From: a virus
Length of the DNA stretch: 33,117 bases
Reading direction: 5' to 3' (one strand)
Virus record (IMG/VR): IMGVR_UViG_3300020438_000139
Location: 1-33,117 of that record
Numbering within the stretch: the stretch's first letter is position 1; every line of letters starts with the position of its first letter. Positions 1 through 33,117 of this stretch are shown here, in pieces. Made by a program: the position numbers and the translations under genes. The notes under the pieces are model-generated. The model made no database searches. It saw only the letters and a list, made by a program, of their open reading frames with translations, and was not told where the DNA came from.

Positions 1-1100
1 CTGCAGGCACAAAAATAAATCTAAATAATGGTACAATTTCTGCAAAAGAATTTCGTATAGACTCAAGTGGAAACGCGAGTTTCTCAGGAGACCTATCCGC
101 TGCAGGAGGTACTTTCTCAGGCTCATTAGTAGTTGGGGGCTCAAACACCTCTGCAAGCACTGTAGTAGCAGGCGCTGCGGCAGGAGCTACAGCGAATCAA
201 AGTACTAATGCACAGATACTTGCAGGAGACCTAACAGGGTCTGTTGATGGTACTGCTGTCGCTACAGTTAAGTCCGGTGCAGCAGCGGGAGCTACAGCGA
301 ACCAAGACTCTACATCTACTATATTAGCAGGAAATCATACAGGAAATATTGATGGTACGAGCGCTGCTACAATTAAATCGGGAGCAGCGGCGGGAGCTAC
401 AGCGATTCAAGATGGCGCATCAAGTGTGAATCTTTCTCTAGATGAGGGTGCTGTTGGCCCTGTAACTATTGATCCGAGCGGTAAACTTTTTCAAGGTACA
501 GGAACTTTTAATAATACAAATACTGGATTCTATCTTGATAGTAGTGGAAACTTTAGCCTAAAGGATAAACTAGCGTTCAATGGCAGCGTTCTTGCTCTTG
601 ATGGTGAATTTAGTGCCGGCACAGGAAACAGTATTTTTAAAGCGACTTCTACTGGTATCCAACTAGGAAGTGCAACTTTTAGCAGTGCTCCTTTTTCAGT
701 TACTACAGCAGGTGTTTTAAAAGCAAGATCGGGAGACATTGGACAAATTACCATTGGTAGTAATAAGTTATATATTGGCACGGGTGCTCATGCTAATTCA
801 AATACTCAATTTTATGTAGATAGTTCGGGTAATTTTAGTCTTGGAGATAAACTTACTTGGGATGGCACTACTCTTAGTGTAAGCGGAAGTATTTCAGTTG
901 CGTATTCAGCTATTACAGGAACAAAACCTCCTACTGACGCTACAAATGACGATACTGCCGATGCAGCAAATGATAAAGCACAAAACTTTAATAGTGATGG
1001 AAATATAAATCAAGGCATTACAATGATTAGCGGGGGATCAATTACTGTAGGAAATATTGTAATTGATGGAAACAATAGCAGAATACTGATTTCGGATTAA
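1..1100 (+). CDS. Tail tip / central fibre protein, C-terminal part (partial at window edge)
   Basis: The reading frame is open from the first complete codon at position 3 to the stop at 1098-1100, so this is the 3' end of a longer gene and the GTG at 426 is an internal codon. The visible 365 or so residues are Gly/Ser/Thr/Ala-rich. They contain a 35-residue tandem repeat (around positions 174-419) and then two copies of a beta-rich motif of the type FYLDSSGNFSLKDKLAF / FYVDSSGNFSLGDKLTW. Near the end is an ITGTKPPTDATNDDTADAAN stretch. Such IDSSGNF and ITGxKPPTDA motifs are common in the C-terminal regions of lambda J-like host-specificity/tail tip proteins. The role as a distal tail protein is inferred from these motifs and from the fibre genes that follow 3 bases downstream. 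The N-terminal part that would confirm a J-type architecture is outside the window. Confidence 0.7.
   Translation, partial: AGTKINLNNGTISAKEFRIDSSGNASFSGDLSAAGGTFSGSLVVGGSNTSASTVVAGAAAGATANQSTNAQILAGDLTGSVDGTAVATVKSGAAAGATANQDSTSTILAGNHTGNIDGTSAATIKSGAAAGATAIQDGASSVNLSLDEGAVGPVTIDPSGKLFQGTGTFNNTNTGFYLDSSGNFSLKDKLAFNGSVLALDGEFSAGTGNSIFKATSTGIQLGSATFSSAPFSVTTAGVLKARSGDIGQITIGSNKLYIGTGAHANSNTQFYVDSSGNFSLGDKLTWDGTTLSVSGSISVAYSAITGTKPPTDATNDDTADAANDKAQNFNSDGNINQGITMISGGSITVGNIVIDGNNSRILISD
174..419 (+). repeat. 35-residue (105-bp) tandem repeat in tail tip protein
   Basis: The motif [AS]G-AAAGATA-[NI]Q starts at about 174, 279 and 384, giving an exact 105-base period. Between copies lies a conserved ILAG[DN][LH]TG[SN][VI]DGT stretch. 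DNA identity between copies is high but not perfect (for example gcagcgggagctacagcga shared by copies 2 and 3). There are about 2.4 units; the last is truncated where the DSSGNF region begins. Confidence 0.8.
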
Positions 1101-1103
1101 ATC

Positions 1104-2063
1104 ATGGCAAATAGAGTATTAGCAGGCAATCATCCAACATATGGCTATGGGTTATTTGTTTCACAGCCCGGAATAAATGTACTAACAGCTTCGACAAATC
1201 AACTTGTATTTGATTCTCGAACTTTTAGATCCGGAGTAATATATAAAACTTTTAGTCCGAGTACAACAAGCGATAAGACTTGGACTTCAAGCTCTCTTGG
1301 GTATATTCCTGCAGTAATTACTGCAGGAATAAGACCGGATAATTATTTCTTTGTAGATCAAATATCTATAGGTGGAGTACCTCCTACATTTGGTCTCACT
1401 CTTGATTTTCAAACAGCACCTTTTACAGAGCTAACAGAGACGACTATAGATGATTTTAAACAGCTACCGAAAGGAAACAGTGGAGGGTATAACTCTAATA
1501 CAAATATTCATGTTTCAAACTATTCGACAAGCAATGTCTATGCTTTTCTAAGATTTCCTTGTCATTATGGAAAAATGAATAGTTCTGCTCTGTTTGGACA
1601 AAGTTCAGATACTTATACATTAGGATCAAGTACCTCTGCAAATAGAATACTTATAGGAAACCATGGTACCTATGGACAAGGAATGTATGTTTCAAGACCT
1701 GGAGTAGATGTTACTTCAGCAAGTCGAGACGAAATGATTTTTAGCACAGATTCAAATGTGGGCCAGGACTATTCTTCAGTATTAAAAATTGAAAATGTTA
1801 CTCTTACTCGAGCAAGCTCAAATACAAGCAGTGCTAATGACCACACCTTTACTTATGAGAATACAGGCAGTACTCCTGCCGTAGAAGTAAGAGTACAGGG
1901 CGGAGTTTATTCTGCCAATGGAGTTACTTTAGTTTCTCAAACAAATAGCTCAACAACTTTAAGACTTCCTTTATCCGTTGCTAAGGGAAATCAATCAAAT
2001 GCTGTAGCTTATAAAAATCCATCAACATTATCAGTAACAGCAATTGTTATAAAGAGAGGATAA
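1104..2063 (+). CDS. Distal tail structural protein with duplicated N-terminal module
   Basis: Predicted 319 aa, beginning three bases after the upstream stop. No enzymatic family is recognised. Residues 1-38 (NRVLAGNHPTYGYGLFVSQP...) recur at about residues 179-217 (NRILIGNHGTYGQGMYVSRP...), and a diverged third copy opens the next gene, so the protein looks like two fused paralogous units. The remainder is predicted beta-rich, with many Ser/Thr/Asn and no membrane segment. A 28-bp perfect DNA palindrome lies in the coding sequence at 1304-1331. Position between the tail tip gene and the fibre genes suggests a tail tip or baseplate decoration protein; this is inference. Confidence 0.65.
   Translation: MANRVLAGNHPTYGYGLFVSQPGINVLTASTNQLVFDSRTFRSGVIYKTFSPSTTSDKTWTSSSLGYIPAVITAGIRPDNYFFVDQISIGGVPPTFGLTLDFQTAPFTELTETTIDDFKQLPKGNSGGYNSNTNIHVSNYSTSNVYAFLRFPCHYGKMNSSALFGQSSDTYTLGSSTSANRILIGNHGTYGQGMYVSRPGVDVTSASRDEMIFSTDSNVGQDYSSVLKIENVTLTRASSNTSSANDHTFTYENTGSTPAVEVRVQGGVYSANGVTLVSQTNSSTTLRLPLSVAKGNQSNAVAYKNPSTLSVTAIVIKRG
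1304..1331. repeat. 28-bp perfect palindrome inside a tail gene
   Basis: Reading outward from the centre between 1317 and 1318, all 14 base pairs match: left arm TATTCCTGCAGTAA, right arm TTACTGCAGGAATA. It has no loop, so it could be a dimeric protein-binding site or form a cruciform/hairpin. It encodes Ile-Pro-Ala-Val-Ile-Thr-Ala-Gly-Ile, so coding constraint alone does not obviously require it. Confidence 0.85.
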
Positions 2064-2064
2064 A

Positions 2065-2601
2065 ATGTCCAGGCGAATAGTACTAGGAAAAGTAAACACT
2101 TCTGATCACGGACTCTTCGTATCTAAAACGGGTCAGGATATAGTCGATGGCAGTGGTAATTTAACGTCTGCGACAAATCAACTTTTTAATAGTAAAGCGT
2201 CTTCTGTAGGAAATTTTACGTTATTAAGAAAAGGACAGCTAACTATTGCTGGAGCTTCAGGTATTACAGGAACTACTACCTCTATAGCACATGGACAAAG
2301 TTTTAGGCCTCTTGTATTCGCTCAGTGGTGCTTTCCCAATGAAGTAAGTTCGGGAGTAGCAACAAAAATGAGAACTCCCTACTATCATAAATATGACGTG
2401 GGAGGCGCAAACGTCATTGGTAATTACAGGTATAATTTTGGTTTAGAGGTGAAAGTAGATACAACAAATGTAACTTTTACTAATTATGGATACCAAGAGG
2501 GCAGCCATGGCAGCTCTCCAGGCTCTGTTAGAAAATTTCGAGATACAAATAAAACAGGATCAATTCATGTTGCATATCTAATTTTTGCAACTTCAGCATA
2601 G
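2065..2601 (+). CDS. Distal tail structural protein, paralogue of upstream module
   Basis: Predicted 178 aa, starting one base after the previous stop (TAAAATG junction). Residues 1-45 (RRIVLGKVNTSDHGLFVSKTG followed by ATNQLFNS) are a third, diverged copy of the NRILxGNHxTYGxGLFVS module found twice in the preceding protein. The remaining 130 residues are unrelated to that protein: GITGTTTSIAHGQSFRPLVF followed by an aromatic, His- and Tyr-rich stretch ending IHVAYLIFATSA. The fold is probably beta-sandwich. It looks like a common N-terminal attachment module carrying a different distal domain. No function beyond tail structure can be assigned. Confidence 0.6.
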   Translation: MSRRIVLGKVNTSDHGLFVSKTGQDIVDGSGNLTSATNQLFNSKASSVGNFTLLRKGQLTIAGASGITGTTTSIAHGQSFRPLVFAQWCFPNEVSSGVATKMRTPYYHKYDVGGANVIGNYRYNFGLEVKVDTTNVTFTNYGYQEGSHGSSPGSVRKFRDTNKTGSIHVAYLIFATSA

Positions 2602-2610
2602 GAAAGAAAA

Positions 2611-3036
2611 ATGTACTTATTATATAATACAGCTCTCAGGAACATTATTTCAGTTATTGAAAGTGACTTAGAGGATGAAGAAAAAGAAGGCTATCAAGTA
2701 GAAGGAAGAACGGGCATAGAAGTTTCGGATGCTGATTTTCCGGATGGATGGCCGTGTGAACTAGGAGACTACTACGTAAATGATAGTGGTGCTATAGTTG
2801 CAGCGAGTACTTATACTAATTTTGCTTCCCCTATTCATCTAACTGTAGGTCAGACTCACACTTGGACAGCGGTTGAAGACTGCCAGATTTTAGATATAAC
2901 TACCGATGCTACTAGTTCTGTATCTTCGGGGGAAGAAGTAACTTTTACAGCAACAGATCCAGGAAATTATATCTATAATTTAAGGTCAAAAACCTACAAG
3001 GAAGCATTCATAGAAATAGGAGTATCAATGCCATGA
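2611..3036 (+). CDS. Hypothetical tail-associated protein
   Basis: Predicted 141 aa. The N-terminal 70 residues are acidic (ESDLEDEEKEGYQVEGR) and include Trp/Cys/Tyr in DGWPCELGDYYVND. The C-terminal half (TVGQTHTWTAVEDCQILDIT...TATDPGNYIYNLRSKTYKEA) resembles an immunoglobulin-like beta-sandwich with a closing YxYxL strand. It overlaps the next gene by four bases (ATGA), so the pair is probably translationally coupled. The pairing with a small chaperone-like protein suggests a fibre or baseplate part plus its assembly helper, but I recognise no named family. Confidence 0.55.
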   Translation: MYLLYNTALRNIISVIESDLEDEEKEGYQVEGRTGIEVSDADFPDGWPCELGDYYVNDSGAIVAASTYTNFASPIHLTVGQTHTWTAVEDCQILDITTDATSSVSSGEEVTFTATDPGNYIYNLRSKTYKEAFIEIGVSMP

Positions 3037-3215
3037 ATATCGAACTAAAATACAATAATTCTCTTACTTACGGAGAAAAAAGACAAGAAGCATACCCCTT
3101 TATATCAGAGCAGCTCGATATGCTTTGGCACGCCATTGACTCCGGTACTTTAGATAAAACTTCTGATTTTTATACAAAGCTAAAAGCTGTAAAAGATAAG
3201 TACCCCAAGGGCTAA
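3033..3215 (+). CDS. Small tail assembly helper-like protein (YPxISEQLDMLWH motif)
   Basis: Predicted 60 aa, overlapping the previous gene by ATGA. It contains RQEAYPFISEQLDMLWHAID followed by a helical tail ending KYPKG. Short proteins or domains with the YPxIxEQLDxLWxxID motif are widespread in tailed phages, usually near tail fibre genes, and are often annotated as XkdW-like or tail assembly chaperone-like; their biochemical role is not well defined. It ends the first tail cistron group: a promoter follows directly downstream. Confidence 0.6.
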   Translation: MNIELKYNNSLTYGEKRQEAYPFISEQLDMLWHAIDSGTLDKTSDFYTKLKAVKDKYPKG

Positions 3216-3226
3216 ATTCAACCACC

Positions 3227-3268
3227 AAAAAAATACTTCTTGACAGTTCATGTCTTTTTGAGTATAAT
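3227..3268 (+). promoter_or_regulatory. Perfect sigma70-type promoter with upstream A-tract box (P1)
   Basis: The -35 TTGACA lies at 3240-3245 and the -10 TATAAT at 3263-3268, with a 17-base spacer. An A7 tract (3227-3233) and TACTTC precede the -35 directly. The predicted start point is about 3275, followed by GGAGA at 3278-3282 and the ATG at 3289, giving a short leader of about 14 bases. The upstream box plus -35 matches the promoter on the other strand at 28712-28753 in 18 of 19 positions. Confidence 0.85.
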
Positions 3269-3288
3269 TTACCACATGGAGAACGAAA

Positions 3289-3630
3289 ATGGCAGCGCCA
3301 AAACACAACCTCACAATAGACCAGGGTTCCGATTTTGTTTTTGATCTAGTAGTGTCTGATAAAGGCGCAATAAAGGATCTTACAGGATACGGCGCTCGTT
3401 CACATATTCGATCAAAGAGAAGTTCTTCAACTCTCGCAGCATCATTTACCTGTACTGTAGTTTCACCTGCTACAAACGGGGTAGTAAAAATGCAGCTAAC
3501 AAACGCTACAAGTTCTGCAATGACGCCCGGACTTTACTTTTACGATTTAGAAATCTTTACCGCCGGCAATAATTTAGTAAAAAGAATTTTACAAGGAGAG
3601 ATAATACTAACTCCCGAAGTAACGAGGTAA
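3289..3630 (+). CDS. Conserved virion protein, Ig-like beta-sandwich
   Basis: Predicted 113 aa, first gene behind promoter P1 with a GGAGA ribosome site. The pattern is TIDQGSDFVFDLVV...IKDLTGYGARSHIRSK...VVKMQLTNATSSAMTPGLYFYDLEIF...RILQGEIILTPEVTR. The combination of QGSDF, DLTGYxAR, ITN/LTNATSSxMxxGxYxYDLE and GxxxxxPEVTR is typical of a small conserved phage protein that resembles the N-terminal domain of baseplate upper proteins (BppU-type). It probably forms a connector between tail tip and fibres; that role is inferred. Confidence 0.65.
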   Translation: MAAPKHNLTIDQGSDFVFDLVVSDKGAIKDLTGYGARSHIRSKRSSSTLAASFTCTVVSPATNGVVKMQLTNATSSAMTPGLYFYDLEIFTAGNNLVKRILQGEIILTPEVTR

Positions 3631-3634
3631 TATC

Positions 3635-4237
3635 ATGGCGGATATTCTAAATACTTTTCGCTTTAACGCAAATGCTGGACAAACAGTTTTTAATGGAAAT
3701 GATGCTAATGGGGCTTTATTAGTATACATTTCTGACGCCGTAGAAGTTTACTTAAACGGTATAATTTTAATTGAAGGCAGTGATTATACGGTAGGAACAG
3801 ACTTACGTACAATTACCCTGATAGAAGGTGCTTTAACCGGAGACCAAGTTACAATTGTTGCATATGCGCGACAAGTTGCTGGAGACTTCGGAGATACTGT
3901 AGCTCTTTCAATCTCAGAAGGAGATGAGTTTACAGTAGCTATAAACAATTTTGCTGTTCCTACTCCTACTAATAATGCAGCAACCGTAACCATAACTCCT
4001 ACGGGAATGGTAACAGCAACAACGCTTCAAGGCGCCATTGAGCAACTTGCAGCAAATCAGTTTAAATCAAATTCAGCTCCAACAGTTGGAGTAGATGAAG
4101 GCGATACTTGGTACGACTTAGACGACAATCAGATGAAAGTCTATCGTGAAACGAGTACAGGTGTTTTCAATTGGGTTCCACTAATTATAGGAGACATAGC
4201 AGGAGACTCGGATACGCTCGACGCAGGAAGCTTCTAG
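3635..4237 (+). CDS. Short tail fibre protein
   Basis: Predicted 200 aa. Residues 5-75 carry a common fibre motif: FRFNANAGQTVFNGNDANG, VEVYLNGIILIEGSDYTVG, and a GDQVTIVAYA strand. The same motif recurs in the genes at 6335, 7229 and 7961. A second motif, GDTWYDLDDNQMKVYRETS, with TGVFNWVPLI, is typical of phage fibres near the end of a shaft. The last residues (GDSDTLDAGSF) resemble the tail ends of the following fibre genes (DGGTY, SDGGAF), suggesting a shared boundary motif. It is a likely adaptor or short fibre at the baseplate. Confidence 0.7.
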   Translation: MADILNTFRFNANAGQTVFNGNDANGALLVYISDAVEVYLNGIILIEGSDYTVGTDLRTITLIEGALTGDQVTIVAYARQVAGDFGDTVALSISEGDEFTVAINNFAVPTPTNNAATVTITPTGMVTATTLQGAIEQLAANQFKSNSAPTVGVDEGDTWYDLDDNQMKVYRETSTGVFNWVPLIIGDIAGDSDTLDAGSF

Positions 4238-4262
4238 AAGAGCTTATTAGGATCATCAAAAC

Positions 4263-6272
4263 ATGACTCAAACAATTAAAATCAAACGTAGTACTTCAGC
4301 TGCGTCTCCTACCGCCCTAGCAAACGGAGAACTTGCGTATTCAGCTACCAGTGGTGGTGCCCATAAATTATTTATTGGTCGTCCGGGTGGCGGCAGTGGT
4401 GATATTGACGCAATTGGTGGTAAGTATTATACCGCGCTCGTAGATGCCGCAACAAATGCAAACACAGCATCTGCAATCGTAAAAAGAGACGGATCCGGAA
4501 ACTTCTCAGCAGGTACAATCACAGCAGCTCTAACAGGTAATGCGTCTACAGCGAGTGCTTTAGCAACTGCCAGAGCTATTGCTTTGACTGGTGATGTAAC
4601 GGGTACTGTAAACTTTGACGGATCTGCTGGTGTCTCAATTGCAACGACAATTGCAGCAAACAGTATTGCTCTTGGAACGGACACAACCGGTGCCTATGTA
4701 GCTGACTTGACTGCAGGTGAAGGTATTGATGTTTCTGGCGGTGGTGCTGAAAATGCTACAATTACTATATCAGCCGAAGATGCTACCGAAACGAATAAGG
4801 GTGTTGCAACTTTTGATGGAACAGACTTTACTGTTACTTCTGGGGATGTAACTCTTAATGCAGAAAGAGTACAAGATATTGTAGGTGCAATGGTTTCAAG
4901 CAATACTGAAACTGGTTTAGGTGTTACCTATGAAGACAGTGACGGCACGTTGGACTTTGCTCTTGCAGCTTCTGGTGTATCCGCAGGTTCTTATGGTAGT
5001 TCCAGTGCAGTTCCTATTATTACTATAGGTGCTGATGGCCGTATTACTGCTGCTTCTACCTCAACCGTATCAACAAGCATTCTTATTGCTGCTGATAGCG
5101 GTTCTACTGATACAGTAGCAGGCGGCGAAACTATTACTTTTGAAGGCGATACAGGTATTTCAACTGTTGTTTCAAACAACAAAATTACGATTGACCTTGA
5201 CGATACTGCAGTAACTCCTGCCTCTTACGGTTCTGCTACTGCAATTCCTACCTTTACTGTTGACCAACAAGGTCGTTTGACCGCAGCAGGCTCAGCCGCT
5301 ATCTCAACCAACCTCGCAGTTCAAGGCGACTCCGGTACTGCTGATAGCATTGCTCTTGGCTCCGAAGTTCTTGATATTGCTGGTGGAACTGGTCTTACTA
5401 CTACCGGAGGAAGCGGCACAAGCACAATAACGGTTGCTCTTGATAATACTGCTGTTTCAGCAGGTAGCTTTGGTTCAACAACTGCAATCCCTACTTTCAC
5501 AGTAGATGCACAAGGTCGTTTGACTGCAGCAGGCTCAGCAGCAATCACAGCAGGATTTACACTTGCTGGTGACTCTGGTTCTTCTGGCATTGCAAACGGT
5601 GATACTGCTACTGTTACTGGTGGAACGGGCGTAACGACGGCTGTTTCTGGCGATGCAGTTACAGTTTCTATCGGACAAGCAGTTGCTACTACTTCAAACG
5701 TAACGTTCAACAACGTTGCAGTAGATGGAACCTTGACTTCTGATGATATTACGGCAGCTAACATGACTGCTTCTGGAAACGTTATTGTTACAGGTAACTT
5801 GACTGTAAACGGCACTACGACTACTGTTAACAGCAATACTGTAAATATTGGCGATAACATCATTGTTCTTAACTCTGACGAAACTGGTACTCCTTCTGCG
5901 AATGCTGGTATCGAAATCGAACGTGGAACTTCTACTAACGTACTTGTACGATATAAAGAATCTACTGACCGATGGGAATTTACTAATGATGGTTCTACTT
6001 ACTTCAATATTCCACTCTCTACGGAGTATGATAAGTACACTTCTTTCACTGTTAGTGATGGTTCAAACAGTACAGCAATTACTTCTGCAGCAACTCTTAC
6101 GTTTGCAGCAGCTGGTGGTGGTTTAAGTGTTGCAGAAAGCAGTGGAACTGTTACATACACGATTGGTGATGCAACTTCTGGTGCAAAAGGTGTAGCAAGT
6201 TTTGATAGCGGTGACTTTACCGTATCTTCAGGCGCTGTGTCTCTCGCTGCAGTAGATGGTGGAACATACTAA
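4263..6272 (+). CDS. Tail fibre protein, Mtd-like N-terminus with 78-80 aa repeats
   Basis: Predicted 669 aa. The N-terminal 27 residues (MTQTIKIKRSTSAASPTALA then NGELAYS) match the small intertwined domain seen at the N-terminus of many fibres, similar to the major tropism determinant N-terminal domain; related starts occur at 6335 and 7229. The central part holds three repeats with the core SxAxPxxTxxAxGRxTAAxS. A distal shaft segment reads TVNGTTTTVNSNTVNIGDNI followed by IVLNSDETGTPSANAGIEIE, a highly recurrent element in marine phage fibres. Composition is Thr/Ala/Gly/Ser-rich with almost no Cys, as expected of a trimeric fibre. There is no recognisable enzymatic tip. The adhesin role is inferred. 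Confidence 0.8.
   Translation: MTQTIKIKRSTSAASPTALANGELAYSATSGGAHKLFIGRPGGGSGDIDAIGGKYYTALVDAATNANTASAIVKRDGSGNFSAGTITAALTGNASTASALATARAIALTGDVTGTVNFDGSAGVSIATTIAANSIALGTDTTGAYVADLTAGEGIDVSGGGAENATITISAEDATETNKGVATFDGTDFTVTSGDVTLNAERVQDIVGAMVSSNTETGLGVTYEDSDGTLDFALAASGVSAGSYGSSSAVPIITIGADGRITAASTSTVSTSILIAADSGSTDTVAGGETITFEGDTGISTVVSNNKITIDLDDTAVTPASYGSATAIPTFTVDQQGRLTAAGSAAISTNLAVQGDSGTADSIALGSEVLDIAGGTGLTTTGGSGTSTITVALDNTAVSAGSFGSTTAIPTFTVDAQGRLTAAGSAAITAGFTLAGDSGSSGIANGDTATVTGGTGVTTAVSGDAVTVSIGQAVATTSNVTFNNVAVDGTLTSDDITAANMTASGNVIVTGNLTVNGTTTTVNSNTVNIGDNIIVLNSDETGTPSANAGIEIERGTSTNVLVRYKESTDRWEFTNDGSTYFNIPLSTEYDKYTSFTVSDGSNSTAITSAATLTFAAAGGGLSVAESSGTVTYTIGDATSGAKGVASFDSGDFTVSSGAVSLAAVDGGTY
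4978..5690 (+). repeat. Three 78-80 residue repeats in tail fibre shaft
   Basis: Repeat cores start at about 4983, 5217 and 5457 (GSYGSSSAVPIITIGADGRI, ASYGSATAIPTFTVDQQGRL, GSFGSTTAIPTFTVDAQGRL), each followed by a LTAAGSAAI-type strand and a GDSG segment. Spacing is 234-240 bases. A fourth copy sits in a different gene near 8410-8480, showing that the unit moves between fibres. Confidence 0.75.
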
Positions 6273-6285
6273 TAAATAGAGAACC

Positions 6286-6308
6286 AAGGGGCGGGTTTCT
6301 CGCCCCTT
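6286..6308 (+). terminator. Hairpin between fibre genes, terminator-like
   Basis: An 8-bp GC-rich stem, AAGGGGCG (6286-6293) with CGCCCCTT (6301-6308), and a 7-base loop. No convincing T-tract follows (TTATGCGCG), so it may pause or process RNA rather than terminate fully. The stem resembles the AGGGGC/GCCCCT stem at the end of the block near 19072-19085. Confidence 0.5.
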
Positions 6309-6334
6309 ATGCGCGAAAGCGTTCGGAGAACTAA

Positions 6335-7219
6335 GTGTCTACTCAGACAATTAAACTAAAAAGATCTAGCTCTAGCGGCGCAGTACCCGCAACTTCTGAC
6401 CTCGCACTTGGAGAACTAGCAGTCAATACATATGACGGCAAAATCTTCATGAAAAAAGAGGTTGGAGGTAGTCCTACAATACTTCAGTTTGAAGCAAATA
6501 CTGCCGATACAAACCTTTTAAAGACATTTACTTATACAGCAACAGCAAATCAGATAACTTTTACGGGTGTAGATGATGGTGGAGATTCTCTGAAATTTCA
6601 GAGCAATGCCGTACAAGTTCTTCTAAATGGTCTCATGCTTACAAAAACTTCGGACTATACTGTTCCGAATGCTTCTCGAATAGACTTAGTATCGGGAGCA
6701 ACAGCAGGGGACACACTTACAGTTGTAGCGTTTCAGCAAAAAATTGGAAACGGTACAAAAGTAGTAAATAGTTTTACAGGAGACGGAAGCGAAACAGATT
6801 TCACTCTTACACACCAGCCAGAAAATGAAGACAATACTCTTGTTTTTGTAAATGGTTCGTATATATCAAAGTCAGCTTATTCAATTACTGGAACTACTTT
6901 AACATTTTCTTCTGCTCCTGCAAACTCAGCAGCAATTGAAATTTCAGTAGGAACAAATGAACTATCATTAAATACTTCGTCAGGACTTACATTTCCTGAT
7001 GCTACAAAAGTAATCCTTGGTACGAGTAATGACTTGCAACTTTTTCACGACGGAAATAACAGTATTATAAACCATGTAAATACAGCAACAAATGGTAATA
7101 TGTTATTTCAAGTCTCGGGCTCCACAATAGGCACAGTTTCTGGCACAGGAATGGCTGTAAACGGTGCTATTTCAGCAACAGGCGAACTAAGCGGAACGTC
7201 AGACGGTGGTGCTTTTTAG
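6335..7219 (+). CDS. Tail fibre protein, Mtd-like N-terminus
   Basis: Predicted 294 aa; GTG start chosen because GGAG sits 7 bases upstream (6325-6328) and the product then begins with the expected STQTIKLKRSSSSGAVPATS followed by LALGELAVNTYDGKIF. Modules in order: the Mtd-like N-terminal domain (1-45), a VQVLLNGLMLTKTSDYTV strand unit, a FTGDGSETDFTLTHQPENED unit followed by VFVNGSYISKSAYSITGTTL-type strands, then an NDLQLFHDGNNSIINHV unit. The protein ends in SDGGAF. It is closely related to the next gene over the first 200 residues, so the two probably arose by duplication. No receptor-binding tip domain is obvious, so it may be a shaft component or depend on partners. Confidence 0.75.
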   Translation: MSTQTIKLKRSSSSGAVPATSDLALGELAVNTYDGKIFMKKEVGGSPTILQFEANTADTNLLKTFTYTATANQITFTGVDDGGDSLKFQSNAVQVLLNGLMLTKTSDYTVPNASRIDLVSGATAGDTLTVVAFQQKIGNGTKVVNSFTGDGSETDFTLTHQPENEDNTLVFVNGSYISKSAYSITGTTLTFSSAPANSAAIEISVGTNELSLNTSSGLTFPDATKVILGTSNDLQLFHDGNNSIINHVNTATNGNMLFQVSGSTIGTVSGTGMAVNGAISATGELSGTSDGGAF

Positions 7220-7228
7220 GTAAGATAC

Positions 7229-7918
7229 ATGACTCAGTTAATAAAATTAAAAAGATCAGCAACTGCAGGAGCAGTCCCAAGCGCAGCCTCTTTAGCTCTT
7301 GGAGAGATTGCTGTCAATACATTTGATGGTAAACTTTATGCAAAGAAAAATGCAGGAGGCAGTGTCTCCGTTGTAGAGATTGGTCAAAATACGACTGCCA
7401 TACTTGATACTTTTAGTTTTATCGTTGCGAGTGATGGACAAACCGCTTTCACTGGCAGCGACTCCAATGGAAACACCTTAGCGTACAACGCAAGTAATGT
7501 AGAAGTGTTTTTAAATGGAGTGCTACTCAAAGGTGGAGGGGATGATTATACCGCAAGTAATGGTACTTCTGTAACTCTTTCTTCCGGAGCAGAAGAGAGC
7601 GATGAGCTTACTGTTCTTGCTTTTAGTGCCTCAATTGGTAGTGGTGATACTGTAATAGATACTTTTACGGGAGATGGAAGCACAACAAACTTTAGTCTTT
7701 CTACAAATCCAAAAAGAGAAGAAAATACAAGCATTTTTGTGAATGGAGTATACCAGAATAAATCTACTTATAGTCTTAGTGGAACTACTCTTATTTTTTC
7801 TTCGGCTCCGGCAAATTCATCTGCAATTGAAGTTGAGATTGGAACACGCTCTGTAAATACAGAAGACGTTACCACCTTATTACCTTCAAGAGCTGAAATA
7901 CTTTTCATGGCTAGCTAG
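7229..7918 (+). CDS. Tail fibre protein, paralogue of preceding gene
   Basis: Predicted 229 aa. The start TQLIKLKRSATAGAVPSAAS followed by LGEIAVNTFDGKLYAKK is the Mtd-like N-terminal domain again. It is followed by FTGSDSNG, VEVFLNGVLLKGGGDDYTAS and the IFVNGVYQNKSTYSLSGTTL / IFSSAPANSSAIEVEIG strand unit. Unlike the upstream paralogue it stops shortly after this unit (LLPSRAEILFMAS), lacking the LFHDGNN segment. The truncated architecture suggests either an adaptor fibre or decay of a formerly longer gene; the frame is intact and shows no frameshift. Confidence 0.75.
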   Translation: MTQLIKLKRSATAGAVPSAASLALGEIAVNTFDGKLYAKKNAGGSVSVVEIGQNTTAILDTFSFIVASDGQTAFTGSDSNGNTLAYNASNVEVFLNGVLLKGGGDDYTASNGTSVTLSSGAEESDELTVLAFSASIGSGDTVIDTFTGDGSTTNFSLSTNPKREENTSIFVNGVYQNKSTYSLSGTTLIFSSAPANSSAIEVEIGTRSVNTEDVTTLLPSRAEILFMAS

Positions 7919-7960
7919 CCTGAAAAACAGACTGAACACTCAGTAGTAGGATAACGATAA

Positions 7961-10900
7961 ATGAGCAACTCAAGACAAATTGCAGCGCTACCAAATATTC
8001 TAACGTTAATTGATGACGCTGGCGGACAATTTATAAAACAACAGGCGGCGGCCACCACTACAAGCTATACAATTACGTGGCCTTCTGCAGTTGGCTCTTC
8101 TGGAGCTGTTCTCGCGCTTACAGATGGCTCTGGCGGTCTAGGCTGGCAGAGCAGTTTGGGTATTGCTTTAGTTGGCGGAACTGTAAATAACAGTGTTATC
8201 GGTGGATCTACTCCTGCAGCAATTACGGGTACTACAATTACTGCAAATACTGCTTTTGTAGGTCCTTTAACTGGAAATGCTACAACTGCTACTGCTCTTG
8301 CAACTGGTAGAACTTTTAGTTTTACAGGTGATGCAACGGGTACGAGTGGTTCCTTTACTGGTGCTGCAAATGCTACTACATCTCTTACTCTTGCCGCTTC
8401 TGGTGTAAGTGCAAATTCTTATGGTTCAGCCACTGCAATTCCAGTAATTACTGTAGATGCAAAAGGACGAATAACAGCTGCTTCTACTGCTGCTATTTCT
8501 TCCTCTTTGACAATTGCAGCCGATAGCGGCTCAAATGATACCGTTGGGATTGGAAGTGATACTCTTACTTTTGCAGGTACTTCAAACGAAGTAGAAACTA
8601 CTGTATCAAATAATCAAATTCAAATCGGGCTACCTACAACGGTATCCGGTCTTACTACTGTAAATGCTACTAATTTACAAGGTGCTCTTGCTGGAACAAT
8701 TGCAAGTGCTACCACTGCTGTTACTCAAGCTGCTTCTGATAACACCACTAAGGTTGCTACTACGGCTTATGTAAATACAGCTGTCGCAAATTTGGTTGAC
8801 TCTGCTCCTGCAGCTCTTGATACGTTGAATGAATTAGCGGCGGCAATGGGCGACGATGCTAACTTCTCTACTACAATTACAAACTCCATTGCTACTAAAC
8901 TTGCATTAGCCGGCGGTACAATGACCGGTAATCTTGATCTGAATGATAATGTAAAAATTCGTGTAGGATCGAATCAAGATTTAGAAATTTATCATGATTC
9001 TAGCCTAGCAATGAATAATATCACTACTGCTGTAGGGTCACTTCTATTTGGAGTACAAAGCAGCGGTTCCTTTACCTATAAGTTAGGAACTACTCAAAAA
9101 TTTCAAATAGGATCCGGAGCATCAGTGCTAGCGGATCCCTTACGCGTTCCTATTGTTACCGGAAACAGTCTCTATGGTATTGACTACCAGCAACAAGCAT
9201 TGCTACCTTACTCTACTAATCAAACTGTAGATGATACCGTAGATCTAGGCTCTTCTTCAAAGCAGTTTAGGGGTATCTATGGAGTTAATATCTATGCAAG
9301 TACTGGAATTACTGGTACTTTAGTCACTGCTGCACAAACAAATATTACAAGTGTTGGTACTCTTGGTAGTTTAAATGTCTCAGGAACTGTAACAGCAAAT
9401 GCTTTTAGTGGTGCTTTAACGGGTACCGTTGCAGGTAATGTAACTGGTAATGTTTCTGGATCAGCAGCAACTGTAACGGGTGCTGCACAAACTGCAATCA
9501 CTTCCGTAGGCACTCTTTCAGCTTTAACAGTATCTGGAGACCTAACGGTTGATACAAGCACTTTGAAAGTAGATAGCAGTAATAATCGCGTGGGTATTTT
9601 GAATGCTTCCCCAGATGTTACTTTGGACATTGGTTCTGCTACTGACTCAATTCACATACCAGTAGGTACAACCGCACAGCGTCCAGGCAGTCCTGCAGCA
9701 GGATACTTCCGATACAACAGCAGCTTAAGCCAATTCGAAGGCTATACAAGTGCTTGGGGTGCAATCGGTGGTGGTGGCACAAACACATTCAATCATAATG
9801 TATTTACTGGCAACGGATCTACTACAGCTTTTGCACTTGCAGCAGCAACTGAAAGCGAAAACAATTTGCTTGTATTTATAGACGGTGTATTCCAAGAGCA
9901 AGGTGCATATAGTATTGCAACTTCTGGGGGTACAACCACTCTTACAATGAGTGCTGCTCCAGCAAGCGGAAGAAAGCTTGTTGTTTATCAAGTATCCGCA
10001 GGCGTCTCCGGAAGCAATCTGAATATAGATACAATGACAGGTGATGGAAGTGATACAACACTTACACTTTCAATTAATCCTGTGAGTGAGAATAACGTTC
10101 AAGTTTTCTTTGACGGTGTATATCAGAATAAATCAACCTTTAGTGTATCAGGAACTACTCTTACATTTTCTACTGCTCCGCCCACAGGTGTAGAAGTAGA
10201 AGCAATGACGTTTACTCAAACTGAAGTAAATGTTCCTGTATCGAATACCGTTGATACTGTACACCTCAAAGCGGGTGCAGTTACGACTGCAAAAATTGAA
10301 TCAAGTTTGGATCTGAGCGGTAAGTCTCTTACACTTCCTGCAGTTGCAGTTCCAAGTGCTTCAACCGCAACAACTCAAGCAGCGAGTGACAATACAACAA
10401 AGATTGCTACAACTGCATATGTAACAACTGCAATTGCAGCTCTTATAGATGGTGCTCCTGGCACTCTCAATACTTTGAATGAGTTAGCAGCAGCACTTGC
10501 AGACGATGCAGCATTTTCTTCTACAATTACTACTAGCTTGGCGGCAAAAGCAAATCTTGCAGCTCCAAACTTTACTGGAAATGTAACTTTTGATACCACG
10601 ACTCTTACTATAGATGCCTCAAACAATCGTGTGGGTATTGGTACTGCAAGTCCTGCAACTCAAATGGAGTTGTCTTTTGCTGAAACAGTTTTACAGGCAA
10701 AATCTACTAATGCATCTAATTTTTCATCAATTAGATCAATGAACTCTGATTCAAACCAAGCAGCAATTATTCAATATGGTGCATCAAAAGCTGCTTATGG
10801 TGCTTTTGGAAGTGGAGAGAGTGCTTTTTATTCAACAACTGCAACTACTCTTATGTCAGATAATGCTAGTAGTGGAATTATTAAATTTGCTACTGGTGGT

Positions 10901-12424
10901 AATACAGAGCGTATGCGGATTGACACTAGCGGTAATGTGGGCATCGGAGAATCTAACAACTCAGGTTATCTTTCTCCAGATTTGGTCGTAGTGGCAAAAG
11001 CGCAAAATGGCGGCATTACTGTCAAAAGTTCAAGCACAAGTCATGCAGGAACACTAGCTTTTGCTGATGCTACTTCTGGGACGGCGACATACGATGGATA
11101 CATCCAATATGAGCATAATAATCGTGCGTTGACATTAGCTGCTGCGGGCAGCGAAGCCATGCGCATCGACAGCAGCGGCAATTTGCTTGTTGGGAAAACG
11201 AATAATGCTTTAGCAAACAATGGCGTTGTTTTAAGAAGCGGGGGAGAAATCCTTGTAACAAATACTAATGATGTCAGTGGTAATTTTAACAGACTAAGTT
11301 CAGATGGCGGGATTGTTTCATTTTATCGCGATGGCTCAACCGTAGGCTCGGTGGGCGCTGCAAATGGTGACCTAAATATAGATGGCGATACGGGGATTCG
11401 TTTCCAATCATCAAGTTTAATGCCGCGCAGCGGCGGGTCAGATGCGGACGCAACCGTTAGTTTAGGTTTGTCTTCTCACCGCTTCACAGACCTTCACCTG
11501 TCAGGCACTTCCAATGTTGGAGTCGCTCGATTCACAGGACAAAACCTTGCTCACAGTGCAGCGTCCTTAGTCATTGGTCACGAAGGTTCTAGCAAATCAC
11601 AAATAAGAGCCTACGGAATCAACGCGGGAACAATCGGGTCGTTGGAATTTATGGTGAGCGCTTCTGATGGAACTGGCAGTCATTCGATGACGCTAAACCA
11701 GACCGGCTTAGGCATCGGTGAATCGTCCCCGTTAGGTAAGCTTCATGTGAAAACAGCCGATTCTGGTGCAACGGTGGACGCGAGTGCTGATGAACTTGTG
11801 GTGGAAGGTAACGGTAACACTGGGATCACTATTCTTTCGGGTCAGTCATATTCGGGCAGCATTTATTTTGGCGATGCCGGTGTCAATTACGACGGCTACA
11901 TTGCTTATTCACAGGCTGCTAGAAAGTTCGTTTTCGGCGCAGCCGCTGGCGCAAATACCGTAGAAATCGACTCAACAAGCGTGCTTCTAAACGGAATAGT
12001 CACAAAGCCCTACCAGCCAGCGTTTTTGGCTAAACCAACATCCCCTCAAAATAATCTAGGCACTAGCAATAGCACTGTTAGTTTTGGAACTGAAATTTAC
12101 GACCAAGGTTCGAATTTTTCCTCTGATACATTCACGGCTCCTGTTACGGGTAAATATAGCTTCAACGCAGTTATTAGGCTTGACCAAATAAGTACGAATG
12201 CAAATTACATAGAAATAAAAATCGTAACATCAAACAGAAACTACCACTGGTTAATGGACCCCGACGGTCTTGATAGCAACCCAGCGTATTGGAATGGACA
12301 GGTCAATTGTCTCGCAGATATGGATGCGGGTGACACTGCAAAGGTTTTTTTCAATCAGTCTGGTGGAAGTACAACAACTGACATTTCAACTGAAAGTCAT
12401 TTCAACGGATTTTTGGCGTGCTAG
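7961..12424 (+). CDS. Large tail fibre with C1q-like C-terminal domain
   Basis: Predicted 1487 aa, the longest gene here. Modules in order: an N-terminal anchor (LTLIDDAGGQFIKQ, GLGWQS), a GNATTATALATGR/TAIPVITVDAKGRITAAS shaft, a first copy of the roughly 70-residue ATTAYV/TLNELAAAMGDDANFSTT module (8712-8934), a QDLEIYHDSS unit, two VFxDGVxQ strand units, a second ATTAYV module (10361-10584), several NNRVGIGTASP and MRIDTSGNVGIG units, then about residues 1353-1487. This last part (FGTEIYDQGSNFSSDTFTAP, TGKYSFNAVI, MDAGDTAKVFFNQ, HFNGFLAC) has the strand order and terminal FxGFL signature of a C1q/TNF-like trimeric jelly roll, a plausible receptor-binding head. Roughly 10900-12000 is more GC-rich than its surroundings, suggesting a recombined segment. 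Confidence 0.85.
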   Translation: MSNSRQIAALPNILTLIDDAGGQFIKQQAAATTTSYTITWPSAVGSSGAVLALTDGSGGLGWQSSLGIALVGGTVNNSVIGGSTPAAITGTTITANTAFVGPLTGNATTATALATGRTFSFTGDATGTSGSFTGAANATTSLTLAASGVSANSYGSATAIPVITVDAKGRITAASTAAISSSLTIAADSGSNDTVGIGSDTLTFAGTSNEVETTVSNNQIQIGLPTTVSGLTTVNATNLQGALAGTIASATTAVTQAASDNTTKVATTAYVNTAVANLVDSAPAALDTLNELAAAMGDDANFSTTITNSIATKLALAGGTMTGNLDLNDNVKIRVGSNQDLEIYHDSSLAMNNITTAVGSLLFGVQSSGSFTYKLGTTQKFQIGSGASVLADPLRVPIVTGNSLYGIDYQQQALLPYSTNQTVDDTVDLGSSSKQFRGIYGVNIYASTGITGTLVTAAQTNITSVGTLGSLNVSGTVTANAFSGALTGTVAGNVTGNVSGSAATVTGAAQTAITSVGTLSALTVSGDLTVDTSTLKVDSSNNRVGILNASPDVTLDIGSATDSIHIPVGTTAQRPGSPAAGYFRYNSSLSQFEGYTSAWGAIGGGGTNTFNHNVFTGNGSTTAFALAAATESENNLLVFIDGVFQEQGAYSIATSGGTTTLTMSAAPASGRKLVVYQVSAGVSGSNLNIDTMTGDGSDTTLTLSINPVSENNVQVFFDGVYQNKSTFSVSGTTLTFSTAPPTGVEVEAMTFTQTEVNVPVSNTVDTVHLKAGAVTTAKIESSLDLSGKSLTLPAVAVPSASTATTQAASDNTTKIATTAYVTTAIAALIDGAPGTLNTLNELAAALADDAAFSSTITTSLAAKANLAAPNFTGNVTFDTTTLTIDASNNRVGIGTASPATQMELSFAETVLQAKSTNASNFSSIRSMNSDSNQAAIIQYGASKAAYGAFGSGESAFYSTTATTLMSDNASSGIIKFATGGNTERMRIDTSGNVGIGESNNSGYLSPDLVVVAKAQNGGITVKSSSTSHAGTLAFADATSGTATYDGYIQYEHNNRALTLAAAGSEAMRIDSSGNLLVGKTNNALANNGVVLRSGGEILVTNTNDVSGNFNRLSSDGGIVSFYRDGSTVGSVGAANGDLNIDGDTGIRFQSSSLMPRSGGSDADATVSLGLSSHRFTDLHLSGTSNVGVARFTGQNLAHSAASLVIGHEGSSKSQIRAYGINAGTIGSLEFMVSASDGTGSHSMTLNQTGLGIGESSPLGKLHVKTADSGATVDASADELVVEGNGNTGITILSGQSYSGSIYFGDAGVNYDGYIAYSQAARKFVFGAAAGANTVEIDSTSVLLNGIVTKPYQPAFLAKPTSPQNNLGTSNSTVSFGTEIYDQGSNFSSDTFTAPVTGKYSFNAVIRLDQISTNANYIEIKIVTSNRNYHWLMDPDGLDSNPAYWNGQVNCLADMDAGDTAKVFFNQSGGSTTTDISTESHFNGFLAC

Positions 12425-12456
12425 GCTGAAACAAGCAATCTTAAAGGAGATTAAAA

Positions 12457-12723
12457 ATGGCAAACTTAACAGTAACAATAACACTTAACGATACTCAACA
12501 AGCGATTATGACTAATGACTTGTTGGACATAAAGACATGGATAGAGGACGCAGTAACTGGCAAAGAAAATAATTGCTGGAAACGTATGCAGACTGAGTGG
12601 ACTACAAAACTTATGAATGATGATGGTTTTACGGATCCTATTCCTAGTAATCAAGCAGACTTCGTGTCTCTTGTAACTGGTAGAAGTGATTATCAAACTC
12701 GTGCAGAAAGAGACGCTGAATAA
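12457..12723 (+). CDS. Small conserved phage protein (MANLTVTITLND type)
   Basis: Predicted 88 aa, preceded by AAAGGAG. It begins ANLTVTITLNDTQQAIMTND and continues with a helical WIEDAVTGKENNCWKRMQTE segment. Short proteins with an N-terminal MANLTITLNDTQ strand and a WxxxAxxxK helix are common next to tail fibre genes in phages; their role is not established as far as I know. It sits between two large fibre genes with separate ribosome sites on both sides, so it may be an accessory or chaperone of the fibres (inference). Confidence 0.6.
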   Translation: MANLTVTITLNDTQQAIMTNDLLDIKTWIEDAVTGKENNCWKRMQTEWTTKLMNDDGFTDPIPSNQADFVSLVTGRSDYQTRAERDAE

Positions 12724-12730
12724 ATCGTCT

Positions 12731-12752
12731 AAAGGAGAATAACTAAATGGCA
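12731..12752 (+). repeat. 22-bp translation-start module, copy 1 (copy 2 at 15897-15918)
   Basis: The 22 bases from AAAGGAG through ATGGCA (AAAGGAGAATAACTAAATGG plus CA) are identical at 12731-12752 and 15897-15918, in each case serving as ribosome site and start codon of a large fibre gene. In the second copy the first 12 bases also encode the last residues and the stop of the S74 fibre. A related AAAGGAGATTAAAAATGGCA precedes the gene at 12457. The identity suggests duplication of a 5' end during fibre gene expansion. Confidence 0.85.
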
Positions 12753-15700
12753 CTCACAACAATACCATCAGAACTATCATCAGTCTCGGGCATTAGTGAT
12801 AGCTCCACTTCGACCGCAATTACGATAGACTCAAGTCAAAATGTAACTTTCGCAGGAAATGTCACTACGGGGTCAAATACTATCTCGGGTGTTCTTTCGT
12901 CTGTAACGGGGTCTCTCGGGTCTGCTGCAACTGCAACAACTCAAGCTGCTTCTGATAATACGACAAAGATTGCAACAACTGCTTACGTCACAACTGCACT
13001 TGCAAATATGGTAGACTCTGCGCCCAGCACGCTGGATACACTCAACGAATTGGCAGCAGCATTAGGCGATGATGCAAACTTCTCTACGACTGTTACAAAC
13101 AGCATCGCAACAAAACTGCCACTTGCGGGTGGTACGATGACTGGTAACATTGCTCATGCATCAGACTTTACGATAGACGCTGGTGGCGACATTACTCTTG
13201 ATGCGGATGGTGGTGAAGTATTTTTTAAAGATGGTGGCACCTCAACTGGCAAAATAAGGATGAATGATGGCGACTTACAAATAAGGTCGCTTATCAGTGA
13301 TAAAGATATAACGCTTGAAGGAAACGATGGTGGATCTATCTTTGAAGCGCTGCGCCTTGATATGTCAGCGGCAGGTTCAGCATCCTTTAATCACGACATT
13401 CAAATGGTAGATAATGGTTTACTAAGAATGGGTGCAGGTGGAGATTTAATTCTTACATCTGATGGCACTAATGGAACTATTTTTGCTAATGAAGGCAACC
13501 TAACATTAGACACCGCAGGTAACATCATTCTTGATGCTATTGGACATATCAGCACCCCCACAGCAGGAACTTCAAATGTAAAACTAGGTGTCAACGCTGG
13601 TAACAGCATAGCCTCTGGCGGCAACTACAATACTGTCGTGGGCGATGAAGCAGGTACGGCTTTGACTACTGGTGACGCTAATGTTGCAGTGGGTTATCAA
13701 GCGTTAACTACTGAAGATGCTCATGGGTTAAATACTGCTGTTGGTTATCAGGCTCTTAAAACCCTAAATGCAGGTGCTGACGGAAACAACACGGCAGTAG
13801 GTTATATTGCAGGGGTTTTTATAACTAGCGGGATTCGCAATACTATTATGGGTTCAGAGGCTGGGGACGCTCTAGAAGATGCCAACGATAACGTCGCTAT
13901 CGGAGCATTAGCACTAAGCGGTGATACGTCAGGTAGTCAGTCAGTAGCTATTGGTAGAGGCGCATTAAAGGTACAAGACTTTACTACTCCGACAAATACT
14001 TACAACGTAGCGGTGGGGTACAGTGCTGGTGAGGCAGTCACCACGGGAGTCCGCAACACGCTCATCGGCGGTCTAGCTGGAGATGCACTACAGACAGGAA
14101 TAGAAAATACTGCTATTGGAATGGATGCACTCAGCTCGATTATTAGTGGAAACTATAATACTGCGGTAGGCACCGAAGCACTTGTAAATCTAAGCGGAGC
14201 AACAAACTATACTACAGGAATAGGTCGTGATGCAGGTAAGCTAGCAACAACCGCCGATAATTGTGTTTGGGTAGGAGGTAACTCCGGCCCTCAAGCCTCT
14301 ACGAGTACCGGAAATAATAATGTAGGAATAGGCTTTCAGTCACAATTTTCTCTTACATCAGGACATTCAAATATTGGTGTAGGAACTAGTGCTTTGTATG
14401 GTCTAACTGATGGAGTTCGAAATGTTGCGATGGGCTATGGTGCAATGGAAAATGGGAATGTACAAGGAGAAGATAATGTAGCTATTGGTCACAACTCTGG
14501 AACTCAGATGACTAGTGGTAGCAATAATACTGTACTTGGAGCCTATGCTGGAGATGCAATTAATACTGGTAGCCATAATGTAGGTGTAGGACACTCTGCG
14601 CTTGGAGCATTGCAATCAGGAGAGTATAATGTTGCTATTGGGTTTCAAGCTGCAGATAATTTAACTACAGGACATACAAACGTAGCAATCGGTAAAAATG
14701 CTATGAATAATACTGGTACTGCCCATGCTTATAATGTAGCTATCGGAGGAGAAACTCTGATGGAGACTTCTCAAAGTGCTCAAACCGCAGTTGGATTCCG
14801 AGCACTACGATTAGCATCTAGCGGAACAGATAATACCGCAATAGGCTATGAGTCTATGGAAAAGGATGTAACTGGAGTTGGTAGTACGTGTGTAGGTAAA
14901 TATGCCGGTAAAGAAATTACTTCTGGCGGCTATCATACTATGGTAGGGTATGGTGCTGGCAACAATACAAATTCGTCAAGTAATAATACCTGTATTGGAT
15001 ACTATGCAGCCTATAATAATACTCAAAGTGAGCAAAATGTTTTTGTAGGTTCACAAGCAGCAATAAGTTTTAATCCAAGTGGAAGTGGAGTAGGACGTAA
15101 TTCTATTGTAGGATTTCAATCCAGTTACTATAATATAACAGGTACAAGAAATACTTTCAATGGTTATAGAGCTGGATTCGGAGCAAGTGGTCAAAGCGCT
15201 AGTAATAATACTGGAATAGGCTGTGAAGCACTTGCTTCAATTCAAACTGGTTATTCGAATACCGCCTTGGGTTCAGGGGCGGGCGGCTCTGTTAGTACGG
15301 GTCTCAATAATATATGTATTGGACAGGGTGCAGGTAGCCATAATGTAGGTCTTAGCACTGGAAGTAATAATATTATCATAGGTGCTTATAGTGATACAAG
15401 TGCTGGTAATTCAGACACACAAGTAGTTGTTGGATATGATGTTACAAGTCAGGGAAACAGCACCTTTACTACTGGTAAAGCAGGCTCTTGGGTAAAACTT
15501 ACTTTTGGAAGTACTACAGTTAGTTCTTCTTCAGACGTAAGACTCAAAGAAAATATTCAAGACTCCACAGCAGGACTATCATTTATCAAAGATCTTCGAC
15601 CAGTAACTTTCGAGTGGAAAAAGAAAAAAGATATTCCAGAAGAGTTTAGAGGATACGATGCAGACTCTGATGAGCCAGTAATTGGTGAAGGCGGTGTTCA

Positions 15701-15908
15701 TCATGGTTTTATCGCTCAAGAAGTAAAAACTGCGATAGACAATCACGATGAAATTAAAGATGCATTTGATATGTGGTCAGAAAATCACGAAGGAGTACAG
15801 CAACTCGGAGGAACAGCTTTAATACCAGTCCTTGTGAAAGCAATGCAAGAACAACAAGAAATGATAGAAGCTCTACAGGCAGAAGTGGCAGCACTTAAAG
15901 GAGAATAA
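12747..15908 (+). CDS. Large tail fibre/spike with YadA-like repeats and S74 self-cleaving chaperone
   Basis: Predicted 1053 aa. Residues 60-135 hold the ATTAYV/TLNELAAALGDDANFSTT module shared with the neighbouring fibres. Residues of about 285-900 are a long run of units of roughly 20-25 residues such as NTAVGYQAL, NVAIGALALSG, NTAIGYESM, like the left-handed beta-roll of YadA/trimeric autotransporter heads. The last 125 residues form an intramolecular chaperone (peptidase S74) domain: SDVRLKENIQD begins at Ser929 (codon at 15531), then FEWKKKKDIP, HHGFIAQEV, and a C-terminal coiled coil EQQEMIEALQAEVAALKGE. In characterised members this domain trimerises the fibre and cuts itself off just before the conserved Ser. 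The mature fibre would therefore be about 928 residues. The receptor is unknown. Confidence 0.88.
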   Translation: MALTTIPSELSSVSGISDSSTSTAITIDSSQNVTFAGNVTTGSNTISGVLSSVTGSLGSAATATTQAASDNTTKIATTAYVTTALANMVDSAPSTLDTLNELAAALGDDANFSTTVTNSIATKLPLAGGTMTGNIAHASDFTIDAGGDITLDADGGEVFFKDGGTSTGKIRMNDGDLQIRSLISDKDITLEGNDGGSIFEALRLDMSAAGSASFNHDIQMVDNGLLRMGAGGDLILTSDGTNGTIFANEGNLTLDTAGNIILDAIGHISTPTAGTSNVKLGVNAGNSIASGGNYNTVVGDEAGTALTTGDANVAVGYQALTTEDAHGLNTAVGYQALKTLNAGADGNNTAVGYIAGVFITSGIRNTIMGSEAGDALEDANDNVAIGALALSGDTSGSQSVAIGRGALKVQDFTTPTNTYNVAVGYSAGEAVTTGVRNTLIGGLAGDALQTGIENTAIGMDALSSIISGNYNTAVGTEALVNLSGATNYTTGIGRDAGKLATTADNCVWVGGNSGPQASTSTGNNNVGIGFQSQFSLTSGHSNIGVGTSALYGLTDGVRNVAMGYGAMENGNVQGEDNVAIGHNSGTQMTSGSNNTVLGAYAGDAINTGSHNVGVGHSALGALQSGEYNVAIGFQAADNLTTGHTNVAIGKNAMNNTGTAHAYNVAIGGETLMETSQSAQTAVGFRALRLASSGTDNTAIGYESMEKDVTGVGSTCVGKYAGKEITSGGYHTMVGYGAGNNTNSSSNNTCIGYYAAYNNTQSEQNVFVGSQAAISFNPSGSGVGRNSIVGFQSSYYNITGTRNTFNGYRAGFGASGQSASNNTGIGCEALASIQTGYSNTALGSGAGGSVSTGLNNICIGQGAGSHNVGLSTGSNNIIIGAYSDTSAGNSDTQVVVGYDVTSQGNSTFTTGKAGSWVKLTFGSTTVSSSSDVRLKENIQDSTAGLSFIKDLRPVTFEWKKKKDIPEEFRGYDADSDEPVIGEGGVHHGFIAQEVKTAIDNHDEIKDAFDMWSENHEGVQQLGGTALIPVLVKAMQEQQEMIEALQAEVAALKGE
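13593..15430 (+). repeat. YadA-like beta-roll repeat region
   Basis: A degenerate repeat with the core N[TVN][AG][VI]G and a period of roughly 60-75 bases runs through this part of the fibre gene. The first third (to about 14120) uses more GC-ending codons than the rest, which suggests a composite origin of the array. Confidence 0.75.
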
Positions 15909-15912
15909 CTAA

Positions 15913-18273
15913 ATGGCAATTACACAAGTCTCAAACAGTCTTGTAAAACAGGACTTAACCATATCAGGCGGAACCGTAGATAACACTGTGATTGGAAGTG
16001 GGACTCCGGCTGCCGGTACTTTTACTACTGTCGCAGGCGCACTTGCTTCTACAGTCACAGGCACAACAGCGGCAGCCAGCGATAACTCTACGAAAATTGC
16101 TACAACTGCTTATGTGACTACAGCACTTGCAAATCTTGTTGACTCTGCACCAGGAACATTGAATACTTTGAATGAATTGGCTGCAGCCTTAGGAGATGAC
16201 GCAAGTTTTAGTACTACTGTTACAACTTCGATTGCAGCAAAACTACCACTTGCGGGGGGAACGCTGACTGGTCATACACTTCATGGTGATAATATTTTTT
16301 CAAAATATGGAACTGGTGATGACTTTGAAATCTATTTTAATGGTACTCATGGAGTTATAAGAACAGCGAGTTCAAGTGTAACTGGAAACATTTACATCCA
16401 AGACGATAATAATATTGTTCTTGGTAGTATTGGTGGTGAAACTTATGTGAATGCTGCGAAAGATGGCGCGGTCACTCTTTATCACAATAATTCTATAAAA
16501 TTTGAAACAACATCTACTGGTGTAACGATTCATGAAGATACCGATAAGACTATTAGATTTACGGGTGGTATAGGGGAAATTGGTAGTGTAACAGGGTTCC
16601 AAGCAACAACTACAGACCAGAGTTCATTAGTTGATTTTGGTATGCGTGCAACCACACTAAGATTTGCTACAGGCTCTGCGGAGCGGCTACGCATATTAGC
16701 AAATGGCTCTGTAGTTATTGGAGGAGGTAATTCTTTTGCCCAGCAAGGAGGAGGTCTCCTAACTCTTGAAGGCCCAGATGCAGCAATGTTAGTATTACAC
16801 AGAACTGCAGATACGGGGGATCAAGAAATACAGTTCCATGATCATGGAGACTTTAATTCGGCAATAGCAGGAAAAACTGGCGGTGCTCTACAATTTAGAA
16901 CAAACGGTAATAGCACTGTAGCTATGCATCTTGATAGCAGCGGCAACGTGGGCATCGGCACCTCTACAACTACGGGTAATAGCGGTCACTCAAATATATT
17001 TTTGGGCGGCACTGCGAACATCTATGCTGATTCAGCGGCAACTGCTGATGCTTCATTAAGCATTAGTCAAAATGCCTTTGTGGATTCTGATGGCTCATGG
17101 GAATACAGAGTTACAGACGAAGCTACCAACTATTATCAAAACGCTGGTAATCATGTTTGGCGTGTCGCCGCATCAGGCACTGCTGGTACTGACATTTCAT
17201 GGCAGGAAGCTATGCGCATCGACAGCAGCGGCAACGTGGGCATCGGGACTAGCAACATTAACGCACTCTTGCATGTGGGTGGCACAGCAGACGCACAAGG
17301 GTCACAAGCAAATCCCGCAATTCAAATTGGCAGCACAACTGGCTACCGCTTGGGCATGTATACCGATGCAGAAGGCGGTTACATCGAAAACAAAAACGGT
17401 GACGATGGTTTAATTTTCAAAGTTAAGACCGTTGGCGAAGCCATGCGCATCAACAGTAATGGCAATTTTCTGTTTGGAGGAATAACTAGCGAAACAGCAA
17501 CATATAGTAGTTTCGTCTCAGGACAACAAAATAGAATTTTGGAGCTTAGTACTAATGCTGCAGCAAATCAGGGCGGCTCTACTATTGTAATGTCAAATAG
17601 TACTGTAAATTCTGCTAATTGTGGTTTAGGATCTTTAACTTTTGCTGCAAGAGGTTCTAGTGCGAGCGATAAAAGAGGGGGTATAATCGGAGTAAATACA
17701 ACCGCTGATTCTTCTTCTGCAGTAACCGCTCAAATGTATTTCTATACAATGAATAGTGGTAGTTTAACTACAAAAATGCTTATTCACCCTGCGGGAGTAG
17801 TTTCTATTCCTAATGGTATTGAACTTGGAAGTGGTATAGATGGTACAGCAGCAAACACTCTTGACGATTATGAAGAAGGAACATTTACTCCCGCATTCGA
17901 CGGTAACCCTGGGGGTAATGGCTACCACGGAGCGACCGGAGGTTCATATGTAAAAGTTGGAAGAAAAGTGAGTTTCAATATCTATATCGCGATGACTTCG
18001 TGGTTCAGTAGTAGTTCTAATTTAGTTATTACTGGACTTCCTTTTGCTTCCGGTACTGCTACATCTGGCTCAGATGTGTTGTATGGCGGCTGCTTTCCAT
18101 CATATATTACCGGCATGAATGGTAGTAGTACGATAGATTTTGGGCATATCGGCAGCCAAGCCACCACTATAAGTCTCCATACTCATACCGGGGGAAACCT
18201 AACGAATGTGACCGGGTCAGGGCATGCAAGTAATTTTTCAATCATAGTGAATGGGCACTACTTTACTAACTAA
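15913..18273 (+). CDS. Large tail fibre with beta-sandwich tip
   Basis: Predicted 786 aa, starting 5 bases after the upstream stop on the duplicated ribosome site. The N-terminus reads LTISGGTVDNTVIGSGTPAA followed by the ATTAYV/TLNELAAALGDDASFSTT module (16060-16275). Next come a GTGDDFEIYFNGTHGVI unit and at least three DSSGNVGIGTS units (about 16930, 17225, 17450). The C-terminal 140 residues begin with TLDDYEEGTFTPAFDG and continue GGSYVKVGRKVSFNIYIAM, a very common terminal beta-sandwich in marine phage fibres, ending in a Gly/Ser/His-rich stretch HTHTGGNLTNVTGSGH. GC-rich patches around 16920-17460 contain nearly identical sequences to the 1487-aa fibre. Probably an alternative receptor-binding protein. 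Confidence 0.82.
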   Translation: MAITQVSNSLVKQDLTISGGTVDNTVIGSGTPAAGTFTTVAGALASTVTGTTAAASDNSTKIATTAYVTTALANLVDSAPGTLNTLNELAAALGDDASFSTTVTTSIAAKLPLAGGTLTGHTLHGDNIFSKYGTGDDFEIYFNGTHGVIRTASSSVTGNIYIQDDNNIVLGSIGGETYVNAAKDGAVTLYHNNSIKFETTSTGVTIHEDTDKTIRFTGGIGEIGSVTGFQATTTDQSSLVDFGMRATTLRFATGSAERLRILANGSVVIGGGNSFAQQGGGLLTLEGPDAAMLVLHRTADTGDQEIQFHDHGDFNSAIAGKTGGALQFRTNGNSTVAMHLDSSGNVGIGTSTTTGNSGHSNIFLGGTANIYADSAATADASLSISQNAFVDSDGSWEYRVTDEATNYYQNAGNHVWRVAASGTAGTDISWQEAMRIDSSGNVGIGTSNINALLHVGGTADAQGSQANPAIQIGSTTGYRLGMYTDAEGGYIENKNGDDGLIFKVKTVGEAMRINSNGNFLFGGITSETATYSSFVSGQQNRILELSTNAAANQGGSTIVMSNSTVNSANCGLGSLTFAARGSSASDKRGGIIGVNTTADSSSAVTAQMYFYTMNSGSLTTKMLIHPAGVVSIPNGIELGSGIDGTAANTLDDYEEGTFTPAFDGNPGGNGYHGATGGSYVKVGRKVSFNIYIAMTSWFSSSSNLVITGLPFASGTATSGSDVLYGGCFPSYITGMNGSSTIDFGHIGSQATTISLHTHTGGNLTNVTGSGHASNFSIIVNGHYFTN

Positions 18274-18279
18274 ATTTAC

Positions 18280-18296
18280 GCCTAGTGGAGCTAGGC
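18280..18296 (+). other. Small hairpin downstream of last large fibre gene
   Basis: A 6-bp stem GCCTAG (18280-18285) / CTAGGC (18291-18296) with a TGGAG loop in the 45-base gap between fibre and next gene. No T-run follows; the A-rich AAAAGGAAAAAACA leader of the next gene does. It could be a weak attenuator or RNA-stabilising stem. Confidence 0.4.
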
Positions 18297-18318
18297 ACGG
18301 ACACAAAAGGAAAAAACA

Positions 18319-18582
18319 ATGGCTTTAGAAAAAACAACAAAAGAAGATAAAATCGAAGTGGTAGACGCGGGTGATTGGAAGATCGTACAAGTTCGTACTG
18401 CAACCATAATTACTGATGATGGTACTGAAATAAGTCGCACTTTTCATCGACATACCGTAGGTCCTGCAGATGATTGGTCTTCAGCAAGTACAGAAGTAAA
18501 AGGTATCTGTGATTTAGTTCACAATGATACAACCAAAGCAGCTTTTGAAGCAGCTCAAGCGGCTAATACGCCTGGAGAATAA
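18319..18582 (+). CDS. Small conserved hypothetical phage protein
   Basis: Predicted 87 aa with AAAAGGA upstream. Sequence features: KIEVVDAGDWKIVQVRTATI, TDDGTEISRTFHRHTVGPAD, and a helical end DLVHNDTTKAAFEAAQAANT. The RTxTxxxxDGxExSRxxHRHxxxP pattern is frequent in short phage proteins near tail fibres, and it has no known catalytic role. Soluble, no membrane segment. Probably a structural or assembly accessory protein. Confidence 0.6.
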   Translation: MALEKTTKEDKIEVVDAGDWKIVQVRTATIITDDGTEISRTFHRHTVGPADDWSSASTEVKGICDLVHNDTTKAAFEAAQAANTPGE

Positions 18583-18584
18583 TT

Positions 18585-18749
18585 ATGGAATATTTATTTG
18601 ATCTTTTTAACATACTTACAGCAGCGGTAGCGTTGGCATCTGCCGTGGCTGCAATGACACCAACCCCTACAGACGATATTTGGGTAGCAAAGGCTTATAA
18701 GTTTTTGGATGTAATTGCCCTGAATATCGGAAAAGCAAAGGAAAAATAA
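18585..18749 (+). CDS. 54-aa single-pass membrane protein, holin-like candidate
   Basis: A short gene starting ATG at 18585, two bases after the upstream stop, with GGAGAATAATT ahead, and ending at 18749 directly against the next ATG (TAAATG). The product MEYLFDLFNILTAAVALASA continues VAAMTPTPTDDIW...FLDVIALNIGKAKEK. Residues of about 7-24 form one hydrophobic helix and the C-terminus is amphipathic and basic. Single-helix proteins of this size next to late genes are often holins or spanin-like accessories, but no endolysin is adjacent, so this remains a suggestion. Confidence 0.6.
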   Translation: MEYLFDLFNILTAAVALASAVAAMTPTPTDDIWVAKAYKFLDVIALNIGKAKEK

Positions 18750-19067
18750 ATGGCCTCAGTAAAAAGAAGTAGCATAGAATTAACAACAACAAATGCTACT
18801 GAAGTTGGACAAGCAGGAGCTAGCGGAGGCGCGTATAATATTTATGCGGTAAATCTTTCGGGAGGCTCTGTAACTTTGACTCTTGGAATTCATGGTTCAA
18901 CTGCAACAATTACCGATGTAGGCACTATAATGAAAACTTATAGTATTCCTACTAGTGGTACTCCAACTATTATCAAGGGTGTTGTTCTCGGCGCTTCAGA
19001 ATTTCTAAATGCTCAAGCAAGCGTTGCGGATGCAATTGCTGTAACTTTGAGCGGCTACGATCAATAA
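18750..19067 (+). CDS. Small beta-rich structural protein, last gene of tail block
   Basis: Predicted 105 aa, contiguous with the preceding stop codon. The sequence reads VKRSSIELTTTNATEVGQAG, then YAVNLSGGSVTLTLGIHGS, PTIIKGVVLGASEF and DAIAVTLSGYDQ. The pattern resembles small phage beta-sandwich proteins that coat fibres or heads. No catalytic residues or membrane segment. It ends at 19067, immediately before the terminator. Confidence 0.6.
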   Translation: MASVKRSSIELTTTNATEVGQAGASGGAYNIYAVNLSGGSVTLTLGIHGSTATITDVGTIMKTYSIPTSGTPTIIKGVVLGASEFLNAQASVADAIAVTLSGYDQ

Positions 19068-19068
19068 A

Positions 19069-19090
19069 AAAGGGGCTTTCGCCCCTTTCT
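19069..19090. terminator. Bidirectional terminator between convergent blocks
   Basis: Stem AAAGGGGC (19069-19076) with GCCCCTTT (19081-19088), loop TTTC. On the minus strand the stem is followed by TTTTTTATTG, a classic T-tract; on the plus strand by CTTATTCTTCT, a poorer one. It lies between the stop codons of two convergent genes, with the minus-strand stop at 19090-19092. Confidence 0.85.
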
Positions 19091-19374
19091 TATTCTTCTC
19101 CTAGTATCTCTACTCTCAAATCATCGATCAATCCTGCTCGAGCTTTTTCAAATATTAAATACTGCTTCTTTGCTTCCTCTGCTTGAGGATTCAAATGTTG
19201 AAGAAGTCTTACTAAGTCTTGAGCATCTTCAGATAACTCATCTACAAAGTACTTATCATCCTCCAAAATGAGAGTCTGTCTCTCATCATCTTCAACTTCC
19301 TCTTCCACCGGAGGTGGCGGTGGGGGTGGAGCCTGCTTTTTTGCAGCCGGCTTTTTAGTTGGTCTTGTAGCCAT
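19090..19374 (-). CDS. Small acidic protein with Pro-rich linker, paralogue of next gene
   Basis: Predicted 94 aa. Residues 1-16 are basic (ATRPTKKPAAKKQA), 16-22 are a run of prolines, 24-31 acidic, and 34-94 form a predicted strand-strand-helix-helix unit (LILEDDKYFVDELSEDAQDL...LLQHLNPQAEEAKKQYLIFE). The same unit occurs in the upstream gene (LTFDDKDYVVENLSDTARYF...). It resembles small DUF6447-like phage proteins that have a DKxYxVxDLSxxAxxxVxxLQ pattern and unknown function. It is the last gene of the minus-strand block. A binding or chaperone role is possible but unproven. Confidence 0.6.
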   Translation of the reverse strand: MATRPTKKPAAKKQAPPPPPPPVEEEVEDDERQTLILEDDKYFVDELSEDAQDLVRLLQHLNPQAEEAKKQYLIFEKARAGLIDDLRVEILGEE

Positions 19375-19375
19375 T

Positions 19376-19630
19376 TTAATCCTCCACTACTGGAGAATCG
19401 GGGTCTACTTCCTCTTCCTCGGGCTTATTCAGCTCCTCTCGCAGAAGGTCTTGAAAGCCTTTCTGTGCTACAGTAATTTGATCCATTCGGCTCTTAGTTT
19501 GAGCTTCTTGTTGGGCCAAGTCTTGTAATTGAGATACAAAGTATCTTGCGGTATCTGAGAGATTTTCAACGACATAATCCTTGTCATCGAACGTTAGCAC
19601 AGGCTTATCTGCTGTTTCTACATCAGCCAT
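19376..19630 (-). CDS. Small acidic protein, DUF6447-like
   Basis: Predicted 84 aa, one base upstream (in transcription order) of its paralogue. Core LTFDDKDYVVENLSDTARYF followed by a Gln-rich helix SQLQDLAQQEAQTKSRMDQI and an acidic C-terminus EEEEVDPDSPVVED. Together with the downstream gene it forms a tandem duplication whose conserved part is about 55 residues; the tails differ (acidic C-terminal here, basic/Pro-rich N-terminal there). Function unknown. Confidence 0.6.
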   Translation of the reverse strand: MADVETADKPVLTFDDKDYVVENLSDTARYFVSQLQDLAQQEAQTKSRMDQITVAQKGFQDLLREELNKPEEEEVDPDSPVVED

Positions 19631-19642
19631 TTTTAGGACTCC

Positions 19643-20602
19643 TTATTTAAAGATATCTTGCCAGTTACCCGTAGTACTTGCACGTGCGTACTCGGTGGCT
19701 CTGTTTTCAAAAAAATTGGTGTGTTCTACACCGTTTAACATGTAATCTAGCCAAGGAAGGGGATTTCCTTCACTTGAAAAGATTTTCTTTAGTCCAAGAC
19801 CAAGAAGTCTACGATCTGCAATGTAGCGAATATACGCTTTTACTTCTTCCGGAGTAAGATCCGGAACTTCTGCTCCCTCAAAGCAAAGGTCAATAAACGC
19901 ATCTTCTAGTTCAACAGTTCTTTCTGCCGCACAGTAGATTTCATATTTCAGATCATCGTTCCATAGGTCTGGATTTTCTTTAATGAAAGTACGAAATAGT
20001 TGTGACATTCCTTCAACATGAAGAGTCTCATCGCGAACAGACCAAGTCACTATTTGTCCCATACCTTTCATTAGATTGTGGCGAGGAAAGTTCAAAAGTA
20101 TAGCAAAACTACTAAACAATTGTACTCCCTCTGTGAATCCGGAGAAGACAGCCATTGTTTTCGCAATGTCCATAGGTGTGTCAACTCCAAAATCGTGTAG
20201 ATACTCGTGTTTATCGAGCATCTCCTTGTGTTCAAAGAATTTTTGATATTCATCATCTCCAAACCCAAGGGTTTCCAGAAGTAAAGAATACGCTTCCTGA
20301 TGCACCGCCTCCATAGCAGCAAATGCCGAAAGCATCATTCTTACTTCTGGTTGTCTAAATGTAGGTAGGTAGTGTTTTGCATAGCCACAACATACATCTA
20401 CATCTGCTTGAGTGAAAAAACGAAAAAGGTTTGATAGTAACTTTTTCTGCCCATCACTCATTTTCTCCCGATAATCTTTTAAATCATCTGCAAGCGGCAC
20501 TTCATCGGGTAACCAATGCATGTGCTGTTGCGTTTTATAATGCTCAAATGCCCAAGGATAACTAAAGGGCTTGTAATACTCTCTTTCTTCTAATAAACTC
20601 AT
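19643..20602 (-). CDS. nrdB: Ribonucleotide reductase class I, small (beta) subunit
   Basis: Predicted 319 aa. It holds the metal/radical cofactor that drives NDP-to-dNDP reduction with NrdA. Visible metal ligands follow the family pattern: Asp67 (FFTQADVDV), Glu98 and His101 (MEAVHQEAY), Glu158 (GFTEGVQLF), Glu192 and His195 (RDETLHVEG). Tyr105, four residues after His101, fits the radical tyrosine position, so a tyrosyl-radical type is likely. The C-terminus ends GNWQDIFK rather than the E. coli DDLDF type, so the NrdA-binding tail is phage-specific. It is separated from nrdA by a 54-aa membrane ORF, unlike the direct nrdAB order of many phages. Confidence 0.95.
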   Translation of the reverse strand: MSLLEEREYYKPFSYPWAFEHYKTQQHMHWLPDEVPLADDLKDYREKMSDGQKKLLSNLFRFFTQADVDVCCGYAKHYLPTFRQPEVRMMLSAFAAMEAVHQEAYSLLLETLGFGDDEYQKFFEHKEMLDKHEYLHDFGVDTPMDIAKTMAVFSGFTEGVQLFSSFAILLNFPRHNLMKGMGQIVTWSVRDETLHVEGMSQLFRTFIKENPDLWNDDLKYEIYCAAERTVELEDAFIDLCFEGAEVPDLTPEEVKAYIRYIADRRLLGLGLKKIFSSEGNPLPWLDYMLNGVEHTNFFENRATEYARASTTGNWQDIFK

Positions 20603-20606
20603 TTTT

Positions 20607-20771
20607 TTACCAATTATGAACTACGTTCGCCATGATGAAAAAACAGGTCATAAAGTTGACAAGAACAATCAAAGTTCGTAGTGTTGCTACGATATTGTCG
20701 TGTTCTGCTGTTTTTTCGTCGCTAAAACTACCGATTGTGTATTTCCAGATTGTCCAAATTTTAGCCTTCAC
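20607..20771 (-). CDS. 54-aa membrane protein between nrdA and nrdB
   Basis: Overlaps the nrdA 3' end by 11 bases. The GTG at 20771 gives V/M-KAKIWTIWKYTIGSFSDEK, then TAEHDNIVATLRTLIVLVNF and MTCFFIMANVVHNW. AGGAAGG lies 11 bases upstream; an in-frame TTG six bases earlier is an alternative start at better spacing. Residues of about 30-51 form one clear transmembrane helix, and the N-terminal half is soluble with two Trp. It fills the gap between the two reductase genes exactly (stop 20607, nrdB ATG 20602), which argues for a real gene. Function unknown; membrane tethering of nucleotide synthesis is speculation. Confidence 0.6.
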   Translation of the reverse strand: MKAKIWTIWKYTIGSFSDEKTAEHDNIVATLRTLIVLVNFMTCFFIMANVVHNW

Positions 20772-22530
20772 AAGCAAGACAACCTTCCTCATCCATACTT
20801 TCAAAGATTCGCTGCCGAAGCACTTCATCTGATACTGTTTCTGCTCGCTTTATTGCTTCACTTCTCAAATAATAGAGAGTCTTTACTCCACGCTTCCATG
20901 CCATCATATGAATAGCATGCAGCTCCTGCTTTGATACGTCCGCTGGAAAAAATACATTCAAAGACTGGCTCTGACAGATATGTTCTTGCCTTTCAGCAGC
21001 CATTTCTATGATCCATCTTTGGTCGATTTCCACCGCTGTTTTAAAGACGTCTTTTGTCCAATCATCCAAGAAATCCAAGTGTTGTACAGATCCACTGTTT
21101 GTGACAATGCTTTTCCATACTTCGTCGGTGTCTTGGTCGATATCTTGGAGGATATTCTCAAGATATTCGTTCTTAAGTAAACTGCTCCCCGTTTTAGTTT
21201 TCTGAGTAAAAGCGTTAGCCCTATACGGCTCAATTGAAGGAGAAGTATTACCGCAGATAATACTGCTACTGGCATTAGGAGCAATAGCAAGCAGATGAGC
21301 ATTGCGCACACCATACCCTTTGCCATCAGGACACTCGCCTCGTTCTTCAGCCAACTGTCTTGTTGCACGTACTGCCTCCGATTTGATTCGCTGAAACATC
21401 ATTTTATTTCTTCCAGTCGCCATAGCACTCTCAAAGGGAGTATTATGTCGCTGTAGATATGCATGAAATCCCATAGCACCTAGCCCAAGACTTCGTTCTC
21501 TCATCGCACTATATTTAGCGCGAGAAAGCTGGTCTGGAGCAGAATTTATAAAGTATTCAAGAACATTATCAAGCATACGAATTAAATCAGGTATGAACTG
21601 GTCATTATCCTTCCACTCATCGTATTCTTCCAAATTTACACTTGACAGGCAACATACCGCTGTGCGGTCTTTATCTGTAGGCAATGTAATCTCGGAACAT
21701 AGATTTGATTGATGTACTTTTAATCCAAGTTGTCGTTGAAACTCAGGTACGCTTTCATCTACAGTATCACCAAACATAATGTAAGGTTCCCCTGTTTCAA
21801 CACGATTTTGTATGAGTTTTACCCACAAGGTTTTTGCCGATACAGTTTTTACAATTGTACCAGAATGCGGATCAATCAAATCCCACGAATCATCGTAGCC
21901 TTCAATCTTTGTCGCATTTTCAATAATTGTCATAAAGTCATCAGATATAACGACCCCATGATGCAGATTAGTAGACTTTCGGTTAATATCACCGCCTGTA
22001 GGTTTACGAATATCCAAAAATTCTTCAATCTCTGGATGAGAAATGTCGAGATACGCTGCATAGCTTCCTCTCCGTGTTACGCCTTGTGAGAATGCAAGCA
22101 TCTCCGCATCGACGACTTTCATAAAGGGTATGACACCCGTACTTTCGGAGCCATTGCTCGTTTTCGAGCCTACACTCCGAACCCCGCTCCAGCAGCCACC
22201 AACACCTCCTCCTACAGAAGAAAGAAATGCATTCTCCGTATAATGTGAAGTAATTCCTTCTCTACTATCATCTACATAGTTCAAAAAGCAACTAATTGGT
22301 AGCCCTCGTTTTGTTCCTCCATTCGATAGAACTGGAGTTGAAAACATAAACCAGAGTTTACTTGCATAGTCATACAGTCTTTGTGCGTGTTCTTCATTAT
22401 CTGAAAAAGACAAAGCAGCACGAGCAAATGCATCTTGGGGAGACTTCTCGTCCCCGACTAAATATCTATCTTCCAGAGTTTTTATACTAAACTCAGAAAG
22501 ATACTTATCTCTGCTATAATTAAGCTGCAT
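20761..22530 (-). CDS. nrdA: Ribonucleotide reductase class I, large (alpha) subunit
   Basis: Predicted 589 aa; catalytic subunit of class I reductase. Active-site residues: Cys81 (LPISCFLN), Asn276/Cys278/Glu280 (SNLCSEITLP), Cys293 (AVCCLSSVNL), the Tyr pair in TLYYLRS, and a C-terminal CLACEG with the two shuttle cysteines Cys584 and Cys587. The protein starts directly with the 10-stranded barrel region (YSRDKYLSEFSIKTLEDRYL); the N-terminal ATP-cone found in the 761-aa E. coli enzyme is absent, which predicts loss of dATP feedback inhibition. It overlaps the flap endonuclease gene by 11 bases (ATGCAGCTTAA). Confidence 0.95.
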   Translation of the reverse strand: MQLNYSRDKYLSEFSIKTLEDRYLVGDEKSPQDAFARAALSFSDNEEHAQRLYDYASKLWFMFSTPVLSNGGTKRGLPISCFLNYVDDSREGITSHYTENAFLSSVGGGVGGCWSGVRSVGSKTSNGSESTGVIPFMKVVDAEMLAFSQGVTRRGSYAAYLDISHPEIEEFLDIRKPTGGDINRKSTNLHHGVVISDDFMTIIENATKIEGYDDSWDLIDPHSGTIVKTVSAKTLWVKLIQNRVETGEPYIMFGDTVDESVPEFQRQLGLKVHQSNLCSEITLPTDKDRTAVCCLSSVNLEEYDEWKDNDQFIPDLIRMLDNVLEYFINSAPDQLSRAKYSAMRERSLGLGAMGFHAYLQRHNTPFESAMATGRNKMMFQRIKSEAVRATRQLAEERGECPDGKGYGVRNAHLLAIAPNASSSIICGNTSPSIEPYRANAFTQKTKTGSSLLKNEYLENILQDIDQDTDEVWKSIVTNSGSVQHLDFLDDWTKDVFKTAVEIDQRWIIEMAAERQEHICQSQSLNVFFPADVSKQELHAIHMMAWKRGVKTLYYLRSEAIKRAETVSDEVLRQRIFESMDEEGCLACEG

Positions 22531-23356
22531 TCATTATACCCCTTATTACTGATATATTATCAGCACCAACTGCATCATCACAATATGTTATCAAATCCAT
22601 AAGCTCATAGTTTTGAAGTAGTTGCTCAGAATTTTCATTCAATGATTGAATGTATTTATAACTACCCGATATAGGACATGCATCATAGATATTAAATGCA
22701 TCTCCAAACTGTTTAATTAGCCCTAAAGCTCTTTTAGGCCCAATCCCCGGTATCCCAGGTACGTTATCCCCTTTATCCCCAGTAAGACATTTGAGTGAGA
22801 TATACTCTGAAGGATCAACATCATAGTGCTGCTTCCAGTTATCCAAAGTAACCTCTTTTCTATTAACATAAGAGAATCTGCTCACACCTTTTTGTATAAG
22901 GAGATCCCAGTCTCTATCACTAGAAATTAACCAAATGTCCTCTAAATCATAAGCATCTTTATGTTTCACTAGATGTGCAGCTAAATCGTCTGCCTCTACT
23001 CCTCGAAACCGAAGCAACCTATGATCTTCTTGAAGCAACTGTAAAGTGGCTTCGTACTCTGCAATGAACTCTTCAAAAGCCATCTTTTCCGCTTCTGATT
23101 GTTCCGCAAACTTTTCTTTTCGATTCTGCTTATATTCAGGACTTATATTTTTCCTGTAAGAAGAGGAACCCAAATCTGCTGTAATTATTATACTATTACA
23201 GCTATAAGATTTTGCTAGGGACTCTACAGTTCTTTGATACTCATATCTAAAGTCTGTTCTTCCTTGGTGCTTCCAGCGAAAAGCAAGATTAAGAGCATCT
23301 ACTATGAGAGTGCACTCTCCATCATTTGTTAATTTGTCTGTAAAATTAAACGCCAT
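22520..23356 (-). CDS. 5'-3' exonuclease / flap endonuclease (T5 D15, T4 RNase H type)
   Basis: Predicted 278 aa. Removes 5' flaps and RNA primers during replication. Metal-binding carboxylates: Asp20 (LIVDALNLAFR), Glu121/Asp123/Asp124 (GVEADDLAA), Asp147 and Asp149 (ISSDRDWDLLI), Asp194 and Asp197 (LTGDKGDNVP). The helical arch region includes SPEYKQNRKEKF. A helix-hairpin-helix follows (GIPGIGPKRALGLI, 201-214). In many bacteria this domain is the N-terminus of Pol I; here the polymerase is encoded separately at 31365-33117, which matches the phage pattern. The gene overlaps both neighbours by 11 bases. Confidence 0.92.
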   Translation of the reverse strand: MAFNFTDKLTNDGECTLIVDALNLAFRWKHQGRTDFRYEYQRTVESLAKSYSCNSIIITADLGSSSYRKNISPEYKQNRKEKFAEQSEAEKMAFEEFIAEYEATLQLLQEDHRLLRFRGVEADDLAAHLVKHKDAYDLEDIWLISSDRDWDLLIQKGVSRFSYVNRKEVTLDNWKQHYDVDPSEYISLKCLTGDKGDNVPGIPGIGPKRALGLIKQFGDAFNIYDACPISGSYKYIQSLNENSEQLLQNYELMDLITYCDDAVGADNISVIRGIMNAA

Positions 23357-23792
23357 TTAAAAACTCCACTTTCTCTTCTTTTAACCACTCTTCTGCAAGT
23401 AGCACAGAACACGCCAAAAAATGAATATAGATAAAATGATCTGTATTCTCAGGCGGTACTGGTGTAACAACAAAAACAGGCGACCTATTATACTTAAAAA
23501 ATAACAATGGCTCCTGATTTCCTCCGGCGGCTTGTATCTCTAACTTTTTCCACCATTTTATCAAGTTATTTGTTTTCGGAGCCGTAAATATCTTATCTGA
23601 AAGAGGAGAGCTCTCATAGTTTTTTACTTCTATACAATACTTATTTTTCTCGTGAGGAACATATAAGTCTCCTTTCAAATATTCAAGTGCTCCAGAAGCA
23701 GGAACTCTTTCAAATTTAAGCTTTGTGTGGACTCGTAGCATGTCTCTTACGAGATACTCACCCCTAGCTCCTTTTGCTCTTGAATCTACCAC
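23346..23792 (-). CDS. PD-(D/E)XK nuclease, Holliday junction resolvase-like
   Basis: Predicted 148 aa; the GTG start at 23792 shares its G with the upstream TAG stop. Residues fit an Hjc/RecU-like core: Glu12 in KGARGEYLVRDML, Ser33-Gly34 (PASGALEYLKGDLYVP), Asp42, and Glu55-Val-Lys57 (CIEVKNYE). Such enzymes resolve branched recombination intermediates. The context of SbcC/SbcD, flap endonuclease and SSB supports a recombination or packaging-related resolvase. The C-terminus (EEWLKEEKVEFLNGV) is not informative. An alternative is a generic restriction-like nuclease; the KGARGE start favours the resolvase reading. Confidence 0.7.
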   Translation of the reverse strand: MVDSRAKGARGEYLVRDMLRVHTKLKFERVPASGALEYLKGDLYVPHEKNKYCIEVKNYESSPLSDKIFTAPKTNNLIKWWKKLEIQAAGGNQEPLLFFKYNRSPVFVVTPVPPENTDHFIYIHFLACSVLLAEEWLKEEKVEFLNGV

Positions 23793-24946
23793 TACTTCTC
23801 CAGTATATTTATTATGTCAGTAGCTAAGCCTTCAAACCAAGTGTTAGACCTACCTCTCGTTGTTTCTGCTGCTGTACCGATTCGTATACCACTCGTTTCT
23901 ATAAAGTTGCGAGGGTCATTAGGAACTCCATTCTTATTTACAGTAATTCCTTCTTCTTCTAAACGATCGGCAGCTTCTTTGCCACTAATGTTCTTATCTC
24001 TTAGATCGAGTAAGATAATATGGCTATCAGTTCCTCCTGTAATTACGTTATAGCCCGAACTCATAAATACTTTTGACATGGTTCGAGCATTCTTTATCAC
24101 AGCATCAATATAGTATCCAAAGCTCGGCTCCAATGCTTCCGCGAAACACTGAGCTTTTGCAGCAATCATGTTCATAAGAGGGCCACCTTGTGTGCCAGGA
24201 AAAATAGCACTACTTATTCTTTTTACATAGTTTGGGTTATTCCAAAGAATCATCCCACCTCTTGGCCCTCTTAGAGTTTTATGCGTAGTACTTGTAACTA
24301 CATCCGCATAGGGCAGAGGGTTTGGGTATCTTTTAGCTGCAACTAAACCACTGTAATGTGCCATATCACATAAAAGAAATGCATCGACTTCATCTGCAAT
24401 TTCTTTAAATTTTCCCCAATCTATCGCTCTGGAATAAGCACTCGCACCTGCTACAATCATATCCGGATTGGCTTCTTTTGCAATCTCTCTAATATCATCG
24501 TAGTTAAGGTATCCTTCCTCATCTACTCCATATGTAAAAGGTTTGTAAACTTTACCACTTAGCGTAGGCTTTGCTCCATGACTCAAGTGTCCGCCGCTAG
24601 CAAGATCCATTCCGAGTATTTTATCTCCTGGCTTTAAAAAAGCTTGATAGACCGCTGTGTTCGCATTGACCCCGCTATGAGGCTGTACATTTGAGTAATT
24701 ACTTCCGTATAGTTTACACACTAAACCGTCAGCAAGCAATTCTATTTCATCCATAAACTCGCAACCATTATAGTAGCGACCTCCTGGGTATCCTTCAGCG
24801 TACTTGTTTGTAAATACACTACCACAGAGCTCTCTTATAGGCTCGCTTGCAAAGTTTTCACTTGCAATAAGTTCTATCTGAGTTTCCTGTCTCTCTTCTT
24901 CTTGGAAAAGAATATTTTGAATTCTCTCGTCCATTATAGTTATCAT
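23792..24946 (-). CDS. glyA: Serine hydroxymethyltransferase
   Basis: Predicted 384 aa; PLP enzyme converting serine plus tetrahydrofolate to glycine plus 5,10-methylene-THF. PLP lysine Lys223 lies in TSTTHKTLRGPRGG; Asp194 and His197 in CDMAHYSGLVA; other family blocks are LIASENF, NKYAEGYPGGRYY, NVQPHSGVNAN and TSGIRIGTAAETTRG. The frame is open further upstream, but the ATG at 24946 overlaps the sbcC stop (ATGA) with GGAG five bases ahead and gives the family's normal N-terminus, so I chose it. It is about 30 residues shorter than E. coli GlyA. The methylene-THF product could feed thymidylate synthesis or cytosine hydroxymethylation, but no gene for either is in the window. Confidence 0.95.
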   Translation of the reverse strand: MITIMDERIQNILFQEEERQETQIELIASENFASEPIRELCGSVFTNKYAEGYPGGRYYNGCEFMDEIELLADGLVCKLYGSNYSNVQPHSGVNANTAVYQAFLKPGDKILGMDLASGGHLSHGAKPTLSGKVYKPFTYGVDEEGYLNYDDIREIAKEANPDMIVAGASAYSRAIDWGKFKEIADEVDAFLLCDMAHYSGLVAAKRYPNPLPYADVVTSTTHKTLRGPRGGMILWNNPNYVKRISSAIFPGTQGGPLMNMIAAKAQCFAEALEPSFGYYIDAVIKNARTMSKVFMSSGYNVITGGTDSHIILLDLRDKNISGKEAADRLEEEGITVNKNGVPNDPRNFIETSGIRIGTAAETTRGRSNTWFEGLATDIINILEK

Positions 24947-26742
24947 TGCCACTCCAATGCACTCACATTTCCGTCCTTTATTACTTCTATCTTTTCTAGC
25001 AACGGATGTGTCCATCCATGAGAAACTATATAAGTATTTAAGTCTTCTTTAAGTAATACTTCTACTATCTTTTCTCTTCCCGCTTCATCCAATACATTTA
25101 TTACTTCATCTAGAAATAATATATTTATACGAGACTTGGAGATACTACTCATAAGTTTACGAATAGCAATCAAAGTAGCGGTGTTTACTCTTGCTAGCTC
25201 TCCAGAAGAAAGAGCAAGTATATCTACTACACTTTCGTTATCCGTAATCTGTACATTTAATTTATCGTTTGATACAATAAATTCAAGTGTAAAGCGCCCG
25301 TCTGACAGTTCTGCCAGATAAGTATTTGTGAGTTCTTCTAACTCTTTTACTAAGTTTTCTATTTTGTAAGCAAGAAGTCCGTTTGTACTAAAAGCTTTTT
25401 TCAACGTTTCTAGATTAGCATCTAACTCTGTTATCTCTTTTAATGTCTCAGAAGCTTTATTTAGTTTTTCTATAAACCCATCTGTTTGGTCTTGAATTAT
25501 TTCTATTCGTGTATTTTCCCTCGTACGCTTTTCATTCTCCATTGCGATTCGAGATATTTCTTTTTTTGCACTCTGTAGTTCGATTTGAAGACTGGCCAAG
25601 CGAGACTCAAGCTGTCCTTTATCCAAAATACTCGCCGGTAGATTAGGCTCAATTGATCTATACAGATCCTCCCAATCTTTTTGAAGTTTATTTTTTCTAT
25701 CGAATTCAGTATTGTTTCTATGAATCTTTGTAACTTTCTCTTCATTGTACTTCTTTCTTCGCTCAAGGTCATCTAGTAGTGCTTTTTCGCTGTCTATCAA
25801 GTTTTGTTTAAACTCAGTATCTATTACTTGCTCACAGGTTGGACAAAATCCATCCAGTTTTTCGAGTTTTGTAAGCATCTTACTCGCAGCAGCTCTAGCA
25901 CCTTCTATTTGTCCTAGGTGTTTTTGAAATTCATCAGGAGATACTTTCTCCGTAACTTCTATACTATTTATCTCTTCAAGATCTATACCAGCTAGCATTT
26001 CTCTATACTGATTATTCCTTAGAATTTTTTTGTTTTTTTCAGAAATATTTTCAAGTTCTACTGAGAGTGAACGGAACTCTTTCTCTTCTTTATCCGTATT
26101 TATTTCTAAATCCAACATAGGTAGTATATTGGTACTCTCTAATTTATTTGTATTCAACCACTTTTCAACAGTTGCAATTTCCGAGGTCACTTCAATCATT
26201 TTGTTTGAAGCAGTCCGTGCAGCTTCTTTAAAAACTTCAAAGAGCTGAACATAGTCATCAAGGTGTAACAGGTCAATAAGAAACTTTTTTCTATTCGTAT
26301 CTGTTGCGGTTAGAAATTGTAGACTTGCATTCGTACTTTGATATACAAGCTGCGAAAAGGTTTTGAAATCAATACCTATTATTTCCTGAATAGTCTTGTA
26401 AGTGTTTGTAGCTGTATGACTAGAGATGTCCTCTCCATTCTTTGTAAGTTTTACTTTAATACTACTACTTCTTTTTACGTCAACTATATACTCATTTCCA
26501 TCTTTTTCAAATACTAACCAAATAGTATAACCATTACTCATGTACCGATTTGGTATATCTGCTTTCTTTATACCTTTTGAGTTTTTATTGTATAAAGCTT
26601 CTTCAATAATTAACGGTATGGAAGATTTACCCATACCGTTAGTACCAATAATCTGTGTGACTGTATCAATATCAAGTCTTAGATTATTATTTGGTCCGTA
26701 GCTGAAACAATTATCCCAACTGAGTTGTTTGAGCGTAATCAT
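24943..26742 (-). CDS. SbcC/Rad50-like nuclease ATPase subunit (T4 gp46 type)
   Basis: Predicted 599 aa, close to T4 gp46 and much shorter than E. coli SbcC. Walker A GTNGMGKSS (33-41); Q-loop at Gln131 (FSQLVYQ); two long coiled-coil arms; a zinc hook Cys300-Pro-Thr-Cys303; ABC signature LSSGELARVNT; Walker B and D-loop in INILFLDEVINVLDEAG. Partners with the adjacent SbcD-like subunit to process DNA ends for recombination-dependent replication. It overlaps sbcD by 32 bases and glyA by four. The short arms imply a compact complex. Confidence 0.9.
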   Translation of the reverse strand: MITLKQLSWDNCFSYGPNNNLRLDIDTVTQIIGTNGMGKSSIPLIIEEALYNKNSKGIKKADIPNRYMSNGYTIWLVFEKDGNEYIVDVKRSSSIKVKLTKNGEDISSHTATNTYKTIQEIIGIDFKTFSQLVYQSTNASLQFLTATDTNRKKFLIDLLHLDDYVQLFEVFKEAARTASNKMIEVTSEIATVEKWLNTNKLESTNILPMLDLEINTDKEEKEFRSLSVELENISEKNKKILRNNQYREMLAGIDLEEINSIEVTEKVSPDEFQKHLGQIEGARAAASKMLTKLEKLDGFCPTCEQVIDTEFKQNLIDSEKALLDDLERRKKYNEEKVTKIHRNNTEFDRKNKLQKDWEDLYRSIEPNLPASILDKGQLESRLASLQIELQSAKKEISRIAMENEKRTRENTRIEIIQDQTDGFIEKLNKASETLKEITELDANLETLKKAFSTNGLLAYKIENLVKELEELTNTYLAELSDGRFTLEFIVSNDKLNVQITDNESVVDILALSSGELARVNTATLIAIRKLMSSISKSRINILFLDEVINVLDEAGREKIVEVLLKEDLNTYIVSHGWTHPLLEKIEVIKDGNVSALEWQ

Positions 26743-27670
26743 TATACGTTCCTAAAATGTCAAATATTTTATCTTCTGGAAGCTCTAGAATATATGTTAA
26801 ATACTCTACTAGCTCGTCTTCAAGTGTCATTTCTTTATCTAATAGAAGAGTTGCTTCAGCACTTCTTTTTACTACTTTCTTATCTAAAAGTTCTGAGTTT
26901 TCTACTGCTGCAAGTTCTTGTATATTTCCTTCTATCTCATAAATTGTATGATGATAGGTTGTAGGAATCATGTCTGCCGGATCTGTAACTGTTTTTCTTA
27001 TAAGCTGTGGCAAAGTAAAAGGCCACCAGTTCCAAGACCAATCTTTTGGGTCTATAAGTAGATATCCTGTTTCGACTTCTTGTCTGTGAAAAGATGTAGT
27101 CATAGGACTACCAGGATACACTATATTTCTTTGTGTATTACTATGTGCGTGTAAGTCTCCTGCAAATACTACAGGAAACGAATCAAACCTCGATAAGTCT
27201 ACCTCGGGAGTTACGTGCGGAGGTATTTCACCCCGCACATGAGTGAAAAGAGGCATAGAGGTATTGAAGTGCTCTATACTACCTTTTCGGTGTAACTCTG
27301 CATAAGGCAGGACGCTAAAGCCCATATCCTCATCCACATACGAAATATCAACTATATTTACGAGAGGGTTTATGTCTCGCGATGCTTGTTTTAGCTGAGA
27401 GAAAAAAGTACGATTTTTACGAGTAGCTTCATGGTTTCCGTCAAAGATAAGAGTAGGCTTCTTTACATTTCTGAGAAAAGAAAAGTATAAAGCTAATTCT
27501 TCCATATTTGGAATACGGTCAAAAAGATCTCCACCAATAATGTGCATATCACAGCTTTTTGCTTGATAGTGTACTTGGTCAAAGAACTCTTGGTATCTTT
27601 TTTTCGCCCACTCAACTGGGACATTCTTCTGTCCCAGTTTTATGTGCCAATCCGCTGTAAATAAAATCAC
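26711..27670 (-). CDS. SbcD/Mre11-like nuclease subunit (T4 gp47 type)
   Basis: Predicted 319 aa with a GTG start overlapping the ssb stop (GTGA). Calcineurin-like phosphoesterase motifs in order: Asp7 and His9 (TADWHI), Asp48 (IIGGDLFDR), Asn79-His80 (FDGNHEA), a His in LFTHVRGEIPP, and AGDLHAHSN. These bind two metal ions. The C-terminal 90 residues are acidic and helical, consistent with the Rad50-binding region. Together with the downstream ATPase gene it forms the phage end-processing nuclease. Confidence 0.9.
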   Translation of the reverse strand: MILFTADWHIKLGQKNVPVEWAKKRYQEFFDQVHYQAKSCDMHIIGGDLFDRIPNMEELALYFSFLRNVKKPTLIFDGNHEATRKNRTFFSQLKQASRDINPLVNIVDISYVDEDMGFSVLPYAELHRKGSIEHFNTSMPLFTHVRGEIPPHVTPEVDLSRFDSFPVVFAGDLHAHSNTQRNIVYPGSPMTTSFHRQEVETGYLLIDPKDWSWNWWPFTLPQLIRKTVTDPADMIPTTYHHTIYEIEGNIQELAAVENSELLDKKVVKRSAEATLLLDKEMTLEDELVEYLTYILELPEDKIFDILGTYNDYAQTTQLG

Positions 27671-28293
27671 GCTATTTTAAACTCGTCTTCAATAGTTTCG
27701 TCAATTTCTTCTGAACCCGCGTCACGAATACGATCTAATAACTCTTTTTGAGCATCAGCAGTAGGACGAGCCATAACTTCATCCATAGACTTAAGGTCAG
27801 AAACCAATTCTAGTTCAGTTTCATTCAATGCACGAGTCTTGCACTTGAGTGCTTGCAATTGGTACTCTACATTGTAGGGCAGAGGGCCAGTCTTCACACG
27901 CTTGAATTGAACATCCCAGCCTGTTTCCACATCCGTAGGATCGCCTAAATCTTCTGCTGCGGTAATGATTTGTTCCCACAACTTCTTTTTCAAGTTTACA
28001 ACTTTGACTTGACCATTGTCAATACATTGAGTTGCATAGCTCCAACCACACTTAAGATCGGGATAGTATTCACGAACCCAATCTTTTTCCATGTTGTTAA
28101 AAGCTTCTTTGTTTCTGTCAAAGGACAAACACTCTAGTGGAATGTTTTTGTCATTTTCACCTTTTACCCAGTAAACATACCGAGCAAGAATGTCTCCGAC
28201 AAGTCGAAAACTGTTGTCACCATCTACATATTGAAAGCTGGTAATGCTTGATTTTTGAGCAGCACCTTTGTGCTGGTTGAATTGAATAGCCAT
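27667..28293 (-). CDS. Putative ssDNA-binding protein, gp32-like
   Basis: Predicted 208 aa. The central part (DNSFRLVGDILARYVYWVKG, later GWDVQFKRVKTGPLPYNVEY) looks like an OB-fold in the style of phage gp32-like proteins, rich in aromatic and basic residues. The C-terminus is acidic (AGSEEIDETIEDEFKIA), the usual protein-interaction tail of phage SSBs. No zinc-binding cluster as in T4 gp32. The operon position, just ahead of SbcD/SbcC, supports the call. The start shares one base with the upstream stop (TAATG). Confidence 0.65.
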   Translation of the reverse strand: MAIQFNQHKGAAQKSSITSFQYVDGDNSFRLVGDILARYVYWVKGENDKNIPLECLSFDRNKEAFNNMEKDWVREYYPDLKCGWSYATQCIDNGQVKVVNLKKKLWEQIITAAEDLGDPTDVETGWDVQFKRVKTGPLPYNVEYQLQALKCKTRALNETELELVSDLKSMDEVMARPTADAQKELLDRIRDAGSEEIDETIEDEFKIA

Positions 28294-28709
28294 TAATGGA
28301 TCTCCTCTGGTTTGACTTCTTCATAGAGAAAATGAACTTGTTCATCTTCATCTAGTGTAAGTAGCCTATTTGTTTCTATTACTAAATGTGGGTCAGACCC
28401 TACTCCTGGAACAAGAATAGCATCTAACGTTACCGTGCCTATTGCTTCATATTCTGCGTGTGAGCGTAAGCTGCACATAGCAATATATTGAGCAATTTCA
28501 CGATACGTGTACTTATGAGAGTGGTGCAGAAGTATATCGGGGTGCAGCATGAAACTGTCCCCGGAAAAGTCTATCTGAGAATATTTGTATATCTTATCCC
28601 ATTTATTTTTGGGTACTTGCTTTTCAACAAGCATACGGAAGATACGAACGGTGTTTACGACCTTTCCTTCCGCATGAATACAGATTTTCTGCCAGTCAAA
28701 TAAGAACAT
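28293..28709 (-). CDS. Hypothetical protein preceding ssb
   Basis: Predicted 138 aa. Contains LFDWQKICIHAEGKVVNTVR, NKWDKIYKYSQIDFSGDSFM, and HKYTYREIAQYIAMCSLRSH, followed by TVTLDAILVPGVG. I recognise no enzyme family; predicted alpha/beta, soluble. It is translationally coupled to ssb, suggesting a replication role. The annotated ATG (28709) lies only two bases after the -10 element of promoter P2, so it would not be in transcripts from P2. Either the gene is translated from read-through mRNA of the helicase genes or a later start (Met26) is used. Confidence 0.65.
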   Translation of the reverse strand: MFLFDWQKICIHAEGKVVNTVRIFRMLVEKQVPKNKWDKIYKYSQIDFSGDSFMLHPDILLHHSHKYTYREIAQYIAMCSLRSHAEYEAIGTVTLDAILVPGVGSDPHLVIETNRLLTLDEDEQVHFLYEEVKPEEIH

Positions 28710-28711
28710 AT

Positions 28712-28753
28712 ATTATACTAAAAATTAACCATCATGTCAAGAACTATTTTTTT
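28712..28753 (-). promoter_or_regulatory. Perfect sigma70-type promoter with upstream A-tract box (P2)
   Basis: On the minus strand, TTGACA (28740-28735), a 17-base spacer, and TATAAT (28717-28712). Upstream lies A7 (28753-28747) then TAGTTC. AAAAAAATAGTTCTTGACA here and AAAAAAATACTTCTTGACA at 3227-3245 differ at one base; both spacers end with T-rich sequence plus AG before TATAAT. Predicted start near 28705. It would drive ssb, sbcDC, glyA and the nrd genes. Confidence 0.85.
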
Positions 28754-28759
28754 ATAGTT
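28742..28759. other. Small inverted repeat overlapping promoter box
   Basis: AACTAT (28742-28747) and ATAGTT (28754-28759) flank a T6 stretch. It overlaps the helicase stop codon and the A-tract of P2. As a terminator it would be weak (all A/T stem, no T-run after it); as an operator it is possible. Confidence 0.4.
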
Positions 28760-30035
28760 GTTTGATTTCATATCCCTGTTTCATGTAGTGACCAATGCGA
28801 TTGGACGCCTGTCTTTTCGCAGTATTCCCTCTCAGGTGTATGTCAACAATCACAGGGTCTCTTTTATTCTCTTCCTTTCGTATAACTCTACCAATTAACT
28901 GTGTTAAGAGTGGTTCATTATTTACTGGAGTTCCAAGAATGAGACAACTCAGATTGTTTACTGAGATGCCTTCCGAAAAGATAGCTTGAGTTCCGAAAAG
29001 AATGTTCTTTTTACCGTTTCTCACAGCAGACAGGTACTCTTCTCTCTCCTCATGTGCTACCTCGCCCGTAATACATATAGCATCTTCGCCTGCCAGTTCG
29101 GCGCAAGCTTTCAGAAAATGTACACGGTCACTTACGACCAAAACTACATGGCCTTTTGCGGCGTAGGCCGCTGCAGCCATAGCAATGGTGTGTCTATACT
29201 CGTTATCATTTGCGAGTTTTGTTACTTTATTTGCCCAAGGTGTTCTAGCTCCATCCATAAATCTTATTTCTGAACGAATAACATGAACACTTGGCATCAT
29301 GAAGTTTTCTTTTGGGGGCTTAAAGACATTATGCCCAAAGTAATCACGAAAGACTACATGCTTACCGTCTTTTCTTTCTATCGTGCCTGATAAACCTATC
29401 TTATACCTTGCATAGTTTGAGTCTATTATTTTAGAAAACGTCGGAGACGAGACATGATGCATTTCATCCAAGATGATTGTACCAAAAGCATGGCGTATAG
29501 CCGGAATGTTACGGTAAAGAGTTTGAGTGTTGCCAATGACAATAGGAGCAGACAAATCCATGCTCCCGCTTCCAATAATACTTGGTTTAAATCCATAGAC
29601 TTTTTCTACCTCTTTTGCCCACTGATTTCTTAGTGGAACTGTATGAGTTACTACAAGTGTTTTCTGTCCAAGCTTACCTGCAATTGCAAGACCTGTAAAA
29701 GTCTTTCCCCAACTGACCCATGCGTTAATTATAGCGTTATCTTCAATTCCATCATAAACTTCCTTTTGACTTTCTCGTAAATCAAACTTAAACTCTGGAA
29801 GTTCTACAGGTATAGTTTCTCGCTTATCAACTATTTCATAGTCTTCTGGTATCAAATCCGTTCTTCCGACTGGAATACTCACTAGATTTGCTTTTATTCT
29901 TGCCATATTCTTTATAACAAGAGGAGGGTCTGTTGGATTATATGTCGGTATAGTATAAGTAAGCTCTTTGTTTAGAACTTCCTTATAACTTTCTGTTATC
30001 TCTAAATATATTCGATTGCTTATAACGGCTTTCAT
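28752..30035 (-). CDS. SF2 DNA helicase, UvsW-like
   Basis: Predicted 427 aa. Motifs: Gln90 region (LRESQKEVYDGI), a Walker A variant NAWVSWGKTFTG (Lys111), DEMHH at 190-194, a SGTIERKDG motif III/IIIa, and QLIGRVIRKEENK as motif VI. The N-terminal 80 residues form a separate beta-rich domain as in T4 UvsW. The likely role is remodelling branched recombination or replication intermediates. The glycine-poor Walker A (WVSWGKT instead of TGSGKT) is unusual but keeps the GKT. The gene overlaps the small ORF upstream by four bases. Confidence 0.87.
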   Translation of the reverse strand: MKAVISNRIYLEITESYKEVLNKELTYTIPTYNPTDPPLVIKNMARIKANLVSIPVGRTDLIPEDYEIVDKRETIPVELPEFKFDLRESQKEVYDGIEDNAIINAWVSWGKTFTGLAIAGKLGQKTLVVTHTVPLRNQWAKEVEKVYGFKPSIIGSGSMDLSAPIVIGNTQTLYRNIPAIRHAFGTIILDEMHHVSSPTFSKIIDSNYARYKIGLSGTIERKDGKHVVFRDYFGHNVFKPPKENFMMPSVHVIRSEIRFMDGARTPWANKVTKLANDNEYRHTIAMAAAAYAAKGHVVLVVSDRVHFLKACAELAGEDAICITGEVAHEEREEYLSAVRNGKKNILFGTQAIFSEGISVNNLSCLILGTPVNNEPLLTQLIGRVIRKEENKRDPVIVDIHLRGNTAKRQASNRIGHYMKQGYEIKQL

Positions 30036-30226
30036 TCACTGATTACTTCTATGATTTTTTCTTTTTCGATCATTTCAATTATTTTTAGTGTAAGATCAAT
30101 TTCTGCACAAATGAAAGATTGCCTCATCTGCAAACTTTCTAGCTGTTTTCTATAAAAGATGAGTTCTGCATCTTTCTCTCTGGTTTTGTGTAATTCGAGT
30201 AGAGAAACTATATTACTTTCACTCAT
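30032..30226 (-). CDS. Small helical protein between phoH and helicase
   Basis: Predicted 64 aa with four-base overlaps on both sides, so it is embedded in the coupled cistron. Nearly all of it is predicted helix with heptad-like spacing (VSLLELHKTREKDAELIFYR, then KQLESLQMRQSFICAEIDLT), suggesting a coiled coil. No family recognised. It may be a cofactor of the helicase or PhoH. Confidence 0.55.
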   Translation of the reverse strand: MSESNIVSLLELHKTREKDAELIFYRKQLESLQMRQSFICAEIDLTLKIIEMIEKEKIIEVISE

Positions 30227-30882
30227 AATCCTAAATCAGTCTTTGCAATTATATAATCTTTTACGAACTCACTTCGTACTATATCTTTGATCTCAAAGTC
30301 AATGAAATCGAAAGATCCCATATTTTTTAGTATTTGCATAAAGTTTTCTAGTCCGTTTGATTTTAAATCGGATTGGCGAAAGTCTCCGCAGAATATAACT
30401 CTACAGTTTTCTCCAACTCTCGTAATAATTGAGTCTAATTCATGAAAAGTCATATTTTGACACTCATCTATCATAATTATTGTATTTTTTAAGGTTATAC
30501 CTCTTATAAAAGAAGTGGTCATAAAATCTACTAAACCTTTTGTTTTAAGTATTTCATAGGCATCTCCTCTTTGAAATAACTCAAGAGCTATTTCTTTATA
30601 AGGCTCTTCATATACAGATGCTTTTTCTTTTTCACTACCAGGCAGAAATCCAATATCCCTTGTAGGTACTGCACTTCGTATGATAACAAAGTTATTATAA
30701 ACACCCTTTACCATATCATCGAATGCAAGATAGCAAGAAATAAAAGTTTTTCCTGTACCAGCGAGTCCATGTAAAATAAGATTTTTGTCACTTTCAAATG
30801 CTACAAGTTGATTCTTTGTAAGAGGTTCTATTTCTGCAAGTGAAAGCCCCGATCCAGCCAATGTTTTTGATCTTTTTGACAT
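30223..30882 (-). CDS. phoH: PhoH-like ATPase
   Basis: Predicted 219 aa from the ATG at 30882, chosen because AAAGG lies 10 bases ahead and it begins just after the upstream stop; an ATG at 30957 in the same frame would overlap the upstream gene by 71 bases. Walker A GLAGTGKT (39-46), the PhoH-specific RSAVPTRDIGFLPGSEKEK block, Walker B IIMIDECQN (family usually DEAQN), and FCGDFRQSDL. PhoH is very common in marine phages; its function is still unclear (a helicase or RNA-related role is proposed). The location in the replication operon suggests nucleic acid work, not phosphate regulation. Confidence 0.92.
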   Translation of the reverse strand: MSKRSKTLAGSGLSLAEIEPLTKNQLVAFESDKNLILHGLAGTGKTFISCYLAFDDMVKGVYNNFVIIRSAVPTRDIGFLPGSEKEKASVYEEPYKEIALELFQRGDAYEILKTKGLVDFMTTSFIRGITLKNTIIMIDECQNMTFHELDSIITRVGENCRVIFCGDFRQSDLKSNGLENFMQILKNMGSFDFIDFEIKDIVRSEFVKDYIIAKTDLGL

Positions 30883-30886
30883 ATAC

Positions 30887-31381
30887 TTATACCTTTCTTC
30901 GAGTGTCAGCAAGTTTTTCTTGTGAATACTCGTAAAGCAACCAAGGTCGGTTCCCAAGGTGCAAAATTCCCGCCCATTGAAGCTCTGCTCTGGGTGGGCG
31001 GGGTACTTTAAAAGGAAAACTAACTCCTTTTAACCAAATAATAGAAGCACTGTCTCTACGCTCTACTTTTTTAATCCTATAGTATCGAAGAGAGCAAGAT
31101 CGCGTTTTTTCATAAAGAAAAGGCACCCCTCTAACATCTATAAAAGTTTTACTTGTTTGTTTCAGTATTCCGATTAGACTTCCTAGAGAGCCTCGTATCG
31201 GCATAAGATTTTTCATAGGTGTTTGCATTCTTCTTTTGCCTATTGTGTCTCCCTGCATATTCCTATCATCAATCAGGCGATTATCAATATAGAGCAACCC
31301 GTCTCTTTCATACCAGTTGCTAGAAGGCAATATAAATACTGGAAAAGCTATTCTTGGTATAGTTTTATATGTAATCACCAT
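30887..31381 (-). CDS. Uncharacterised basic protein between polymerase and phoH
   Basis: Predicted 164 aa from ATG 31381, which has GAGAAG 4-7 bases ahead; GTG 31378 and an earlier TTG 31393 are alternatives, so the start is uncertain. It overlaps the polymerase 3' end. Features: ITYKTIPRIAFPVFILPSS, YIDNRLIDDRNMQGDTIGKR, PFLYEKTRSCSLRYYRIKKV, WLKGVSFPFKVPRPPRAELQ, and a basic end ADTRRKV. Rich in Arg/Lys and aromatics, consistent with nucleic-acid binding. I recognise no named family. Coupling to polymerase hints at a polymerase accessory role (inference). Confidence 0.65.
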   Translation of the reverse strand: MVITYKTIPRIAFPVFILPSSNWYERDGLLYIDNRLIDDRNMQGDTIGKRRMQTPMKNLMPIRGSLGSLIGILKQTSKTFIDVRGVPFLYEKTRSCSLRYYRIKKVERRDSASIIWLKGVSFPFKVPRPPRAELQWAGILHLGNRPWLLYEYSQEKLADTRRKV

Positions 31382-33117
31382 ACATCTTCTCAAATTTTCC
31401 TAGAGAATAGTCCTCGTGCACATCAAAATCACACCCAACTGGAGCACCTGGAATAGATATACCTCTATCTAGTTGAATACTTTTTTTGAGTATTGCTGAG
31501 TATTCCTCTACTTCGCCTTCTGGTACCTCTGCAAGAATTGAGTCGTGTACAAGTGCAAAAATACGCGCTTTCATCTTTTTAGTTTTAACCATTGCATGGG
31601 TGTCTATTGCTCCTAATAGATTAATGTCTGAAGCAGCAGACTGAACGAGAAAATTAAGGCCAGACCTAACAGAATGACTACGAATGCCAGCATCTTCAGA
31701 TAGTACGTTTGGTAGTCGTCGTTTTCGTCCAAAAAACGAATAAACGAAACCATTCTGAACAATGAATTTTTGATTTGTCTCAATCCACTTTTTAAGACGG
31801 TGGAAAGAGCCGAAATAATCTTCAATAACTTCTTTAGCTTCTGATACACTGAAATATGTTCCTGAGTCTTTTGTTACTTGTTGACTGATCTTTGAAGGAC
31901 CAGCTCCGTACATAATACCAAATGTGACTGCTTTTGCTGCTTGTCTTTGAGTTCCGTAGAGTTCTGCAACATTTTCTACGTCACATGGTAACTTAAATAC
32001 TGTTTTTGCAATACTACTGTGAAAGTTTCCGCCTGAACGAAAGACTTCCATAAGCGCTTCATCCTCTGCAAGCTTTGCTGCGACATAGACCTCTGCGGTG
32101 GTTAAGTCCATTGCAACAATCTTATTACCTTCTTTTGCCTGTATACACCCTTTTACAATTGGATTATCACGAGGCAGCTGCTGCATATTTAGTTTGCCGC
32201 TCGAGCTAAGACGTCCACTAGTAGTGCCGTGTAGATTAAAATTAGTGCGAAGTCTAGCGTCACGATCCAACTGGGGAATGATTTTATCCAAGTATGTATT
32301 CTTAATCTTAGACTTCTGACGTATATTGAGAATATGTCGAGGAACATGATGCTCTTCTCCGAGTTGTTGAAGTACTTCAGCATCTGTTGAGTTTGCTCCT
32401 GTACCTGTTTTCTTTCCGGTAGGCTTCAGCCCGATGTAGTCAAATAACAAACTTCGTAACTGAACTGTGCTATTTGGATTAAACTCTTTGCCTTGGACTT
32501 TCTCAAACTCACGCACAGCCTCTATCTCATACAGCTGGTCGATTGCAGCATCAATATCTTCTTGCATTAGAGACTGTGACTTAAGGAGTCGCTGTGGGTT
32601 AAAAGGTACTCCATTGTCCTGAGCATCCATCAGAAACCGACAGCCAGGAATAAGAATGTGGTCGTACACCCACTTGAGTTTTGGGTTGTTTTTAATCTTC
32701 TTGAATTTTTGATAAAGCAGAAAAGTACACACCGCATCCATTGCTGCATATGTTTTCATTACATCAAAGGGAATCATGTCCCAAGTAAAGTTACTTTGAT
32801 TCAGCCCGTTGGATCTTTTATACTGGTCAATCCAATCATACATAGGCTTCTCATAGTCACCATAGGGCGTAAACTTGAGAGATAATTGCTTGAGACCGTG
32901 CCCTCCGGGATTCTCGTCTATGAGATAGTGGAGCAACATGGTATCTTCGAATCGAGGAAACTCAAAACCAAAGTGATACTCAAAAAAAGCCATATCAAAC
33001 TTGGCATTATGGAATATTACTCGCCTCTTTAGAAACAGCTTATGAAGCATCTTTTCGATTTCTTCATCAAAGCAGTCAGTATCAATGTAGATACCGTCTT
33101 TGCCGTTATACGACATA
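31365..33117 (-). CDS. polA: DNA polymerase I family (3'-5' exo plus polymerase), 5' end outside window
   Basis: The frame is open to the window edge and the first exonuclease motif (DxE) is missing, so the gene starts beyond 33117. Numbering from an internal Met at 33116 gives 583 visible residues. Exo II: FHNAKFDMAFF (Asp41); Exo III: YAAMDAVCTF (Tyr123, Asp127). Polymerase: TTSGRLSSSGKLNMQQLP; motif A VAMDLTTAEVYVAAKLAED (Asp337, Glu342); motif B RQAAKAVTFGIMYG (Arg391, Lys395, Phe399, Tyr403); motif C ALVHDSILAEV (His524, Asp525, Ser526). Phe399 aligns with E. coli Pol I Phe762. Motif A lacks the usual YSQIELR form, and motif C has Ser where HDE is typical. Replicative polymerase of the phage. 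Confidence 0.95.
   Translation of the reverse strand, partial: MSYNGKDGIYIDTDCFDEEIEKMLHKLFLKRRVIFHNAKFDMAFFEYHFGFEFPRFEDTMLLHYLIDENPGGHGLKQLSLKFTPYGDYEKPMYDWIDQYKRSNGLNQSNFTWDMIPFDVMKTYAAMDAVCTFLLYQKFKKIKNNPKLKWVYDHILIPGCRFLMDAQDNGVPFNPQRLLKSQSLMQEDIDAAIDQLYEIEAVREFEKVQGKEFNPNSTVQLRSLLFDYIGLKPTGKKTGTGANSTDAEVLQQLGEEHHVPRHILNIRQKSKIKNTYLDKIIPQLDRDARLRTNFNLHGTTSGRLSSSGKLNMQQLPRDNPIVKGCIQAKEGNKIVAMDLTTAEVYVAAKLAEDEALMEVFRSGGNFHSSIAKTVFKLPCDVENVAELYGTQRQAAKAVTFGIMYGAGPSKISQQVTKDSGTYFSVSEAKEVIEDYFGSFHRLKKWIETNQKFIVQNGFVYSFFGRKRRLPNVLSEDAGIRSHSVRSGLNFLVQSAASDINLLGAIDTHAMVKTKKMKARIFALVHDSILAEVPEGEVEEYSAILKKSIQLDRGISIPGAPVGCDFDVHEDYSLGKFEKMYGDYI

Follow-up and report, generated by a model that had tools for sequence, protein, structure and literature searches.

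A recurrent, strong sigma70-type promoter family predicted in uncultured relatives of bacteriophage T5

Introduction

Why should two promoters on opposite strands of a phage genome fragment, one facing fibre genes and the other replication genes, share a perfect core and almost the same upstream box? The question is raised by a 33-kb virus record (IMGVR_UViG_3300020438_000139 in IMG/VR; its 33,117 nucleotides, taken whole, are called the window here). A sequence-only reading of this DNA proposed a phage-specific promoter family, with the box acting as a built-in UP element or as the site of a phage regulator, through which structural and replication genes would be co-regulated. The comparisons with related phage DNA described here bear on who reads these promoters, what the box contributes and how early and late genes are told apart.

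The window and its relatives

By its gene content, the window is a fragment of an uncultured phage related to T5, with a Demerecviridae-like replication operon. This minus-strand operon encodes DNA polymerase, PhoH, helicase, PHROG4258, ssb, SbcD, SbcC, serine hydroxymethyltransferase (SHMT), RusA, exonuclease, NrdA and NrdB, ordered as in T5 and Vibrio phage pVp-1, except that PhoH, SHMT and RNR sit elsewhere. The helicase is ~43% identical to those of T5-like Vibrio phages, T5 homologues are found on 67 of 78 loci with the box, and contigs with the same promoter encode T5-type TerL (47-49%), portal (~40%), D5 (~50%) and ligase subunits. Among GenBank phages, none is close at the DNA level to the first 25 kb of the window; Rfam and tRNA searches of the window gave no matches.

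Two genes of the operon deserve separate mention. The SHMT gene (23792-25015, minus strand; PF00464, E=3.6e-142) lies between sbcC and rusA and is labelled only as a methyltransferase by PHROGs. NrdA (20761-22530, minus strand) reaches 66% identity with its Pelagibacter phage counterparts, the remaining operon being T5-like. The lineage is probably marine, judging from marine MAG bins among the box matches, from the RNR shared with Pelagibacter phages and from several IMG/VR sample numbers that we take to be marine. Two routes to a host were rejected: MAG contigs with the box, because the 40 matches are scattered over Clostridia and unrelated marine bins, and RNR identity to Pelagibacter phages, because phage Kolga, whose gene content differs, encodes an RNA polymerase of its own.

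Two promoters with one upstream box

The features around the two sites are as follows.

3227..3239, plus strand: A7 (3227-3233) and TACTTC box (3234-3239) of the fibre promoter, read directly
3240-3245 and 3263-3268, plus strand: TTGACA and TATAAT, with a 17-nt spacer, of the late-type core promoter of the fibre cluster; conserved in closer relatives
3269..3288, plus strand: discriminator TTACCA (late-class type, by sequence), predicted transcription start at 3274-3276, GGAG Shine-Dalgarno
3289..3630, plus strand: 113-aa fibre-assembly gene (ATG 3289), first of the fibre operon, homologue of the L-shaped tail fibre assembly protein (phrog_3304, E=6.7e-15)
27667..28293, minus strand: single-strand DNA-binding protein gene (ssb), T5 D11 homologue with its own GGAG ribosome site (phrog_1607, E=1e-28; T5 D11, E=5e-8)
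28293..28709, minus strand: PHROG4258 gene (MFLFDW...; phrog_4258, E=1.1e-18)
28704..28711, minus strand: early-type discriminator ATATGTTC, by sequence, with the early-class pattern A-T-A
28740-28735 and 28717-28712, minus strand: TTGACA and TATAAT, with a 17-nt spacer, of the early-type core promoter, positional homologue of T5 P31A/P31B (relatives, T5 annotation)
28741..28753, minus strand: A7 (28753-28747) and TAGTTC box (28746-28741), the first A's overlapping the TAA stop of the helicase gene
28752..30035, minus strand: D10-type helicase gene, upstream neighbour of the minus-strand promoter (phrog_16, E=1.4e-67)

The window contains exactly two perfect TTGACA-N17-TATAAT cores, at 3240-3268 (plus) and 28740-28712 (minus), where the sequence-only reading had placed them; each has 12 of 12 hexamer letters and a spacer within the range of strong sigma70-type promoters (TTGACA, 16-18 bp, TATAAT). 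Both have A7-TA[C/G]TTC directly 5' of TTGACA. The common 19-base stretch, AAAAAAATA[C/G]TTCTTGACA, differs at one position, and each spacer closes with a T-run and then [G]AG, features that the earlier description had listed and that are plainly there. The plus-strand promoter precedes the fibre genes (3289-3630 on), and the minus-strand promoter the PHROG4258 gene, ssb, sbcD, sbcC, the SHMT gene, rusA, the exonuclease gene and nrdA/nrdB.

Perfect -35 and -10 elements had been called rare in such DNA, and they are: these two are the only TTGACA-N15-19-TATAAT matches in the window, against 0.04 expected, and none of 100 dinucleotide shuffles reached two. Other promoter-like sites are common in this AT-rich DNA, most of them scoring 9/12, at about the frequency seen in shuffles, and they lend some colour to the idea that the two arose by chance or are ordinary promoters of AT-rich DNA that share nothing special; the expected number and the comparative data given below refute this idea, to which we attach practically no weight.

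Three smaller observations concern the surroundings. An ATG at 3276, near the predicted start of the fibre promoter transcript, was considered as a small ORF and rejected: the frame is not conserved and the triplet is part of an ATGGAG Shine-Dalgarno stretch. Fibre promoters (loci L083-L099) often share ATGTC-like letters near spacer positions 5-9, which in the window read GTTCATGTC. A terminator-like hairpin, AAAGGGGCTTTCGCCCCTTT, occupies 19069-19088, where the late and early operons converge; a bidirectional terminator is annotated at this place in T5.

Recurrence of the box

Further copies of the promoter were looked for in relatives and were found at 78 of 80 orthologous sites, in many copies per relative, and in at least 120 IMG/VR stretches. 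The IMG/VR scan used the full pattern, and its same-composition scramble (TTC to CTT) gave 0; a genome collection of 257 Gb held 40 box matches. Among loci fetched by protein similarity only, the box playing no part in their choice, 79 of 89 distinct perfect cores carried the box by a strict test; when cores were made non-redundant, 27 of 33 passed, and inspection by eye showed a near variant of the box in nearly all others, one core being a clear exception. The spacing was N17 in all 114 boxed sites. Copy numbers are 12-18 in each of five relatives of 45-90 kb, 8 in a 96-kb relative and one in another 96-kb record, against 0-1 copies of a reversed control pattern in large relatives (0 for the five of 45-90 kb). 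On these counts, the box is a genome-wide promoter feature of the phage lineage.

The two sites of the window were also followed through orthologous loci. The minus-strand promoter is in place in 78 of 80 helicase relatives, with a spacing of 17 in 78/78, a spacer sequence that varies freely and TAGTTC in 64 of the 78 (near variants in the remainder). The two exceptions, L027 and L059, have other DNA at the promoter position; in L027, a promoter and the PHROG4258 gene are found further downstream. The fibre promoter was compared across 31 fibre-gene loci with readable upstream DNA: the A-tract, TTGAC[A/T], N17, TATAAT and a related box are kept in about half, the closer loci keeping the promoter and the distant ones not.

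In the site profile, T, A, T, T and C of TA-N-TTC are far more constant than the flanks; C at -1 and A content served as criteria for choosing the profiled sites, which makes those columns circular; the box T, A, T and T were not selected. The C directly 5' of TTGACA is near-invariant, which is stricter than known polymerase preferences.

Comparison with T5 promoters

The T5 annotation has promoters P31A and P31B at the end of D10, in the same place as the minus-strand site of the window. T5 early promoters (P31A/P31B, P-N25, P-H207 and others; Demerecviridae) resemble the marine family in their place behind the D10 helicase gene, in an A-tract just 5' of -35, in N17, TATAAT and an AT-rich discriminator and in having many copies per genome; pVp-1 (Ermolyevavirinae) shares the layout, the operon order and a promoter at the end of the helicase gene. 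The plan is alike and the letters differ. The -35 element is TTGCTT or TTGCTA in T5 and TTGCTA in pVp-1, whereas the marine consensus is TTGACA; the T5 consensus A5-TTTAN-TTGCTT is replaced by A5-TA-N-TTC-TTGACA; the A-tract lies at -10 to -6 before the -35 hexamer in T5 and pVp-1 and one base further upstream, at -11 to -7, in the marine family. TANTTC occurs in 1 of 33 T5 promoters and 0 of 19 pVp-1 promoters, and is thus specific to the marine lineage. Judged from these comparisons, this is a real, well-supported promoter family, a variant of the T5 kind and not the T5 promoter itself; a literature search found no earlier description of it in the papers covered.

In an UP element, the proximal subsite bound by alpha-CTD is an A-tract directly 5' of -35, within alpha-CTD binding range, and the marine A-tract is placed likewise. 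The position and conservation of the A-tract thus suit an UP-like element read by the host RNA polymerase, as in T5. The earlier proposal of a phage-specific family with a built-in element of this kind is supported by the conservation, the copy number and the T5-like plan. To our knowledge, the UP consensus has no counterpart of the constant TA-N-TTC that separates the A-tract from -35.

Alternatively, TA-N-TTC could serve as an operator: a DNA-binding protein encoded by the phage would bind it and switch these promoters on during infection. Such a factor would account for letters far more constant than their flanks, the near-invariant C before TTGACA leaves room for it, and T5 and pVp-1 promoters do without TANTTC. 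However, the box keeps a fixed place relative to -35, accompanies consensus hexamers and is found in early and late promoters alike, and T5, with the same A-tract plan, uses host sigma70 for all its promoter classes (Klimuk et al., 2020; PMC7472727); we consider a phage regulator unlikely.

Early and late discriminators

According to Klimuk et al. (2020; PMC7472727), T5 promoter classes differ mainly in the discriminator and gpT5.026 weakens the contact between polymerase and discriminator; how T5-like phages, using a single host polymerase, pass from early to late transcription is described there as unknown. Homologues of T5.026, A1 and A2 were not found in the relatives' fragments, which, being fragments, do not imply absence from the genomes.

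Of 356 non-redundant sites, 230 could be classed from whichever T5 homologue (or window gene) lies nearest downstream, class meaning the timing of the T5 homologue. The -10 hexamer is followed by A at 201 of the 206 early sites vs 4 of the 24 late ones (Fisher 1.7e-20; 4e-17 when restricted to genes within 700 nt), p-values that are too small because the sites are related; counted by orthologous gene, the split is 9:0 vs 1:4 (p=0.005). Early sites have A, usually ATA, directly after TATAAT, and late sites mostly T, G or C; late sites with A lie upstream of pb2, terL and T5.156 homologues. The window follows the split, with ATATGT at the replication site (28712) and TTACCA at the fibre site (3240). 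The first discriminator base is by itself a poor guide to class in T5, where P-G25 has A and P-J5 has G.

These data weigh on the claim that structural and replication genes form one temporal class, co-regulated through the two sites. The core hexamers are identical and the box almost so, as that claim supposes, but box and core are common to early and late promoters, and the base after -10 is what separates the two. With discriminators that differ in a way that tracks the early/late split across relatives, and with T5 as a precedent for classes kept apart (Klimuk et al., 2020; PMC7472727), co-regulation through the box finds no support here and appears very unlikely.

Start codons at and within promoters

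Among 189 non-redundant sites not selected for offset, an ATG with an open frame follows the -10 hexamer at 6 nt in 33 cases, at 7 nt in 7, at 3 nt in 1 and at 4-5 nt in none, where a background of ~1% per position predicts ~2; offset-6 counts in the 356-site early/late set are biased, some of its loci having been fetched with the ATG-at-6 pattern, a bias from which the 189-site count is free. In a separate IMG/VR scan, ATG stood at 6 nt in at least 120 stretches and at 5 nt in 15. This sharp peak, an indirect indication, would place +1 at 7 nt past the -10 hexamer, with AUG as the first codon at the very 5' end of these mRNAs. Predicted leaderless genes with no Shine-Dalgarno and ATG exactly 6 nt past TATAAT are found at loci L115-L192 and L302-L355 (e.g., L126, L132, L136, L179). 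A second class of genes has Shine-Dalgarno leaders, mostly of 19-38 nt. ATG at 6 or 7 nt, seen in many marine genes, occurs at none of the T5 or pVp-1 promoters scanned, and the literature search found no report of leaderless genes in T5-like phages among the papers covered. Lambda cI is made from PRM as a leaderless mRNA, with ATG at about +1 and no Shine-Dalgarno; it is a single gene, whereas in the marine lineage predicted leaderless starts recur across many genes.

PHROG4258 is a different case. Its ATG (28709) lies 2 nt past the -10 hexamer, upstream of any normal transcription start; the canonical start of the 28712 promoter would fall within codon 2, near 28705. The start codon of the gene, ATG or, three times, GTG, lies 0-2 nt after TATAAT in each of the 78 promoter-bearing relatives (loci L003-L082). 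Codons 2-9 have entropies of 0.58, 0.37 and 1.04 at codon positions 1-3, and Trp6 is kept in 60/60, a pattern of variability which shows that the N-terminus is translated from that start codon. A shifted -10 that would give PHROG4258 a leaderless start was sought by eye and rejected, no consistent hexamer lying 5-7 nt before the ATG. Since a normal start would cut off its start codon, PHROG4258 is probably made from read-through RNA, the 28712 promoter serving ssb; ssb, whose Shine-Dalgarno is kept in 57 of 59 relatives, is likely the first gene translated from this promoter.

Enteric T5-like phages have an ordinary leader at the PHROG4258 position, and pVp-1 a normal leader before the next gene, in contrast to the marine lineage with its start codon within the promoter. 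In T5 (AY543070, ~75646; L236, ~3646), an apparent ATT stands where Klebsiella phage 150049 has the ATG of its PHROG4258 homologue (AAAAATTAAATTC vs AAAAATGAAATTC); T5 annotates only a shorter ORF with a later start, T5.125, in this interval.

Probable roles of the box and the discriminator

Taken with the T5 precedent, the comparisons make it very probable that the two sites belong to a family of strong sigma70-type promoters spread through the genomes of uncultured marine T5 relatives, a family in which the box would confer strength and the discriminator timing. The promoters are most likely read by the host RNA polymerase: sigma would bind the consensus -35 and -10 elements, 17 bp apart, and the upstream A-tract and TA-N-TTC would together serve as a built-in UP-like and -35-flanking element. 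The box would mark phage promoters as strong and set no timing; the timing class would most likely be read from the discriminator. On the strength of their discriminator classes, the 28712 site may be regarded as an early promoter feeding ssb, recombination and nucleotide genes and the 3240 site as a late promoter for the fibre operon. An extended version, in which a host polymerase modified by the phage reads the discriminator base as an early/late code, many mRNAs have their AUG at +1 and PHROG4258 is expressed from read-through RNA only, seems to us evenly balanced between right and wrong.

For the T5-like phages, a widespread, apparently marine lineage in which box, -35 and -10 are constant while the discriminator follows the class offers a comparison made by nature. 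It directs attention to the discriminator, and promoter swaps can test it. For the uncultured phages themselves, the fixed promoter is an easy handle for finding and annotating them, including leaderless starts that gene finders may misplace.
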